A stretch of DNA of 64,000 nucleotides, taken from assembly GCF_000010305.1 (NCBI RefSeq), contig NC_012489.1, forward strand, positions 1,488,001-1,552,000, written 5' to 3'. The translations under genes and the position numbers were made by a program. A model generated the notes under the pieces. It saw only the letters and a program-made list of their open reading frames with translations. It had not been told where the DNA came from and searched no databases. The first letter of the stretch is position 1; each line of letters begins with the position of its first letter. The DNA comes from Gemmatimonas aurantiaca T-27 (GTDB lineage Bacteria; Gemmatimonadota; Gemmatimonadetes; Gemmatimonadales; Gemmatimonadaceae). Shown here in pieces: positions 1 to 64,000 of the stretch.

Positions 1-478
1 GTCCCGTATGGAGCTCCACGGCATCGGCGCCGATACGGCGACTCACGTCGACAGCCTCGCGTTCCGGGTCGATGAACAGGCTGGAGCGGATGCCCGCTGC
101 CCGCAGACGGGCGATGGCGTCGCGCAGCACGACCTCGTGCCGCACCACATCGAGCCCCCCTTCGGTGGTAATCTCCTCCCGGCGCTCGGGAACCAGTGTC
201 ACCTGCGCGGGCCGAAGTGTTTCGGCAAGCGAGAGCATGTCGTCAGTGGTGGCACACTCGAGATTCAACAGCGTCGTCACCTGGGCCATCAGGCGATGGA
301 TGTCATCGTCCTGGATATGGCGTCGGTCTTCGCGCAGGTGGGCGGTGATGCCGTCGGCGCCAGCGCGTTCACACAGGAGCGCCGCGGCCACCGGGTCGGG
401 TTCCTGGCCACGACGGGCCTGCCTGACCGTGGCCACATGATCGATGTTCACGTAAAGACGCTGGTAGCGAAGATCCAT
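1..478 (-). CDS. pdxJ: Pyridoxine 5'-phosphate synthase PdxJ (3' part cut by the window edge)
   Basis: The minus-strand frame begins MDLRYQRLYVNIDHVATVRQ and continues with an intact PdxJ N-terminal half, including the NIDHVATVR segment, the RRGQEPDPV segment, the GADGITAHLREDRRHI segment and a later FIDPE strand. PdxJ closes the pyridoxine ring from 1-deoxy-D-xylulose 5-phosphate and 3-amino-2-oxopropyl phosphate, the last step of the DXP-dependent vitamin B6 pathway in the cytosol. The start is the ATG whose first base is 478. The gene runs off the left edge, so about 159 of the roughly 240 residues usual for the family are visible. It is divergent from the lipoprotein gene at 596. Confidence 0.93.
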   Translation of the reverse strand, partial: MDLRYQRLYVNIDHVATVRQARRGQEPDPVAAALLCERAGADGITAHLREDRRHIQDDDIHRLMAQVTTLLNLECATTDDMLSLAETLRPAQVTLVPERREEITTEGGLDVVRHEVVLRDAIARLRAAGIRSSLFIDPEREAVDVSRRIGADAVELHTG

Positions 479-595
479 CTGCGGGGTAAGCCTCGGAATC
501 CCGGTGGGGTGCCCAGTTGCGGTGGTACGAATAGGTTAGCAGCGTGAGCAGCACGCGGTAGTTCACGCCTCACATCAGGCAGAAAGGAGGCCCTG

Positions 596-1168
596 GTGCC
601 CGGAACAATATCCAACGCTCGGCGCAACGCCGAGCGCAACGCAGGACACGGTGGCATGCGCGGCCACGCCTGGCCCAGTCGGGTGCGTGGTACCGTGGCG
701 GCGATGGCCGTCGTCGTGCTGAGCGCTTGCGCCAAGCAGGTGGTGTCCTCGGGCACGACGTTGCCGGGTGCTTCGCCAGTCCCGTCGGTCACCACGGACG
801 ACCCGTCCACCTTCGGCAGCGCCACCGGCAAGGGCGCGATCGAAGGGTTCCTGAAGGCGGTGAACGCGCAGGATCTGCAGGGCATGTCGGCGCTCTGGGG
901 CAATGCCAAGGGATTGGCACGCGATCAGTTCAAGCGCGAAGAACTCGAAAAGCGGCTCATCGTCATGCAGTGCCTCATTCAGCATGACAAGGCGGTTTTC
1001 CCCGAGGATCGTCCGCGCCTCGTGACCGGCGGCCGACAGGAGTTTCTGATCGAACTGACCAAGCAGGGCGCCTCCGCCCGCACCTCCATCACCACGGTGC
1101 AGGGCCCTGGTGGCCGCTGGCTCGTGGAAGACGTGGATGTGGCCAAGCTGCGCGACTTCTGTCGTTGA
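596..1168 (+). CDS. Hypothetical secreted lipoprotein
   Basis: The 190-aa product has a positively charged N-terminus, a hydrophobic stretch and a lipobox-like LSAC at about residue 43, so it is probably exported and lipid-anchored; the N-region is long and an internal Met (residue 21 or 37) could be used instead. A strong Shine-Dalgarno (GGAGG at 586-590) sits 5 nt before the GTG at 596 and supports that start. The mature part (GKGAIEGFLKAVNAQDLQGMSALWG, split here as a description only: a helical region with an N-A-Q-D-L turn) resembles small NTF2-like or DUF4878-like periplasmic domains, but I do not recognise a family with certainty. Two strong hairpins follow, in the gap to the convergent epimerase gene. 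Confidence 0.75.
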   Translation: MPGTISNARRNAERNAGHGGMRGHAWPSRVRGTVAAMAVVVLSACAKQVVSSGTTLPGASPVPSVTTDDPSTFGSATGKGAIEGFLKAVNAQDLQGMSALWGNAKGLARDQFKREELEKRLIVMQCLIQHDKAVFPEDRPRLVTGGRQEFLIELTKQGASARTSITTVQGPGGRWLVEDVDVAKLRDFCR

Positions 1169-1174
1169 TTGATC

Positions 1175-1199
1175 CCTGACCGATCGCGGATCGGTCAGG
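1175..1199. terminator. Hairpin downstream of the lipoprotein gene
   Basis: An 11-bp perfect stem (CCTGACCGATC, left arm from 1175) with a 3-nt loop lies 7 bp after the lipoprotein stop codon. No clear T-run follows on either strand, so it may be a transcription barrier or RNA-stabilising hairpin rather than a classic intrinsic terminator. Confidence 0.5.
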
Positions 1200-1225
1200 A
1201 ATCCCCCATTGGGCAATGCCCGGAT

Positions 1226-1250
1226 GCCAGCCCGAACGACCCGGGCTGGC
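1226..1250. terminator. Second hairpin between convergent genes
   Basis: A 9-bp stem (GCCAGCCCG against CGGGCTGGC) with a 7-nt loop, 17 bp before the stop codon of the minus-strand epimerase gene. With the 1175 hairpin it separates two convergent transcripts. Confidence 0.5.
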
Positions 1251-1267
1251 TCCGCTGGACACGCCGA

Positions 1268-1678
1268 CTAGTATTCGGATAGTTCGACGAGGACACCACC
1301 TGTCGCACTCGGATGGAGGAAGGCGATGCGCTTGCCCTCCGCCCCGATGCGTGGCGTTTCGTCGATGAGTCGGAGTCCGGCGTCACGGCACTTCTGCAAG
1401 GTGCCGTCGAGGTCGTCCACCGCAAAACAGACGTGATGAATGCCCGGGCCCCTTTTGGCGACGTACTTGCCGATGGGGGTGTCTTCGGACTTTGCCTCGA
1501 GCAGCTCCACGAGCGATTCACCGGCGGCCAGCCCCGCAATCGAGGCACCGTCGGCGTCGTCGAGGGGTACATCAGGCATGCCGAGCACATCTCGGTAGAA
1601 GGGGAGCAACTCGTCGAGAGCACGGACGGCAATGCCGATATGGGCGATGCGCGTGCCGCGGCGAACGGAATCGGTCAT
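1268..1678 (-). CDS. mce: Methylmalonyl-CoA epimerase
   Basis: The 136-aa product is a single vicinal-oxygen-chelate (glyoxalase-fold) protein: beta-alpha-beta-beta-beta modules begin at IAHIGIAVRALDE (about residues 10-22) and at GIHHVCFAVDDLDG (about 79-92), with the metal-site residues His in IAHIGIAV, His in GIHHVCF and Glu in VLVELSEY. It interconverts (2S)- and (2R)-methylmalonyl-CoA in propionyl-CoA catabolism. The start at 1678 (MTDSV) places the first beta strand at the usual distance; the longer open frame upstream overlaps trxA and is unlikely to be translated. It is divergent from trxA. No mutase subunits are visible in this window. Confidence 0.9.
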   Translation of the reverse strand: MTDSVRRGTRIAHIGIAVRALDELLPFYRDVLGMPDVPLDDADGASIAGLAAGESLVELLEAKSEDTPIGKYVAKRGPGIHHVCFAVDDLDGTLQKCRDAGLRLIDETPRIGAEGKRIAFLHPSATGGVLVELSEY

Positions 1679-1731
1679 GGTCGGTCGAGGGATCGGGTGT
1701 GACAGGTGCCGTATTCTAAACGGAGCACACG

Positions 1732-2055
1732 ATGGCGAACGCAGTGGAAGTGAAGGACGATACGTTTGCGACCGAAATCGAGCAGCATGAAGGGCTCGCC
1801 GTGGTCGATTTCTGGGCAACCTGGTGCGCGCCCTGCCGCATGATCGCACCGATCGTCGAGCAACTGGCGACGGACTACGCCGGTCAGGCCAAGGTGGCCA
1901 AGCTCGACGTCGACAACAACCAGCGGACGGCCGCGCGTTTCAACGTGCGCTCCATCCCGACCATCCTGTTCTTCAAGGACGGCAAGCTGGTCGACCAGGT
2001 GGTGGGCGCGGTGCCGCGTCCGGCCCTGGAAGCGAAGTTCAAGGAGCACGTCTGA
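1732..2055 (+). CDS. trxA: Thioredoxin
   Basis: A 107-aa single-domain thioredoxin with the canonical WCAPC active site at about residues 29-33 (FWATWCAPCRMIAPIV) and the cis-proline segment RSIPT in the second half. It reduces protein disulfides in the cytosol with thioredoxin reductase. There is no signal peptide. The stop codon at 2053-2055 lies close to the rsmI start, and the two genes are probably cotranscribed. Confidence 0.96.
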   Translation: MANAVEVKDDTFATEIEQHEGLAVVDFWATWCAPCRMIAPIVEQLATDYAGQAKVAKLDVDNNQRTAARFNVRSIPTILFFKDGKLVDQVVGAVPRPALEAKFKEHV

Positions 2056-2120
2056 GCGGTCCAGACACCGACGGGGCGGTTGGACAGGAGGCACGAGCCT
2101 CCGATCTGACCGCCCAGGCG

Positions 2121-2966
2121 GTGGCCCTGTGGCCGGAAGCCATCACCAAGGGGGCGCTGCACATTGTCAGCACCCCCATTGGTCATTTAGGGGATATCAC
2201 CCTGCGCGCGCTCGCGGTCCTGCAGCAGGCGGCGCTCATCTGTTGCGAAGACACCCGCCACGCGCGGCCGTTGCTCGACCGCTATGGGATCGGCACGCCG
2301 ACCCACGCGTTGCACGAGCACAATGAAGCCAGCGTCACACCGCGTCTGGTCGAACGGCTGCGGGCCGGCGATGCGGTGGCCCTCATCAGCGATGCCGGCA
2401 CGCCGTTGGTCTCCGATCCGGGGGCCCGTCTGGTGGATGCCGTGACCGCCGCCGGATTGCGCGTCGTCCCTGTCCCTGGCGCTTCGGCCACGCTGGCCGC
2501 GCTTGTGGCGTCAGGGCTCGCGCCTCATCCCTTCACGATGCTCGGTTTCCTCGAGCGGAAGGGCAAGGAACGCGAGAATCAGCTCGCGCTCGCCACACGT
2601 CTGCCACACAGCGTCATTCTGTTTGAATCTCCGAATCGGTTGGTGGACACATTGCGTGCCATCGCGGAGATTACCGGTGGGCAGCGTCACGTGGCCGTCG
2701 CACGGGAACTGACCAAGCATTTCGAGGAAATTCGCCGCGGAACGCTCACGGAGGTCGCCGCGTATTACGAGGCGACTCCTCCACGCGGGGAAATCGTGTT
2801 GGTCCTGGCCGGTGCCGTTGCGGTGGAACCGTCGGAAGACGGGCTGCGCGCGGTGGCCGATGCCCTGCGTGAGCAAGGCCTCCGTTCCCGCGATATCGTG
2901 CGGACGCTGATGGACGAACACGGCGCCAGTCGTAATCTCGCCTACCGTCTCGCTCACGACACCTGA
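2121..2966 (+). CDS. rsmI: 16S rRNA 2'-O-ribose C1402 methyltransferase RsmI
   Basis: The product is a tetrapyrrole-methylase-fold enzyme with the RsmI signature segments LHIVSTPIGHLGDITLRAL near the N-terminus, EDTRHARPLL, LISDAGTPLVSDPG and VPVPGASA (the SAM site). It 2'-O-methylates C1402 of 16S rRNA in the P-site region. The frame stays open back to 1824 through trxA, but homology begins only around ALHIV. I chose the GTG at 2121; a purine-rich AGGAGG at 2086-2091 lies rather far upstream, and a CTG at 2052 overlapping the trxA stop is another possibility. The gene is probably in one transcript with trxA. Confidence 0.9.
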   Translation: MALWPEAITKGALHIVSTPIGHLGDITLRALAVLQQAALICCEDTRHARPLLDRYGIGTPTHALHEHNEASVTPRLVERLRAGDAVALISDAGTPLVSDPGARLVDAVTAAGLRVVPVPGASATLAALVASGLAPHPFTMLGFLERKGKERENQLALATRLPHSVILFESPNRLVDTLRAIAEITGGQRHVAVARELTKHFEEIRRGTLTEVAAYYEATPPRGEIVLVLAGAVAVEPSEDGLRAVADALREQGLRSRDIVRTLMDEHGASRNLAYRLAHDT

Positions 2967-2983
2967 TCCGCCTTCGGTCACCT

Positions 2984-3697
2984 ATGCGGTTTTTGCAGCG
3001 TTTTGCCCGATGGTCCAGACAGCGGTCACGGCCGTGGGTCCTGCTTCTGATCTGCGCGTTGCCGCTCGCCACGATGGCATTCCGTGGTCCGGGTCGCCTT
3101 GCGATCGCGCGCCTGCAATACGAGGGCGGCGGCGACTGGTACGGCAATCCGTCCAGCCTGCCCAACCTCATCAAGGCCATCGCGGATCGCACCTCGCTCC
3201 CCATCGAGCGCACCGAAGCGAAGGTCAAGCTCACCGACTCCGCGTTGTTCGACTACCCGTTCCTGCACATGACGGGGCACGGCGAGGTGAAGTTCTCCGA
3301 TACCGAAGTCCAGCGCCTGCGCGAGTACCTCACGCGCGGCGGCTTCTTGCATGCCGACGACAACTACGGACTCGATGACACGTTCCGCCGCGAGATGGCG
3401 CGCGTGTTTCCCGATCGCCCGTTGGTCGAGGTGCCGTATTCACACCCGATCTACCATCTCGTCTACGATTTCCAGAACGGGCCGCCGAAGGTGCACGAAC
3501 ATGACGGCAAGCCCGCCAAGGGGTATGGCATCTTCATCGGCAACCGCTTGGCGGTCTACTACACCTTCTCGGCGGATCTCGGGAACGGGTGGGAAGACGT
3601 CGGAACGTATGCCGATCCGCCAGTCCTGCATGAACAGGCCCTGCGCCTGGGTGTGAACCTCTTCACGTACGCGGCCACCAGCCGCGTGCTGCCATAG
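2984..3697 (+). CDS. DUF4159 secreted/membrane-anchored protein
   Basis: The 237-aa product starts with an Arg-rich n-region and a hydrophobic helix (about residues 18-33, PWVLLLICALPLATMAF), then a DUF4159 domain. Characteristic pieces are the ALFDYPFLHMTGHG strand, EVQRLREYLTRGGFLHADD, and PYSHPIYH. DUF4159 has a class-I glutamine-amidotransferase-like fold but no known enzyme activity; the family often travels with MoxR, DUF58 and DUF4175 genes. It is 31 bp upstream of the giant DUF4175-like gene and is the first gene of a four-gene cluster ending at 10550. Confidence 0.85.
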   Translation: MRFLQRFARWSRQRSRPWVLLLICALPLATMAFRGPGRLAIARLQYEGGGDWYGNPSSLPNLIKAIADRTSLPIERTEAKVKLTDSALFDYPFLHMTGHGEVKFSDTEVQRLREYLTRGGFLHADDNYGLDDTFRREMARVFPDRPLVEVPYSHPIYHLVYDFQNGPPKVHEHDGKPAKGYGIFIGNRLAVYYTFSADLGNGWEDVGTYADPPVLHEQALRLGVNLFTYAATSRVLP

Positions 3698-3728
3698 TCC
3701 TCCTCGAGCAGACGAGAGCAAGCCAGGC

Positions 3729-6700
3729 ATGACCGCACCAGCGTTGCGCATGAATGGAGGGCTGCCAAACGGCGCCGCGGGATCGACGCTCGCTGCCCGG
3801 TTGTCGGGTGAGCAACGGGCGCTGCAATGGCGCGCGATGAGCGGCGTGTTCACGGTGACCGTGGCGGTGCTGTTGGCCGTACTGGCACTGCTCGTACTCG
3901 CATTGGGCGATGGTCGCTGGATGACCTGGCCGCGTGCCGTGCCGGTTCTCGGTTGGCTGGCTGCCCTCGGGGGCGCGGCCTTCGTGGCCCGCTGGCGTCG
4001 TCAACGCCACACTCACGCGCTCTCCGTGGCGGCACTGGCCGGTACGATCGAGCGGGAGCAGCAGTTGCGTTCGGGGTCGTTGCGCGGCGCGCTGGAAGTG
4101 GCATCCAGTGGTCCCCTCGGCGCACGGGCGGCGCAGGACGTGGCGGCACGATTGACCAACGGCCCTCTGGCCCCCAACGCGGCACGTGCCTTTTCGAAGC
4201 AGGCGCTGATTGGTGCGGGTTTGGCGGTTGGTGGATTGTTGATGGTCATCTCGGCGGCTCGGGTGTCGCCGGATGGTCTCGCGGCCGTGCAGCACCCGGT
4301 CCGTGCCTGGACCGGCACCCTGTTGCCGGCCATGGCGTTTGAACGCGTGCCCACCAGTGTGCCGCGTGGCATGCCGATCACGCTGAACATCGTGGCGTCT
4401 GGCCGGAGTGAAGTGGTGGTCTCTCGCCGTGCCGAAGGCGAAGCATGGCGCGATACCACCCTCACCGTGCCCGCGTCGGGTGTGGTGCCTTTTGCGCTGG
4501 GCCCCGTGCGTGCGCTCACCCTCGTTCGTGTGAACGATGGGCGGGCGCCGGAGCTTTCCGCACAGCTCGTGGTGGAAGACCGTGGTTGGATCGGTGACGT
4601 GGCGTTGCGCGCGCAGTATCCGGGTTACCTCGGCCGAGCCGACGAAACCTTGGAGCCGGTGCCGCCTCTGCGCGTGCCGCGCGGCACCCGTGTACATGTG
4701 CATGTCACGCTGCGTGGTGGTGCGCGTGAGGCATTCCTGACAAACGGCCGCGATACCATCGCGCTCGGTGCGTCGACCGCTACCGGGAAGGACGTGGTGC
4801 CGGCCACCGGAGCCATCGTCATCGATCGCGATGAGCAGTGGCGCTGGGGGGCCTCGGCCACGCCGCGTGCGGATGGCGCGGTGCTGCCACCCGAACTTCC
4901 CGATGCCCTGCCGTTCACCATCATCCCCGACATGCCACCCTCGGTGAGCATCGTGGCGCCGGTGACGGATACCGCGATCGGTCCGACGGGTTCAGTGCCG
5001 GTCATCGTGATGGCGGGCGACGATCATGGCGTGGGGCGCATTCATCTGCAGGTGTGGCGCGAAGCCGCGTCCGGATTGGGTACGGTGACACGCCAGCGCA
5101 TCGATGTGGCGGCTCCGGGTTCACCGCTGTTCGAAGGTGGCACCACCCTCACGCTCGATGGGCGTTCCCTCGAACCGGGCGACAAGCTGCATGTCACCGC
5201 CGTGGCGACCGACGATTCGCCGTGGCATCAGCAGTCGCAGAGTGCAGAAGTCATTCTGCGGGTACCCACACTGGCCGAGCAGCGCGCGATTGCCCGCGCG
5301 ATGGCCGACTCTCTGGCCGCGCAGGCCCAGCAGCTCGCACAGCAGGAACGTCGCCTGCAGCAGTCCACCAGCGACGCGTCGAAGAGCCGCGACCTGCAGT
5401 CCAACAGCAACGAGCAGTCGGGTGGCTCCAAGAGTGATGGGGCAAAGAGCCAATCGATGACGTTCTCGGCCGCCGAGAAGGCCAAGCAGTTGGCGCGCGA
5501 GCAGCAGCAGCTTGGTGCCAGAGTCGATTCGCTGCGTCAGAACGCCAAGGAGCTCGAGTCGCGTCTCAAGAATGCCAACGCCCTCGACACCTCGTTGGCG
5601 GGGCGCATGCGCGACATCCAGAAGATGTTGCGCGATGCCATGACACCCGAGATGCAGAAGCAGCTCGAGGCCCTGAACAAGAGCACCGATCGGTTGAGCG
5701 GTACGGAAGCGCAGCAGTCGATGCAGCAACTGTCGGAACAGCAGAAGCAGATGCGCGAGCAACTCGAGAAGAGTGCCGAGATGCTCAAGCGTGCCGCGCT
5801 CGAAGGGGCGATGCAAACGTTGCGGGATGATGCCCGCGATCTGGCGAAAGCGCAGCAGCAGTTGGCGAACCAGCTCGATGGCAAGCCTCGTCAGGGTCAG
5901 CAGCAAGCAGGCCAGCAACAAGCGGGCGAGCAGGGCACCCAACAGGGCAAGCCGCAGCAGGGCGCGTCGCAGGATCCGCGTTCGCTGGCCGAGCAGACCA
6001 AGCAGATCGAACGCGAAGTGGAGTCGTTGGCCAAGCGGTTGCAGGAGTCGGGCGCGCGCGAAGGCGCGACCAAGACGCGTGAAGCGCAGCCGATGGTGAA
6101 TCAGGCCGCCGAGGCCATGCAGAAGGCGGCGCAGCAACAGGCGCAGCAGCGCGCACAGGAGCAGGCCCAGCAGCGCGAGCAGCAGATGGCGCAGCAAGGG
6201 CAGCAGGGCCAACAAGGGCAGCAACAGGCCGGGCAGCAGGGCAAGCCGCAGGGGCAACAGCAAGGCCAGCAAGGCCAGCAAGGCCAGCAGGGCCAGCAAG
6301 GCCAACAGGGCCAACAGGGCCAGCAAGGCGGCCAACAAGGTGGTCAGCAGGGCCAACAGGGACAGCAGGGCGGTCAGCAGGGCAATCCCGGGGATCAGGC
6401 CCGTCGCGCGGCCGACGCCATGGACAAGGCGGCTCAGCAGCTCGCCGCGGCGCGTGATGCCCAGGTCAGCGAATGGAAGGGTGAGCTGTCTGATCAGCTC
6501 GACCAGTCCATCAACGAGACCATGCAGTTGGCCCGTCAGCAGTCAGACCTCGAGCAGCGCATGCGACAGGGGCAGGGCGGTCAGGGTCAGCCCGGGCAGC
6601 AGGGACAGCAAGGCATGCAGGGTGAGCAGAGTGCCCTGCAACAGGGTGTGCAGCAGGCCGCCGAGCGTCTGGAGAAGGCGGGGCGCACGTCCTCGTTGTT

Positions 6701-7436
6701 GTCGCAGCGCTCGCAGAAGGCCATGGGCGATGCACAGCGCCGCGTGCAGCAGGCCACACAGGCGATGCAGCAACAGGGGCAGCCGGGCGGCAATGAGCAG
6801 GCCCAGAACGCCATGAAGGACGCGGCCGAGGCGCTCAATCAGGCGCTCAGTTCGCTGGTGCGCGATCGTGAAAAGGTGAACGGCGCGCAGTCCGCGTCGG
6901 GCTTCCAGGAGATGATGGAGCAGCTCAAGCAGCTCGCCCAGCAGCAGGGGCAGCTCAACAGCCAGATGCAGGGGCTGAACATGATGCCGGGCGGTGCCAA
7001 GGGGGATCAGGCGCAGCAGCAGGCGCGTGTGCTGGCGCGGCAGCAACGTTCGGTGGCGCGCGATCTGATGGATGTGGCCGACGCCGATCAAACGGGCCGC
7101 ACCGATGCGCTCGCGCGCGAAGCGCAGACGTTGGCGCAGCAGATCGAGCGCAGTGGTATCGATCCCAACACGGCCGCGCGTCAGCAGCAGCTCTATCGTC
7201 GTTTGCTCGACGCCGGTCGCTTTCTCGAGCAGGACGAGCGTGATGACCAGGGGCCGCGTGAAGGGAAGGCGGCCAATGGCAACGGTTCCACCGGTCGTGT
7301 CGATGGCGCGCAGTCTGGTCGTGCGGCGAACAAGTTTGCACCGCCGACCTGGAACGAACTGCGCGGACTCGGCCCGGAAGAGCGACGCATCGTCATCGAG
7401 TACTTCCGCCGACTCAATGTCAGCGCGCCGCAATGA
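3729..7436 (+). CDS. Giant DUF4175-like membrane protein with Gln-rich coiled coils
   Basis: This 1235-aa protein has three predicted membrane helices (about residues 38-59, 70-88 and 156-177), then a roughly 330-residue beta-rich Ig-like region (to about residue 505), then some 700 residues of Gln/Ala/Arg/Glu-rich heptad sequence expected to form coiled coils. The coiled-coil part is broken by a low-complexity Gly-Gln-Gln tract at about residues 842-885. Topology suggests a large periplasmic stalk. It resembles DUF4175 proteins of the TIGR02302 type; function unknown. Its end overlaps the start of the TPR gene by 20 bp, so the two are translationally coupled. Confidence 0.8.
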   Translation: MTAPALRMNGGLPNGAAGSTLAARLSGEQRALQWRAMSGVFTVTVAVLLAVLALLVLALGDGRWMTWPRAVPVLGWLAALGGAAFVARWRRQRHTHALSVAALAGTIEREQQLRSGSLRGALEVASSGPLGARAAQDVAARLTNGPLAPNAARAFSKQALIGAGLAVGGLLMVISAARVSPDGLAAVQHPVRAWTGTLLPAMAFERVPTSVPRGMPITLNIVASGRSEVVVSRRAEGEAWRDTTLTVPASGVVPFALGPVRALTLVRVNDGRAPELSAQLVVEDRGWIGDVALRAQYPGYLGRADETLEPVPPLRVPRGTRVHVHVTLRGGAREAFLTNGRDTIALGASTATGKDVVPATGAIVIDRDEQWRWGASATPRADGAVLPPELPDALPFTIIPDMPPSVSIVAPVTDTAIGPTGSVPVIVMAGDDHGVGRIHLQVWREAASGLGTVTRQRIDVAAPGSPLFEGGTTLTLDGRSLEPGDKLHVTAVATDDSPWHQQSQSAEVILRVPTLAEQRAIARAMADSLAAQAQQLAQQERRLQQSTSDASKSRDLQSNSNEQSGGSKSDGAKSQSMTFSAAEKAKQLAREQQQLGARVDSLRQNAKELESRLKNANALDTSLAGRMRDIQKMLRDAMTPEMQKQLEALNKSTDRLSGTEAQQSMQQLSEQQKQMREQLEKSAEMLKRAALEGAMQTLRDDARDLAKAQQQLANQLDGKPRQGQQQAGQQQAGEQGTQQGKPQQGASQDPRSLAEQTKQIEREVESLAKRLQESGAREGATKTREAQPMVNQAAEAMQKAAQQQAQQRAQEQAQQREQQMAQQGQQGQQGQQQAGQQGKPQGQQQGQQGQQGQQGQQGQQGQQGQQGGQQGGQQGQQGQQGGQQGNPGDQARRAADAMDKAAQQLAAARDAQVSEWKGELSDQLDQSINETMQLARQQSDLEQRMRQGQGGQGQPGQQGQQGMQGEQSALQQGVQQAAERLEKAGRTSSLLSQRSQKAMGDAQRRVQQATQAMQQQGQPGGNEQAQNAMKDAAEALNQALSSLVRDREKVNGAQSASGFQEMMEQLKQLAQQQGQLNSQMQGLNMMPGGAKGDQAQQQARVLARQQRSVARDLMDVADADQTGRTDALAREAQTLAQQIERSGIDPNTAARQQQLYRRLLDAGRFLEQDERDDQGPREGKAANGNGSTGRVDGAQSGRAANKFAPPTWNELRGLGPEERRIVIEYFRRLNVSAPQ
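6252..6383 (+). repeat. 9-bp coding minisatellite (Gly-Gln-Gln units)
   Basis: Roughly a dozen imperfect tandem copies of a 9-bp unit close to GGCCAGCAA, with third-position variants (CAG/CAA, GGC/GGG) and two inserted Gly codons. All variants keep the reading frame of the DUF4175-like gene. Such arrays change copy number by slippage in multiples of 9 bp, which would lengthen or shorten the linker without a frameshift. Confidence 0.85.
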
Positions 7437-9237
7437 GCCAGCGCGTCGCCGTGGCCTAGCGCTCGGCGCATGTGTCGCGCTGGCGCTCGCGGCGGCGTGC
7501 GCGACACCGGTGTTGGCACAATCCGGAGGCACGGCCACCGCCACCTTCTCCGCCGCAGACACCACCGACGCCCTGTCCCGGGCGATGGATGCCGAGGACA
7601 AGGGCGAGTTCAAGCGAGCGGGGACGGCCTATCGCGAGGTGCTGCAAAAGGCACTCTCGGTGACGCAGATCGATGGGGATCGCATCGCGCTGGCCATGCT
7701 GGGATTCGAACGCGTGATGTCGGAGCAGGGGCAGCTCGATTCCATCGTTCCGCTGGCCGAACGCGTGTTGCAGTTCCGTCCAACGGATCCCACCGCACGC
7801 ACGGTGCTGCTGCGCACGCTCACTTCGATGGCGCGCGACGACGACGCCCGTGCGGCCTTTCTGGGATGGCGCCGTGCCAGTCCAGGAGACGCGGCGCCCT
7901 ACCGCGAGTACGCGCGTCTGTTGCTGCAGCGTGGTCGTACACTGGCCGCTGATTCGATACTTGGTGATGCGGCGCGATTGTTGGGGCGCAACGCCGCGCT
8001 CTCGGGAGAGACCGCGCAATTGAACGTGTCGCTCGGCCGATGGGAGGCGGCGGCGCGATCCTATCGGGACGCGCTGACCAATCAGCCGTGGCTGGAGACG
8101 GCCGGCGTGTATGGACTGCAACGCACACCGGTGGCCGCCCGCGATTCCGTGCGCGCCGTACTCGCCGCGGATCCGGCGTCGCTGCGTCCGCGGCGCTTGC
8201 TGGCGTCGCTCGAATCAGCCTGGGGCGAACCCCGGCGCGCCTGGGCGGCTCTGAGTGTCCTGCCGCCCGATGATTCCACGCTCGCCGCATGGCGCGAGTT
8301 TGGTGAACATGCCGAGCAGGCGTCGTCGTGGCTCGTGGCGCGCGATGCCTGGAGTGCGATCTTCGCGCGCAATGCCGGTTCCCTCGAAGCGCAACGCCGC
8401 GCCGCCGATGCGGCGTTGCGGGCCGGCGACGCCGCAGGGGCGCTCACCTTGCTGCGTGCTCCGTCCACGGCAGAAGAACGCGCCCGCAAACAGGCGCTGC
8501 TCGGTCTTGAAATCGCGGCCCTCGGCGAACTGGGGCGCATGGCCGATGCCCAGGCGTTGCTCGATCGCGAAGGCAAGGCGCTCGATCTGACGACCCGTGC
8601 GGCCATCGCGCGGCCACTGGTGATGGGGTGGCTGCGCGCCGGCGATCTGCCGCGAGCCCGAACCGCGATGGCGGGCACCGATCTCGAAGAAGATGACGAG
8701 ATGGTGGGCTGGATCGCGCTCTACGACGGTGACCTTGCCACCGCACGCAAACGCCTGGTGCGTGCTGCATCACAGCGAACGGAACTGGTGGATGCGCTGG
8801 GCCTGTTGGCGCGCATTCGGCTGGATCGTTCGCCCACCCTTGGCGCCGCGTTTCTGGCCATCGCGCGGCGCGATTCGGCAAAGGCGGCGACGATGCTGGT
8901 GACGCTGGCCGATTCGGTCGGGCAGGCGGCACCGGCAGTGTTGGCACACGCGGCACGTCTGATGCCACCGAACAATGCGCCGAAGTTGTGGGACCGCATC
9001 GTGCGCGAGTATCCGAAGAGTCCGGAAGCACCGGAGTCGTTGCTGGCCTGGGCGCGCGTGCTGCGCGATGCCGGTGATCGTCCGGGGGCGATCGCCAAGC
9101 TGGAGCAGATGCTCGTGGAATACACCAACAGCGCGCTCGCTCCGCAGGGACGTCGCGAACTGGAACGTCTCAAAGGGCAGGTGCCACCGGCAGGTTCGGC
9201 CGGCAGCACGCTGGCGCCCGTGTCTAGATTCCCATGA
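7417..9237 (+). CDS. Exported TPR-like repeat protein
   Basis: The 606-aa product begins MSARRNEPARRRGLALGACV and has a typical signal peptide ending near ATPVLAQ-SGG (residue 35). The rest is a helical solenoid rich in Ala, Arg, Leu and Asp with repeated helix-turn-helix pairs such as LSRAMDAEDKGEFKRAGTAY and SLEAQRRAADAALRAGDAAG, as in tetratricopeptide proteins; the C-terminal YPKSPEAPESLLAWARVL is a recognisable TPR-like unit. No enzymatic motif is seen. The start lies inside the end of the DUF4175-like gene (20-bp overlap) and the stop overlaps the next start (ATGA), so it is probably a partner protein made in fixed ratio with its neighbours. Confidence 0.8.
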   Translation: MSARRNEPARRRGLALGACVALALAAACATPVLAQSGGTATATFSAADTTDALSRAMDAEDKGEFKRAGTAYREVLQKALSVTQIDGDRIALAMLGFERVMSEQGQLDSIVPLAERVLQFRPTDPTARTVLLRTLTSMARDDDARAAFLGWRRASPGDAAPYREYARLLLQRGRTLAADSILGDAARLLGRNAALSGETAQLNVSLGRWEAAARSYRDALTNQPWLETAGVYGLQRTPVAARDSVRAVLAADPASLRPRRLLASLESAWGEPRRAWAALSVLPPDDSTLAAWREFGEHAEQASSWLVARDAWSAIFARNAGSLEAQRRAADAALRAGDAAGALTLLRAPSTAEERARKQALLGLEIAALGELGRMADAQALLDREGKALDLTTRAAIARPLVMGWLRAGDLPRARTAMAGTDLEEDDEMVGWIALYDGDLATARKRLVRAASQRTELVDALGLLARIRLDRSPTLGAAFLAIARRDSAKAATMLVTLADSVGQAAPAVLAHAARLMPPNNAPKLWDRIVREYPKSPEAPESLLAWARVLRDAGDRPGAIAKLEQMLVEYTNSALAPQGRRELERLKGQVPPAGSAGSTLAPVSRFP

Positions 9238-10550
9238 TGTCCATGATTCTCTCCCGATTCAGGTGGCGGCGCTGGCCGTCCGGGTCCACGCTGCTGCGGC
9301 ACGCCTTCGCCGTGTTGTTCGTCGCTTTCTCGGCGCGGTCGGCGGCGGCGCAGCACTTGCTGCTGCCCATGGACGACGCACAGCGCAATCACCTCAAGGC
9401 CTACGGCGTCACCTACTCTGCGATCAAGGGTGGGCAGAAGGCGGAGTGGTTGCTGAACTATCGCGGCGGGGCCTTCCTGTTGCCCGATGTGCCCGATCTG
9501 CGCAAGCGCGCCGCGCTCGATGGGGTGTCGGTGGAAGCCATGACGGATGCCGATGTGGCGGCCGCACGGGCCGAGATCGCCGGTGGAAACATGGACGCGG
9601 TCGTGCTCGAGCGGGCGCCGCGCATTGCCATCTATCGCCCGGTGGATCAGCCACCCTGGGATGATGCGGTCACCCTGGCGCTGACGTATGCCGGCATCGA
9701 GTTCACGTCGGTGTGGGACGACGATGTGATGAAGGGCGATCTGTCGAAGTACGATTGGGTGCACCTGCATCACGAAGACTTCACAGGCCAGTACAACAAG
9801 TTGTATCTCGCCTATCGCGACGCCCCCTGGTTTGTCGCGCAGCGCGAACGTGACCTGGCCACGGGGCGCCGTTTCGGCAAGAACGACATCCCCGGTCTCA
9901 AGAAGGCCGTGGCCGACAACATTCGTGGCTTCGTGGATCGTGGGGGGTTCCTGTTTGCGATGTGCGGTGCCACGGAGTCGCTCGATCTGTCCATCGCCTC
10001 GTTGATGGTGGATATCGCCGGACCGTTTTCCGACGGCACACCACCAGCCCCTGATGCCGACGCGAAGCTCGACTGGACGCGGACGCTCGCCTTTGCCGGT
10101 GCGCATATCGAGCCGTCGCCGTATGTGAACGCACTCAGCGACATCGACGGGCATCAGGTGAACGTGCCGTCGCGCCGGCAGCCGCTGGGCACGTTCACGC
10201 TCTTCGGGTTCAGTGCCAAGCTCGATCCGGTGGCTACCATGCTCGTGCAGGATCATCGCACGGTCATCACCGACTTTTATGGCGTGACCACCAGCTTCAA
10301 TCGTGCGGTGGTGAAGCCCGGCGTGACGGTGCTCGCGCAGGAAGAAGGCGCGCCGTGGACCAAGTATCTGCACGGCGACTACGGCAAGGGATCGTGGACG
10401 TTCCTGGGTGGACACGATCCGGAAGATCCGCAGCACGCGATCGGCAGTGCGCCCACGGATTTGTCGCTGCACCCGAATTCGCCGGGCTACCGTCTCATCC
10501 TGAACAACGTTCTCTTCCCGGCCGCCAAGAAGAAGCCGCGCAAGACGTGA
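9234..10550 (+). CDS. Secreted conserved protein with amidotransferase-like fold (family often mislabelled asparagine synthetase B)
   Basis: The 438-aa product has a signal peptide ending near SAAAQ (residue 39), followed by HLLLPMDDAQRNHLKAYG and EWLLNYRGGAFLLPD, which I recognise from a family in Bacteroidota and Gemmatimonadota databases call asparagine synthetase B. No ATP-pyrophosphatase or Ntn-glutaminase domain of real AsnB is visible, so that name should not be trusted. The NIRGFVDRGGFLFAMCGATE segment parallels the YLTRGGFLHADD segment of the DUF4159 protein, suggesting a related GATase-like fold. It overlaps the TPR gene by 4 bp and ends the cluster. The start could be either ATG at 9234 or the Met three codons later. 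Confidence 0.75.
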   Translation: MMSMILSRFRWRRWPSGSTLLRHAFAVLFVAFSARSAAAQHLLLPMDDAQRNHLKAYGVTYSAIKGGQKAEWLLNYRGGAFLLPDVPDLRKRAALDGVSVEAMTDADVAAARAEIAGGNMDAVVLERAPRIAIYRPVDQPPWDDAVTLALTYAGIEFTSVWDDDVMKGDLSKYDWVHLHHEDFTGQYNKLYLAYRDAPWFVAQRERDLATGRRFGKNDIPGLKKAVADNIRGFVDRGGFLFAMCGATESLDLSIASLMVDIAGPFSDGTPPAPDADAKLDWTRTLAFAGAHIEPSPYVNALSDIDGHQVNVPSRRQPLGTFTLFGFSAKLDPVATMLVQDHRTVITDFYGVTTSFNRAVVKPGVTVLAQEEGAPWTKYLHGDYGKGSWTFLGGHDPEDPQHAIGSAPTDLSLHPNSPGYRLILNNVLFPAAKKKPRKT

Positions 10551-10560
10551 CCGACCAGTC

Positions 10561-13083
10561 GTGACCATGGGTGAAGCGCGGCTGGCCAAGGCGGCCGCCG
10601 CGGCGATACGCACGCAGATCACGTTGCATGGGGGCAATGAGGTCTGTTTTGTGTGCGCAGTGGATGCTGATGGTGTGCTGATCAGCGCACGCAAGGTGGC
10701 GGCGGGTGATGTGAGCAGTGTGCTCGCATTGCCTGGTGTGGCGGAGCGCGGCGAGATGTTGCTGCACAATCACCCGTCCGGTGATCTCACGCCCAGTGAC
10801 GCCGATATGGAAGTGGCGTTTCGCCTGCACGGCAATGGCGTGGGCTTCGGCATCGTCAACAACCAGGCCACGCGGGTGTACGTCGTGTCCGAGGTGCCAC
10901 GGGGCAAGCAACTGGTGCCCGTGGATCCGGACGTCGTCGATGTGACGCTCGGACCGTACGGCCTCGTCGCACAGGCCATGCGCGGCATGTATGGCATACG
11001 CGACTACGAGGACCGCCCCAGTCAGCGTGCCATGGCCACGGCCGTGACCACCACGTTCAACGAGGGTGGTGTCGCACTGCTCGAAGCGGGCACCGGCGTC
11101 GGCAAGTCGCTGGGCTATCTCGTGCCCGCCCTGCGCTGGGCCGCCGCCAATGGCGAGCGCACGGTGGTGTCGACCGCCACGATCACGCTGCAGGAGCAGC
11201 TCGTGGCGAAGGACCTGCCGTTCCTGCAGCGGGCGCTGTCCGACCAGCCCGTGCGTTTTGCGCTGCTCAAAGGGTGGCGCAACTATCTCTGCCTCAATCG
11301 GCTGGCCGCAGCGCAGGGCGCGGGCGCGGCGTTGTTCGATGACAATGTCAGCGACGACGTGGCCATGATCGCCGAATGGGCGTCGCGCACCAAGGACGGT
11401 TCACTGGCAGATCTGCCCACCGCACCCCGCGGTGAAGTGTGGGATGAGGTCTCGGCGGAGCCCGATTTGTGCGGGCGCATGAAGTGCGAGCACTACAACG
11501 ACTGTTTTCTGTTCAAGGCGCGCAAGGAAGCTGCGGCCGCCGATGTGGTGGTGGTGAATCATCACCTGCTGCTGTCGGACGTTGCGGTGCGTCGTCAGGT
11601 GCAGAACTGGGAAGACTCGGCCGTGCTGCCGGCGTACAAACGCCTCGTGATCGATGAAGGGCATCATCTCGAAGAGGCCGCCGGCTCGCACCTGGGCAGC
11701 TCCATCACGCGCCGGGCGCTGTCGCGTCTGTTCAACCGGCTCGAGCGTCGTGGCAAGGGATTGTTGCCCACGCTCGCCGCCAAGTTGTCGGGCAAGAACG
11801 ACCTGCTCAGCGTGGCCAGCATGGACCTGCTGCGCGAAGGACTGTTCTCCAGCGTGCTCACCGCGCGCGATCGCACACAACTGCTGTTTGAATTGCTCGC
11901 CGCCGTACTCGAGCAGCAGGGTGGGGGCGTGTTGCGGTTGACGGAGTCGTTCCAGGAGCATGATCTCTGGCGCAACGGCATCGGGGACACGCTGAAGGAA
12001 TTGCTCAATGAGATCGACGCCATCGCCAAAGGACTCGCGATGGTGCAGACCAGACTGGAAAGCGATCAGTCGCGTCTCGAAGAGCTGTCGTCCACCGTCA
12101 ACGAGATCCGTGGCGTCACGCGCCGGCTCCAGAATGCGGGTGATGCCCTGATGAAGGGACTCATGCCACCCGCTGATGGACCGGCTGTGGTGCGCTGGAT
12201 GGAGTTTCAGGGCAAGCCCACACCACATGAGCGCAATCTCGCCGTGCACTGTGTGCCGCTCGACCTGGCCCCCGTGCTGCGCGACGATTTGTTCGGACGG
12301 GTCGAGACGGCGGTGGTCACCAGTGCGACACTCTCCACCGATGGTGGCTTCCAATTTCTCGAGCGTCGTCTGGGGCTCGCGGGAAGCACCAGCCCCGTTC
12401 GCGCGGCCATCTTTCCGTCGCCCTTCGACTATCCGCGGCAGGCGCTGCTGGTGGTGCCAACCGACTTGCCGGCGCCCAATGAACAAGCGCGTGAACACTT
12501 CGCCGGTGTCACACGCCACCTGCACGACCTGGCGCACGCCAGCGACGGCGGCCTGTTCGGACTGTTCACCAGTCACCGCGATGTGCGCGAGATGGCCGAA
12601 TGGATGCGTGGGCAGGGGTTGAGCGGCCGATGGCCCCTGCTCGTGCATGGAGAAGAGCCACGCGATCAGTTGTTGCAGCGTTTCCGCGAATCGGGGCGGG
12701 CCATTCTGCTGGGCACGGCCACGTTCTGGGAAGGCATCGATGTGCCGGGTGACGCGTTGCGTGGATTACTCATCGCCAAGCTGCCCTTTCGTGTACCCAC
12801 TGAACCCATTGTGGCTGCGCAGTGCGAAGCCATCGATGCCCGCGGCGGCAATGCCTTCGTGGAGTACATGCTGCCACACGCCTCGTTGCGTCTCAAACAG
12901 GGCTTCGGTCGACTCATTCGCACGGCCACCGATGCCGGTGTGGTGGTCTTGAGTGATCCCCGCGTGGTGACCAAGCGCTACGGTCGTGCCTTGCTCAATG
13001 GCCTACCGCCCGCACAACGCGTGATCGGCGCGTGGGGTGATGTCCGGGGACAGGTGTCAGCGTTCTACCGGAGCGCGCGGTAA
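10561..13083 (+). CDS. JAMM (RadC-type) domain fused to DinG/XPD-family Fe-S helicase
   Basis: Residues about 1-112 form a JAB/MPN domain with the RadC-type metal motif H69-x-H71-P-S-G followed by P78-S79 and D82, and a Glu at 27 in the expected place. From about residue 140 onward it is a superfamily 2 helicase of the DinG type: Walker A EAGTGVGKS (175-183), DEGH box (VIDEGHHLEEAA), and four cysteines (one in NYLCLN, three in CGRMKCEHYNDC) that would hold the XPD-like iron-sulfur cluster; C-terminal motifs GTATFWEGIDVPG and KQGFGRLIR are intact. DinG unwinds D-loops and R-loops 5' to 3'. The start may be GTG 10561 or ATG 10567. It begins 10 bp after the preceding cluster. Confidence 0.9.
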   Translation: MTMGEARLAKAAAAAIRTQITLHGGNEVCFVCAVDADGVLISARKVAAGDVSSVLALPGVAERGEMLLHNHPSGDLTPSDADMEVAFRLHGNGVGFGIVNNQATRVYVVSEVPRGKQLVPVDPDVVDVTLGPYGLVAQAMRGMYGIRDYEDRPSQRAMATAVTTTFNEGGVALLEAGTGVGKSLGYLVPALRWAAANGERTVVSTATITLQEQLVAKDLPFLQRALSDQPVRFALLKGWRNYLCLNRLAAAQGAGAALFDDNVSDDVAMIAEWASRTKDGSLADLPTAPRGEVWDEVSAEPDLCGRMKCEHYNDCFLFKARKEAAAADVVVVNHHLLLSDVAVRRQVQNWEDSAVLPAYKRLVIDEGHHLEEAAGSHLGSSITRRALSRLFNRLERRGKGLLPTLAAKLSGKNDLLSVASMDLLREGLFSSVLTARDRTQLLFELLAAVLEQQGGGVLRLTESFQEHDLWRNGIGDTLKELLNEIDAIAKGLAMVQTRLESDQSRLEELSSTVNEIRGVTRRLQNAGDALMKGLMPPADGPAVVRWMEFQGKPTPHERNLAVHCVPLDLAPVLRDDLFGRVETAVVTSATLSTDGGFQFLERRLGLAGSTSPVRAAIFPSPFDYPRQALLVVPTDLPAPNEQAREHFAGVTRHLHDLAHASDGGLFGLFTSHRDVREMAEWMRGQGLSGRWPLLVHGEEPRDQLLQRFRESGRAILLGTATFWEGIDVPGDALRGLLIAKLPFRVPTEPIVAAQCEAIDARGGNAFVEYMLPHASLRLKQGFGRLIRTATDAGVVVLSDPRVVTKRYGRALLNGLPPAQRVIGAWGDVRGQVSAFYRSAR

Positions 13084-13166
13084 GATTCGCAGGGTGCGGT
13101 GCGCACGTTGCATAGGCCACCACCCCGACAGTCGCCATCACCTCCCGACTCGAATCCGCCAGGAAC

Positions 13167-13781
13167 ATGACTGCTCCATCCAAGATCGTGTGCGTGGGCC
13201 GCAACTACGTCGAACATGCCCGCGAGATGGGGAACGACGTCCCCAAGCAGCCGCTGCTCTTTCTCAAGCCGTCGTCGGCGATCATCCGGGAGGGGCAACC
13301 CATTGTCCTGCATCCGGTGTCGGACCACATCGAGTTCGAAGGCGAGATCGCGGTGGTCCTGGGGGCGCGGTTGTCCAAGGCGGATTCGGAAGCGGAAGCA
13401 CGGGCCGCCATCGGGGGCATCGTGGCGCTGAACGATGTGACGGCGCGTGACCTGCAGAAGAACGACGGACAGTGGGCGCGTGCCAAGGGTATGGACACGT
13501 TCTGTCCTGTTGGTGTGCCGGGCGCAGTGCCGGATGATCTCGATGGCATCGAGTTGATCACACGGGTGAACGGTGAAGTCGCGCAGCGAGCCACCGGTGC
13601 CGATATGGTCTTCAAGATCCCGTTTTTGCTGCAGTACATCTCGCAGTATCTGACCCTGGAAGCTGGTGATATCGTGGCCACCGGCACTCCGGCGGGGACC
13701 AAGCGCATCCACCCCGGCGACGTGGTCGAGGTGGAGCTCGTGGGTATCAGCCGCGTTTCCAATCCGGTGGTTGCCGGGTGA
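13167..13781 (+). CDS. Fumarylacetoacetate hydrolase family protein (acylpyruvase-like)
   Basis: A 204-aa single-domain FAH-fold protein: KIVCVGRNYVEHAREMG at the N-terminus, the PLLFLKPSSAII segment, the metal-binding E-x-E (FEGEIAVVLG), ALNDVTARDLQ, and the DIVATGTPAG loop near the C-terminus. Enzymes of this size hydrolyse acylpyruvates or decarboxylate oxaloacetate in a Mg-dependent way; the substrate cannot be read from sequence. It stands alone between the helicase and the Pro-rich membrane protein. Confidence 0.9.
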   Translation: MTAPSKIVCVGRNYVEHAREMGNDVPKQPLLFLKPSSAIIREGQPIVLHPVSDHIEFEGEIAVVLGARLSKADSEAEARAAIGGIVALNDVTARDLQKNDGQWARAKGMDTFCPVGVPGAVPDDLDGIELITRVNGEVAQRATGADMVFKIPFLLQYISQYLTLEAGDIVATGTPAGTKRIHPGDVVEVELVGISRVSNPVVAG

Positions 13782-13848
13782 CGCTCCATACGCCGGAAAA
13801 GCCGTCCCAAATCGGCACACCCCGGCGCTCAACGGGTATCTTTGATTG

Positions 13849-14904
13849 ATGACTCCGCCCCTCCCGCCCTCGCCGTCCAACGACGGAACGGGTCCGACGC
13901 GCCAGCCAGTGCCGTCGGAAGGTGAGGGGCGTGCACCCACCCGGTCTCGCATCAGTGATCGTGCGCGAGCCGGTGGTGCGGCGCGTCGCGAGCGTCGGTC
14001 GTCCAAGCCGCTGCTCATCGCCGTTGGCGTGCACGTGGTGGTGGCTCTGGTGTTGGTGCAGTTGCTCACGCTGGGCTACGGCATCCCATCGTGGATGCCG
14101 TTCGGCGATGACAATACGCGGCGCGAAGAGCGACTGACGTACGTCGACACACCCGACGAACCCACCACGACCGTTGCCGAAACGCCGGTCCCGCCGCGTC
14201 CCAATACGCCGGCGCCGGTGGCCCCCACCCCAGCGCCCTCCGCCAGTCCTGCCGGTGGCCCTCCGGCTCCGGTTGTTCCGGCGGCGCCGCGTGACACCGG
14301 TCGAGGCGCGCCTCCGGGCAATGGCATCGGTGCGATCGACCCGAATGTGCGTGGTATCCGTCCGGGCTACGAAGACGAACGGGTCTGGCGCGGTTTTGGC
14401 GGCGGTGGCGGTGGTGGTGCAGGCGCCGGGAATGGTGTGCGCGGTGATCGGGCCGATGGCCTCGACAGCATCATGGCGGGCGCCATTTCGGCCGCGCGTG
14501 ATTCGCTCGATTCACTCGCCCGTGCGCAGGGCCGCTATGGGCGCGCACCGGGTGACTGGACGAAGACCGACAAAAACGGCGAGAAGTGGGGCTGGGATCA
14601 GAAGGGCATTCGTCTGGGCAAGGTCATGATCCCCAATGCGCTGCTCTCACTGCTGCCGCTCAACGCGGCAACGGCCGCCAACATGTCGGGCAACATGTCG
14701 CGCATGGACGCGGAGCGCCGCCTCGCCACGTCACGCGAGGATATTCAGCGCATGTCGGAACGCACCATGGGTGAGTCCGAATTCCGCCGTGTGGTGCGCG
14801 AGATGGACAAGCGCCGTGACTCCGAGCGCCGCGAACGGTTGCGGGCGCCCAGTGCGAGTCTGGCGGCGCCGGTGAAGACGCCCGACAAGAGCAGCGACCG
14901 GTAA
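13849..14904 (+). CDS. Pro-rich single-pass membrane protein of unknown function
   Basis: The 351-aa product has a basic cytoplasmic N-terminus (about 60 residues), one membrane helix (LLIAVGVHVVVALVLVQLLT, about 63-82), a long Pro/Thr/Ala-rich extracytoplasmic linker, a Gly run (about 183-191) and a charged C-terminal domain. The arrangement recalls TonB-like energy transducers (short N-terminus, one helix, Pro-rich stalk), but no TonB C-terminal domain is recognisable. The ATG at 13849 is preferred to the TTG at 13846. It converges with gltX, with a hairpin between them. Confidence 0.7.
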   Translation: MTPPLPPSPSNDGTGPTRQPVPSEGEGRAPTRSRISDRARAGGAARRERRSSKPLLIAVGVHVVVALVLVQLLTLGYGIPSWMPFGDDNTRREERLTYVDTPDEPTTTVAETPVPPRPNTPAPVAPTPAPSASPAGGPPAPVVPAAPRDTGRGAPPGNGIGAIDPNVRGIRPGYEDERVWRGFGGGGGGGAGAGNGVRGDRADGLDSIMAGAISAARDSLDSLARAQGRYGRAPGDWTKTDKNGEKWGWDQKGIRLGKVMIPNALLSLLPLNAATAANMSGNMSRMDAERRLATSREDIQRMSERTMGESEFRRVVREMDKRRDSERRERLRAPSASLAAPVKTPDKSSDR

Positions 14905-14920
14905 CACTGGTGCCACGGCG

Positions 14921-14950
14921 GGTGCGCGACGGGAAGCCCCATCGCGCACC
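14921..14950. terminator. Bidirectional hairpin between the Pro-rich protein gene and gltX
   Basis: A 9-bp GC-rich stem (GGTGCGCGA against TCGCGCACC) with an inner GGG/CCC pairing lies between two convergent genes. It has no T-run, so it is called from position and structure only. Confidence 0.5.
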
Positions 14951-14956
14951 ACACGA

Positions 14957-16417
14957 TCATCCGTTGCGCAGGTAGCTCACCGCCGCCGCGATGCGGGCCA
15001 GCGAACGCTCGCGCCCCACGTACTGCAACGTCTCGAAAATGCCCGGGCTCACCGTGAGGCCCACCAGTGCCACGCGCAGCGGCTGGAAGATCTTGCCGCT
15101 CGAGATGCCACGCTCTTCGGCCAGAGCCCGCAGCGCATCTTCCATCACGGTCAGGTCCCAGGTGCTCAGTGACGTGAGGCGGGCGTGGGTTGCTTCGAGG
15201 ATATCGGCCGTCGCCTCGGCATCGCGCCACTGCTTGCTGACCGCGTCGGGATCGTAATCCACCAGGTCCACAAAAAACGGCTTGGCCTGGTCGACGATCT
15301 CGGTGAGCCGACGGGCACGCACCCGCAGCAACTCGAGCACACCGCAGAACCACGCGTGTTTCTCACGCAGCTCGCTTTCGGTGGCCAGCCCCGCCTGTGC
15401 GATGAGCGGTGCAATCACCGTGGCCAGCTCGTCGATAGGCACGCGCACGAGGTGTTGGCCGTTCATCCATTCGAGCTTCTTCGTATCGAAGATCGACGCC
15501 TTCTTTTGCAGCCCCTCCAACCGGAACTTCTCCACCAGCTCATCCAGCGACATCACTTCGGTGTCGTCGCCCGTGGACCAGCCCAGCAGCGCCAGGAAGT
15601 TCAGCATGGCCTGCGGCAGCAATCCTTCATGCTGATAGTCACCCACCGCGGTGGCACCGTGGCGCTTCGACAGCTTCTTGCCGTCGGTGCCGTGAATCAT
15701 GGGCACATGGCCAAACTGTGGCACGGTGGCGCCCAGCGCCTCGTACAGCAGGATCTGCTTGGGCGTGTTGGAGATGTGATCGTCACCGCGCAGCACCAGC
15801 GTGACCCGCATGGCGATATCGTCCGATACCACGGCGAGGTTGTAGACCGGCGTGCCGTTGGACCTCAGGATGATGAAGTCTTCGATGTCCTTGTTCGGAA
15901 ACGCAATGCGATCGTGCACCAGATCATCCCACTCGGTGGTGCCGTCGGGCACACGGAACCGGATGGCGTAGGGTTCGTTGCGTGCGAGACGTTCAGCGGT
16001 TTCGGCTTCGCTCAGATCGGCGGTCGCACGATCGAAACGGAATGCTTCACCACGGGCTTCGGCTTCCGCGCGCAGTTGTTCGGTGACCGCCGGCGATGTG
16101 AAATCCCGATAGGCCGCGCCCGTCTCCAGCAAACGATGGGCATCGGCATAGTGCCGGTCCACATTGGCGCCCTGGTAGACCACGTCCTCATCCCACGAAA
16201 GACCGAGCCACTCGAGTCCTTCAAAGATCGCGCGTGTGCTTTCATCGGTGCTGCGCTGCCGATCGGTGTCTTCGATACGCAGCAGGAAGTCACCATCGAA
16301 TTTCTTGGCGTACAGCCAGTTGAAGAGCGCGGTGCGCGCACCGCCAACATGGAGAAATCCGGTGGGCGATGGCGCAAAGCGCACACGCGGCCGCGGAGCA
16401 GAAGTCACTGTCGTCAT
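14957..16417 (-). CDS. gltX: Glutamyl-tRNA synthetase
   Basis: A 486-aa class I synthetase with the HIGH-type motif in FAPSPTGFLHVGGARTALF at the N-terminus, the RIEDTD loop, DDHISNTPKQILLYEALG, and KLSKRHGA (the KMSKS motif), followed by the all-helical anticodon-binding domain. It charges tRNA-Glu (or, in organisms with GatCAB, also tRNA-Gln). The start at 16417 (MTTVTS) fits the family; the longer open frame upstream has no homology. A strong hairpin lies in the leader at 16461-16486. Confidence 0.96.
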   Translation of the reverse strand: MTTVTSAPRPRVRFAPSPTGFLHVGGARTALFNWLYAKKFDGDFLLRIEDTDRQRSTDESTRAIFEGLEWLGLSWDEDVVYQGANVDRHYADAHRLLETGAAYRDFTSPAVTEQLRAEAEARGEAFRFDRATADLSEAETAERLARNEPYAIRFRVPDGTTEWDDLVHDRIAFPNKDIEDFIILRSNGTPVYNLAVVSDDIAMRVTLVLRGDDHISNTPKQILLYEALGATVPQFGHVPMIHGTDGKKLSKRHGATAVGDYQHEGLLPQAMLNFLALLGWSTGDDTEVMSLDELVEKFRLEGLQKKASIFDTKKLEWMNGQHLVRVPIDELATVIAPLIAQAGLATESELREKHAWFCGVLELLRVRARRLTEIVDQAKPFFVDLVDYDPDAVSKQWRDAEATADILEATHARLTSLSTWDLTVMEDALRALAEERGISSGKIFQPLRVALVGLTVSPGIFETLQYVGRERSLARIAAAVSYLRNG

Positions 16418-16754
16418 GAAAGTCACCGACGGAAGTCGAACAAAGAGCCAAAACACATACGGGTCCACCGGTTTTCCGGCGGACCCGCAGAACGGAGATG
16501 CAAAGCGTGCCCGACTGATGGGCCACCTACAGCGACCGGAGAGATCCGCTCCCCGATCCGCCGCGCATTGTATCTCGCTGTCCTGATGGGAGATACGGAG
16601 GTAGACCGGAAAGATACACCGAATGGTCGAGGTAGCGAAACTCTTGGGCACCGCAGGCCAGACGTCGAGCGAAAGAAGCGTCGGTCACACTGGCTGATTG
16701 CAGAACGTGCGCCGTGAGGCGAATATTCTAGGACAGCCGCTCCCCAGACCCGGA
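16418..16754. other. 337-bp divergent intergenic region (gltX leader and microprotein upstream region)
   Basis: No gene is supported here. The only clear structure is the hairpin at 16461-16486 in the gltX leader. I looked for a T-box (the GGGTGGNACCGCG antiterminator element) and did not find one. The long plus-strand open frame that crosses this region is the antisense shadow of gltX. Confidence 0.6.
16461..16486 (-). promoter_or_regulatory. Leader hairpin upstream of gltX
   Basis: Read on the minus strand, a stem of 6 bp, one A-C mismatch and 4 bp closes an AAAA loop and is followed by GTATGTGTTTT. It lies about 44 bp upstream of the gltX start. A hairpin plus U-rich tail in a synthetase leader suggests an attenuator, or the terminator of a short leader transcript. 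No leader peptide was identified. Confidence 0.4.
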
Positions 16755-16856
16755 ATGGGTATCATGGCGCTCTTCACGTGGGGAGGCGCAGGAGTTTTCC
16801 TCTTTCTTGGCGCCGTAGTGGCCATCAGCCTTTTGTTGTTCCGCCGCGAACGCTGA
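16755..16856 (+). CDS. Candidate 33-aa membrane microprotein
   Basis: A short frame encodes MGIMALFTWGGAGVFLFLG then VVAISLLLFRRER, which is one ideal membrane helix of about 20 residues ending in a basic tail, a common layout for bacterial single-pass microproteins with a cytoplasmic C-terminus. The internal ATG at 16764 could be the real start; a purine-rich GGAATGGG lies just before it. The stop is followed after 16 bp by a textbook intrinsic terminator, which marks this short stretch as its own transcription unit. No family recognised. Confidence 0.5.
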   Translation: MGIMALFTWGGAGVFLFLGAVVAISLLLFRRER

Positions 16857-16872
16857 TGGCGTACGGCAGATT

Positions 16873-16908
16873 CCCCACCGCTCCCGCTGAGTGGTGGGGT
16901 TTTTGTTT
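16873..16908 (+). terminator. Intrinsic terminator
   Basis: A 10-bp stem (CCCCACCGCT, 16873-16882, against AGTGGTGGGG, 16890-16899; one G-T pair) with a 7-nt loop is followed directly by TTTTTGTTT. It ends the transcript carrying the 33-aa microprotein. Confidence 0.85.
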
Positions 16909-16987
16909 GGGATCATCCGACGCTGGCTCGGGCGTACACAAAGATCCCTCCAAAGAGATATTGCCGCGCTCATTGCGATGATCAATC

Positions 16988-17266
16988 GTGAATGAACAAC
17001 CCGTGCCACTTCTACTGGCGGAGGCTGTCGTGAGGCTCGAACGATCCACGAAGGAGTTACTGGCCAGTGATGCCGCGAATCATGCCGAGTTTTTGCATGA
17101 TGTCTTTCATCCGGTCGGAGACTATCCGCTGGCGTTGGTGATCGATCAGCTCGCACAATACGGGCTGGATGCCACGGCGTATCAGCGGTTGTTGCGAGGC
17201 GGTTGGGACGATGTGCGGTTGGTGGGCGACGGCGGCGCGAAGCGGTCGTCGGCGCGCCTCAACTAG
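16988..17266 (+). CDS. Hypothetical small protein
   Basis: A 92-aa frame beginning at GTG 16988, with no signal peptide or membrane helix. Residues 7-75 look like a folded helical domain (LLLAEAVVRLERSTKELLAS, then a HDVFHPVGDYPLALVIDQL stretch). I do not recognise a family, and there is no obvious ribosome-binding site. A strong inverted repeat follows, then tRNA-Ser on the other strand. Confidence 0.5.
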   Translation: MNEQPVPLLLAEAVVRLERSTKELLASDAANHAEFLHDVFHPVGDYPLALVIDQLAQYGLDATAYQRLLRGGWDDVRLVGDGGAKRSSARLN

Positions 17267-17280
17267 CGCCTGAAACGCAC

Positions 17281-17318
17281 GAACCCCTCACTTGCGAGTC
17301 CTTGCAAGTGAGGGGTTC
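17281..17318. terminator. Perfect 15-bp inverted repeat between a hypothetical gene and tRNA-Ser
   Basis: Arms 17281-17295 (GAACCCCTCACTTGC) and 17304-17318 are exact reverse complements around an 8-nt loop. The position, 3 bp from the 3' end of the minus-strand tRNA and 14 bp from the end of the plus-strand gene, suggests a shared transcription stop, although no T-run of more than three follows. Confidence 0.6.
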
Positions 17319-17321
17319 GAA

Positions 17322-17410
17322 CGGAGAGAACGGGATTCGAACCCGTGATACAGATTACTCCGTATGCCGGTTTAGCAAACCGGTGCCTTCAGCCTCTCGG
17401 CCATCTCTCC
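17322..17410 (-). tRNA. tRNA-Ser (anticodon GCT)
   Basis: On the minus strand the sequence folds as a class II tRNA of 89 nt: acceptor stem GGAGAGA/TCTCTCC with discriminator G, D-arm, anticodon stem around TTTGCTAAA (anticodon complement at 17374-17376), a long variable arm (CATACGGAGTAATCTGTAT, a 5-6 bp stem) and the T-arm GGGTTCGAATCCC. The long variable arm and GCT anticodon make it serine reading AGC/AGU. CCA is not encoded. Confidence 0.96.
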
Positions 17411-17564
17411 AGACTGCTCCGGCGCTGTCCAACTCGTTGTTTTGCAACTCGTTAGGCTAACGACGCTGATTGGGGACCGTTTGTCGCGGAGCCCTGACAG
17501 GTCGGCAATGTAGTCATAGAGATGCCGCCGGGGCAATGGCGGTTCCCCCAAGAAGGAGTCCATC

Positions 17565-18071
17565 ATGGCCAAGACTGCACCGAAGACGCCCTTTCCTACC
17601 CGGGTCGACCTGTCCGCCGACATTCGCATGGCCATGGGCGTCCTGCTCAACCAGCGCCTCGCGGATTTCCTCGATCTCGAGCGGCAGGCCAAACACGCCC
17701 ACTGGAATGTGAAGGGCATCCACTTCGAACAGTTACACGAGCTGTTTGACGATGTGGCCGCACTCGCCGTGAAGTGGTCCGACGACCTCGCGGAGCGCGC
17801 GGTGCAGTTGGGCTGTGTGGCGGAAGGCTCCGTGCAAACGGTGGCCGAGCGCAGCAAACTGCCCGCATGCCCGATGAATGTCGAAACCCCCACGCAGTGG
17901 GTGATCGTGGTGGCCGATGCGCTGGCCGCCTGCGCCAACGCCGCCCGTGAGGATATCGATACGGCGGACGACGCTGGCGATGCGATCACGGCTGATCTGC
18001 TGACGCGCATCACGGGTGAAGCCGACAAACAACTCTGGTTTGTCGAAGCCCACCTCGAGAAACAGTCGTAA
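17565..18071 (+). CDS. dps: Dps-family DNA-binding ferritin
   Basis: A 168-aa Dps/ferritin-like protein. The diagnostic ferroxidase segment KHAHWNVKG...F..LHELFDDVA is at about residues 43-65, with the family's His and Asp/Glu ligands. Dps dodecamers bind DNA and oxidise and store iron, protecting against peroxide. The start is fixed by AAGGAG at 17553-17558, 6 nt before the ATG. It is a single gene, convergent with the M28 peptidase gene. Confidence 0.93.
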   Translation: MAKTAPKTPFPTRVDLSADIRMAMGVLLNQRLADFLDLERQAKHAHWNVKGIHFEQLHELFDDVAALAVKWSDDLAERAVQLGCVAEGSVQTVAERSKLPACPMNVETPTQWVIVVADALAACANAAREDIDTADDAGDAITADLLTRITGEADKQLWFVEAHLEKQS

Positions 18072-18083
18072 CGCGTAGCGCGA

Positions 18084-19820
18084 TCAGCGCGATCCGCGTG
18101 CGCGCAGCGAAGCGTCCCGCTGTGCCTTGAACTCGGATCCGGGCTTCCAGGTGGGCCAACTGGATCCCATCAGAATGCGGTAGCCGACATCGAGCATCAC
18201 CCGGGTGTCGGCTACCGCACCGGCGAGATCCCAATCGGGTCTCACTTCGTCGCTGGGTTGGTGAAAGTCGCGCGAGGTGTATTCGTCGCGTTTCTGTCGA
18301 CCGAATGCGGAATCCCGATCCACGAATTGCAGACCGTGGTGGGTGTACAGCACGGGGACACCACGCCGCGCCAGCTCGACATGTGAGGACCGATAGAAGA
18401 ACCCCTTCTCCGGCTCTGGATCGGGAACGATGCCACGACCGGAAGCGGCCAACGCATCGTTGAGGACGTCTTCAAGCGTGGTGCTGCCATGACCAATGAC
18501 CATCAGGTCCTTGGTACGTCCCCACGTATTGAAGCGGACGAGGTTGATGCCGGCCAGTACGTCCGAGAGTGGCACTGGGGGTTGTGCCGCAAAGTAGCGA
18601 GCACCCAACATGCCTTTTTCTTCACCGGTCAATGCCGCGAAGATCACCGACCGTTTGGGGCGGTTGGGCAGCGCCGTGAATCCCTTGGCAATGCTCAGCA
18701 ACTGCGACACACCTGACGCGTTGTCACGCGCGCCATTGAAAATCTGATCGCCTGTGGCCGATGTATCACGCCCGAGATGATCCCAATGGGCCGTGTAGAT
18801 CAGATACTCCTTGCGCAGCAGCGAGTCCGAACCTGGCAGCATGGCCACGACATTGCGGGATTGTACCGGGTAGCTCTCGCTGCGGACGCGAATGCGTGCG
18901 CGAGCACCCAGCGGCACCGGTTTGAAATCCTTCTGCCGCGCGGCCGCTTTCAAGGCCGCGAAGTTGAGGCCCGCCGCACTCAGCAGCTCCTCGGCGGGCC
19001 CCTGCCGCAGCCAGCCTTCGACAATCACGCGTGCCGCGCGCTGTTCTGGCGTATCGATGTCGAAGCTCTCTCGCGACCAGCCGTTGATCGCCACCGAAAA
19101 CGGATAGCCCGCTGGTCCCGTCTCGTGAATGATGAGTGCCGCCGCGGCCCCCCTGGCCGCCGCCGTTTCGATCTTGTAGGTCCACCGCCCGTAGTAGGTC
19201 ATGGCGTTGCCCCGGAACATGGTGCTGTCGAGCTTCGTGCTGTCACGCGGATCCGGTATTGCCGGATCGTTGATGAGCATCAGCACCACCTTGCCGCTGA
19301 GGTCCACGTTCTTGAAGTCGTCCCAACCGTACTCCGGCGCTTCCACGCCATATCCCACGAACACCATTTCGGCGTCGACATCCACGGTGGGTTGTCCTTG
19401 GCGCGAGACCACCACGTAGTCGTTGGGAAAGGCGAGAGGGAGCTGCCGCGAGCCGATGTGAAACGAGGCCTCGGGGTGCGGTGTGTAGGCACGCATGGTC
19501 ACGTATTGCACGAACGACCCATCCGGCATGCCACCGGAAAGACCCATGGCGCGGAATTGCGATTCGAGATACCGGACGGTCTTCTCTTCGCCGATCGTGG
19601 TGGGCGCCCGCCCTTCCAGCGAATCCGCACTCAGCACCTGCACGTGTCTGAGCAGATCGTCAGCCGTGATGGCGTCATACGCCACGCCGAGTACCGGGTC
19701 GGATGGTGTGTGCGGATCGGCGAATACGCTGCTGTTGTCTCCAGCACACCCGACCAGCAGTGCCGCACCAACCAACATCGGCCGCACGGTCATTCGGAGT
19801 GGAGTGCGTCGTCTGGACAT
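18084..19820 (-). CDS. M28-family peptidase lipoprotein with a substituted metal-ligand position
   Basis: The product (578 aa from this start) has an Arg-rich n-region and lipobox LVGC (Cys at residue 25). A PA-like insert is followed by a zinc-peptidase M28 domain: TAHWDHLG (His), NGARDNASGV (bridging Asp), LTGEEKGMLGA (catalytic Glu pair) and RSSHVELARRGVPVL (last His). In the conserved N-x-D motif this protein reads N-L-V (Val codon at 18537-18539), so one expected zinc ligand is missing, and the usual SDH is SSH. Alternative starts are 19841 and an internal Met. It is probably a periplasmic aminopeptidase-like protein, possibly with altered activity. Confidence 0.85.
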   Translation of the reverse strand: MSRRRTPLRMTVRPMLVGAALLVGCAGDNSSVFADPHTPSDPVLGVAYDAITADDLLRHVQVLSADSLEGRAPTTIGEEKTVRYLESQFRAMGLSGGMPDGSFVQYVTMRAYTPHPEASFHIGSRQLPLAFPNDYVVVSRQGQPTVDVDAEMVFVGYGVEAPEYGWDDFKNVDLSGKVVLMLINDPAIPDPRDSTKLDSTMFRGNAMTYYGRWTYKIETAAARGAAAALIIHETGPAGYPFSVAINGWSRESFDIDTPEQRAARVIVEGWLRQGPAEELLSAAGLNFAALKAAARQKDFKPVPLGARARIRVRSESYPVQSRNVVAMLPGSDSLLRKEYLIYTAHWDHLGRDTSATGDQIFNGARDNASGVSQLLSIAKGFTALPNRPKRSVIFAALTGEEKGMLGARYFAAQPPVPLSDVLAGINLVRFNTWGRTKDLMVIGHGSTTLEDVLNDALAASGRGIVPDPEPEKGFFYRSSHVELARRGVPVLYTHHGLQFVDRDSAFGRQKRDEYTSRDFHQPSDEVRPDWDLAGAVADTRVMLDVGYRILMGSSWPTWKPGSEFKAQRDASLRARGSR

Positions 19821-19866
19821 GATCGTGAAGAGGAAGGACATGAATTGATTCAGGTGATGCAATCGC

Positions 19867-21006
19867 TCAACGCCCTGCGGCGGTGAAGTCGAGGCGCCAG
19901 ATGCGGCCCTTTTCTCCACCAATCCACACCGTGCGACCGAACGCGCTGACACCGGTGGTGACGACGTTGGTGATCGTCGTCCATGTCCGGCCCGCGGTGG
20001 ACGAGTGGAACGCACCGCCATAGCTGACGGCGACCATCGCATCGGGACCAGCACCGGGCACCCAGGTCACACCGGACAGTGCGCCAGGCAAGGGGGGACG
20101 ATTGCCCAGCGTCCAGGTGCGACCACCATCCGTGGTGACGCCGACCACGTTGGTGGATGTGTCGGTGCGTAGCCGGTTGATATCGGCCGCTACGGCAACG
20201 CCGCGGTTGCCGACAAAGGACAGCCCGGTGAGTCCGGCCACGGTGCCACGCACCAATGGTGTCTCGAGCACGGACCATGTGGCGCCGGCGTCTGAGCTCT
20301 TGAAGAGTCGGGCACCCGGCGCACCGGTGGCGATGTACGCGGTGCGTGCATCCGCGTGGGTCACGCAAAGACCACTCGCGGCAAACGCGCCCTCACTGGG
20401 CAATGGCGCCGGCACAGCGCGCTCCGGAAGCAGTGACCAGGTACCTCCACCGTTGGTGGTGCGCAAGATATGCGTGCGCCCCGCGGCGGCATCGCCGAAC
20501 ACGATGCCTTCGGCTGCGGTGCCAAACGACAGGCAGTCATAAAACGCCGCACTGTCGCGATTGATGAATTGCAGCGCCCAGGTGGAGCCACCATCGCTGG
20601 TGCGATAGATGCGCGATGCCGTGCCGTTGCCAATGGAGAGCACCCACGCGGTGTCGGCGTCCACGGCGTATACATCGCGGAACTGCAGCGAATCACCAGC
20701 GGGTGTCAGGCGCCGCTGCCAGGTGGTTCCGCCGTCTTGTGTGCGCAGCACCACCCCGCCAGGCCCCGAGGCCCAGACGACGTTGGCGCTGGTGGCGTGC
20801 ACCGCCTGAATGAGTTGGGTGACGCCGCTCTGCTGCTCGGCGATTCGGGGGGCTGACACGCCCTGCGCTACGGCACCCCGCTGCGGAACAGTGGTCAGCA
20901 CCGCGGCCAAGCCAAGGATGGCGGCACGCGTCACGGGCGATGCGACCGGGCGAGCCGAGGCCGCTGTGCGCATCGTGCGGAGGGACTGGAGCAGAAAGAG
21001 GATCAT
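19867..21006 (-). CDS. Exported YCF48/BNR-type beta-propeller protein
   Basis: The 379-aa product has an N-terminal hydrophobic segment (ILGLAAVLTTVPQRGAVAQG) consistent with a signal peptide, and then at least five repeats of the sialidase/YCF48 kind, each with an S/T-x-D/N-x-G-x-T-W box (RTQDGGTTWQ, RTSDGGSTWA, RTTNGGGTWS, KSSDAGATWS, TTDGGRTWT). This makes a beta propeller; no glycosidase active-site residues were identified. The start at 21006 is preferred (weak GGGAG upstream); Met at 20973 is an alternative. It lies 46 bp upstream of the M28 gene on the same strand. Confidence 0.8.
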   Translation of the reverse strand: MILFLLQSLRTMRTAASARPVASPVTRAAILGLAAVLTTVPQRGAVAQGVSAPRIAEQQSGVTQLIQAVHATSANVVWASGPGGVVLRTQDGGTTWQRRLTPAGDSLQFRDVYAVDADTAWVLSIGNGTASRIYRTSDGGSTWALQFINRDSAAFYDCLSFGTAAEGIVFGDAAAGRTHILRTTNGGGTWSLLPERAVPAPLPSEGAFAASGLCVTHADARTAYIATGAPGARLFKSSDAGATWSVLETPLVRGTVAGLTGLSFVGNRGVAVAADINRLRTDTSTNVVGVTTDGGRTWTLGNRPPLPGALSGVTWVPGAGPDAMVAVSYGGAFHSSTAGRTWTTITNVVTTGVSAFGRTVWIGGEKGRIWRLDFTAAGR

Positions 21007-21082
21007 GCGCCAAACTATCTCCCGCCCGTGACACTCGGCAGAGTTTTTTCTGCGGAGCCGCCATTCTCTTGGCGAGATCAGT

Positions 21083-22603
21083 TCAGAACGTGATCCGCAG
21101 GGACGTGACGGGGCCAATGGACAGCGAGAATCGGCTGTCGCCTTCGTTCGACGATCGTGGCATCACGCCCCGCAGCGGCCCGGCATCAGCAGGCGGCGCA
21201 ATGAGGTGGTCGGCCGCGAGCAGACCAAGCAGACCACCGCTGGCGGCCAATGCGGCCACGCCACGCTCTTCGAAATCCGCCATGGCGGCAAATCCGGCGC
21301 CTATGAGTGCCCCTGCGATCCCGCCCAGTTGGGTGAGTGCGCCATCGGCACTCGTGCGATCCTTGCGACGCACAAAGACCCGGTCTGCGAACAAGGCGCC
21401 GGCCAGCACACCGGCCGTGGCCGCGCCATACGCCGCGCGGTCATCGAGCCCGCCATTGGCGAGGGCCGTGAGCCCCACGCCGCCAAGCATCGCGCTGGTG
21501 AGCACAACGCCTGCATCACCACTGGTCACATTGTAGGCCGCCCGGCGGGCATACCGCGGGCCGAGCGCATAGCCAACGACGCCGGCAACGATACTGGCTC
21601 CAATGGCCACTTTGCCCGCGGGGCGAAGGCTGTTGTCGGTGTGTCGATAGGGGCGTACTAGGCTCTCGCCTGGCCCCACCTCGCGACCGTCGAAGGCGCC
21701 ACTTGTGGCGGCGATACCGCCCGTGGTGAGCATCGCAAGGTCGGCAAACAGCCCCGCGCTGGCCGCTTCGCCATCACTGAGACCCCGTGCCTGCACGAAG
21801 CCGGCCGTGGTGCCTCCAATGGCACCAGCCAGCACCGACGAACCCCAGGCTGCGCCACCATTGGCTCCAGCGATGCCGGCGATCCCGAGGCCGATCAACG
21901 CACCCCGTGTGCCACCATGGGCTGAACGCAGCGCCTGTGCGCGGGTGACCGGTCGGTTCTTCACGATGCGGGCGGCGACAAAAAACGAAGCGCCAGCGCC
22001 GAGAAAATAGCCACCGCCAATGGCCGCGCCTCCCCCTTCACTGAACAAAGCTGCCGTCGCTGGTCCGTACGCGGCCAATCCGAGGAAGGTCTGGTTGCGG
22101 ACGAAGGCATTGCCCGCGGGCTGTGAGAGTTCCACGCCCGTGCCGCCCGTCCCCGCGCCAACCAGTCGCTCACTGCTGCGACCCACTGCCACCAGTCCGG
22201 CCTCCACCGCGCGGGAGAGAGCCGTCACGGCCGATTCGTCGAGCGCGTAGCGCGCGATGCTGGCGTCGGTGCGTTGGACCACCAGCACGGCCGCACCCTG
22301 CTCGCCGCGATAGAGGCGTGCTTCACGAAACCCACCCGAGACCGGCCATGCGGGTGCGGTGAGGGAAAGTCTCGACGCGAGCGATGGCGTGATGGTGGTG
22401 ATGCGGCCCGCCGAATCAAAGGGCAGCGCGGTTTCGATGACCGGCGCGACCTGCGCGGTGAGTGGCGCCACGATCGGACCGATCGATGCGGTCGCCATGA
22501 GTGCGGCGCTGAGCAGCGCCAACGGCAACGCACGGCGCAGGATCTGTCGCGCAGGAACGATCAGGAGGGAGGGAGGCATTGATCGCGGAGGGAATGGAGA
22601 CAT
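21083..22603 (-). CDS. Gly/Ala-rich exported protein of unknown function
   Basis: The 506-aa product has a long basic N-terminus and a hydrophobic segment (ALPLALLSAALMATASIGP) that looks like a signal peptide ending near LTAQ. The rest is rich in Gly and Ala, with many short hydrophobic Gly-zipper stretches (for example AIGGGYFLGAGASFFVAARI, GALIGLGIAGIAG, AGALIGAGFAAMAD). This may be a multi-pass or membrane-inserted domain. I do not recognise the family. Met at 22579 is an alternative start. Confidence 0.65.
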   Translation of the reverse strand: MSPFPPRSMPPSLLIVPARQILRRALPLALLSAALMATASIGPIVAPLTAQVAPVIETALPFDSAGRITTITPSLASRLSLTAPAWPVSGGFREARLYRGEQGAAVLVVQRTDASIARYALDESAVTALSRAVEAGLVAVGRSSERLVGAGTGGTGVELSQPAGNAFVRNQTFLGLAAYGPATAALFSEGGGAAIGGGYFLGAGASFFVAARIVKNRPVTRAQALRSAHGGTRGALIGLGIAGIAGANGGAAWGSSVLAGAIGGTTAGFVQARGLSDGEAASAGLFADLAMLTTGGIAATSGAFDGREVGPGESLVRPYRHTDNSLRPAGKVAIGASIVAGVVGYALGPRYARRAAYNVTSGDAGVVLTSAMLGGVGLTALANGGLDDRAAYGAATAGVLAGALFADRVFVRRKDRTSADGALTQLGGIAGALIGAGFAAMADFEERGVAALAASGGLLGLLAADHLIAPPADAGPLRGVMPRSSNEGDSRFSLSIGPVTSLRITF

Positions 22604-22737
22604 CGTGCGGGATGACCCTGGCATTGGGCGGGCCTGACACAAGATACGCGGGGGCGTGCAGTGGGTTCCCGTCGATGAGTCGATCGCCGGTACGACAATG
22701 CCCCCGATCCGCAGGGCGAATCAGGGGCATGTCACAG

Positions 22738-22824
22738 CGGGGAGGGTGGGATTCGAACCCACGGAACCGTTGCCGGCTCGCCGGTTTTCAAGACCGGAGC
22801 GATCGACCACTCTGCCACCTCCCC
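22738..22824 (-). tRNA. tRNA-Ser (anticodon TGA)
   Basis: An 87-nt class II tRNA on the minus strand: acceptor GGGGAGG/CCTCCCC with discriminator G, anticodon loop CTTGAAA (anticodon complement at 22798-22800), a long variable arm and the T-arm GGGTTCGAATCCC. It reads UCA and related codons. CCA is not encoded. Confidence 0.96.
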
Positions 22825-23023
22825 AAGAGGGCCATCAATGGCCTATTTCAACAACTGGGGAACGTAATGGCTGTCTCGTCACCACGCCATTTCGCGTCGC
22901 AGAAATTGTCCCGATCCACCGTCGATACGACCAGATCGCAACGCTGGCTACGTTGAGGCATGCAGCCCGGGGTGTGTTGGGCGAAGCTCGCAGCGATGCG
23001 CCCCATAGAGCAGGGATTGCGGT

Positions 23024-23329
23024 TCAAGCGGGTTGAGGCCCATCGTAGCCTTCGATCACGATGAGGTCCATGTGTGATACTGGCTGTCGGATTTTGATGG
23101 CTGCCTGATAGCCTTCTGAATGATAACAATCCAGTGCGGCTTGATAGCTTGGAAATTCGACAATGACGTTGCGTGATCGGCTGTTTCCTTCGGGATTGAT
23201 GAACTGCCCGCCCCGAACCAACATGCGCCCACCATATGCTCCGATGGGTTCTGCGTTGGAAGCCACATAGCCCTTGTACGTTTCCACATCGTCGACGTCC
23301 ACCCGCGCGATCCAGTACCCTTTTGCCAT
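23024..23329 (-). CDS. DUF1330 protein
   Basis: A 101-aa cytosolic protein with the DUF1330 pattern: AKGYWIARVDV at the start, YGGRMLVRGG in the middle, NVIVEFPSYQAALDCYHSEG and the ending VIEGYDGPQ. The family has a dimeric alpha/beta-barrel (ferredoxin-like) fold; its reaction is unknown. It lies downstream of the SMR gene on the same strand with an 88-bp gap. Confidence 0.9.
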   Translation of the reverse strand: MAKGYWIARVDVDDVETYKGYVASNAEPIGAYGGRMLVRGGQFINPEGNSRSRNVIVEFPSYQAALDCYHSEGYQAAIKIRQPVSHMDLIVIEGYDGPQPA

Positions 23330-23417
23330 GGGTCATTCCGTGAAGAGTGTGAAGGAGTGACTCGTGCGTCTCTCGCGTGACCGTACCCGAAAACACGTGA
23401 TCGAGTGCTTGGTGTCG

Positions 23418-23747
23418 TCAATGCGCCGATGACTTGGACAACGTATTCATGATCACCACGCCCGCCACGATCAGCGCCATGCCGACGATGGCCGGAGTGT
23501 CCAGGCGTTGTCCCTGGAACATCCATGCGACCAGCGAGATCAGCACAATGCCCGCGCCCGACCAGATGGCATAGGCGAGACCGGTGGGAATGGTCTTGAG
23601 TGTCAGCGACAGGAAATAGAAGGCGATCACATAGCCCAGAGCGGTGATCAGACTCCAGGAGAGCTTGCTGAATCCGTCCGACTGTTTCATCGCAGACGTC
23701 GCAATGACTTCCGCGACGATGGCAACACCGAGATAGAGGTACTTCAT
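23418..23747 (-). CDS. Small multidrug resistance (SMR) transporter
   Basis: A 109-aa protein of four membrane helices with the SMR essential Glu in helix 1 ([11 protein letters not shown], residue 13), the helix-2 to helix-3 segment [16 protein letters not shown], and [18 protein letters not shown] dimers exchange protons for quaternary ammonium compounds or guanidinium. A 17-bp tandem duplication covers the start codon (23732-23765), creating a second ATG upstream that reads MKYLYP and stops, with its TGA overlapping the true ATG. The Shine-Dalgarno AAGGG (23771-23775) is at proper distance only from the upstream ATG. Confidence 0.92.
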
Positions 23748-23765
23748 GGATAGAGGTACTTCATG
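23732..23765 (-). repeat. 17-bp tandem duplication over the SMR start codon
   Basis: Copies at 23732-23748 and 23749-23765 are identical. Each contains a complete ATG and the first codons of the SMR gene, so the upstream copy creates a 6-codon minimal frame (23764 to 23744) ending in an ATGA overlap with the real start at 23747. Confidence 0.95.
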
Positions 23766-23894
23766 GGATGCCCTTGAAGGAGTTCCCCAAAGTTACGTAC
23801 AAGAGAAGAGTGGCTGGAAGAGCTGATGCCCTCCGCAATTGTACCGCGCTGCGACACCCGGATCCAACATCGTCAACACGGCGCATCTTCACGA

Positions 23895-24650
23895 CTATCC
23901 AAGACCTCCTCCCGTTCGTAGAAATTCGGCGAACTCTTCGGGTAGCTCTGCCATGCGAAGTCCGGCAATCGTGGATTCGATGTCATAGGGGACGCGGACG
24001 AACTCGACCTGCGGGTCTGGCGATTCACCTAGCGTCAGCCGCACATACCCTGCCATCCAGTTTCCATCCTTGGGACGGCCGACACTGCCCGCATTGATGA
24101 AATGCTTACCTGCAACATGTCGATGCCATGGCTTGTGGGTATGCCCAAACGCCAGAACATCTCCCGGACGCATACGCACCTCCTCTGCCATCCTGAGACA
24201 GAATGCGTCAGGCCGCTCCTCGGTCCAGTAGAGGGTGTTGAGTGTCGGTGTACCGTGCACAAGGATCAACCGGGGACCGTTCGTGTGTCCTCCCAATGGC
24301 CGGAGGTCCATGGAGAATGGCAACGCACCCAGATACCGCCGGTGTTCCGCGTCGATGACAGATCGGGTGTACTCGAAGCTGATGTGCGCGAGTGTCTCCT
24401 GTCGCGGGCTTTCAGACTTGCAGCCACAGTGTTTGTACGCCGATGCGACCGTTGAGTCATAGTTGCCGGCGATGCCCGCTATCCCTCGTGTACGCAGTCG
24501 ATCTATGACCGCATGAGGATTGCTGGCGTATCCCACCAGATCGCCCAGATGGTAAATGGCTTCTGCATCGCCTGCAGCATCGATGTCAGCGAGCACGGCA
24601 TCCAGCGCCTCAATGTTGGCATGGATATCGGAGATGAGTGCAATGCGCAC
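23895..24650 (-). CDS. Calcineurin-like metallophosphoesterase linked to arsM
   Basis: A 251-aa phosphoesterase with all family metal motifs in order: SDIHANIEAL (D-x-H), HLGDLVGY (GD), AGNYDS (GN-x-D), VHGTP (H) and GHTHKPW (GH-x-H). It belongs to the YfcE/MJ0936-like group that cleaves phosphodiesters or phosphomonoesters. A Cys-Gly-Cys pair (YKHCGCKS) shortly after the GNYD motif is unusual and could bind metal or arsenite. It starts 6 bp after arsM ends, so it is very likely in the arsenic transcript; its substrate is unknown. Confidence 0.88.
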   Translation of the reverse strand: MRIALISDIHANIEALDAVLADIDAAGDAEAIYHLGDLVGYASNPHAVIDRLRTRGIAGIAGNYDSTVASAYKHCGCKSESPRQETLAHISFEYTRSVIDAEHRRYLGALPFSMDLRPLGGHTNGPRLILVHGTPTLNTLYWTEERPDAFCLRMAEEVRMRPGDVLAFGHTHKPWHRHVAGKHFINAGSVGRPKDGNWMAGYVRLTLGESPDPQVEFVRVPYDIESTIAGLRMAELPEEFAEFLRTGGGLG

Positions 24651-24656
24651 GGTGCT

Positions 24657-25520
24657 TCACGGACAGCAGTCAGGACCACAGCAGCTCTTCGGTTTGGTCG
24701 CACGCACAAAGGCGGCCATGATCTTGCCGTCCATCGCAGCGACATGTGCCGTGTCCAATCTGGACTCGGTGAGGAACTGCTGGGCATCTTCAACGCGATA
24801 GACACGTGTGGGTTCGATATCTGCATCCGTGAATCCCGCACCGGCGAGCAGTCGATAGAACTCAGCTTCCTCCAATGCACCAGCAACGCAGCCCACCCAC
24901 AGCTCCATACTGCGGCGCACATCGTCGGGCATCGTGCCACGCACCACCACATCACTCACGGCAAACCGACCGCCGGGCCTGAGTACCCGGAATGCCTCGT
25001 TGATCACCATCTCCTTGTCGCCAGAGAGATTGATGACACAATTGGAGATGATCACGTCCACCGAGTTGTCTGGCAACGGAATCGCTTCGATGTGGCCTTT
25101 GAGAAATTGCACATTGGTGACGCCCGCTTCCTCCGCATTTTGCCGAGCGAGGGCGAGCATATCATCCGTCATATCCAGGCCAAACACCTTACCTGTTGCG
25201 CCGACGCGTCGGGCAGACAGAATGACGTCGATGCCACCTCCCGAGCCCAGATCCAGCACCGTCTCTCCCTCGGCCAGTTCGGCCAGCGCCGTGGGATTCC
25301 CGCAACCCAGAGAGGCCAGCACGGCATTGTCCGGCAGCTCACTGGTCTCGCCACTCACGTAGAGATTCGATGTGATCGGATCAACGCTGCCGTTGAAAGC
25401 CGTGCCGCCGCAGCACGAACTGGCAGGGCCACAGTTCGCCGAACCCTCCGATTGCAAGACTCTCCGTGCGGCCTCGCCGTACTTCTCCCGCACGATATTG
25501 GTCACCGCAGAATCGGTCAT
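24657..25520 (-). CDS. arsM: Arsenite S-adenosylmethionine methyltransferase ArsM
   Basis: A 287-aa class I methyltransferase with the SAM motif VLDLGSGGGIDV and the four cysteines expected of ArsM: N-terminal cysteines in NCGPASSCCGG, Cys in LASLGCGNP, Cys in SNCVINLS and Cys in WVGCVAGAL. The C-terminus ends in a CCGPDCC cluster. It methylates trivalent arsenic to mono-, di- and trimethyl forms using SAM and thiols. The start at 25520 has GGGG 7-10 nt upstream. An ArsR-type operator at 25531-25546 lies directly in front of it. Confidence 0.95.
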   Translation of the reverse strand: MTDSAVTNIVREKYGEAARRVLQSEGSANCGPASSCCGGTAFNGSVDPITSNLYVSGETSELPDNAVLASLGCGNPTALAELAEGETVLDLGSGGGIDVILSARRVGATGKVFGLDMTDDMLALARQNAEEAGVTNVQFLKGHIEAIPLPDNSVDVIISNCVINLSGDKEMVINEAFRVLRPGGRFAVSDVVVRGTMPDDVRRSMELWVGCVAGALEEAEFYRLLAGAGFTDADIEPTRVYRVEDAQQFLTESRLDTAHVAAMDGKIMAAFVRATKPKSCCGPDCCP

Positions 25521-25530
25521 CAGAAACCCC

Positions 25531-25546
25531 ATCAAAAAATGTTGAT
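25531..25546 (-). promoter_or_regulatory. ArsR-type operator in front of arsM
   Basis: The sequence ATCAA-N6-TTGAT occurs between arsR and arsM, 10 bp upstream of the arsM start codon. It has the same half-sites and spacing as the operator in the arsR promoter at 25923-25938. Confidence 0.75.
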
Positions 25547-25587
25547 ATGTTGAGTGCGGAACGACGCACGGGGCCGATCGATGCCAT

Positions 25588-25911
25588 TCAACCGCAGCAG
25601 TTGGCGATTGGGGGCGATTTCCGCCGGGAAGGACGAAGGGTCACGATCAGCGTCTGCATTTCCATCAGCACCTCAGGAACGATCTGGTAGTATGACCAGC
25701 GCCCTTCTTTGCGATCGGTCACCAGCCCGGCATCACGCAACACCCGAAGGTGGAACGACAAACGGGACTGCGCCGCGTCGAGCTCATCCTGCAGGTCACA
25801 CACACACCGTTCTCCATCCGTCAGCATATGGAGAATGCCCAGACGCGTCTCGTCGGAGAGTGCATGAAACAGTTGCGCCGATCGGGTCAGGTTGGGGGCG
25901 GTGGCTGGCAT
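25588..25911 (-). CDS. arsR: ArsR-family metalloregulatory repressor
   Basis: A 107-aa winged-helix protein: LFHALSDETRLGILHMLTDG, then ERCVCDLQ, which holds the Cys-x-Cys arsenite-sensing pair of helix alpha-3, then QSRLSFHLRVLRDAGLV (recognition helix) and the wing DRKEGRWSYYQI. It represses its own promoter until As(III) or Sb(III) binds. The ATG at 25911 is placed 6 nt after the -10 box, so the mRNA is expected to be leaderless. arsM follows 67 bp downstream. Confidence 0.95.
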   Translation of the reverse strand: MPATAPNLTRSAQLFHALSDETRLGILHMLTDGERCVCDLQDELDAAQSRLSFHLRVLRDAGLVTDRKEGRWSYYQIVPEVLMEMQTLIVTLRPSRRKSPPIANCCG

Positions 25912-25917
25912 AGTTTA

Positions 25918-25945
25918 ATTGTATCAATAAAAATTGATTTGACAA
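25918..25945 (-). promoter_or_regulatory. arsR promoter with embedded operator
   Basis: On the minus strand a -35 box TTGTCA (25945-25940) and a -10 box TACAAT (25923-25918) are separated by 16 bp. The operator ATCAA-N6-TTGAT (25938-25923) fills that spacer, so bound ArsR would block RNA polymerase directly. The expected start of transcription falls on or next to the A of the arsR ATG. Confidence 0.82.
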
Positions 25946-26141
25946 GACATCGCTGAATTGACAACCGCGGACTCGCAGGCACGATGGCCGGTCACCACGA
26001 TGGGCCGAACGGTGTGAGTTGCATCAATGCAACGCGGCTCACATCGGAGCGATATCGCCCATTGTCCGCGATGATCCTGCTTCACTACGCTCGGGTATCA
26101 CCCTGATCACCGCTTCAACACACATCGGGAGGATCCTGCCA

Positions 26142-26399
26142 ATGGACCAGTTCTTCGAATGGGTGGAAGCGCGTACGGGATCGCCCAACCCCCACACCAC
26201 GCGCAGTTTTGAATTCTCCGTGAGGAGACAGCAGGATGGTCAGTACAGTGTTGGCATTGGCGGGGTGCGTGAGACGCGGTATGTCGGAGCGGTCAGTCAG
26301 TTTCCGGAGTGGATGGTCCCGTGGCTCTTTCGGGCCACGTCGAAAGGCACCGGCATTCTGATCTCCGAGTACGGCCAATGGCGGGCGGTGTTGTCGTGA
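26142..26399 (+). CDS. Hypothetical small protein
   Basis: An 85-aa frame starting MDQFFEWVEARTGSPNPHTT, supported by a GGGAGG at 26127-26132, 9 nt upstream. The sequence is soluble and mixed alpha/beta, with several aromatic residues (RYVGAVSQFPEWMVPWLF). No family is recognised. An upstream in-frame Met at 26019 would add 41 residues without a ribosome-binding site. Confidence 0.6.
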   Translation: MDQFFEWVEARTGSPNPHTTRSFEFSVRRQQDGQYSVGIGGVRETRYVGAVSQFPEWMVPWLFRATSKGTGILISEYGQWRAVLS

Positions 26400-26571
26400 C
26401 GCTCCCATACCCTGATGTCGGGCATCCCGTGGCCCGCCGTCGTGGGTACGGAAAGATCGCCCAAAAGTGAAATGGTCCTGGCCGGGAGAATTTCCGATGT
26501 TGGTGCATCGACAAACAGTGAGCCGGTGTGGCTCTTGATCCATATAAAGTGACGCGCATTCAGGAGCACCG

Positions 26572-26775
26572 ATGAGAGAGAAGCCATCCCCCAAGCAAAT
26601 CGCGGCCATGCTGGAAATCATGGCGGAGATCGGTCACCGGCAGAGCGTTGGCACCAAGCGCTCTATTGACACGCGCCACGGTGAACTCGGTATCCGCCTC
26701 GGCGTGGTGCAGAATCGGCACAAGCACAAGCCGGCGGTCCTGCTGAAGTTCCCCAATGTCCCCTGCGTGCAGTAA
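26572..26775 (+). CDS. Hypothetical small basic protein
   Basis: A 67-aa frame starting MREKPSPKQIAAMLEIMAEI, with AGGAG 5 nt before the ATG. The N-terminal half is an amphipathic helix; the rest is basic (KRSIDTRHGE, QNRHKHKP). It may be a small nucleic-acid-binding protein, but nothing specific is recognised. Confidence 0.55.
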   Translation: MREKPSPKQIAAMLEIMAEIGHRQSVGTKRSIDTRHGELGIRLGVVQNRHKHKPAVLLKFPNVPCVQ

Positions 26776-26788
26776 GAACCAACCGTAT

Positions 26789-27202
26789 CTATCCGCGCGG
26801 ATACAGGATCATCTGCGTGGCGCGGTAGTGCGCGATGACCTTGCCACTCTCCGCATGCGTGACGGTTGCATCCCACACCTGCGTCATGCGGCCCCCGTGC
26901 ACCAGTCTCGCGACGCACAACACGGTGCCTTCCCGGGCCGTGGCGATGTGGTTGGTCTTGAGCTCAATGGTGGTGAAACTCTCGGCGCCTGCTGGCAGGT
27001 GTGCAACACAGCCGAATCCGGCCGCGGTGTCGGCCAGCGAGACCACGGTACCGGCGTGCAGGTAGCCGTTCACGGCCATCAAGTCTGCCCGCAGGGGCAA
27101 CTCGGCATGGAGTTCTCCGTCGCTCATCTGCGTGATGCGGATGCCCAGCAGGCCGGGCAGGCCGCGGGCGACACGTGACTGGAGTTCGGCGAGTTCGATC
27201 AT
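26789..27202 (-). CDS. PaaI-type hotdog-fold thioesterase
   Basis: A 137-aa hotdog-fold protein. The core helix segment NGYLHAGTVVSLADTAAGFG (about residues 45-64) carries the G-x-x-H-x-G and Asp residues typical of PaaI-like acyl-CoA thioesterases, and the strands TIELKTNHIATAREG and YRATQMILY complete the fold. The specific acyl-CoA is not predictable. It is divergent from the DUF1611 gene. Confidence 0.92.
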   Translation of the reverse strand: MIELAELQSRVARGLPGLLGIRITQMSDGELHAELPLRADLMAVNGYLHAGTVVSLADTAAGFGCVAHLPAGAESFTTIELKTNHIATAREGTVLCVARLVHGGRMTQVWDATVTHAESGKVIAHYRATQMILYPRG

Positions 27203-27294
27203 GCAACGGATACTACGATGCTGCGCAGAGGGCGGGAATCGAGGGCCTCGCGGCAGCCGGTGGCGTCATCGAGAACCGCTGCGTAGCGTTCGAT

Positions 27295-28302
27295 ATGCCT
27301 CAACTTCGCAAGCCATATCTGCTGTATCTGGGCGACGCGCAGCATCCCACCGATGCCAAGACGGCGTGTGGTCTCCGTGATTGGTGCCCTGCCGATGTCG
27401 TTGGCGAATGGAGTCTCCCGGCCGCGACGGTCAGCGTGGGACTCACCCGGCTTTCCCCTGCCGATGCGGCGGCGCGTGGCGCGGGCAGCCTGGTCATCGG
27501 CATTGCCTCGGTTGGGGGCAGGGTTCCCGACAGTTGGCTGCCTGATCTCGAAGCTGCGATTGTGTCCGGGCTTGATATCGTGAGCGGGATGCACACCCGG
27601 CTCACATCGTTTCCGTCGCTGGTGGCCGCCGCCGCCCGTCATGGCGTGTCGCTGCATGATGTACGGCACAGCACCACGACTTTTCCCGCGGGCACCGGCA
27701 TCAAGCGCTCGGGACTGCGGGTGGCGACGGTGGGCACCGACTGCGCGCTCGGCAAAAAGTACACAGCCCTCGCCCTCACGAATGCGTTGCATGCCCGGGG
27801 ACAGAAAGCGACGTTCCGCGCCACGGGACAGACGGGCATCATGATCGCCGGTCAGGGCATCGCCATCGATGCGGTGGTGGCCGATTTCATTGCTGGTGCG
27901 GCCGAGGTGCTGTCGCCTGCCAATGATTCGGACCATTGGGACGTGATCGAAGGGCAGGGGTCGCTGTTCCATCCGGCCTATGCCGGGGTGACCCTGGGGC
28001 TGCTGCATGGCTCGCAGCCCGATTTTCTGGTGCTGTGCCACGATCCGACCCGCAAGACCATCGAATACCGTCCCGGCTTCCCGATTCCGGCGCTTTCGGT
28101 CGCGGCCGAGCAGTACCTGGTGAACGCCCGGATCACGAATCGCCAGGTGCAATTGGCGGGGGTGAGCATCAATTCCTCGTCGCTGGGGGACGAGGAATGG
28201 GCTCGGTACCGGGAGCAGGTGGGCCAGGAACTGGGGGTGCCGGTCTGTGACCCCCTGCGCGGTGGCATGGATCCGATCGTTTCCCGGCTCATCGGTGTAT
28301 GA
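27295..28302 (+). CDS. DUF1611 family protein (DgcN-like)
   Basis: A 335-aa protein matching DUF1611: N-terminal domain with a hydrophobic YLLYLGDAQHP start, then a P-loop-like GTDCALGKKYTALAL at about residues 145-159, a WDVIEGQGSLFHPAY segment and QPDFLVLCHDPTRK. One branch of this family (DgcN) has been described as D-glutamate N-acetyltransferase working with the enolase-family racemase DgcA; I see no dgcA next to it here. The start at 27295 (MPQLRK) fits the domain; an open frame continues upstream to 27175. Confidence 0.82.
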   Translation: MPQLRKPYLLYLGDAQHPTDAKTACGLRDWCPADVVGEWSLPAATVSVGLTRLSPADAAARGAGSLVIGIASVGGRVPDSWLPDLEAAIVSGLDIVSGMHTRLTSFPSLVAAAARHGVSLHDVRHSTTTFPAGTGIKRSGLRVATVGTDCALGKKYTALALTNALHARGQKATFRATGQTGIMIAGQGIAIDAVVADFIAGAAEVLSPANDSDHWDVIEGQGSLFHPAYAGVTLGLLHGSQPDFLVLCHDPTRKTIEYRPGFPIPALSVAAEQYLVNARITNRQVQLAGVSINSSSLGDEEWARYREQVGQELGVPVCDPLRGGMDPIVSRLIGV

Positions 28303-28355
28303 TTTCCCGGTGCGGCCTGCGGGTCGCGCTCAGTCCCGTCCCTTTCAACACGACC

Positions 28356-29108
28356 ATGCGCTCCAGTAATCCGATGCTCGCGCGTTTCGCCGATGCGGCA
28401 CGCGCCACTGTCAGTGGTTCCCGCTCCGAGACCATGACGGTCACGGGGACCGCCACCAAGGCCCTGATGCTGTTGGCGGTGCTCAGCTTTTCCGCCGCGC
28501 TCGTCTGGCAGAAGGTTGCCAGCGGCCGCACCGATCTGGTCATGCCGGCCATGCTGGTGGGTGGTATCGGTGGCTTCATCTTCGCGATGATCGCGATCTT
28601 CAAGCCGCAGACGGCACCGTGGACGGCCCCCATCTATGCGGCGTTGGAGGGCATCCTGCTGGGTGCCATTTCAGCGGTCTACAACGCGCAGTATGCCGGG
28701 TTGCCACAGCAGGCGGTGATGCTGACCATTGGTGTCGCGGCGGGCGTGTTCGCGCTGTATCACTTCCGCGTCATTCGTGCGACGGCTGGCTTCAAGCGCA
28801 TGATGTTCAGCGCGATCGTCGGTATCGGCCTGTTCTACATCGGCTCGATGGTGTTGGGTCTGTTCGGCGTGAACATCGGCTACTTCGGTTCGACCAGCAT
28901 GCTGAGCATCGGCATCAACGTGGTGATTGCCGGTGTGGCGGCACTCAGCTTGGTGCTCGACTTCGATCGCATTGAAGAAGGCGTGCGTATGGGCGCCCCG
29001 AAGTCGATGGAGTGGTTCAGTGCCTTCGGCCTGATGGTGACGCTGATCTGGTTGTATCTCGAACTCCTGCGTCTGCTCTCGCGTCTGCAGGGGCGTAGCG
29101 ACGACTGA
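28356..29108 (+). CDS. Bax inhibitor-1/YccA family membrane protein
   Basis: A 250-aa protein with seven hydrophobic helices, beginning MRSSNPMLARF as in other bacterial members of this subgroup. The conserved APIYAALEGILLGAISAVYN and the C-terminal FDRIEEGVRMGAPKSMEWFSAFG segments place the acidic residues that form the pH-sensing Asp pair in BI-1 relatives. It is probably a calcium-leak or stress-related inner-membrane protein. A strong intrinsic terminator follows. Confidence 0.93.
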   Translation: MRSSNPMLARFADAARATVSGSRSETMTVTGTATKALMLLAVLSFSAALVWQKVASGRTDLVMPAMLVGGIGGFIFAMIAIFKPQTAPWTAPIYAALEGILLGAISAVYNAQYAGLPQQAVMLTIGVAAGVFALYHFRVIRATAGFKRMMFSAIVGIGLFYIGSMVLGLFGVNIGYFGSTSMLSIGINVVIAGVAALSLVLDFDRIEEGVRMGAPKSMEWFSAFGLMVTLIWLYLELLRLLSRLQGRSDD

Positions 29109-29110
29109 CC

Positions 29111-29138
29111 CACGAAGTTGATGTCACGAAGTTGATGT
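29111..29138. repeat. 14-bp tandem duplication
   Basis: CACGAAGTTGATGT occurs twice in direct succession (29111-29124 and 29125-29138) just after the BI-1 gene stop codon. Probably a replication-slippage event. Confidence 0.9.
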
Positions 29139-29147
29139 GATGCAAAA

Positions 29148-29185
29148 GCGGCCCGGAGAGGATTTCTCCGGGCCGCATTGTTTTT
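29148..29185 (+). terminator. Intrinsic terminator after the BI-1 gene
   Basis: A perfect 12-bp stem (GCGGCCCGGAGA against TCTCCGGGCCGC), a 5-nt loop and ATTGTTTTT. Confidence 0.92.
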
Positions 29186-29303
29186 CGGGTGGCGAACCTC
29201 TAGGGCTGGATGCACCATTGCCAATGGCGGCGTGGCGATGAATGCTCGCCGGGAATTGCTCAACGACCGATTGGAAGGCACGTCCATTTCCTGGAGGGGG
29301 TCC

Positions 29304-31499
29304 GTGTTCTCAAGCCACCGCTGGAGGCCCATCGCGCACTCGTTGCGTCCCAACGTGGCTCTGCTGCTGCTCGCTGCCGTTGTCTGCGGCGCCTGCGGTG
29401 GCTCGACCGGTGATGGCATCGTTACGCCACCACCACCTCCACCGCCGGATCCATCGGTGGCCAGCGTCATCGCCGTTTCGCAGCAGACGGTTCAATTGTC
29501 GGCGATCGGCCACACCGCCACGGTGACGGCCACGGTGCGGGATCAGCGTGGACGCGAGATGCCATCGGCTGATGTGCAGTGGACCATGCAGGACACGGCC
29601 GTGGCAACGGTTTCTTCGACCGGAGTGGTTGTCGCGCGGCGCAATGGCACGACACAAGCGCGGGTCGCTTCGGGGGCATTGTCCGCCGTGGTGGAGGTAC
29701 AGGTCCGGCAACGTGTCTCAGCGCTATCCAGCGCATCCAGCAGCAGGCAGTTCGCGTCGCTCGGCGATACGAGCACGTTCCCGGTACTTGCGGTGGACGC
29801 CAACCGCGTGCCGGTGGCCGACGCGGTGTTGCAGTGGTCGAGCTCCAACGAACAGGTTGTGCGCGTGCTGGACGGCGGTCGGTTCGTGTCGGTGGGGAAC
29901 GGTACGGCGACGGTGCACGCACAAGTCGACGCGGTTCGGTGGAGCGGAGAAGCCTCGGTGCGTCAACTTCCCGCCACACTCCAGCTACGCGGTCAGCTTT
30001 CCGATTCCATGGTGGTCAGTGATTCTGCACTGACCTCCGTCGTTGTCCGCGATCAGAACGGGCATGCGATCATGGATGTGCCCGTGGTCATCACGAGCAG
30101 CAACCCGCAGGTGGTTGCGATCGAGCGATCCTCGATGATCCGGGCGCTTCGGGCTGGAGATGCCACAATCACCGCCAGTGTCCCGAACGGTCCCACATCT
30201 CCACCGCATCGTGTGGTCGTCGGCACGCGAAGGCTCGAACCCATTCCTCCATTCCTGGCAACTCCTGCGGCGAACGCGTCGTGGGAGATCCCTGTGGTGA
30301 TCATCAGGTATCTGCCAACGCTCGACGGTCGACGTGTGGACTCGGTGGAGGCGAGTATGCGGGGGACATTGGACGAAGTACGGTCCCGCATCACGGTGTT
30401 GGAGGAACGCGTCAAGTTCATGCTCGAGGAAGGCAGCCGCTTTCGAGGGTATCGCGATGCGACGGCGTTGCCATCGGTGGGATACCGCGTGCTTCACATT
30501 GTGACCGTGTATGAGCACTTCACCCGAGGGCAGGAAGTGCCCTGGAATCGTGGGCACTACTTTCCCGACTACCACAGAATCCTCGAGGCGGCCAATGCCC
30601 GAACTTGGGTGGAACAGCGGGGCGTGAAAGAATTCTGGGTGTGGGGATACCACTCGGAGAAGTTCGAACAGCCAGAATCGAACATGTCCAGCCCGGTCAC
30701 CGGGGACATCTCGAACAGTGCACGATCTCAGGACGATCTTCCGGTCTTCAATCGCACGTACACGGTGTACGGCTACAATTTCGCGAGAACGCAGGCAGAG
30801 GCGGTGCACAATCACGGGCATCAGCTCGAAGCCATCCTCGGCCACATCGACCCGGGAATATTCTGGACGGAGTTCGTCGGTCGCAGTGCAGCAAACTCGT
30901 ATACGATGGGCCGGGCCGGGTGGACGCACATGCCTCCGAATACGCTGACGGACTATGACTATCTGAACACCCGCCGTGTGGCGAGTGACATTGCAGATTG
31001 GCGGCCCGGTGGCGGAGCGACATCCGAGGTGTCACTCGAGACGTGGGCCACACTCCCCTATCGTTGGCCCACGGCGCTGGCGCCTGGCGAGCGGCAAATC
31101 GCGCAGCGTGATGAATCCCAGTGGTACATCTACTGGATGCAGAACATGCCGGGCCGTGGCAACCAAATCCCCGCCACCGGTGGGGGCATGACCAACTGGT
31201 GGCACTTCACGGGTGACTGGGATCAGGCCATGCGAAGTGATGTCGGGCTGACGACGTCCCGCAGTGTCCTCACCATTCGAAACGACTATCACGGCGACAT
31301 CACGCTTTCACCTGGCGGCGTGCTGCGTCCAGGGCAGACGGCCACGCTGGCGACCTCCGCACCGCTCACGGTCAATGTGTGGACCTGTGGCACTGCTGGA
31401 TGCCGGTGGTCGCCATTCTTCCTGCAACCCCGACAGACGTACAAAGTGGTGCTCCAGACCGGTGGGAACAACGAGCTGGTGATCGTAAGCACACCGTAA
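29304..31499 (+). CDS. Large exported Ig-like (Big_2) lipoprotein with an unknown C-terminal domain
   Basis: GTG at 29304 is preceded by GGAGG at 29293-29297, and gives a 731-aa protein with a signal sequence ending in a Cys (VVCGACGG) and a Pro run (VTPPPPPPPDPS). Residues about 50-340 contain three to four Big_2-type bacterial Ig domains (repeat pattern V-x-L-x-A-x-G-x-T, W-x-S-x-D/N-x-x-V-A/V-x-V). The last 350 residues form a distinct domain with VPWNRGHYFPDYHRILEAA, EFWVWGYHSE and the His-rich AVHNHGHQLEAILGHID, which could bind metal. Related proteins occur in other soil bacteria; the function is unknown. It is bracketed by two terminators with nearly the same stem. Confidence 0.8.
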   Translation: MFSSHRWRPIAHSLRPNVALLLLAAVVCGACGGSTGDGIVTPPPPPPPDPSVASVIAVSQQTVQLSAIGHTATVTATVRDQRGREMPSADVQWTMQDTAVATVSSTGVVVARRNGTTQARVASGALSAVVEVQVRQRVSALSSASSSRQFASLGDTSTFPVLAVDANRVPVADAVLQWSSSNEQVVRVLDGGRFVSVGNGTATVHAQVDAVRWSGEASVRQLPATLQLRGQLSDSMVVSDSALTSVVVRDQNGHAIMDVPVVITSSNPQVVAIERSSMIRALRAGDATITASVPNGPTSPPHRVVVGTRRLEPIPPFLATPAANASWEIPVVIIRYLPTLDGRRVDSVEASMRGTLDEVRSRITVLEERVKFMLEEGSRFRGYRDATALPSVGYRVLHIVTVYEHFTRGQEVPWNRGHYFPDYHRILEAANARTWVEQRGVKEFWVWGYHSEKFEQPESNMSSPVTGDISNSARSQDDLPVFNRTYTVYGYNFARTQAEAVHNHGHQLEAILGHIDPGIFWTEFVGRSAANSYTMGRAGWTHMPPNTLTDYDYLNTRRVASDIADWRPGGGATSEVSLETWATLPYRWPTALAPGERQIAQRDESQWYIYWMQNMPGRGNQIPATGGGMTNWWHFTGDWDQAMRSDVGLTTSRSVLTIRNDYHGDITLSPGGVLRPGQTATLATSAPLTVNVWTCGTAGCRWSPFFLQPRQTYKVVLQTGGNNELVIVSTP

Positions 31500-31505
31500 C
31501 AGCAA

Positions 31506-31544
31506 AGCGGCCCGGATACGATTGCTCCGGGCCGCTTCTTGTTG
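31506..31544 (+). terminator. Intrinsic terminator after the Ig-like gene
   Basis: An 11-bp stem (AGCGGCCCGGA against TCCGGGCCGCT), a 9-nt loop and TCTTGTTG. The GCGGCCCGGA core is shared with the terminator at 29148. Confidence 0.85.
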
Positions 31545-31559
31545 TCGTACCGCGCTGGA

Positions 31560-32777
31560 TTACTTCGGCCAGCCCGCCGTGGGAATCGCGGGCATGATGC
31601 GCAGTGCATTCTGGTAGTAGATCTTCTTCAGCACCACATCGGGCAGATCGATGCCGTAGAGCTTCCAGAAGGCGTGGTAGTCGCGGTAGTAGTCGAAGTA
31701 GTCGTCGCGCGTTTCGAACACGCGCCAGTAGTACGGATACTCTTCGGGCTGATAGCTGTCCTTGCCGAAGAGCAGCCGGTCCTGGTACTTCACGAAGAAG
31801 TCGTGCGCCGCGCGCGGCTGACGGCCGATGTCGTACAACACCGCACCCATTTCGGCGTTCAGGTTCGGCATTTCGTCGAACATCTTGCCGAGTCGACCGA
31901 GGTCGTGGGCGTGCCAGCCCAGGTGCGCGGTGACGAAGGTGGTCTTCGGGTTGGCGCGGAACAGGCTGTCGCGTTCGTTCATGAGCTGTTCAAAGCTCGG
32001 ATAGCGATCCTGCGGATAGCGACGATCGGGGAACAGCGAGAGCTCGAGCCAGCGTTCGTTGGTGTTGTCGACTTCGCGGAAGAATTCCTGCGGGTCGGCC
32101 GTGTGCACGAACACCGGCAACTTGAGTCGCGCCGCCGCGTCCCACACCGGCTTGAGCGAAGGGTCGTTGAGCTTGAGGCGCGAGCCGTCGGCCTTCTTCT
32201 GCGACAGGCCGAAGCCCTTGCTGATTTCGCCGATGCCCACCGCGCCGGCCTTGGCATCGGCCTCGAGCTGCGCGACGGCCTTGGCCGCCCATTCAGGCGA
32301 TCCGGCGCCATTGAAATTGATGCCGGTGAGGAAGCGCACACGATCCTTCATGGTGGTGGTGCCCTTCACGAGCTCCACACCCTTGGCGAGCTGATCTCCC
32401 GACACGTTGTTGGCCACGATCATCAGGCGCACGTTGAGCGAGTCGAGTGTCTTGCCCATGCGCTCGATCGCGTCCACGCTGCCAAGCTGCCCCGATGGAT
32501 GACCGTGAAAATCCACCACCGGGAACTTGGCCTTCATGTTCATGGTGCCCGGCACCTTGAGTGTGGACTTGGGGCGATAGTCCACGATGCTGGGCGCCGG
32601 CTTTTCCGGTGCCATGCAGGTGCGCGGGCGAATCTCGGTCATGCCGGCCGGGCATTCTTCACCCGGCTTGATCTGCGTACCGCCGCGGAAGCCCTGCGCC
32701 TGCGCGAGGGCCGGGAACGCGGTGGCCACGGCGGCAACGGAACCAGCAGCCAACAAACGATTCACAAGACGATGCAC
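31560..32777 (-). CDS. Exported amidohydrolase (Amidohydro_2-type)
   Basis: The 405-aa product has a clear signal peptide (cleavage near ALAQAQG, residue 28). The TIM-barrel hydrolase shows VVDFHGHPSG (H-x-H), GEISKGFG, LPVFVHTADP (His), VTAHLGWHAHD and FGKDSYQPEE (metal Asp). This layout is the amidohydrolase_2 group, which includes decarboxylases such as ACMSD and hydrolases of ring lactones; the substrate is unknown. It acts in the periplasm. It is encoded downstream of the DUF2723 gene, 42 bp apart, on the same strand. Confidence 0.87.
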   Translation of the reverse strand: MHRLVNRLLAAGSVAAVATAFPALAQAQGFRGGTQIKPGEECPAGMTEIRPRTCMAPEKPAPSIVDYRPKSTLKVPGTMNMKAKFPVVDFHGHPSGQLGSVDAIERMGKTLDSLNVRLMIVANNVSGDQLAKGVELVKGTTTMKDRVRFLTGINFNGAGSPEWAAKAVAQLEADAKAGAVGIGEISKGFGLSQKKADGSRLKLNDPSLKPVWDAAARLKLPVFVHTADPQEFFREVDNTNERWLELSLFPDRRYPQDRYPSFEQLMNERDSLFRANPKTTFVTAHLGWHAHDLGRLGKMFDEMPNLNAEMGAVLYDIGRQPRAAHDFFVKYQDRLLFGKDSYQPEEYPYYWRVFETRDDYFDYYRDYHAFWKLYGIDLPDVVLKKIYYQNALRIMPAIPTAGWPK

Positions 32778-32819
32778 GGAAGCTCCTCTGCTTTCGCGTA
32801 AGCGGGCGTTTCTGCGGAC

Positions 32820-35162
32820 TTACTGCTTGTCGCCAGCCGGCGGCAACAGCAGTTGCTGCGCGGCGGTGTCGGCACCCGGTGTCACCGGGAGATTGGGCTG
32901 CCGATCGAATCCGAACAGGGCGGAGCGGCGCATCGCCGTGGCGATGCCCTTCGACTGCTGGTACACCGAATCGGAGCGCGCCGTCTGTCCCATCTGCGCC
33001 AGCGCTTCCGCCAGCGTGATGCCGCTGATGACGTACAGATCGGGGATGCCAACGGACGCGTCATCCACCCAACCGTTCCGCTTGGCCAGCGACTTGTTGG
33101 CCGTGAAGACGCTGTTCCAGAGTTCGTAGCTGCGCTTCACGTCCACGATGCCTTCACCCTGGACCATCATGACGTCCGGTGACGGCTCGATGGGCTTGTC
33201 CATCAGCTTCTTCGCCATGCCGTGCGTGATCACATAGCGCTCGAGGCCGAGCTCATACGGGTAGCCACCAGCGGTGCGGCTGAAGTAGATCGGGCGCTGC
33301 GGGAACGCGTCGCGGATCATGAAGTAGACGATCTGGTCGGCCTTCATGAGCTGCGGTGTGCGCGGCTGCGCGATGATCTCGCCCTTCACGAAGGCGGCGT
33401 TCTCCGGCGTCTGAATGGCCAGCGGGAGTGCGTCGGCTTCTTCGAACGTCATGTTGATGGGCGAACCCTTCGGCATGGTGGCGGCGGCACCCATGGCACG
33501 ATAGAGCTCCGGTCCCTTGTCCGGTTCGTACGGCGACGGAGCACGGCGGATGAGCTGCCGCACGTACCAGTCCGTGTTGAGCAACGACGTGTTGGCCACG
33601 ATGACATCCTTGCGGATGCCTTCGACTTCCTGCGCATACCAGAGCGGGAAAGTGTCGTTGTCGCCGACCGTGATGAGGATGCCGTAGGGCTCCACCGAAT
33701 TGAGCAGGTCGTGCGCAAAGTCGCCGGTGTCGGTCTGGCCGGAACGTGAAGCCTGGGTCCAGTTGCCGATCAGCGGCACAAAAGCGATAGCGAGCAGCGG
33801 TGACGCCAGCGCAAAGCTGCGCGGACGCGGCTCGAGCACGGTGTCCTTGCCCAGCCGCACTTCATCGGCGCCAAACAGCGTGGCTACCGTTTCCCACAGA
33901 TAGAACATGCCCAGCGCGGCCCACACGCTCAGCGCCGAAAAGCTCCACAGGTAGAAGTAGTCTCGGTCACGCACCTCGCGGGGGACCGAGTCTCCGAGCT
34001 CCGGGGCCTGCGAATGGCCGTACTTGAAATTGAGATAGAAAATCAGCCCCAGTGTCATGGTGAACACCAACGGCCCGAAGAACCAGAAACTTCGTCGGTC
34101 CTTCTTGTAGTGCATCCACCCGCCCAACAGGACGAGGATGAAGTAGAAGACGGCGAGGCCGTTCTGTGCGCCCGGATGTTCGTTGTAGGCGTCACGCAGC
34201 CACTGCCACTTGAAGTACAACCAGTACATCCCGAGCTGCGCCGTGAACGGCGCCTGGCGTTCGCCGAGTTCCGGCTTGCCGTACTGCCCGCGATTGAAGT
34301 TGTACATGAAGCGATCGTACGTGAGCTGACTGAACGTACAATCCACTGCGATCTCGGTGGCGCAGGCGGTGGGTTCGCCTTCGTTGATGGCCGGGAAGTG
34401 CGCCGCGCGAATGGGTTGCGTGGCAAACGGCGTCATGCCGAAGCCAACAGCCACGGCGCAGGCCACGAGCAGCTTCCAGCGGAGCAGCGTCTGCGGTCGG
34501 CGGATCAGGACGGCCAAGCCCACGGCAGGCACGGCCAGCATGCCGGCCATGTGGTTGGTGTAGCCCAGACCACACAGATATGCGACCAGCACCAGCAGGC
34601 GATCCGCCATCGGGCCTTCCGGATCATCGCACCAGCGCACCGTGAGCCAGCAGATGACCGCGAGTCCGACCAGAGAGACCGTGTAGACCTTCTCGTTCAC
34701 GACCGACTGGTTCCACACCGTGAATGCGGTGGCGCCGATCAGGACGGCGAGCGAGCCGCCCATGATGCGCTGCCAGCGGCGGGGCATCCAGCCCACGAGC
34801 ACCCGTTCGGTGACGAGGAACCAGAGCGACGCTGAGACGGCGCTCGACAGCGCGGCCAGCACATTGATGCGCATGGCCACGGTGGGCGCGATCGGCAGCA
34901 CGCTGAAGACACGACCGATCAACACGAAGAACGGGTTGCCTGGTGGGTGCGGCAAGCCGAGCACGTAAGCGGCGGCGATGTACTCGCTGGTATCCCACAT
35001 GGACGTCGTGGGGGCGAGGGTGACCAGATACAACAGGAAGGTCACCAGCCCCGCGATGGCGGCGGCCAGATAGGACGGGCGGTAGTCGAGTTCGGCGGCA
35101 CCGGCGTATGAAACGCTGGCGGTGCGGGCCGTCGCCGCGGTGGCGGTGGCTGCGACAGTCAT
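32820..35162 (-). CDS. DUF2723 multi-pass membrane protein (GT-C-like)
   Basis: A 780-aa protein: about ten to twelve membrane helices in the first 450 residues and a large soluble C-terminal region. The first periplasmic loop carries TSMWDTSEYIAAAYVLGLPH followed by PPGNPFF, the DUF2723 signature with the acidic Asp/Glu pair of GT-C glycosyltransferases such as protein O-mannosyltransferases. The DNDTFPLWYAQ segment in the second half is also typical. It probably transfers sugars from a lipid-linked donor outside the inner membrane. The start at 35162 (MTVAAT) is followed by a 35-residue cytoplasmic tail. Confidence 0.88.
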   Translation of the reverse strand: MTVAATATAATARTASVSYAGAAELDYRPSYLAAAIAGLVTFLLYLVTLAPTTSMWDTSEYIAAAYVLGLPHPPGNPFFVLIGRVFSVLPIAPTVAMRINVLAALSSAVSASLWFLVTERVLVGWMPRRWQRIMGGSLAVLIGATAFTVWNQSVVNEKVYTVSLVGLAVICWLTVRWCDDPEGPMADRLLVLVAYLCGLGYTNHMAGMLAVPAVGLAVLIRRPQTLLRWKLLVACAVAVGFGMTPFATQPIRAAHFPAINEGEPTACATEIAVDCTFSQLTYDRFMYNFNRGQYGKPELGERQAPFTAQLGMYWLYFKWQWLRDAYNEHPGAQNGLAVFYFILVLLGGWMHYKKDRRSFWFFGPLVFTMTLGLIFYLNFKYGHSQAPELGDSVPREVRDRDYFYLWSFSALSVWAALGMFYLWETVATLFGADEVRLGKDTVLEPRPRSFALASPLLAIAFVPLIGNWTQASRSGQTDTGDFAHDLLNSVEPYGILITVGDNDTFPLWYAQEVEGIRKDVIVANTSLLNTDWYVRQLIRRAPSPYEPDKGPELYRAMGAAATMPKGSPINMTFEEADALPLAIQTPENAAFVKGEIIAQPRTPQLMKADQIVYFMIRDAFPQRPIYFSRTAGGYPYELGLERYVITHGMAKKLMDKPIEPSPDVMMVQGEGIVDVKRSYELWNSVFTANKSLAKRNGWVDDASVGIPDLYVISGITLAEALAQMGQTARSDSVYQQSKGIATAMRRSALFGFDRQPNLPVTPGADTAAQQLLLPPAGDKQ

Positions 35163-35377
35163 GAACCAGGACGGAGGGTGTGGCACCCGGGAGCCGTGGC
35201 GGCCCCGGGCTTTGGCAATCCTGAAAGGTCGCCGGGAGGGCGGGGGGGCACAACCGGCTGGTGATGTTCCGACACGCGCGAGACCGGGAACGTGCCCATG
35301 CCGGCCGTGACGATGTGATACACCGGTGGGTACGGCTGAGCAGAGACCGTAGCTCCCTCTGCACGCATAGATCCGGA
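35163..35377. other. 215-bp divergent intergenic region
   Basis: It separates the divergent DUF2723 and TolB-like genes and must hold both promoters. I could not identify convincing -35/-10 pairs or an operator. Confidence 0.5.
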
Positions 35378-36586
35378 ATGCCGATGTTACCGATGATTCA
35401 CCCGCGCCCCTCGTGGCGGCGCTTTCGTCTGCTCTCCACCGCGGCCTGCGCGGTGTTCTCCGCTGCCCTGTCCGCCTGCAGTGAACAGGCCGTGCTGACG
35501 GCCCCGGACAGTCCCGCCCGACCCTCGGCCGAAGACTCGCTGGCGACCCCCACACCGACGACGCCCGTCACACCCGCGCCGCCGGCGCGTGATGTCTACA
35601 CCCTGTTGTTCGACCAGTGGGGGACCGACGCGGCGTCGTTCGAGCGGCCATGGCTGGCGCATACGACGACGCCCGTGGGCGGATTGCTGTCTGAGGACGT
35701 GCCCGCGGAAACACCTGCCGACACCGTGCGTCGCGTCATGGACTTCAGTGGTGTCTTCGACGCCAGTGTGTCCTCCGACGGGCGGCTGATGGTATTCACA
35801 TGCACCACGGGGCATGGCACCACGCTGTGCAAGGCGACCCTCGACAGTGTGATGCGGGCCCAGATGCCCGGCGCCATTCTTTCCACCGCGTTTTCGGCAC
35901 TGCTTGCCGATCAGGCGGCCATCAGCCCCGATGGCACGCAGGTGGCGTTTCGGGGATGGCAGCCCGGCGGTCCGGTGGGCCTCTTCAATCCGGGTGACAT
36001 CTACGTGATGAACCTGGACGGCTCCAACCTCACGCGATTGACGGCCGCCGAGCGTGGACGCATGTCATACGCGTCACCGGCCTGGTCGCCGCGTCGCATC
36101 GACGGGGCGTACCGTCTCGCGTACGCCCGTGAACAGCGCGATGGCGACGGCTATGCAGTGTCACGCCTCGAGTCCATGCGCGCGGACGGAACGGCCATGT
36201 TGGCGCTCACCATCGACACCACGGGCTCGGACACGGAGCCGGCGTGGTCGCCCGATGGAGCGCGTGTGGCGTTCGTGCGGCGCGGTGCGGCGGCGCGTGG
36301 GGATCTCTGGGCGGTGCAGCTCGATGGGCATGCGCGTCCGGTCGCCGAACATGCGCTGCTCGAGAACGAGTTGGACGATGTGCAGCGTGCGCCATCCTGG
36401 TCACCCGATGGCAAGCGCCTCGCCTTCATTTCAGCGCACGAGATTCTCGGGGATTTCTACAATTGGCAGGTGTACAGCGTGGATGCGTCGGGCACCGACC
36501 TGCGCCGTCATACCAGCGTCGCACGCGAACATGCCAATCCGGTGTGGGTGTCGCGCACGAATATCAATTCCGGCGCGGCCCACTAG
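35378..36586 (+). CDS. TolB-like beta-propeller lipoprotein
   Basis: The 402-aa product has a signal peptide and lipobox LSAC (AALSACSEQ), a Pro/Thr-rich linker, and WD40-like PD40 repeats with the TolB box: AAISPDGTQVAFRG, ASPAWSPRR, AWSPDGARVAFVRRG, PSWSPDGKRLAFIS. It is likely an outer-membrane-anchored periplasmic propeller. No Pal or Tol neighbours are present. The start at 35378 (MPMLPM) is used; in-frame Mets at 35384 and 35393 are also possible. Confidence 0.85.
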   Translation: MPMLPMIHPRPSWRRFRLLSTAACAVFSAALSACSEQAVLTAPDSPARPSAEDSLATPTPTTPVTPAPPARDVYTLLFDQWGTDAASFERPWLAHTTTPVGGLLSEDVPAETPADTVRRVMDFSGVFDASVSSDGRLMVFTCTTGHGTTLCKATLDSVMRAQMPGAILSTAFSALLADQAAISPDGTQVAFRGWQPGGPVGLFNPGDIYVMNLDGSNLTRLTAAERGRMSYASPAWSPRRIDGAYRLAYAREQRDGDGYAVSRLESMRADGTAMLALTIDTTGSDTEPAWSPDGARVAFVRRGAAARGDLWAVQLDGHARPVAEHALLENELDDVQRAPSWSPDGKRLAFISAHEILGDFYNWQVYSVDASGTDLRRHTSVAREHANPVWVSRTNINSGAAH

Positions 36587-36616
36587 TTCTGCCGCGGGGC
36601 GACATGGGACCCACAA

Positions 36617-36646
36617 AACGGGCGCTCCTGCGGTGGAGCGCCCGTT
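36617..36646. terminator. Bidirectional terminator between the TolB-like gene and purH
   Basis: An 11-bp stem (AACGGGCGCTC against GAGCGCCCGTT) with an 8-nt loop. On the minus strand it is followed by TTTTGTGGG, so it works best for the purH transcript. Confidence 0.85.
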
Positions 36647-36656
36647 GGTGTTGTGG

Positions 36657-38186
36657 CTAGTGACGGAACAGTCGCTCGCCGGTGAACACCATGGCGATGC
36701 CGTGTTCATTGGCTGCCGCGATCACTTCGGCGTCACGCACCGAACCACCGGGTTGCACGATGGCCGTCACGCCCGCTGCCGCAGCCTGATCGATGCCGTC
36801 GCGGAACGGGAAGAATGCATCCGATCCCAACGCGGAGCCGGTCGTTGCATGGCCGAGCGACGTGGCCTTGTGCACGGCCACGAAGCTGGCGTCCACGCGG
36901 CTCATCTGGCCAGCGCCGATGCCGATGGTGGCGCCGTCGCGCACGAGCACGATGGCGTTCGACTTCACACTCGCCACCGACTTCCACGCGAACAGTAGGT
37001 CGCGCTGCTCCTGCGACGTGGGCTGGCGTGATGACACCACCTGCCACTGCGCGGGCTCCGACGGCGCCGGGGCACGATCCTGCACCAGCAGGCCACCACG
37101 CACCCGCTTGAGATCCATCGTGCCGGCGGGCCACGATGCTTTCCCTTCGAGCACTCGCAGGTTCTTCTTGCGGACCAGAATCTCCACAGCCTCGTCGGCA
37201 AACTTCGGCGCCACGATGCATTCCACGAACAGACTGGAGATGGCTTCCGCGGCGGCCACGTCCACCGGCACCGAGAAGGCAATCACGCTGCCGAAGGCAC
37301 TCACCGGATCACACGCCAACGCCTTCTTGTAGGCGTCGAGCGCGTTGGTACCCGTGGCGAGGCCACAGGGCGTGGTGTGTTTGATGATCGCGCACGCCGG
37401 CTGATCGCCAAACGGCTCGATGGCCAGCAGCGAGCCTTCGAGATCGAGCAGATTGTTGAACGACAGTTCCTTGCCACCGCGCTGTACGAGCGCGCCGAGG
37501 CCCGTGCCCGGCTTCTCCACGTAGAACGCCGCGCGCTGCTGCGGGTTCTCGCCGTAGCGCAGCGACTGCTGCTTCTCGAACGACAACGGATACCGATCGG
37601 GGAACGGCTCACCACGCTGCTGCGCGAACCACTGCGCGATGGCGGCGTCGTACCCGCTGGTGTGTGCATACACCTTCTCGGCCAGCAGCGTGCGCAGCGT
37701 CTGATCGTCGCTGTCGGCGTTGATCACGTCGAGCACCTTGGCGTAGTCCGACGGATCGACGATGACCCACACCGACGTGAAGTTCTTGGCTGCCGAACGC
37801 AGCATCGACGGGCCGCCGATATCGATGTTTTCGATCACTTCTTCCGCGTGCACGCCCGGCTTGGCGGCGGTCTCGCGGAACGGATACAGGTTCACGACCA
37901 CCAGGTCGATCGTACCGATGTCGTGGGCCTTGATGGCGTCCATGTGTTCGGGCAGGTCACGGCGCGCGAGCAGGCCACCGTGTACCACCGGATGCAGCGT
38001 CTTCACACGTCCGTCGAGCATCTCGGGAAAGCCCGTGATCTCGCTGACGTCTTTGACTGCCAGACCGGCATCACGCAGCATGCGCGCCGTGCCGCCAGTG
38101 GATACCAGTTCGACGCCCTTGGCCACGAGGCCCTGGGCAAAAGGGAGCAGGCCCGACTTGTCGGACACGGAAAGCAACGCGCGCAT
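36657..38186 (-). CDS. purH: Bifunctional AICAR transformylase / IMP cyclohydrolase
   Basis: A 509-aa bifunctional enzyme catalysing the last two steps of IMP synthesis. The N-terminal MGS-like cyclohydrolase domain starts [18 protein letters not shown] and includes [16 protein letters not shown] and DGRVKTLHP. The transformylase domain has [22 protein letters not shown] (catalytic Lys-His) and [10 protein letters not shown] near the C-terminus. It uses 10-formyl-tetrahydrofolate. purN lies 52 bp upstream on the same strand, and the whole run from valS may be one transcript. Confidence 0.97.
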
Positions 38187-38238
38187 GTAGGGATATCCGG
38201 TCGAAGAACGCTGGAATAGTCGAAACGAAAGAAGCCGA

Positions 38239-38958
38239 TCAGCGCGGAAACAGTCGCGCGAGATCGGCTCCGAATGCCGATGCCGACAGCGGCTCGGTGT
38301 CATCCGGGGCAATGCTGAACCGCCAGTCGTGCGTGGCAATGCTCACTGGTGTGGGCAGGTGGCCATGCACTCGGTTGTCATCGCCCAGGACCACCGAGCC
38401 GGAGGCCACGGCGGCAACACAGAGCGGGAACAGGCGATGTTCGATGTGCAACACCCGGGCCCCAAGTGACTGCGGTGTGTCGGCAGGCAACACCGGCACG
38501 GGCCACTGCGCGATGATGGGGCCGCGATCGTAGTGCTCGTCCACGAAGTGCACCGTCACACCGGTGACGGTGGCACCATGTTCGAGCACCGCGATGTGGA
38601 TGCGCTGACCGTACATGCCCGGACCACCGAAGGCTGGCAGCAGCGCGGGATGCACATTGATCAGGCGGCCGTGATAGGCCTGCACGACGGCGGCGGGAAT
38701 CAGCTTGAGATAGCCCGCCAGGACCAGCAGCTCCGCGCCGGCGTTGGCCAACTGCTCGACGAGTGCATTGCCATCCTGCGGGACGGCCACCACGCCGGTG
38801 GCGATGCCCGCAGCCGCGGCACGGGTGAGTGCACCCGACGTGGCTTTGTCCGAGGCCACGAACACGATACGCCCGTAGGGCGCGCCTGCTGCGGCAAAGT
38901 GATCGATGAGCGCTTGCAGATTCGAACCACCGCCGGAGGCCAACACGGCGATACGCAT
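38239..38958 (-). CDS. purN: Phosphoribosylglycinamide formyltransferase
   Basis: A 239-aa GAR transformylase: RIAVLASGGGSNLQALIDHF at the N-terminus, LAGYLKLIP, the catalytic stretch NVHPALLPAFGG (Asn-x-His) and VHFVDEHYDRGPIIAQ (catalytic Asp). It adds the first formyl group in purine synthesis from 10-formyl-THF. The frame is open to an ATG at 39018, which would add 20 Ala-rich residues; I chose the homologous start. The family's usual SLL loop is replaced by AFGGPGMYG. Confidence 0.95.
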   Translation of the reverse strand: MRIAVLASGGGSNLQALIDHFAAAGAPYGRIVFVASDKATSGALTRAAAAGIATGVVAVPQDGNALVEQLANAGAELLVLAGYLKLIPAAVVQAYHGRLINVHPALLPAFGGPGMYGQRIHIAVLEHGATVTGVTVHFVDEHYDRGPIIAQWPVPVLPADTPQSLGARVLHIEHRLFPLCVAAVASGSVVLGDDNRVHGHLPTPVSIATHDWRFSIAPDDTEPLSASAFGADLARLFPR

Positions 38959-39098
38959 TGGCGCAGCGCTCGCCGCCGCGTCAGCGGTCCGAGTGGACGG
39001 GGCAGGGTCGGCGATCATGTTCCCAAACTATCGGTTCGGGCCGCCTCGCTGCAGGGGCATGCACGGCAACGGGTGCTTCACAGGGGCGTCCGGTCCGG

Positions 39099-39713
39099 TC
39101 AGGCCGGCGCTCGGCCTCGCGTGATTTCGCCATGGTGGTGCGCCTGGCCCACGGTGGCCAGAGAAATGGTGACCGCCTCGAGTAACCGGTCAGCCAAAAA
39201 AACACGCGGCTCGGATGACGATCGGGCGGTTTCGACGTCGGCTGCCGGCGTCTCGATGCCGGGCACCAGCACACCCACACCGCCCGTGGCAATGGCGGGC
39301 TGCACGTCGCGCCAGCGATCCCCGATGTATCCGGAATGTGGCAACGACAGTTGGTGCTCCTGCGCCGCACGCTGGTAGAGACCAATGCCCGGCTTGCGGC
39401 AGTCGCACACGGGTGGCGTGCGCGCTTCGTGGGGGCAGTGGTACGTCGCCAGCACCTCAGCGCCCTGCGCCGCCAGCAACGCCACCGTGCGGTCGCGCAC
39501 CGCATCGTACTGAGCCTCGGTGATGAGGCCCCGTGCGATGCCCGACTGATTCGTGATGATCACCACCGGCACGCCCGCTTCGTTGGCGCGGCGCACGGCG
39601 GCCACGGCATCGGGGAGCAGCACCACCCGCGAGGCATCGGCGAGATAGTGCGCGTCGGCGATGAGGGTGCCGTCGCGATCGATGAACAGCGCCGTGCGCG
39701 CACTGGTGGTCAT
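39099..39713 (-). CDS. gmhB: D-glycero-D-manno-heptose 1,7-bisphosphate 7-phosphatase (GmhB-type HAD)
   Basis: A 204-aa HAD phosphatase with motif I FIDRDGTL, motif II ITNQSGIARG, the GmhB zinc-site cysteines in YHCPHEARTPPVCDCRKPG, and motif IV YIGDRWRD (usual D-x-x-x-D). It removes the 7-phosphate in ADP-heptose synthesis for lipopolysaccharide; some relatives act on histidinol phosphate or other sugar phosphates. It begins 7 bp before the stop of the Big_5 lipoprotein gene and is probably cotranscribed with it. Confidence 0.88.
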   Translation of the reverse strand: MTTSARTALFIDRDGTLIADAHYLADASRVVLLPDAVAAVRRANEAGVPVVIITNQSGIARGLITEAQYDAVRDRTVALLAAQGAEVLATYHCPHEARTPPVCDCRKPGIGLYQRAAQEHQLSLPHSGYIGDRWRDVQPAIATGGVGVLVPGIETPAADVETARSSSEPRVFLADRLLEAVTISLATVGQAHHHGEITRGRAPA

Positions 39714-39720
39714 CGGCGGC

Positions 39721-41076
39721 TCATCGGCGTTGCAAGGTGTCGGGGCGGGGCGCGGGTGCGCGACCCGCTGCGGTGGTATCGCGCCGGGCCAGCGAGTCAC
39801 GACGCGCCGCCGCCGAGTCCACCCGGGGGGCACGTGGCGTGGCGAAATTGCGCGATGGCGATTTGACCGTACCTGACAGACTGCGCACGGCGATCGTTTG
39901 CAGGCGGTACTGCGTTTGCCAGGGCAGTGGCGCCGCCAGTGTCACGAAGATCTCGTTGTACACCCGCGGTCGCGACATCTTGGGCGGCGGTGTGGTGTCG
40001 ACGGGCACGATACGGCCACCACGCGCACGCGCCGCCGCGCGCTGGCGTTCGAGTGCCGAACGCTGCGCCGCGGCGAGGCTGTCCTGCCTCCGCACCGTGA
40101 GCAGTGAATCGCGACGCAGCCGCGCCACGCGACTGGTATCCAGCTTGGCCTCGGCGGCGGCCGCAATGGAGTCCGTGCGCTGCTTCGCCAGTGTGGAATC
40201 CCTGATCGTCTTCTCCAGAGCGTTCTGTACACTCTGAACGGCCACCGGCGTCGAATCGGCACGCGTCACCACGATCATGTCGGTGGAGAACTGCAGATCG
40301 TTGGGGTACGGCTTGTCGAACACCACCTTGAGCACACGGTTGCTGTCCTGCACCGCGACTTCCGTGATGCGCAGTCCCACCGTGTCATGCCCAAATGCGT
40401 ACAGTTCGGTGCGCGCTTCCTGTGTGAGCGTCACCGTGGTCTCATCCCACATCTCCAAGGGGTCGAGATCACGATTGCTGTTGCGATCGGCGTAAGCGCG
40501 CACCACGTACGGACCGGACGGCAGGTTGCGCAGCTCGAAACGACCGACAGAATCGGCTACCGCCTGATACACCGTGCTGTCGGATGCCACGGCTTCCACG
40601 ACCGCACTCGCCAGCCCCTTGGCCGCAAACCAGTCGAAGGCCACGCCCCCGATACGGGTGTCGGGGATCTCGCCACCGGTCGAGAAGACGATGCGGATGA
40701 TCGAGTCGATGCCGTTGTTGCGCAGATCCTGGATGCCCGGCTTGATCTGCACCGAATACACCGTGTTCGGCTTCCAGCCTCGCTCCGGTCGTATCGTGAT
40801 GCGGCTGCGACTCCAGTTCACGCGCGCGTCACCACTCTTGGGGCTGATGAACACCAGCTCACTGAGATTGGTGGCACCACGCGGGATCTCGCTGATCACC
40901 TCGTCAAAACGCAGCTCCACCGACTTCGGCACCGCGCCCACGGAATTGATCTCCGGGGTGATTCGCACGATGACCGGCCCCGCCGTGTCCGGCGGGCCAC
41001 CAGGCGGCAACGCCTGATTGGCGCAGGCCGTTCCTGCGACCAGCGCCACCGCCCACGCCACCAGCCGCCGGATCAC
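39721..41076 (-). CDS. Ig-like (SbsA/Big_5) domain lipoprotein
   Basis: The 451-aa product has a short signal sequence with a Cys at about residue 18 (VAGTACANQ) and a Gly/Pro spacer, then a Big_5 domain (ITPEINSVGAVPKSVELRFD, FSTGG), a carboxypeptidase-regulatory-like beta-sandwich (GRFELRNLPSGPYVVRAY), and a long charged, Arg/Asp/Ser-rich C-terminal region that may be a coiled coil. The GTG start at 41076 overlaps the valS stop (GTGA), so it is translationally coupled to valS. The role is unknown; similar proteins are common in Bacteroidota and Gemmatimonadota. Confidence 0.82.
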   Translation of the reverse strand: MIRRLVAWAVALVAGTACANQALPPGGPPDTAGPVIVRITPEINSVGAVPKSVELRFDEVISEIPRGATNLSELVFISPKSGDARVNWSRSRITIRPERGWKPNTVYSVQIKPGIQDLRNNGIDSIIRIVFSTGGEIPDTRIGGVAFDWFAAKGLASAVVEAVASDSTVYQAVADSVGRFELRNLPSGPYVVRAYADRNSNRDLDPLEMWDETTVTLTQEARTELYAFGHDTVGLRITEVAVQDSNRVLKVVFDKPYPNDLQFSTDMIVVTRADSTPVAVQSVQNALEKTIRDSTLAKQRTDSIAAAAEAKLDTSRVARLRRDSLLTVRRQDSLAAAQRSALERQRAAARARGGRIVPVDTTPPPKMSRPRVYNEIFVTLAAPLPWQTQYRLQTIAVRSLSGTVKSPSRNFATPRAPRVDSAAARRDSLARRDTTAAGRAPAPRPDTLQRR

Positions 41077-43820
41077 GCGCCCAGCGCCTGGAGTTTGTCC
41101 CGCAACTGACCTGCACGCGCACGCCAGTCCGCCGCCTTGGCCCGCTCCGCCTCCACCACCGCGGGCGGAGCCTTGGCCACAAATCCTTCGTTGGCCAGGC
41201 GACCTTCGAGGGCCGTGAGCTGCTTCTCCAGTTGCGAGAGTTCTGTCTGCAAGCGCTGCTTCTCCTTGTCGAGGTCGATCATGCCGGCGAGCGGCACGAC
41301 GAGCTCGATACCCCCGGACAGCAGCACCTGTGCCGCGGCCCCGCCAGGATTCTGTTCGGCGAGGGTGACCCGCGCCCGGGCCAGTCCCCCCACCGTCTCG
41401 ATCACGGGCACGAGGGCTTCGCGCGCGGTGGCGGGTCCCACGATCACGGCATCGACCCATGCACCGGGCTGCACGTTGTTTTCGGCACGCACCTGACGGA
41501 TGGCCTGTACCGCTTCCCGGACCTGCTCGAACACGGCACCGGAGCCACTGCGCTGGGTGCGCGCCACCGGCCACGCCGACTGCGCGATGAAGGCCTTGGC
41601 CGGCGTCTGTGGCAACTGCTGCCACAGCTCCTCGGTGATGAACGGCACCACCGGCTGCAGAAGACGCAGCGCGCCATCGAATGCGTGGGCCAGCACGGCG
41701 CGCGCCACTTCACGATCCGCGCCTTCCGTGGCCAGACGCGGCTTCACGCTTTCGAGATACCAGTCGGCCAGCTCGTTCCACACAAACCGTCGGGCCGCTT
41801 CTGCGTACTCCGAGAGGCGCAGACCACGATACCGTTCGGCCTCGCTCCACGTGGCCAGATTGGCCGGACGGGCCGGGCCAAGCGCCGCATCACAATCGGC
41901 GATGGCGGTATCGAGTCGCTCGAGAATCCAGTGATCGGCAGCCGTGAGTGACGCTGGGTCGATGCTGTCAATGGGTTGCACCGGTTCCGGCCCCACACGC
42001 GAGAGCAGGAACCGGCCGATGTTCCACAGCTTCGTGCAGAAATTGCGACCCGGCGCGAACGACTTCTCGAGATCGGTGGGGTCGAGCATGACATCCACAC
42101 CAAGACCGAGACCGGCCACCATCGTCCAGCGCAGCGCATCGGCACCATAGAGACGCACCACGTCGAGCGGGTCGATGCCGTTGCCCAGTGACTTGGACAT
42201 CTTGCGGTGCTGCATGTCGCGCACCGTGCCGTGCAGATACACCGTGTGAAACGGCGGCTTGTCGAGGAACCAGCAGCCGCTCATCACCATGCGCGCCACC
42301 CAGAAGAACAGAATCTCGGGCGCGGTGACGAGCACATCGCCCGGATAGAACGCGCGCAGGTCGGGGGTGTCGTCGGGCCAGCCCAGTGTGCTGAAGGGCC
42401 ACAGCCAGCTCGAGAACCAGGTGTCGAGTACGTCTTCGTCCTGACGCACGGTGCCACCGCAACCGGGACAGCTCGTGACGTCCGTGCGCGACACGATGGG
42501 CGCATGACCGCAGGAGGCGTTGCAGTACCACACGGGTACCCGATGGCCCCACCAGATCTGCCGCGAGATGTTCCAGTCGCGGATGCCTTCGAGCCAGTTG
42601 ACGTACACCGCTTCCCAGCGTTCCGGCAAAATGCGCAGCTCGCCCGTCCGCAGTGCGGCCAGCGCCTTGTCGGCCAGCGGCTGCATGCGCACGAACCACT
42701 GGTCCGACAGAAGCGGTTCCACCACCGTGTCGCAGCGATAACAATGCCGCACACTGTGCTGGTGGTTTTCGATCTTCACCAGCGCGCCGGCCGCTTCGAG
42801 CATCGCCACAATCGCCTTGCGGGCGGCAAAACGCTCGACGCCATTGAGTTCGGCCGGCACACGTCCCGCCGCGCCCTCCACTTCACGCACCACACCTTCG
42901 GCATCGATGATGACGGGCATGGACAGCGCATGACGCTTGCCCACTTCGAAGTCGTTCGCATCGTGCGCCGGCGTGATCTTCACCGCGCCCGAACCGAAGG
43001 TCGGATCGGTGTACGTGTCACCGATGATCGGGATGCGCACACCATTGAGCGGCAGGATCACCTCCTTGCCGATCATGGCCTGATAGCGCTCGTCCTCAGG
43101 ATTCACCGCGACTGCCACGTCGCCCAGCATCGTTTCCGGACGCGTCGTGGCCACCGTGATGGACTGCGACGGATCGTCGGCCAACACATACCGCAGGTGA
43201 TACAGCTTGCCGGTGGTGTCGGTGAACTCCGCCTCTTCGTCCGACAGCGATGTACCGCAGCGCGGACACCAGTGAATGACGCGGTGACCCTTGTAGACCA
43301 ACCCATCTTCATGCAGGCGCACGAACGCCTCGCGCACTGAACGCGATAGCTCGGGCGAGAAGGTGTACGCCGTGCGGGTCCAATCGGCGCTGGCACCGAT
43401 GGACTTGAGCTGGTTCAGGATCTCACCGCCGGTCTTGTCGACGAACTGCGCCACGCGCTCCACGAAGGCCTCACGGCCCACGTCGAAGCGCGAATGCCCT
43501 TCGGCGGCGAGTTGTTTCTCCACCACATTTTGCGTGGCGATGCCGGCGTGGTCGGTACCGGGCACCCAGAGTGCTTCGTCGCCCGCCATGCGGCGCCAGC
43601 GGATGAGCACGTCCTGCACGGTGTTGTTGAGACCGTGCCCCATGTGCAAAACCGCCGTCACGTTGGGCGGCGGGATGACGATCACGAATGGTTCGTGGGT
43701 CGCGGCCCGCGCCGGATCAGCGGTGAAGACACCGTGTTCAGTCCAGCGCGGGTACCAGGCGGCTTCCGTGGAGGCCGCGTCGTACGTGGAGGGCAACGAA
43801 TTGGGATCGGGCGCAGTCAT
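41073..43820 (-). CDS. valS: Valyl-tRNA synthetase
   Basis: A 915-aa class I synthetase with HIGH-type PPPNVTAVLHMGHGLNN, the zinc-like cysteine pairs (CPRCGTSL; CNASCGH and CPGCGG), KMSKS in HRKMSKSLGNGIDP, the anticodon-binding helical domain and the C-terminal coiled-coil arm (DKEKQRLQTELSQLEKQLTA). The start at 43820 is the only one that includes the N-terminal WYPRW segment. Confidence 0.97.
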   Translation of the reverse strand: MTAPDPNSLPSTYDAASTEAAWYPRWTEHGVFTADPARAATHEPFVIVIPPPNVTAVLHMGHGLNNTVQDVLIRWRRMAGDEALWVPGTDHAGIATQNVVEKQLAAEGHSRFDVGREAFVERVAQFVDKTGGEILNQLKSIGASADWTRTAYTFSPELSRSVREAFVRLHEDGLVYKGHRVIHWCPRCGTSLSDEEAEFTDTTGKLYHLRYVLADDPSQSITVATTRPETMLGDVAVAVNPEDERYQAMIGKEVILPLNGVRIPIIGDTYTDPTFGSGAVKITPAHDANDFEVGKRHALSMPVIIDAEGVVREVEGAAGRVPAELNGVERFAARKAIVAMLEAAGALVKIENHQHSVRHCYRCDTVVEPLLSDQWFVRMQPLADKALAALRTGELRILPERWEAVYVNWLEGIRDWNISRQIWWGHRVPVWYCNASCGHAPIVSRTDVTSCPGCGGTVRQDEDVLDTWFSSWLWPFSTLGWPDDTPDLRAFYPGDVLVTAPEILFFWVARMVMSGCWFLDKPPFHTVYLHGTVRDMQHRKMSKSLGNGIDPLDVVRLYGADALRWTMVAGLGLGVDVMLDPTDLEKSFAPGRNFCTKLWNIGRFLLSRVGPEPVQPIDSIDPASLTAADHWILERLDTAIADCDAALGPARPANLATWSEAERYRGLRLSEYAEAARRFVWNELADWYLESVKPRLATEGADREVARAVLAHAFDGALRLLQPVVPFITEELWQQLPQTPAKAFIAQSAWPVARTQRSGSGAVFEQVREAVQAIRQVRAENNVQPGAWVDAVIVGPATAREALVPVIETVGGLARARVTLAEQNPGGAAAQVLLSGGIELVVPLAGMIDLDKEKQRLQTELSQLEKQLTALEGRLANEGFVAKAPPAVVEAERAKAADWRARAGQLRDKLQALGA

Positions 43821-43875
43821 CCGGGGAAGATAACGACGCCCGACGTCATACGATCAATCGACCGTCAAACGCCAG

Positions 43876-44505
43876 TCAATCGACGGCGTCCGCGTTGGCG
43901 CTCAGGGAATTCAGCACGTACTCCACCCCCGGCACACCCCGGGCGATGGTCAGGGCGTAGTCGATTTCGGTGGCCGCCGCGACCCATCCCGTGAGCTCCA
44001 CCTCGCCGGGCGAAACGGCCCCGATGTCGATGGAGCGGTGGGCAAGAATGGGGTCGTTCTGGAAGGCGTCCAGCACCCGCTCCTCCAACTCATCGAGGGA
44101 CGCGGCGGGCTGGGCGGACGACGCGCGACCCGTGGACGGGTCCGCGGCCGGGCGGGTGGACTGCCCTCGACGAGAGGTCGTCTGCCGGTTTCCGGAGCGC
44201 CGGGTCTCAGCCAGCCGCGGGGCCTGATCGACAAAGTGTTCGGCCAGATGCAGGTGCGAAATGGCCTCCGGAGCCAGTTCCGAGTGGTCGTCCGGCAATT
44301 CGTCGAACGATTCCGAACGGTGCTGATCGGTTCGCCACCCGTTCTGCCGATGCCGCCGACGTGATGGTGAGCGCTTGAGCGCTTCGAGGCCGCCCATGCG
44401 GTCGGCCAGCAGCATGCCGATGGCCAGACCGGCTACGGCGCCGAGGGCCACGAGGACAATGCGTCCGGTCTTTGCTTGCCGCGCAGGGCGGCGTCGATTC
44501 TGCAT
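43876..44505 (-). CDS. BON-domain membrane protein
   Basis: A 209-aa protein with a basic N-terminus, a membrane helix (IVLVALGAVAGLAIGMLLADR), a charged low-complexity middle, and a C-terminal BON domain (LEERVLDAFQNDPILAHRSI, GEVELTGWVAAATEIDYALT, VPGVEYVLNSL). BON domains bind phospholipid or peptidoglycan at the envelope. The ATG at 44505 has AGGAGAT 11 nt upstream. It is divergent from thrS. Confidence 0.85.
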   Translation of the reverse strand: MQNRRRPARQAKTGRIVLVALGAVAGLAIGMLLADRMGGLEALKRSPSRRRHRQNGWRTDQHRSESFDELPDDHSELAPEAISHLHLAEHFVDQAPRLAETRRSGNRQTTSRRGQSTRPAADPSTGRASSAQPAASLDELEERVLDAFQNDPILAHRSIDIGAVSPGEVELTGWVAAATEIDYALTIARGVPGVEYVLNSLSANADAVD

Positions 44506-44680
44506 GCTGGCACGATCTCCTAGGACGTGCGTCGCCCTGTGTGACGGTGGGCCGCGACGCACTCGATAACTTGGCGTAACTCGCTGTCGAAGGATAACTT
44601 CAGCGTCTTCGTGAAGGGAGCGCGCAGGGCGTCATGTCCTGCGCCGGTATGCTCACTGTCTCCATCTCCGCTGGTTCCCG

Positions 44681-46687
44681 ATGATCGCCGGTCCGTCCTC
44701 CGCTGTGCCCGCCGACAACGCTTTGATTGTCCTGACACTCCCCGATGGTTCCACGCGCGAGGTACCCACCGGTACTTTGGCCCGGGACGTCGTGGGGTCG
44801 ATTGGCACCCGTCTGCTCCAGGCCTCCGTGGCCGTGGCCGTCGACGGCGAGGTGCAGGACCTGATGACGCCACTCCGGAAGTCCGGGGCGTTTGTCGTGA
44901 TCACGGACAAGGATCCCCGCGCGCTGGCCGTGCTGCGTCACTCGGGGGCGCACATTCTGGCCACGGCCGTGCGCCGGCTGCGTCCCGATGCCAAGATCGG
45001 CTTCGGTCCGGCCATCGACGACGGCTTCTACTACGATTTCGAAGTCGAGAAGCCGTTCACGCCCGAAGATCTGGCGGCGTTCGAAGCCGAGATGAAGAAG
45101 GTGGCGGCCGAGAAGTATCCGTTCGTGCGCGCCGAAGTGTCGGTGGAAGAGGCCAAGGGGCTGTTTGTCGACGATCCGCTCAAGCTCGAACGGCTCGCCG
45201 ACTTCGAAGGCACCGACGAGGTGATCTCCACGTACACGGACGGTCCGTTCATCGACCTGTGTCGTGGGCCGCACGTGCCCGACACGTCGCACCTCAAGCA
45301 CTTCAAGCTGCTGCACACGGCCGGCGCCTATTGGCGCGGTGATGTGAAGCGGCAGATGCTGCAGCGCATCTACGCCACGGCCTTCTTCAAGAAGGACGAA
45401 CTCGAGCAGCACCTGCACAATCTCGAGGAGGCCAAGAAGCGCGATCACCGCGTACTGGGCAAGGCGCTCGGGCTCTTCCAGATCTTCCCGCAGGCGCCCG
45501 GCGCCGCGTTCTGGACGCCGAAGGGCACCACGTTGTACAACACGCTCGAAGGTTTTGTGCGTGAACGGCAGCAGGAGGCGTTCCAGGAGATCAAGACGCC
45601 GCTGCTGTACAACAAGAAGCTGTGGGAGCAGTCGGGGCACTGGGGCAAGTACAAGGAGAACATGTTCCTCGTGCTCGACAACGAGACGGGTGAGCACGAC
45701 ATGTCGCTCAAGCCCATGAACTGCCCGTCACACCATGTGCTGTTCGCGTCGGAGAAACACTCGTATCGGCAGATGCCGGTGCGCTTCGTGACGTTCGACG
45801 TGCTGCACCGCAACGAGCTGTCGGGGGCCTTGTCGGGGCTCACGCGGGTGCGGCAGTTCTCGCAGGACGATTGCCATGTGTACCTGCGCGAAGACCAGAT
45901 CGAGAGCGAAGTGAAGTTCCTCATGGACTTCATTCTTTCGTACTACGACACGTTCGGCCTCAAGGCGAACCTCAAGTTCGCCACGCGTCCCGAGCAGCGT
46001 ATCGGCAGCGATGAGCTGTGGGATCGTGCGGAAGCGGCTCTCAAGGCGGCGCTGGAAAGCACCGGCCGTTCGTACGAGATGAAAGAAGGTGACGGCGCGT
46101 TCTACGGCCCCAAGATCGATTTTGATGTCACCGACTCGATCGGCCGTGCCTGGCAGCTCGGCACCATCCAGCTCGACTACAACGCCCCCGAGCGCTTCGA
46201 ACTCGCCTACACGGGCGAGGACAATGCGCCGCATCGCCCGGTGGTCATCCATCGTGCGGTGAGTGGATCGTTCGAGCGGTTCATCGCCATTCTCATCGAG
46301 CACTTTGCCGGGGCATTCCCGGTGTGGCTGGCGCCGGAGCAGGTGCGCGTCATTCCGATCGCGATCGACTTCAATGCGCATGGGCAGGCGCTGGTCGATC
46401 GCATGAAGGCGGCGGGCATTCGCGCCACGCTCGATGCGCGCAACGAAACGCTCAACTATCGCGTGCGGGAAGGCGAAGTGGAGAAGGTGCCGTACATGTG
46501 TGTGATCGGACGACGCGAGTCGGAGGAGAACACGGTGGCGCTACGCACCCGCGGGGCGGGCAAGAAGCAGGAGATCCTCTCGGCCGATGCCTTCCTCGCA
46601 CGCCTACAGGACGAAGTGCGAAGCCGCGCCCTGGTGCCGGCTCCCGCATCGGCCCCGGCAGCCAGTGAGCCGGAGAGCGACGCGTGA
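44681..46687 (+). CDS. thrS: Threonyl-tRNA synthetase
   Basis: A 668-aa class II synthetase with an N-terminal TGS domain, editing (SAD) domain with HSGAHILATAV (H-x-x-x-H), class II motifs with SLKPMNCPSHHVLF (zinc Cys), FGPAIDDGFYYDF and QLDYNAPERF, and the anticodon-binding domain at the end. The C-terminal 20 residues are an Ala/Pro-rich extension. No T-box is seen in the 175-bp divergent leader. The stop overlaps the start of the GGDEF gene by 4 bp. Confidence 0.97.
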   Translation: MIAGPSSAVPADNALIVLTLPDGSTREVPTGTLARDVVGSIGTRLLQASVAVAVDGEVQDLMTPLRKSGAFVVITDKDPRALAVLRHSGAHILATAVRRLRPDAKIGFGPAIDDGFYYDFEVEKPFTPEDLAAFEAEMKKVAAEKYPFVRAEVSVEEAKGLFVDDPLKLERLADFEGTDEVISTYTDGPFIDLCRGPHVPDTSHLKHFKLLHTAGAYWRGDVKRQMLQRIYATAFFKKDELEQHLHNLEEAKKRDHRVLGKALGLFQIFPQAPGAAFWTPKGTTLYNTLEGFVRERQQEAFQEIKTPLLYNKKLWEQSGHWGKYKENMFLVLDNETGEHDMSLKPMNCPSHHVLFASEKHSYRQMPVRFVTFDVLHRNELSGALSGLTRVRQFSQDDCHVYLREDQIESEVKFLMDFILSYYDTFGLKANLKFATRPEQRIGSDELWDRAEAALKAALESTGRSYEMKEGDGAFYGPKIDFDVTDSIGRAWQLGTIQLDYNAPERFELAYTGEDNAPHRPVVIHRAVSGSFERFIAILIEHFAGAFPVWLAPEQVRVIPIAIDFNAHGQALVDRMKAAGIRATLDARNETLNYRVREGEVEKVPYMCVIGRRESEENTVALRTRGAGKKQEILSADAFLARLQDEVRSRALVPAPASAPAASEPESDA

Positions 46688-47931
46688 GCCCGGAAGCGCT
46701 GCTGGATCTGTTCCTGCTTTCGCCGGTCGGCCTCGTCGAGGTGGACGAGGACGGCCGCGTGGAAGTGGCCAATCTGGCGGCGCGGCGCTTGCTCACCCCG
46801 TTCACGCGGGCCGGCTCACTCGAGGACCTGTTCACCGCGCTGAGCAACGTTGCCCCGGACCTGTCGGCGCGAGTGCGCAGCTTCGATGCCCCGCGTGGGG
46901 TCATCATCGAAAATCTCGAGTTGCTTGCGCCCGGCCAGCACATCGGGGTGTTCCTGTCGCTCGTCAAAGTGGCCACCGGTCGTATCGTCGCGGTGGCCAC
47001 GGATGCATCCGGCCTGGCCGTGGCGCAGGGCACCGTGTCGCGTCTCGAGCAACGCCTGCGGGCCGTGGAAGAAGCGGTACGGGACTACGCGTTCTATTCG
47101 CTCGACCGCGAAGGCTGCATCGACAGTTGGAGTGTGGCAGCGGAACGGGTGCACCAGTGGTCTGCCTCGGCCATCATCGGCAAGAGCATGACCGCTCTCC
47201 TGCCGCAGGAACAGGCAGGAGGCAGCTATCTCACGGATACGTTGGCGTTGGCCGCGCACAATGGATGGTGTGAAGAAGAAGGCCATCGCGCACGGCAGGA
47301 CGGCACGACCTTCTGGGCCAGCACCGTGGTCACGGCGTTGCGCGATGCGGCCGGCGAGACCACCGGATATTCCGTCATTTCGCACGACGTGTCGGAACGG
47401 CGGAAACTCGAAGAGCAGATCCGCGACGACGCATCGAGCAACACCGACTACCTCACCGGGGTGTTGGCGCGACGGGCCTACTTCGATGTGGCGCAGTCCG
47501 AAGTGGCGCGCGCGCGTCGATACAGTCAGCCACTCACCATGCTGCTCGTCGACCCGGATCACTTCCGCGATCACGTCGAGCAGCGTGGTGAAGCGTTTGC
47601 CAACGAATGGCTGCGCGCCATTGCGTGGGTGTGTCGTCAGGAATCGCGCAACACCGACGTGGTGGGTCGTGTGGGCGGCGAAGCGTTTGCGGTATTGCTA
47701 CCCAGCACGGAGCTGAGCGGTGGGTTGGTTCTCGCCGAGCGTATCCGAGAGCGCATGCAGCGCCATGTATTTGGCGGCGACTTTCAAGGCGTGCGCGCTA
47801 CGCTGTCCATTGGCGTGGCCGAAGTCACCGAGCCCATTACCAGTGTGGATGGGTTGCTGTCCACGGCTGGCACCGCGGTCGATCGGGCACGGCAGGCCGG
47901 CCGGAATCTCGTCGTCGGTTACGACGATTGA
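46684..47931 (+). CDS. PAS and degenerate GGDEF (GGEAF) protein with retained RxxD site
   Basis: A 415-aa cytosolic protein: an N-terminal PAS-like module, a PAS domain (AFYSLDREGCIDSWSVAAER to GYSVISHDVSERRKLEEQI, about residues 135-248), then a GGDEF domain. The active-site loop is GGEAF (47674-47688), lacking the catalytic Glu; the N and D positions that contact guanine (usual IND and GHxxGD) read HVE and GEAFAN. The metal DxD pair is kept (DPDHF), and R-N-T-D lies five residues before the loop as in the inhibitory c-di-GMP site. It is therefore probably a nucleotide sensor, not an active cyclase. GTG start overlaps thrS. Confidence 0.88.
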   Translation: MSPEALLDLFLLSPVGLVEVDEDGRVEVANLAARRLLTPFTRAGSLEDLFTALSNVAPDLSARVRSFDAPRGVIIENLELLAPGQHIGVFLSLVKVATGRIVAVATDASGLAVAQGTVSRLEQRLRAVEEAVRDYAFYSLDREGCIDSWSVAAERVHQWSASAIIGKSMTALLPQEQAGGSYLTDTLALAAHNGWCEEEGHRARQDGTTFWASTVVTALRDAAGETTGYSVISHDVSERRKLEEQIRDDASSNTDYLTGVLARRAYFDVAQSEVARARRYSQPLTMLLVDPDHFRDHVEQRGEAFANEWLRAIAWVCRQESRNTDVVGRVGGEAFAVLLPSTELSGGLVLAERIRERMQRHVFGGDFQGVRATLSIGVAEVTEPITSVDGLLSTAGTAVDRARQAGRNLVVGYDD

Positions 47932-47947
47932 TGGGGCGTTGATGGGC

Positions 47948-47977
47948 CGCGGACAGGCGCGTATGCGTCTGTCCGCG
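47948..47977. terminator. Bidirectional hairpin between the GGDEF and plug-protein genes
   Basis: A 13-bp stem (CGCGGACAGGCGC against GCGTCTGTCCGCG, one G-T pair) with a 4-nt loop, between convergent genes. No T-run. Confidence 0.65.
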
Positions 47978-48009
47978 AAGCACGTCCAATACGTCCCGGC
48001 AGTTCTCGA

Positions 48010-49542
48010 CTAGCGGCCCGGTGAGCGCGTCGGCGGTCGGCGTCCACCCGTCCAGATCACCACTGAGCCACAGCCGTTGCGGGTCTGGAACTCGATTGGG
48101 ATGCTGCCGGTGCCGGTGTACACCTCGATCGCACGCACATCCGACTGGTTGACCACGTTGTCGATCACCCCGTCGGTGGACATGGTGTTCACGCCGTCCA
48201 GGAACAGGGCCGGAATGCACTTGCCGGTTCCACTGGTGCCACGCATGGTGACCTGATCGCGGCTGTTCTGCCCCGGATTGATGGAAACGCCGGGCGCCTG
48301 CCGCAGCACATCGGCGATGGTGCGGGCATTGCGCTGTTCGAGGAAACTCTCGTCGAAGAAGTGGCCGAAGCCCATCTTGCGCCGCGACTCGAAGCCAGCC
48401 ATCTGCGCGCTCCATTTGTCGGCTTGCACGCGTACCGTATCCACCGTGGGGGCGACGGCCTCGAGGGAGATCTCGGTCATCGCGAGACCATTGTCCATCA
48501 CGTCGACCGCCACACGGCGAGGCTGGAAGCCGACAGCCCGGGCCTCCAGCATCCAGGTGCCGCCAGGCAGACTGTCGAGTTGAAATTGTCCGCCGCCGGT
48601 CGCGGCCCCTTCAGCACCGTTGCCGGGCATCGACACCCGTGCACCCAGCAGTGGCCGGCCCGCCGTATCCCGCACGATGCCGCGCAGGCGTCCTTCGCCA
48701 CGCAGGGTCGTGGTCGACCCGCTGGCGCCACGCGTCACGACCCGCTCGGCAGACCCGATATACATATCGCGGATCAGGATGCCGCTCGTTGGCACACGAA
48801 GCTCCACGACCCCGCTCGAATCCGTGCCCGCGTAGGCGCGGGTGGTGAGCAGCGCGTCGGGCGGCAGGCCACACAAGGTGAAGCTGCCTGTGGGGGACGC
48901 TTCTACGGTACGGAGTGGGCGGCGGCGCTCCATGGCGCCTGCATTGACCGTGGTTTCCGTGTATTGCACCCGCACGCGGGCCGGGCCGCCAAGCGACTGA
49001 CCACGTGCGGATCGCACCATGCCCACGAACACGCCGGTAGGCGTCCCCGGTCCCTGGTCTCGGCATTTGGAGGTCCGGAACGTCTCTGGTGACGGCAAAC
49101 CCAAGGGCAGCTCAACCTCACCCCCTTCGGCCACATTCACCGGCAGAGCGAAGCCGTCGAGCCCAAAACGATCCATCTGCCCATGCACCAATCCGACCAG
49201 GTAGATGCCCACCGGCAGGGAGTCGATCGCGTAGTGCCCCGAGGAGTCGGACCGTGCCGACCGTACCTTGGACGGATCCTTCGCCAGCACGAACTGGACG
49301 GTCGCCTCGGTCAGTGGCGCATAGGCCATGCTGTCGAATACGACACCGCTCACCCGTGCGAGTACCGGCTGGCCCCCAGGGGTCGCGACGGGTGCCGTCA
49401 CGACCGGCTTGGGCGGGACGACCGGTGTGGTCTTGGGTGGAATGGCCGGCTTCTTCACCTGGGCGCCCAGTGACGCACCGGGAGCGAGGAGCAGGGCCGC
49501 CACCGCAACGCAGGGCAGAAATCGGGTCAGCATCGTCTGCAT
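48010..49542 (-). CDS. Exported TonB-plug-only protein with carboxypeptidase-regulatory-like domains
   Basis: The 510-aa product has a signal peptide (cleavage near ASLGAQV), a Pro-rich linker, two or more CarboxypepD_reg-like beta-sandwiches (VSGVVFDSMAYAPLTEATVQ; LRGIVRDTAGRPLLGARVSM), and a C-terminal TonB-dependent receptor plug (NARTIADVLRQAPGVSINPG to AIEVYTGTGSIPIEFQ). It ends shortly after the plug: no outer-membrane beta barrel follows. The protein therefore cannot form a pore alone; it may be a soluble scaffold or act with another receptor. No internal stop or frameshift suggests it is a broken full-length gene. Confidence 0.85.
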   Translation of the reverse strand: MQTMLTRFLPCVAVAALLLAPGASLGAQVKKPAIPPKTTPVVPPKPVVTAPVATPGGQPVLARVSGVVFDSMAYAPLTEATVQFVLAKDPSKVRSARSDSSGHYAIDSLPVGIYLVGLVHGQMDRFGLDGFALPVNVAEGGEVELPLGLPSPETFRTSKCRDQGPGTPTGVFVGMVRSARGQSLGGPARVRVQYTETTVNAGAMERRRPLRTVEASPTGSFTLCGLPPDALLTTRAYAGTDSSGVVELRVPTSGILIRDMYIGSAERVVTRGASGSTTTLRGEGRLRGIVRDTAGRPLLGARVSMPGNGAEGAATGGGQFQLDSLPGGTWMLEARAVGFQPRRVAVDVMDNGLAMTEISLEAVAPTVDTVRVQADKWSAQMAGFESRRKMGFGHFFDESFLEQRNARTIADVLRQAPGVSINPGQNSRDQVTMRGTSGTGKCIPALFLDGVNTMSTDGVIDNVVNQSDVRAIEVYTGTGSIPIEFQTRNGCGSVVIWTGGRRPPTRSPGR

Positions 49543-49861
49543 GATACGGGGGCAAAACGCTCGAAAGGCACTCGAAAAACTCTCGGCACAGGTAGCCGTG
49601 CCTGGACACCAGTGGATATCGCCAGTGCCTCCACGGGAGGTGGTCCCGTCGACGCATAGGGATACCGGATAGACACCGCCGGTGCCCCATACCCGAAGTC
49701 TATGCCGCGGGTCCCGTTCCAGACACCGTTTTCCCGGTCATGATCTGTCGGAGACTGGCGGAGATCTGCTCGGACAACGGTGACACCGCGGCCATGCGTA
49801 ACCTCACAGATCGGCATCGCCGATCGATCCCGCCTCGCCCACCCAGGCGCACTGATCACTC
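49543..49861. other. 319-bp divergent intergenic region
   Basis: It lies between the divergent plug-protein and creatininase genes. I see no convincing gene. The clearest structure is an inverted repeat at 49809-49825 (GATCGGC-ATC-GCCGATC), 36 bp upstream of the creatininase start, which could be an operator or a short hairpin. A plus-strand frame from 49740 runs into the creatininase gene out of frame and is probably spurious. Confidence 0.5.
49809..49825. promoter_or_regulatory. Inverted repeat upstream of the creatininase gene
   Basis: Perfect 7-bp arms GATCGGC and GCCGATC with a 3-bp centre. A dyad at this distance from a start codon is a plausible regulator site or mRNA hairpin; there is no second copy nearby to support either. 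Confidence 0.3.
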
Positions 49862-50746
49862 ATGCCACACTCGAACACGCGTCCATCGCGTAAGACGCCC
49901 GCACACGTCGTCCCCTTTTTCGCCGCGCTCGTGCTCAGCACTTTCGCGGTGGTGTCAGCGGGGCATGCCCAGCGTGCGCCGGCACGTGGCACGCCCAATG
50001 TGGAATTCGAAATGATGACGTGGCCCGAGGTGAAGCAGGCGCTCGCCGACGGCAAGACCACGGCACTGTTTTACACCGGTGGCACTGAACAGCGTGGTCC
50101 GCAGAATGTGAACGGCGGCCACAATCTGATGGGCCGCGCCACCGTGAAAGGCATCGCACTGGGACTGGGCAACGCCATTGCCATGCCCGTGTTGCCGTAC
50201 ACCCCCAACAACGCCAGCGCCACGCTGCCCGGCACCATCGGTCTCACACCCGAGCTGCTCGCCGCCATTCTCGAGCGGATCAGTGAGCAGGCGATCACCA
50301 CCGGCTTTCGCAACGTGGTGCTGATGGGCGATCACGGTGGTGGGCAGCCCAACGTGTATGTCGAGGTCGCGAAGAAACTGACCGACAAGTATGCAGCGCA
50401 GGGCATCCGCGTCGTGTACTGCGATGATGTGTACAGCAAGGCCAACGACGACTTCAGCAAGTGGCTCGACGAGCAGAAGCTCTCGGGGGGCGGCCACGCC
50501 AGCATCATCGACACCTCGGAGATGCTCTACCTGGGCGGTGCGGAGTGGGTGCGACTCAAGGAGCTGCCCAACGCCGAAGGGGACCCGATTCTGCCACGGG
50601 GACAGCGTCCCGATCCGAGTGTGCCCCGGAAGAACAACGGCATCACCGGTGATGCCCGGAAGAGCACCAAGGCATTGGGGAAAAAGATCTTCGACCTGAA
50701 GGTCGACTATGCCGTGAAACAGATCCGCTCGTTGCTGGCCCCCTGA
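49862..50746 (+). CDS. Exported creatininase-family protein
   Basis: A 294-aa protein with a signal peptide (cleavage near AGHAQ, residue 36) and a creatininase fold: the E-x-x-x-W-x-E-like start (MMTWPEVKQALADG), YTGGTEQRGPQNVNGGHN in place of the usual G-S-x-E-x-H-G-P-H, GDHGGGQPN (usual NGHGGN) and GGHASIIDTSEML. The metal-site His and Glu/Asp residues are partly changed (R for H after TEQ). Cytosolic relatives hydrolyse creatinine or formamidopyrimidines; an exported variant is likely to have another amide substrate. It is followed by a hairpin. Confidence 0.85.
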   Translation: MPHSNTRPSRKTPAHVVPFFAALVLSTFAVVSAGHAQRAPARGTPNVEFEMMTWPEVKQALADGKTTALFYTGGTEQRGPQNVNGGHNLMGRATVKGIALGLGNAIAMPVLPYTPNNASATLPGTIGLTPELLAAILERISEQAITTGFRNVVLMGDHGGGQPNVYVEVAKKLTDKYAAQGIRVVYCDDVYSKANDDFSKWLDEQKLSGGGHASIIDTSEMLYLGGAEWVRLKELPNAEGDPILPRGQRPDPSVPRKNNGITGDARKSTKALGKKIFDLKVDYAVKQIRSLLAP

Positions 50747-50772
50747 GCTGGCGGTGGTGATGGGACCAGAGG

Positions 50773-50800
50773 AACAGGGCGGCGGGTGACCGCCCTGTTT
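50773..50800 (+). terminator. Terminator-like hairpin after the creatininase gene
   Basis: A 10-bp stem (AACAGGGCGG against CCGCCCTGTT) with a 7-nt loop, followed by only a short T stretch (TTTC). Confidence 0.7.
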
Positions 50801-50974
50801 CAGTAAGGGCACGGTCGGGAGGGCACCGCAACAGCGTCAGGGGAGCGAAACGGCCACTGCCGGTGGTGGTGATTGGTTATTTTCCGAGGCTACCCCCCGT
50901 GGGCTCATCGGCGTCATGGGGGAGCAGCGCGCGGTCCGCTCTTCGGGCCGTGCACCTCTTCATACAGCCTCGAC

Positions 50975-52186
50975 ATGACCGACCTCTCCCGTCAGCCCGT
51001 GATCGTTGGTGCCGCGCGCACTCCGATCGGGCGGTACCTCGGAGGCCTCGCCTCTTTGTCCGCGCCGGACCTCGGCGCCATCGCGATCAAGGCCGCTCTG
51101 CAGCGCAGCGGCGTCAATGCCAACGATGTGCAGGAAGTGATCATGGGCCACGTGCTGCAGGGTGGCACGGGTCAGGCGCCGGGACGTCAGGCGATGCTCA
51201 AGGCCGGTGTGCCGGCCACGGCGTCGGCGCTCACCGTGAACAAGGTGTGCGGCTCGGGACTGAAGGCCGTGATGCTCGCGGCCCAGTCCATCAAGGCCGG
51301 TGACGCGCAGGTGGTCATCGCCGGTGGTCAGGAAAGCATGAGCAACGCGCCGCACTACGTGTATGGCATGCGCGGCGGTGTGAAGATCGGTGACCAGTCC
51401 ATGGTGGACGGCATGATCAAGGACGGCCTGTGGTGTGGCACCTATCAGGTGCACATGGGGTCGCACGCCGAGTACACGGCCACGAAGGGGCAGGTCACGC
51501 GCGAAGAGCAGGACGCGTTTGCGGCCGATTCGCACGCCAAGGCCGCTGCGGCCCAGGCGGCGGGCAAGTTCAAGGTGGAAATCGTGCCGGTGGAGATTCC
51601 CGGCAAGAAGGGACCGACCATCATCGATACCGATGAAGGTCCGCGCGCCGACACCACGGCCGATTCGCTCTCCAAGCTGCGTCCCGCGTTCCCGAACAAG
51701 GGCGGCGACAACAGCACGTTGTCCGTCACGGCCGGCAATGCGTCGTCGCTGAACGACGGTGCGGCTGCGGTGGTGGTGACCAGCGAAGCGTACGCGCGTG
51801 AGCACAACCTCACGATCCTCGCCCGCATCACCGGGTATGCCACCGGCGCCGGCGATCCGCGCGACCTGTTTTTCGCACCCATCACGGCGGTGAAGAACCT
51901 GATGGCGAAGCAGGGCACGAGCATCAGCGACTACGATCTCATCGAAGCCAACGAAGCGTTTGCCAGCCAGGCGCTGGCCGATGGCAAGGGACTCGAGTGG
52001 GATGCGAGCCGCGTGAACGTGAACGGCGGCGCCATCGCACTTGGTCATCCGATCGGTGCCAGCGGCACGCGGGTGCTGGTGACGCTGCTGCATGCGTTGG
52101 CCGACCGGAATGCCCGCACGGGTCTCGCCACGCTGTGCCTCGGTGGTGGTGACGCGGTGGCCCTCTCGGTGGAACGCGTTTCCTGA
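50975..52186 (+). CDS. Acetyl-CoA C-acetyltransferase (thiolase)
   Basis: A 403-aa thiolase with the nucleophile Cys in NKVCGSGLKAVMLAAQ, the GGQESMSNAPHY segment, the His motif NGGAIALGHPIGASGTRVL and the second Cys in TLCLGGGDAVAL. It condenses or cleaves acetoacetyl-CoA (or 3-ketoacyl-CoA). The start at 50975 (MTDLSR) precedes the conserved PVIVGAARTPIG. It is the first gene of a long run with hydroxyacyl-CoA and acyl-CoA dehydrogenases, fitting short-chain beta-oxidation or butanoate metabolism. Confidence 0.95.
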   Translation: MTDLSRQPVIVGAARTPIGRYLGGLASLSAPDLGAIAIKAALQRSGVNANDVQEVIMGHVLQGGTGQAPGRQAMLKAGVPATASALTVNKVCGSGLKAVMLAAQSIKAGDAQVVIAGGQESMSNAPHYVYGMRGGVKIGDQSMVDGMIKDGLWCGTYQVHMGSHAEYTATKGQVTREEQDAFAADSHAKAAAAQAAGKFKVEIVPVEIPGKKGPTIIDTDEGPRADTTADSLSKLRPAFPNKGGDNSTLSVTAGNASSLNDGAAAVVVTSEAYAREHNLTILARITGYATGAGDPRDLFFAPITAVKNLMAKQGTSISDYDLIEANEAFASQALADGKGLEWDASRVNVNGGAIALGHPIGASGTRVLVTLLHALADRNARTGLATLCLGGGDAVALSVERVS

Positions 52187-52187
52187 G

Positions 52188-53117
52188 TTGTCCTTGCTGA
52201 CATCGCGCCCCGCGCGCGTCCTCTGGCACCTCTTCGCATTTGCGGCGGGGTGGGTCCTGATACAAGGGGTCGTGGAGTCGGCGGCGGGGCCGGTGTTCGC
52301 ATGGTTGTCTGGCGTGGTAGGTGAGCCGGTGCCGATGTACCCGTATGCCATGCTCGCTGGTGTGATCGGTGGAAGCTGGGTCGGGTTTCGGGCGTTCGAG
52401 TTGGCGCCCGAGCGTGGGGTGCCGTCGCGAACGCTGAGCGAGCGGCTCGGCGTGGACGGCGCACACTGGCGTCTCAGGCCACTGCTCACCGGGGTGTTGC
52501 TTGGCAGTGCTGCGATCGGCCTGACGGCTGGCGTGTTGTGGGCGACCGGGCTGTTGCGCTTCGAAACGGCGACGCCTCTCACCGACGTCATGGTGGGCGA
52601 TAGTTGGGGCAATGTGGCACTGCGGTTGCTGGTGGTACTGGCGCCGGCCGCGCTGTGGGAAGAACTGGCGTTTCGTGGGTTTCTGTACGCGGTCGCGGAG
52701 GAAGCGGCCGGTCCCCTGGTGGCACGGTGGGCATCGAGCGTGGCGTTCGGGATGGGGCATGTGCTCAATCCCGGAGCCAGTGTGCAGACGACGCTCATCG
52801 TGATGTTGGCCGGCTGGTGTCTGGCGCGATTGCGGGAACAGGCTGGTGTGCCAGCCGCCTGGCTCGCGCACCTGGCCTGGAACTGGATCATGGCCGCGGT
52901 CCTGCATGTGGCGGTGAGCGGATTGCCGTTCGCGACGCCCGGCTATCGCGCCGTGCTGGTGGGGCCGGACTGGTTGTCGGGTGGAAGTTGGGGACCCGAG
53001 GGCGGCGTGATCGCGGCCCTCGTGCTGGGTGGAGGAGCGCTGCTGGCCCGGACACGTCCGGAGGGCGCAGCGCATGAGCTGGCTGAAGCGAAGGAATCAC
53101 ATCATCTGCGTTCGTGA
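52188..53117 (+). CDS. CPBP-family intramembrane metalloprotease
   Basis: The product (309 aa from TTG 52188) has six to eight membrane helices and the CPBP (Abi) motifs: EELAFRGFLYA (E-E-x-x-x-R), FGMGHVLNP (metal His) and LAHLAWNWIMA (third motif). These proteases, related to Rce1, cleave in or at the membrane. The start is uncertain: TTG lies 1 bp after the thiolase stop, and no good ribosome-binding site is visible, so translation probably depends on coupling. Its position inside a beta-oxidation operon is unexpected. Confidence 0.85.
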   Translation: MSLLTSRPARVLWHLFAFAAGWVLIQGVVESAAGPVFAWLSGVVGEPVPMYPYAMLAGVIGGSWVGFRAFELAPERGVPSRTLSERLGVDGAHWRLRPLLTGVLLGSAAIGLTAGVLWATGLLRFETATPLTDVMVGDSWGNVALRLLVVLAPAALWEELAFRGFLYAVAEEAAGPLVARWASSVAFGMGHVLNPGASVQTTLIVMLAGWCLARLREQAGVPAAWLAHLAWNWIMAAVLHVAVSGLPFATPGYRAVLVGPDWLSGGSWGPEGGVIAALVLGGGALLARTRPEGAAHELAEAKESHHLRS

Positions 53118-53131
53118 GGAGCTGAATCAGC

Positions 53132-54010
53132 ATGTCGGAGTCGACGGGTGGATCCCAGCAGGGCGCCGTGCAGCACGCGGCGGTGATCGGTGCGGGCCAG
53201 ATGGGCAACGGTATCGCGCATGTGTTTGCCACGAGTGGCCATCAGGTCACGATGATCGATGTCAGTGCTGACGCCTTGGCGCGCGGCCGCGACAACATCG
53301 CGAAGAACCTCGATCGCCAGGTGAAAAAAGGCGCGCTCGAAGCCTCCCTGGCCGAAGCCGCATTGGGTCGGGTGTCGACGGCGACGTCGCTGGAAGCGGT
53401 GACCGGCGCGCAGATCGTGGTGGAAGCCGCCACCGAGCGCACCGACCTCAAGTTCCGCATCTTCGAGGATCTCGATCGCCTGGCCGACGCCGGCACCATC
53501 CTCGCCACCAACACCAGCTCCATCTCCATCACCGAGATCGCGGCGCGCACCAAGCGTCCCGAACTCGTCATCGGCATGCATTTCATGAATCCGGTGCCGG
53601 TGATGCAGCTCGTGGAAGTCATCCGCGGGTTGGCCACGAGCGACGACACCACGCAGCGCGTCATGGCCCTGTCGAAGGCACTCGGCAAGACCCCCGTGGA
53701 AGTGAACGACTTCCCGGGCTTCGTGGCCAATCGCATTCTCATGCCGATGATCAACGAAGCCATCTACTGTGTGATGGAAGGCGTGGGGACGCCGGAAGCC
53801 ATCGACACGGTGATGAAGCTCGGCATGAACCACCCGATGGGTCCGCTGACGCTGGCCGACTTCATTGGCCTCGATACCTGCCTGGCCATTCTCGAAGTGT
53901 TGCACGAAGGGTTGGGTGACCCGAAGTACCGCCCGTGTCCGTTGCTCCGGAAGTATGTCGCTGCCGGGTGGTACGGCCGGAAGTCGGGCCGCGGTTTCTA
54001 CCAGTACTGA
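53132..54010 (+). CDS. 3-hydroxybutyryl-CoA dehydrogenase
   Basis: A 292-aa NAD-dependent 3-hydroxyacyl-CoA dehydrogenase: Rossmann motif [18 protein letters not shown], the [13 protein letters not shown] segment, the catalytic His in [17 protein letters not shown], and [18 protein letters not shown] at the domain junction. There is no fused hydratase. It oxidises 3-hydroxybutyryl-CoA to acetoacetyl-CoA, the substrate of the thiolase encoded upstream. The next gene begins 7 bp later. Confidence 0.95.
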
Positions 54011-54017
54011 GCCCATC

Positions 54018-55202
54018 ATGTCGCTGATTCTTCTCAACGAAACGCAGCAGGAAATCCGTCGACTGGCGCGTGACTATGCGCAGCGCGAACTAGTGCCGAT
54101 GGCGGCCGAGCGTGACCGCGAAGCGCGGTTCGATCGCAGCATGGTGCAGCAGATGGCGGAACTGGGCTTCTTTGGCATGCTCATCCCCGAGCAGTACGAC
54201 GGACTCGGGCTCGATGCGCAGAGTTACCTGCTCGCGCTCGAAGAGATTGCCGTTGGCGACTCGTCGGCGGCGGTGCTGCTCAGTGTGCACAACTCACTGC
54301 CCACGCAGATGATCCTCAACTTCGGCAACGAGGAACAGCGCACGCGCTTTCTTCCGCCGATGGCCCGTGGTGAACTGCTGGGGGCGTTCTGTCTGTCGGA
54401 GCCCGAAGCGGGTTCCGATGCCGGCTCGCTGGCCACGCAGGCCGTGCGTGAGGGCGATGAATGGGTGCTGAACGGCACCAAGGCGTGGGTGTCACACGGG
54501 AACGAAGCTGGGGTGCTGCTCTGTATGGCGCGCACCGACGCGCCGGGCGCCCGCAAAGGTAGCAAGGGGATCTCCACCTTCATCCTCACGCCCGACCTGC
54601 CGGGTTTCCACCTCACGAAGAAGGAAAACAAGCTTGGGCTGCGCGCGTCCCCGACGCTGCAGATCGTGCTCGACAACTGTCGTGTGCCCGCCGACCGCCT
54701 CGTGGGTGAGGAAGGGCGCGGACTGACGTACGCGCTCGGGTCGCTCGATCATGGCCGCCTCGGCATTGCGTCGCAGGCCATCGGTATCGCGCGCGCCGCC
54801 CTCGAGGCCAGCGCGCGCTACGCGGGTGAGCGCAAGCAGTTCGGCAAGAGTATCGGCGAGTTCCAGGCCATCCAGTTCAAGCTGGCGGACATGGCCACTC
54901 GCATCACGGCTGCCCGTACGCTGTTGCACACGGCGGCGGCCGCCAAGGAGCGCGGTGAGAAGGTCACGCGCTACAGCAGCATGGCGAAGCTCTTCGCAAC
55001 AGAGACCGCCATGTGGGTCACGACGCAAGCTGTCCAGATTTTTGGCGGCTACGGGTACGTGACTGACTATCCCGTCGAACGGTACATGCGTGATGCGAAG
55101 GTGACAGAGATCTACGAAGGCACTTCGGAGATCCAGCGCATCGTCATCGCGCGTGAAACCCTGGCGGCAGCTATCGCCAACGACGGATCACTTCCCGACT
55201 GA
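54018..55202 (+). CDS. Short-chain acyl-CoA dehydrogenase
   Basis: A 394-aa flavoprotein: GFFGMLIPEQYDGLGLD, the FAD-binding AFCLSEPEAGSDAGSLAT, NGTKAWVSHGN and the C-terminal IYEGTSEIQRIVIAR that carries the catalytic Glu. The sequence is of the butyryl-CoA dehydrogenase type. Electron-transfer flavoprotein genes are not in this window. The start at 54018 is fixed by the MSLILLNETQQEIR homology. Confidence 0.95.
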   Translation: MSLILLNETQQEIRRLARDYAQRELVPMAAERDREARFDRSMVQQMAELGFFGMLIPEQYDGLGLDAQSYLLALEEIAVGDSSAAVLLSVHNSLPTQMILNFGNEEQRTRFLPPMARGELLGAFCLSEPEAGSDAGSLATQAVREGDEWVLNGTKAWVSHGNEAGVLLCMARTDAPGARKGSKGISTFILTPDLPGFHLTKKENKLGLRASPTLQIVLDNCRVPADRLVGEEGRGLTYALGSLDHGRLGIASQAIGIARAALEASARYAGERKQFGKSIGEFQAIQFKLADMATRITAARTLLHTAAAAKERGEKVTRYSSMAKLFATETAMWVTTQAVQIFGGYGYVTDYPVERYMRDAKVTEIYEGTSEIQRIVIARETLAAAIANDGSLPD

Positions 55203-55221
55203 TCCTCCGCAGGTGGGTCAT

Positions 55222-56298
55222 ATGCAACACTTTGAAGTCATCGCCGAGATGGGCCATGAGCAGGTGGTGTTCTGCCATGACAAGGCATCCGGTTACCGTG
55301 GCATCATCGCCATTCACGACACCACACTGGGTCCCGCGCTGGGTGGGACCCGGTTCTGGAATTACGCCACCGATGAGGACGCGTTCATCGACGCGCTCCG
55401 TCTCTCGCGTGGCATGACGTACAAGAACGCCGTCGCAGGCCTCAACCTGGGCGGTGGCAAGGCCGTGATCATCGGCGACAACAAGACGCCGCATCGCGAG
55501 ATGCTGTTCCGCGCCCATGGGCGCTTCTGTGATTCGCTGGGCGGCCGGTATGTCACGGCCGAAGACGTGGGCACGACGGTTGAAGACATGGACTTCGTGC
55601 ACATGGAAACCACGCACGTCGCGGGCATCGGCTCCAAGTCCGGTGATCCGTCCAGTGTGACGGCGCACGGCGTGTTCCGCGCTATCGAGGCCTCGGCGCA
55701 TGCGCGTTGGGGGAGCAACTCCCTCGAAGGGCGCACCATCGCGTTGCAGGGGCTCGGGCACGTGGGCACGCATCTCGCGAAGGAACTGCACGCTGCCGGC
55801 GCACAGTTGGTCGTGACCGACATCGATGCTGGACGCATCGCGCATGTGGTGGACACCTGCGGCGCGCGCGCCGTGGCGCTGAACGAGATCTACGGAGTGA
55901 AGGCCGATATTTTCACGCCCTGCGCGTTGGGTGGTGTGATCAACGACGACACGATTCCGCAGTTGCAGGTGGAGATCGTGGCCGGCGCGGCCAACAATCA
56001 GTTGCTCGAAGATCGCCACGGCGATGAGCTCGAACGGCGTGGCATTCTGTACGCGCCCGACTACGTGGCCAATGCCGGCGGCGTGATCAACGTGTACAGC
56101 GAACTCACCGGCTGGAGCCGCGATCGTGCGCTCCGCAAGGCCGACGAGATCTACGAAACGGTGCTGAGCGTCTTCCGGATGGCCAAGAGCACCGGTATTC
56201 CCACGTACCAGGCTGCGGATCGTGTGGCAGAGCAGCGCATCAACGCGGTGCGCGGTATGATCAGGACGTGGCCGCAGTATCCCAATAAGGAAACCTGA
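55222..56298 (+). CDS. Leucine dehydrogenase (Glu/Leu/Phe/Val dehydrogenase)
   Basis: A 358-aa amino-acid dehydrogenase with LGPALGGTRFW, the catalytic Lys in GLNLGGGKAVI, the AEDVGTTVEDM segment and the Rossmann GLGHVGTHLAKEL, as in Bacillus leucine dehydrogenases. It deaminates Leu, Val or Ile with NAD. AGGTGG lies 7 nt before the ATG at 55222. The upstream dehydrogenases would process acyl-CoAs produced from these keto acids. Confidence 0.95.
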   Translation: MQHFEVIAEMGHEQVVFCHDKASGYRGIIAIHDTTLGPALGGTRFWNYATDEDAFIDALRLSRGMTYKNAVAGLNLGGGKAVIIGDNKTPHREMLFRAHGRFCDSLGGRYVTAEDVGTTVEDMDFVHMETTHVAGIGSKSGDPSSVTAHGVFRAIEASAHARWGSNSLEGRTIALQGLGHVGTHLAKELHAAGAQLVVTDIDAGRIAHVVDTCGARAVALNEIYGVKADIFTPCALGGVINDDTIPQLQVEIVAGAANNQLLEDRHGDELERRGILYAPDYVANAGGVINVYSELTGWSRDRALRKADEIYETVLSVFRMAKSTGIPTYQAADRVAEQRINAVRGMIRTWPQYPNKET

Positions 56299-56314
56299 GC
56301 CGAGAGTCGACACT

Positions 56315-56806
56315 ATGGTGGACGTGGCACATCCGGGTGAACGCATTCCGATCGCTTCCGATCACGCCGGCTTCGAACTGAAGGAACGCTTGCGCACCGT
56401 GCTGTCGGAGATGGGGTACTCCGTCGATGACATCGGCACGCACAGCACGGCGAGCACCGACTACCCCGACTACGCGCACCCGCTCTCGCAGCAGGTGTCG
56501 GACGGCGCCGTGCAGCGTGGGGTGCTGCTGTGTGGCACGGGGTTGGGCATGTCGTACGTGGCGAATCGGTACCCGGGTGTGCGCGCGGCCGTCTCCTGGA
56601 GTCCGGAGATCGCCGCGCTCGCCCGCAAGCACAATGACGCGAACGTGCTGGTGTTGCCGGCGCGTTTTGTGTCCGATGAAGACGCCATTGCCATCCTGCG
56701 CACGTGGCTCGAGACGCCGTTCGAAGGAGGGCGTCATCAGGGCCGTGTGGCCAAGATCGAACAGACCAACGAACACGGGGATGACACCCCAGGGAGTGGT
56801 GCATGA
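56315..56806 (+). CDS. rpiB: Ribose-5-phosphate isomerase B
   Basis: A 163-aa LacAB/RpiB protein: [32 protein letters not shown] and the catalytic Cys in [17 protein letters not shown]. It interconverts ribose 5-phosphate and ribulose 5-phosphate. The stop overlaps the glyA start (ATGA). The last 20 residues are a hydrophilic extension. Confidence 0.95.
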
Positions 56807-58101
56807 GTGCAGGAGCCAGCGCCCACTGGTCGCAGTGGGATCGCCTGCCCCCAGGCGCGGCGCTGACCACCGCGGATCCGGACATCGCGCATCTGATCAC
56901 GGAGGAAATCGAACGCCAGAATGACGGGCTCGAACTCATCGCCAGCGAGAACTTCGTGTCGCCGGCGGTGATGGAAGCCATGGGTTCGCCGCTGACGAAC
57001 AAGTATGCCGAAGGTCTGCCGGGCAAGCGCTACTACGGTGGCTGCGAGGTGGTGGACAAGATCGAGCAACTGGCCATCGATCGTCTCAAGCAGCTCTTCG
57101 GTGCTGAGCATGCCAATGTGCAGGCGCACAGCGGCGCGTCGGCCAACGCCGCCGTATTCCTCGCGTTCATGAAGCCCGGTGACACCTTCCTCGGCATGGA
57201 TCTGTCGCAGGGCGGGCACCTCACGCATGGATCGCCGGTGAATTTTTCGGGGCTGCTGTACAAGGCCGTGTCGTACGGCGTGACCGATGAAGGTCTGATC
57301 AACTACGAGCACATGCGGGCCATGGCGCGCGAGCACAAGCCGAAGATGATCATCGCCGGCTACAGCGCCTATTCGCGTGTGATCGACTGGCAGGCGTTTG
57401 CCGATATCGCCAAGGAAGTGGGCGCCATTTTCATGGTCGATATGGCGCACTTTGCCGGTCTTGCGGCAACCGGGCAGTACCCGTCGCCGGTGCCGTTTGC
57501 CGACGTGGTCACCAGCACCACGCACAAGACGCTGCGAGGGCCGCGTGGTGGCATCATCCTGTGCAAGGCGGAACATGCCAAGGCCATCGACAAGGCCACG
57601 TTCCCCGGCATGCAGGGCGGCCCGCTGGAACATGTAATCGCCGCCAAAGCGGTGGCCTTTGGGGAAGCGCTGCAGCCGGCGTTCACCGACTACTGCCGGC
57701 AGGTGATCCAGAACGCCCAGGTGCTCGCCCAGGCGCTGGTGGCGCGTGGATATCACATCGTGTCCGGCGGCACGGACAACCACCTCATGCTGGTCGACCT
57801 TCGCAGCAAGGGACTGACCGGCAAGGTGGCCGAAAAGGCGCTGGACGACGCGGGGATCACGGTGAACAAAAACACCGTCCCCCGCGAAACGCAGTCGCCG
57901 TTCGTCACCAGTGGAATCCGGATCGGCACCCCCGCGGTGACGACCCGCGGCATGACGGCCGATGCCATGCAGGAAATCGCCGCACTCATCGATCGTGTGC
58001 TGTCGGCACCGGAGGATGTTGCCACCATCGCGGCGGTGAAGCGGGACGTGAAGGCCTTGGCCGATCAGTATCCGTTGTACGGCGCGACGTCGCGCGTCTG
58101 A
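56803..58101 (+). CDS. glyA: Serine hydroxymethyltransferase
   Basis: A 432-aa PLP enzyme: [35 protein letters not shown], and the PLP-lysine motif in [16 protein letters not shown]. It converts serine and tetrahydrofolate to glycine and methylene-THF, feeding purine synthesis (purN, purH in this window). It is translationally coupled to rpiB. Confidence 0.97.
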
Positions 58102-58211
58102 TTGGTGCTGGGTGTGGGGGCGGTCGTGTCATGGAACGACCCTTATATGGCCGTCCGCCCCTGCCGATACTATTTTTTCAGATTGAACCCTATTCCCGGG
58201 AGCAGGACCGC

Positions 58212-58595
58212 GTGACCGAGTTGGCGTTCCGTGATGGCATCATGGACCAGATCCGCCTGCGTGAGCAGCGGTTCGATGAGCGCGCATATCTGTTTGTGCT
58301 CTCATCGCTCGAGCATTGCCAGGGCCGGCTCACGGAACGGCGTCACATCAGCGGTCCCGAGCTCGCCCACGCCTGCCGCGATCTTGCCTTGCAGCGCTTT
58401 GGTGTGATGGCTCGCCTCGTGCTGGAACATTGGGGTGTGCGCACGACCCGCGATATCGGTGACATTGTGTTCACACTGGTCGAGCTGGGATTGCTCATCA
58501 GCCAGGCGCAGGACTCCCGCGACGATTTCCTCGGCGTGTTCGACTTTGCGGAGTCGTTCGAGCGCGAGTATCCGTGGAGCACGGCGCACGTCTGA
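58212..58595 (+). CDS. Minf_1886 family protein
   Basis: A 127-aa protein with RFDERAYLFVLSSLEHCQGR, RRHISGPELAHACRDLALQ, FGVMARLVLEHWGV and TRDIGDIVFTLVELGLL, matching the Minf_1886 family found in Verrucomicrobiota, Planctomycetota and Gemmatimonadota; its function is unknown. The GTG at 58212 with AGGA 6 nt upstream is preferred. An ATG at 58131 would add 27 residues. Its end overlaps the likely start of the nnr gene. Confidence 0.85.
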   Translation: MTELAFRDGIMDQIRLREQRFDERAYLFVLSSLEHCQGRLTERRHISGPELAHACRDLALQRFGVMARLVLEHWGVRTTRDIGDIVFTLVELGLLISQAQDSRDDFLGVFDFAESFEREYPWSTAHV

Positions 58596-60288
58596 GCGTC
58601 GGGTAACCACATCCGCCCAGGCGGCGGCGTGTGACCAAGCGGCCATCGCCGCCGGGACGCCCTCGTTCGCGTTGATGCTGCAGGCTGGCACCGCGACGGC
58701 TTCACTCATCTTGCGGGACTATGCCGGGCATCTCACGCACGGCGTGGTGGTGTTGGCGGGCACCGGCAACAATGGCGGTGATGCCTATGTGGTCGCGGCG
58801 CAGCTCGCGCGTGCGGGCGTGCGGGTTCGGGTGCACGCCATCGACGCGCCGCGCACCGACGACGCCCGTCGGGCCGCGTCCCTGCTCACCACCACACTGA
58901 GTGCCGGCAACGGCCCTCGCCATGCGCCGTTGGTGGAGACGGTCGATGACTCTCATGCACTGCTCCCCGATCAGGCGCGGCTGGTGATCGACGGACTGCT
59001 GGGGACCGGACAACACGGGCCTTTGCGTGACGCGGTGCGACAGGCCTGCGATGTGATCCATCGCCTGCAGCAGCGAGGAGCGCTGGTGATGGCGCTGGAT
59101 GTGCCCACGGGGCTCGATGCGTCCACCGGTGAACTGGCCGACGGCGCGGTGCGTGCCGAATGCACGGCATGTTATGGCACGCTCAAGCGCGGTCTGTTGA
59201 TGCAGCGCGCCCATGCGGGTCGGGTGGTGCTGCTCGACATCGGCCTGGGGCTGCACGCCGAGGTGTCGTCGCAGGCCGATCCCGACACCTGGTGTTGGTA
59301 TGACGCGACGGCGGTGGCGGCACAGGTTCCGGCTATCGCCTGGGATGCACACAAAGGGCGTCGGGGCCGTGTGTTGGTGGCGGGCGGTGAGATGGGTATG
59401 GCCGGCGCGGCGGTGTATGCCGCGCGCGCTGCATTGCTGGCGGGAGCGGGAGTCGTGCATGCCCTGGTCGATACGCAGAGCGTGCCGGCCGTGCAGGCGC
59501 TTTGTGCGGCCGCCCTCGCGCACCGCTGGCCGGCGTTGGATAACACGTCACCGCACACATCGGCGGCCCATGCGCTCACGCCCGTGGGTACCATGCGACC
59601 CGACATCGCCGTGGATGCCGTGGCAGTGGGCCCCGGGCTCGGTCGGTCGCGGCGGGCCGGTCAACTCCTGCAACACGTGGTGGCTCGGCATCGCACGGTA
59701 CCGATGGTGCTGGACGCCGATGCGTTGTGGCATGCGGCCGATGCCGCGCAGACGCTGGGCATCGACGCCGCCACGGTGTTGTCGCACTGGACGCGCGACA
59801 TGATGGGCGCGAGAGCGCAGGGCGACGCGGCCGTTGTCTGCACGCCACATCCAGGGGAATTCGCCCGTCTCACTGGTGCTCCGTTGCCCACATCGTGGCA
59901 GGCCCGCGCGGATCTGCTGCAGCAGTTTGCAACGCGGGCCGGAGTCACGATGTTGCTGAAGGGCACACCCACGCTGGTCGCGTCGCCGGGCGTGTCACAC
60001 GTGAGTGTGGTGCCGCATGGTACGGCGCTGCTGGCCACCGGAGGCAGCGGCGATTGTCTCACGGGCATGATTGGCACGCTGCTCGCCCAAGGGCTGCCGG
60101 CGCACGAGGCGGCGGTCGTGGGCGCCACCGTACATGGACGGGCGGCGGAGTTGGCCACGGCGCGCGCTGGTGCAGTGCGTGGCACCACGCTCGAGGACCT
60201 CTTGGGCGCACTGCCTGAGGTGTGGCACACGATTGGCGCAGTACCGGTGCGCGCGCCCTACGTGCTTGCCGAATTGCCCGGTCTTTGA
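58546..60288 (+). CDS. nnr: Bifunctional NAD(P)HX epimerase / ADP-dependent dehydratase
   Basis: The N-terminal epimerase domain has GTGNNGGDAYVVA, DGLLGTGQHGPLR and ALDVPTGLDASTGE; the C-terminal carbohydrate-kinase-like dehydratase has HKGRRGRVLVAGG, AVGPGLGRS, VLDADALW, VCTPHPGEFARLTG, LKGTPTLVASP and ATGGSGDCLTGMIGTLLAQG. It repairs hydrated NADH and NADPH. The start is not obvious: homology begins at RVTTSAQAAACDQ, where the Val codon is GTA. The nearest in-frame start is the TTG at 58546, inside the Minf_1886 gene, adding 15 basic residues without homology. Confidence 0.88.
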   Translation: MRSRSSASIRGARRTSERRVTTSAQAAACDQAAIAAGTPSFALMLQAGTATASLILRDYAGHLTHGVVVLAGTGNNGGDAYVVAAQLARAGVRVRVHAIDAPRTDDARRAASLLTTTLSAGNGPRHAPLVETVDDSHALLPDQARLVIDGLLGTGQHGPLRDAVRQACDVIHRLQQRGALVMALDVPTGLDASTGELADGAVRAECTACYGTLKRGLLMQRAHAGRVVLLDIGLGLHAEVSSQADPDTWCWYDATAVAAQVPAIAWDAHKGRRGRVLVAGGEMGMAGAAVYAARAALLAGAGVVHALVDTQSVPAVQALCAAALAHRWPALDNTSPHTSAAHALTPVGTMRPDIAVDAVAVGPGLGRSRRAGQLLQHVVARHRTVPMVLDADALWHAADAAQTLGIDAATVLSHWTRDMMGARAQGDAAVVCTPHPGEFARLTGAPLPTSWQARADLLQQFATRAGVTMLLKGTPTLVASPGVSHVSVVPHGTALLATGGSGDCLTGMIGTLLAQGLPAHEAAVVGATVHGRAAELATARAGAVRGTTLEDLLGALPEVWHTIGAVPVRAPYVLAELPGL

Positions 60289-60289
60289 C

Positions 60290-62050
60290 GTGAGGACTTT
60301 CCCGAGGTGGCCGAGCGTCCGGAATCATGGCCTTGCTGCTGGGACGCTGTTCGCGGCGATGCTTTCGCTCTGGACGAGCGGTTGTGTCAGCGCGGGCACC
60401 GCCGCTGGCGCAGCCGGAGAAGGTGCATACGGGCGACGCGAGGAGCGTGTACAGATCGGCAGCTTCGCGTCGGTGCCGGCAGTGGCGGTGTCTCGTCGTT
60501 TTGTCTATGCCGCGGGCACCGATGGCGTGGCGATCTACGATCGGGCGTTCAATCGCTGGTTGCCGCCGCTGTCCACGGGCGCGGGGCCCGATGCTGCCTT
60601 GTTTGCACAACCAATCGGATTTCTGGTTGGTGATCCGCTGGAAGATGCGCTGTGGATTGGTGTGCCTGGTGCGGTACTCACGTACCGGCCGGACACTGAG
60701 CAACTGCAACGCACGATGGTGGTGGGCACCCCCGATTTCCTGGTGTTCGATCGCAGCGGCAACGGTGATGCCTATGTCCGCAGTGCAGGGCAGTACACAC
60801 GCATCTCCCGTGTGGGGATCACCTCACCGGTGATGTCGTTGCCGCCGTCGTCGGCGCTGCTCATTCCGCCCACACTCACGGACCTGTACCGACAGTTCCC
60901 CACACTGCGGAATCAGCCGCAACTCTTCCTGCGCACACAGGCACCACAACGCGCACTCCGACCGGCCACACTGCTGGCCGGCGCCGCATCTCCGGAACGG
61001 GCGAGCGAAGTGTGGCTCGGCACCGACAGTGAAGGCCTCTTCCGTTTCGATCCCACGTTTTTGCAGGCCACGCCGCTGCCCTATGGCTTGATGTCTCCTG
61101 GTGTCGGTGCGCTCGCGCTGGCGGCCGATGGTGTCTGGGCGGCGAGTCTGGGCGTCACGGGGATGTCGCCCGGTGTCTCGAGCGTGATGGCCTTCGGCGC
61201 GCCAGGCAGTCTGCGGGGCGGACTCAGTTTTGTGTCCAACAATCTGCAGCAGTTCCGATGGCTCGATGGCACCATTGCGGTGCCGTTGGCCGGCGTGCGC
61301 ACCTATGTGATGGCCACGCGCGGCGCACGGGCCTGGATCGGAACGGAACGTGGTGTGGTGCGCATGAAACTTGATGGCGCCAACGAGACGTTGGCCTGGT
61401 CGGCGCTCGATGGGTTGCCCGATCCGCGTGTCCTCAGCATCGCGGCACGAGACGATGGCGCGTGGGTGGGCACGATGCGGGGACTGCGTTTTGTGCCGGA
61501 CTCCGGCGATGGTCCCGGCAAACGACCAGTGATGGCCGTGTCTGGTGCGCGCGCGCTCGACAACATGGCGGTGTATGCCCTGCAGATGGTGGGCGACACA
61601 CTCTGGGCGGGAACGGAAAGTGGGCTGCTCGCGATTGCCCAACCGATGCAGGAGGCCACGTTGCTGCGTCCGGAGAGTAGTGATCCGGCACTGCGCCGTC
61701 CGGTGCGCGCGTTGGCGTGGAGTGATACAGTGCTGCTCGCGGTCACCGACGACGCCGTGCTGCAGATCGCGCCACGCAGCGCACGTCCCGTGTCGCGTTT
61801 GGAGGCGCTGCGGGTGTCACAGGTAGGCCAGGCGATCCGTGCCGGTCTCGATGAACGCGCCGTCTGGATTGCCGGGCCGGAGGGCGTGTTGCTGCAGACG
61901 CGATCCGGTGGGGCCGTGCGATGGCTTCGTCGTGGGATCGAATTGGACGGGCCCGCGCTCGATATCGTCGCAAGTCGTGAATGGTTTTGGATTGGCACAC
62001 CACGTGGCCTCTTGCGTTTGCGGCGCACCAGTGATGGACTGGTACCATGA
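60290..62050 (+). CDS. Beta-propeller lipoprotein
   Basis: The product, 586 aa from GTG 60290, has a signal sequence and lipobox TSGC (Cys at residue 32), then repeats of the two-component-sensor-propeller kind: VAVSRRFVYAAGTDGVAIYD, EVWLGTDSEGLFRFD, ARAWIGTERGVVRMKL, DGAWVGTMRGLRFV, DTLWAGTESGLLAI, EWFWIGTPRGLLRL. There is no kinase or regulator domain. It starts 1 bp after the nnr stop and its end overlaps thiL by 4 bp. Confidence 0.83.
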   Translation: MRTFPRWPSVRNHGLAAGTLFAAMLSLWTSGCVSAGTAAGAAGEGAYGRREERVQIGSFASVPAVAVSRRFVYAAGTDGVAIYDRAFNRWLPPLSTGAGPDAALFAQPIGFLVGDPLEDALWIGVPGAVLTYRPDTEQLQRTMVVGTPDFLVFDRSGNGDAYVRSAGQYTRISRVGITSPVMSLPPSSALLIPPTLTDLYRQFPTLRNQPQLFLRTQAPQRALRPATLLAGAASPERASEVWLGTDSEGLFRFDPTFLQATPLPYGLMSPGVGALALAADGVWAASLGVTGMSPGVSSVMAFGAPGSLRGGLSFVSNNLQQFRWLDGTIAVPLAGVRTYVMATRGARAWIGTERGVVRMKLDGANETLAWSALDGLPDPRVLSIAARDDGAWVGTMRGLRFVPDSGDGPGKRPVMAVSGARALDNMAVYALQMVGDTLWAGTESGLLAIAQPMQEATLLRPESSDPALRRPVRALAWSDTVLLAVTDDAVLQIAPRSARPVSRLEALRVSQVGQAIRAGLDERAVWIAGPEGVLLQTRSGGAVRWLRRGIELDGPALDIVASREWFWIGTPRGLLRLRRTSDGLVP

Positions 62051-63018
62051 CCACGCCACACCACCCGCCATCTTCGCCGACACGTCCACACCAGGCCATG
62101 GGAGCAGGTGGAGAGTTCGACACCATCCGCATGCTCATGTCGCGATGGGGAGATCTCGCAGCCGATATCGGTGACGACGCCGCGGTGCTCTCGCCGATCA
62201 CCTCGGGCGTCCGCGTGGTTTCCACCGACGCGTGCGTGGAAGGGGTGCACTTCCGGCGTGAGTGGATTGCCCCTTACGACGTGGGTGTGCGGGCGGCCGC
62301 GGCGGCCCTCAGCGATCTGGCGGCGATGGGAGCTGCTGCCGAGTACGTGTTGGTGGCCTTTGTGGTGCCTGACGGCTGGCGCACCGCACTGGGTGCGGTG
62401 GCCGACGGCATCGGCGCACAGGTGCGACGCGCCGGCGCACGGATTGTAGGCGGAAACCTGAGCCGAGGAGCCGCCTTTGGCATCACGCTCACCGTGATCG
62501 GCACCGCCGCGCGTGCCGTGTCGCGGGCCGGTGCGCAGGTGGGTGATGTCGTGGTGGTGACGGGCCTTCTGGGTGGCCCCGGGGCGGCGCTCGCGGCGTG
62601 GGAATCGGGTGTGGAGCCAACAGGGTGGGCCCACGAACGCTTTGTGCACCCGTCGCCACGTCTGGCCGAAGGCGCGCTGCTGGCCGCTGCCGGCGCCAGC
62701 GCCATGCTCGACATCTCCGATGGGCTGGCCGCGGATGCTCGGCATATCGCGGCGGCCAGTGGCGTCGATCTGGTGATCGACGACACACGTCTGCCCCTGG
62801 GCGAGGGGATCACCGCTCAGAACGCCCTGCGCAGCGGCGAGGAGTACGAATTGCTGGCGACCATGGCGCCTTCGGCGTATGAGGCACTGGCCTGCGCCTG
62901 GCCAGCCGGCGGTGTGTCACTCACGGTGATTGGTGTTGTGGGGCCAATTGGCGCCGCCCACCGATCCGGTCAGGGCGCCGTGTCACCGGGACACGATCAT
63001 TTCCGTGAAAACTCCTGA
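62047..63018 (+). CDS. thiL: Thiamine-monophosphate kinase
   Basis: A 323-aa ThiL with IGDDAAVL (metal Asp pair), STDACVEGVHFRREW, RAAAAALSDLAAMGA, the RIVGGNLSRG segment, LDISDGLAADARHIA and SGEEYELLATM (usual S-G-D-D-Y-E-L). It phosphorylates thiamine phosphate to thiamine diphosphate. The first 24 residues are a Pro/His-rich extension; the Met at residue 18 is another possible start. Confidence 0.94.
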   Translation: MTTPHHPPSSPTRPHQAMGAGGEFDTIRMLMSRWGDLAADIGDDAAVLSPITSGVRVVSTDACVEGVHFRREWIAPYDVGVRAAAAALSDLAAMGAAAEYVLVAFVVPDGWRTALGAVADGIGAQVRRAGARIVGGNLSRGAAFGITLTVIGTAARAVSRAGAQVGDVVVVTGLLGGPGAALAAWESGVEPTGWAHERFVHPSPRLAEGALLAAAGASAMLDISDGLAADARHIAAASGVDLVIDDTRLPLGEGITAQNALRSGEEYELLATMAPSAYEALACAWPAGGVSLTVIGVVGPIGAAHRSGQGAVSPGHDHFRENS

Positions 63019-63070
63019 GCCTGCCCGTGATCGGCCTTCGCGATCATCGTTGAATTGAGCGGGTCGCTGG

Positions 63071-63880
63071 GTGATTTTTCACGGAATGTTTCGGACTGCT
63101 CTCACGACGATCGCGCTGCTGCTGGGTACGCTCATCTTCGGGTCGATCGTGCTGATCTCCCAGTTGTTTGGCGTGCCGGAAGGGCCCAACAGCATCTACG
63201 AAAAGTGCCCGCGCTGGTGGGCCTGGTGGCTGCTGCGTGCTGCGGGCGTCAAGGTGGTGCTGCATCGTGCCGAAGGTGTGGTCGATGACTCCGTGCCGCG
63301 GGTGTACATCGCGAATCACGTGTCCTGGTTCGACATCCCGTCGCTGATCCACGTGCTGCCGCCGTACGGTTTTGTGGCCAAGCGGGAACTCGAGAAAATC
63401 CCGCTGTTCGGAGCCGCGGCCCGTGGTGTAGGCGTGATCTACATCGATCGCGAAAACCGGAAGGCGGCGTTTGGCGCGTACGAAGATGCCGCGCGCAAGA
63501 TTCGTGAAGGGCAATCGGTGTTGGTCTATCCTGAGGGAACCCGCGGCGATTCGTATGCGGTGCGGCCTTTCAAGAAGGGTCCGTTTGTGCTCGCCATTGG
63601 ATCGGGAGCGCCGATCGTGCCGATCGCGATCCATGGCACGATCGAAGTGAATCCGCGCGGGTCGTTCCGGGCCTCACCCGGCACCGTCCATGTGCACCTG
63701 CTCGAACCCATTCCCACCGAGGGCCTCACGTACGATGATCGTGAAGCCCTTGGGGAACGCGTGCGCGAGCGGGTCGCGGCGTGCCTGCGTGAGCAGTATG
63801 GCGTGAATCCCGCGCTTGTGTCCCGAGGTTCGCGGCCGGCCGCGACGCCTGTCGATTCGTTCCGTACCCAGAACTCCTAA
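63071..63880 (+). CDS. plsC: 1-acyl-sn-glycerol-3-phosphate acyltransferase
   Basis: A 269-aa membrane-bound acyltransferase: N-terminal helix (TTIALLLGTLIFGSIVLI), the catalytic NHVSWFDIP (H-x4-D), GVIYIDREN, YPEGTRG (substrate motif) and VPIAIHGT. It makes phosphatidic acid from lysophosphatidic acid. The start is GTG 63071 or ATG 63086. Confidence 0.94.
   Translation: MIFHGMFRTALTTIALLLGTLIFGSIVLISQLFGVPEGPNSIYEKCPRWWAWWLLRAAGVKVVLHRAEGVVDDSVPRVYIANHVSWFDIPSLIHVLPPYGFVAKRELEKIPLFGAAARGVGVIYIDRENRKAAFGAYEDAARKIREGQSVLVYPEGTRGDSYAVRPFKKGPFVLAIGSGAPIVPIAIHGTIEVNPRGSFRASPGTVHVHLLEPIPTEGLTYDDREALGERVRERVAACLREQYGVNPALVSRGSRPAATPVDSFRTQNS

Positions 63881-64000
<120 letters not shown>

Follow-up and report, generated by a model that had tools for sequence, protein, structure and literature searches.

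Genes and boundaries of the locus

Four co-directional genes were analyzed within the window, which is the whole 64-kb stretch of DNA. The genes are as follows, with the fourth product called P438.

2984..3697, forward strand: gene of the DUF4159 protein (237 aa, exported)
3729..7436, forward strand: gene of the DUF4175-related protein (1235 aa, inner membrane)
7417..9237, forward strand: gene of the TPR protein (606 aa, exported)
9234..10550, forward strand: gene of P438 (438 aa, exported)

The spacings between the four open reading frames are, in order, 31 bp, -20 bp and -4 bp. An earlier note had described these genes as overlapping or nearly touching, and its spacings are exact in the list of open reading frames. 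The frame of the TPR protein is open from position 7072, and the start codon that yields an export signal lies at 7417. The end of RsmI is located 17 bp upstream of the cluster and the start of a DinG-like helicase 10 bp downstream, so the four-gene set is not delimited by spacing. The four genes belong to a longer run in one direction that also includes Trx, RsmI and the DinG-like helicase.

Export signals had been assigned to three of the proteins. Hydrophobic export segments are found in the DUF4159 protein (aa 19-37) and in the TPR protein (aa 14-32), which also has a Pfam TPR_19 match above the cut-off. The N-terminus of P438 itself does not reach the hydropathy threshold; clear signal peptides are, however, present in its homologues.

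The DUF4175-related protein scored 17.0 bits against Pfam PF13779, which is below the cut-off of 27.3. Homologues in loci L128 and L121 pass this model with 51.6 and 71.4 bits, and a profile built from such full-length members (A4) matches the window protein with E=1.6e-104. At the sequence level, the 1235-aa protein is therefore described as DUF4175-related rather than as a formal PF13779 member. Because the Pfam DUF4175 model is too insensitive for presence scoring, the presence of long DUF4175 proteins was scored by the profile from full-length members. The protein consists of three N-terminal helices, an Ig-like region, a long helical and low-complexity region, and a conserved C-terminal tail. 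The three hydrophobic helices (aa 40-58, 69-87 and 159-177) occur at similar places in the majority of the homologues compared, and their positive flanks fit a periplasmic C-terminus. The length and the three helices agree with the earlier description; the very long coiled coil proposed there is discontinuous, because a (Gly-Gln-Gln)n tract and further low-complexity segments lie within the helical region.

6258..6371, forward strand: (Gly-Gln-Gln)n repeat tract in the helical region of the DUF4175-related protein (TRF period 9; GXY run at aa 846-869)

Predicted folds and the candidate active site of P438

The DUF4159 protein passes Pfam PF13709 (E=2e-67, 227 bits, gathering score 25.9). Its AF2 model has a pLDDT of 86 and matches PDB 4i66 with Z 26.1 and class I glutamine amidotransferases (GATases) with Z 9-10.6, including HisH 1kxj (Z 10.6) and Pdx2 (Z 9.8). 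The same model matches ThuA-like 1t0b (Z 9.3), gamma-glutamyl hydrolase 1l9x (Z 8.3) and IFT52 5fmr (Z 9.6).

P438 is about 50% identical across phyla. It has no Pfam or NCBIfam family match, and its sequence gave only weak PII matches (E >= 0.1) against solved structures. The AF2 model (pLDDT 91.3) contains a class I GATase-like domain at aa 127-433, preceded by an extra N-terminal domain. The predicted structure of aa 127-433 matches ThuA-like 1t0b (Z 12.4), MetA 7cbe (Z 11.7) and Pdx2 2nv2 (Z 11.2), and the P438 model matches a GH42 accessory domain, 5xb7, with Z 13.0. Comparison of the first and the last protein thus shows that both predicted structures have the class I GATase fold. The GGFL-type strand that had been noticed in these two proteins is present as GGFLHADD in DUF4159 and as GGFLFAMC in P438. 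Sequence homology between them was rejected: the profile comparison aligned only a 15-column GGFL segment with a probability of 20%, and the relation therefore rests on the fold.

The motifs of the two proteins are located as follows.

3338..3361, forward strand: GGFLHADD motif of DUF4159 (aa 119-126), at a strand-helix junction
9762..9779, forward strand: HLHHED motif of P438 (aa 177-182); H177, H180, E181 and D182 invariant, 109/109
9963..9965, forward strand: codon of P438 Cys244, candidate nucleophile; Cys in 109/109
10413..10427, forward strand: His394-Asp-Pro-Glu397-Asp398 of P438, candidate catalytic His and acid; invariant in 109/109

In the AF2 model, Cys244 follows strand 239-243 and directly precedes helix 245-255; nearly all of the 109 sequences have small residues two positions before and after it (-2 and +2). 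The His394 motif comes after strand 386-391. The sequence and the predicted secondary structure together suggest a candidate Cys-His-Glu catalytic triad. Class I GATases canonically have GxCxG at the nucleophile and the acid at His+2. The P438 elbow reads A/T/G-M-C-S/T/G-A/G across the 109 sequences and so departs from GxCxG, and its acidic residue is at His+3 instead of His+2.

At the site of the P438 Cys, the GGFLHADD junction of DUF4159 has an invariant Asp-Asp and no Cys. Both the elbow Cys and the P438-type His are absent at the corresponding places. On its predicted structure, DUF4159 is probably a pseudo-enzyme, with a class I GATase-like fold that lacks the Cys nucleophile. Two substrate-binding-like proteins, as first proposed, are less likely than one enzyme-like protein (P438) and one pseudo-enzyme (DUF4159).

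It is a real possibility that both GATase-fold proteins are non-catalytic binding or structural subunits, with the invariant Cys, His, Asp and Glu forming a metal or structural site and the module acting as an envelope scaffold or sensor. The relatives by fold include the non-enzymatic IFT52 for DUF4159 and the GH42 accessory domain for P438, the P438 elbow is not canonical, and DUF4159 has no Cys there. The motifs HLHHED, GGHDPEDxxH, TGHG and HEHD are also rich in His and Asp, and HLHHED could mean metal binding. However, Cys244 is invariant although many other P438 positions vary, and it occupies the precise strand-helix elbow position, flanked by small residues, like the nucleophiles of this fold.

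The name "asparagine synthetase B" has been used for Bacteroidota homologues of P438. This identity was rejected, as neither the window P438 nor a Flavobacterium homologue (L134) has a class II GATase or Asn-synthase match in Pfam or NCBIfam. For Bacteroidota, the literature on "asparagine synthetase B" yielded a single list of transcripts (PMC9478572), whose entry is at most a candidate for the P438 gene.

Gene order and co-occurrence

The four-gene order is kept through the class Gemmatimonadetes. The same order is found again in Neomarinimicrobiota, KSB1 and other FCB-group genomes with different outer neighbours, and the TPR gene adjoins P438 in other FCB phyla too. This conservation across phyla indicates that the four-gene arrangement is not due to chance. 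In Bacteroidota the genes are apart and the four-family order is not kept.

P438 is present in 134/150 Gemmatimonadota and 143/198 Bacteroidota genomes. P438 and the orthologous DUF4159 were both found in 143 of the 198 Bacteroidota genomes, neither was found in 55, and one alone in none (0 / 0). Since the genes are unlinked in Bacteroidota, this co-occurrence is not due to linkage. Similarly, among the 150 Gemmatimonadota genomes, 132 have both and 15 have neither; the three with only one (2 / 1) are fragmented drafts. A DUF4159 orthologue was found in 26/28 further P438-bearing genomes. In Bacteroidota, the long DUF4175 protein goes with the pair (26/27 genomes with the pair, 0/20 without it). 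Two genomes, G158 and G168, have P438 and DUF4159 with no long DUF4175 match. P438 and DUF4159 were lost jointly in several Gemmatimonadota lineages; within genus g65, one genome (G119) has both and another (G124) has neither.

DUF4159, long DUF4175 and P438 are thus kept or lost as a set in Gemmatimonadota and Bacteroidota, even when unlinked, and their functional coupling is well supported. The expectation that the four families occur together was borne out by the order across Gemmatimonadota and several FCB phyla and by the all-or-none pattern of DUF4159 and P438, but not by the order in Bacteroidota. The co-occurrence of the families and the common fold of the first and last proteins give good support for one functional unit. 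That four old housekeeping genes are neighbours by accident is very improbable: the longer co-directional run would fit such an accident, but the perfect Bacteroidota co-occurrence of the unlinked P438 and DUF4159, their joint losses, and the recurrence of the order in other phyla beside different outer neighbours argue against it.

Aerobic respiration was considered as the cause of presence and absence. COX1 (PF00115) is found in most module-less genomes and is missing in some module-bearing ones, so the losses are not explained by aerobic respiration.

P438 occurs in most of the sampled Gemmatimonadota and Bacteroidota and is tied to two other envelope proteins, and it marks a basic function without a described role. 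It is carried by Flavobacterium and Pedobacter, which makes this function accessible to ordinary genetics.

Proposed working and comparison with known systems

The genes suggest an undescribed cell-envelope machine, whose core is probably an enzyme-like protein with an invariant Cys. Our reading, which is tentative and has somewhat less than an even chance, is a conserved MoxR-less module of the FCB-group envelope, with a membrane stalk that bears the cysteine-hydrolase-like P438 and its pseudo-enzyme partner DUF4159. We infer the chemistry, the substrate and the physical complex as follows. The DUF4175 protein would be anchored in the inner membrane by its three helices, and its Ig-like and long helical parts would form a stalk that reaches into the periplasm. 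DUF4159 and P438, both exported, would dock onto this stalk, and the TPR protein, where present, may serve as an adaptor. In the periplasm, P438 would function either as a cysteine amidohydrolase or as an enzyme of acyl transfer, for which DUF4159 may position a substrate or partner. The substrate is the weakest step and might be gamma-glutamyl-type amide bonds, for example in peptidoglycan stem peptides. This class is the most plausible one because the known hydrolases of the class I GATase fold cut such bonds and the periplasm has no ATP to drive a synthetase. The broader proposal, a core FCB envelope machine in which a stalk and a paired GATase-fold enzyme and pseudo-enzyme act on a periplasmic amide (e.g. 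of peptidoglycan) and are inherited or lost as a unit though the genes are scattered in Bacteroidota, is put forward with more reserve.

The component families also occur outside this cluster: paralogues of DUF4159 and DUF4175 adjoin MoxR, DUF58 and BatA at three loci of the same genome (L021, L022 and L025). The DUF4175 matches at these loci are above the cut-off, and L025 also has a TPR protein and a GATase1_like protein. These paralogues could suggest a link to a MoxR-vWA chaperone whose genes lie elsewhere in the genome: the module would be its periplasmic arm, MoxR, DUF58 and BatA would act through the membrane to remodel the DUF4175 protein, and DUF4159 and P438 would work on the outer side. 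This is unlikely, as MoxR, DUF58 and BatA were found neither in the 64-kb window nor in any P438 locus examined, and the surroundings of DUF4159 and DUF4175 genes that lie unlinked in other FCB phyla gave nothing but one weak BatA match (L205).

The MoxR-less module shares the DUF4159 and DUF4175 families with the MoxR-DUF58-BatA (Bat) clusters, and with L025 also the TPR and GATase1_like proteins. It differs from them by having no MoxR, DUF58 or vWA gene, and P438 has no counterpart by sequence in the Bat clusters. The orthologous DUF4159 subgroup, which is tied to P438, also stands apart from the genome's remaining DUF4159 proteins, with 29% identity to the one at L025. Neither DUF4159 nor GATase-like partners are mentioned in a survey of MoxR conflict systems (PMC7159879). 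A role for the P438 module would also shed light on the MoxR-linked DUF4159/DUF4175 clusters, which are uncharacterised.

The only characterised protein with a stated DUF4175 domain found in our literature search is AdvA of Acinetobacter baumannii, a division-site protein with two TM helices that is said to carry the domain (PMC7481262). Its likeness to the long DUF4175 proteins is this domain as described in that paper, whose available passages describe no association with DUF4159 or P438. The solved DUF4159 (PF13709) member, 4i66 (Hoch_4089), has the family and the fold in common with the window DUF4159; the literature search found no relevant paper on DUF4159 or Hoch_4089, and no function for the solved member or for the subgroup tied to P438.

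P438 resembles gamma-glutamyl hydrolase 1l9x, the Pdx2/YaaE glutaminase, HisH, GatD and MetA in its predicted fold and in the elbow Cys with a following His. Unlike these hydrolases and MetA, P438 is exported, carries the extra N-terminal domain and has AMC(S/G)A in place of GxCxG, and its sequence matches none of them in Pfam or the PDB.

Co-occurrence of the genes across genomes

The strongest result of the analysis is the co-occurrence of P438, the 438-aa last protein of the focal cluster, with the orthologous DUF4159 protein (together, the pair). Among 150 Gemmatimonadota genomes, both were present in 132 and neither in 15. P438 alone was found in two genomes (G042 and G090) and DUF4159 alone in one (G130), all of them assemblies of 290-620 contigs. 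DUF4159 orthologues scored at least 149 bits, against at most 87 bits for the other DUF4159 paralogues in pair-lacking Gemmatimonadota genomes, so the two classes are cleanly separated. The genome lists of 198 Bacteroidota were matched by hand, and the 143 genomes with P438 were, genome for genome, the 143 with the DUF4159 orthologue; the two genes lay mostly on separate contigs or widely spaced. The orthologue was also identified in 26 of 28 further genomes picked for having P438, at 44-55% identity.

The long DUF4175 protein, the 1235-aa membrane-protein type, was scored with a profile built from full-length members. It was detected in 26/27 pair-bearing and 0/20 pair-lacking Bacteroidota, and a full-length match was obtained in 9/10 pair-bearing and 0/15 pair-lacking Gemmatimonadota. 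Fisher values overstate the significance of the co-occurrence because genomes are not independent samples. The phylogenetic profile shows that the three genes are functionally coupled, and this strict all-or-none pattern over a superphylum is the reason for attention.

The Gemmatimonadota absences of the pair are spread over several families, and genus g65 has one species with both genes and another with neither. The whole module is absent from 55/198 Bacteroidota, and from Gemmatimonadota genera g3, g4 and g13 and family f6. Heme-copper oxidase content was rejected as an explanation of the absence, as the oxidase distribution differs from that of the module.

Focal genes and their order

The ORF check reproduced exactly the four positions and spacings given in the earlier note:

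2984..3697, +, DUF4159 protein (Pfam match at 2e-67)
3729..7436, +, DUF4175-related protein (17.0 bits, below the Pfam cut-off of 27.3)
7417..9237, +, TPR protein (Pfam match)
9234..10550, +, P438 (matching no Pfam or NCBIfam family)

None of the four is named by NCBIfam above its cut-offs. The co-directional run extends further: RsmI precedes the four genes by 17 bp, and a DinG-like helicase follows them after 10 bp. This DinG/YoaA-like helicase (10561-13083) carries an N-terminal RadC-like JAB domain (PF04002, over the Pfam cut-off), an unusual fusion; judging by alignments from residue 16 on, most of the class appears to retain it.

Comparison of 32 P438 loci from Gemmatimonadota showed that most of the class retains the order Trx-RsmI-DUF4159-DUF4175-TPR-P438, in many cases with DinG as well; the DUF4159 gene lies outside the cluster in family f7, and P438 lies apart from the other genes in f9. 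A named-genome scan found P438 homologues at about 50% identity in Neomarinimicrobiota, Eisenbacteria, Zixibacteria, Calditrichota, KSB1, Cloacimonadota, Chlorobiota, Balneolaceae and Bacteroidota. The DUF4159-DUF4175-TPR-P438 order recurs in Neomarinimicrobiota (L114, L128, L155), an FCB bacterium (L119) and KSB1 (L136); locus L121 has DUF4159-DUF4175-P438 and other loci TPR-P438. In Flavobacteriia the three genes are unlinked, each next to housekeeping genes:

P438: near dnaB
DUF4159: near tsaD and an rRNA methyltransferase
DUF4175: near ybeY and mnmG

Predicted structures and proposed mechanism

The P438 model is confident (pLDDT 91.3), and its residues 127-433 match the class I GATase fold (ThuA-like 1t0b, Z 12.4; MetA 7cbe, Z 11.7; Pdx2 2nv2, Z 11.2). 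In the model, Cys244 occupies the nucleophile-elbow position, where strand 239-243 gives way to helix 245-255. It is invariant in 109/109 sequences, with small residues on both flanks in nearly all; His394, Asp395, Glu397 and Asp398, just after the last predicted strand, are likewise invariant. For the DUF4159 model (pLDDT 86), structural matches include the solved relative 4i66 (Z 26.1) as well as class I GATases, among them HisH (Z 10.6) and Pdx2 (Z 9.8); the protein lacks the invariant Cys/His of P438. The profile alignment of the two proteins is confined to the GGFL segment. These fold matches, with the elbow sequences GGFLHADD in DUF4159 and GGFLFAMC in P438, indicate that the fold suspected to be common to the first and last proteins is present in both, and the cysteine in P438 only.

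The three membrane helices proposed for the DUF4175-related protein were recovered as hydrophobic helices at positions recurring in most homologues compared, with flanking positive charge on the sides expected for a periplasmic long C-terminal part. The proposed very long coiled coil corresponds to a helical region broken up by low-complexity stretches, one of them a (GQQ)n tract. P438 starts with a Tat-like MKRRxFL motif in one Gemmatimonadota family (L067, L068, L070, L089, L099, L102) and has Sec-type signals in other lineages; the Tat-like signal is compatible with folding before export.

In the proposed mechanism, the DUF4175-related protein would be an inner-membrane stalk on which the two exported proteins, DUF4159 and P438, dock, with the TPR protein as a putative adaptor. 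P438 may act as a cysteine hydrolase. The periplasm has no ATP; from this and the known enzymes of the fold, a gamma-glutamyl or peptidoglycan substrate might be guessed.

Comparison with MoxR clusters

Among the papers searched, none treats DUF4159, and DUF4175 comes up only in connection with AdvA of Acinetobacter. There are six DUF4159 genes in the T-27 genome, along with five strong MoxR genes and six BatA matches, and DUF4175 proteins over the Pfam cut-off occur in three MoxR-DUF58-BatA clusters. One of them, L025 (G000:C1:3649317-3663658), also encodes TPR, DUF4159 and GATase1_like proteins. This extended cluster reads GATase1_like-TPR-DUF4159-MoxR-DUF58-BatA/vWA-DUF4175, and its 1263-aa DUF4175 protein has a collagen-like GQQ tract. 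Another MoxR-DUF58-BatA-DUF4175 cluster (L022, G000:C1:1188010-1197500) directly adjoins a gene pair that by eye resembles TldD/TldE (PmbA); some 7 kb before the start of the window there is a similar pair (L029), likewise identified by eye.

No MoxR, DUF58 or BatA gene was found in the 64-kb window or in the P438 loci. The module is partly of known stock, its parts including paralogues of MoxR-cluster proteins. Compared with the MoxR-DUF58-BatA clusters, the focal cluster is without the AAA+ and vWA half, and looks like their membrane and periplasmic half with P438 added.
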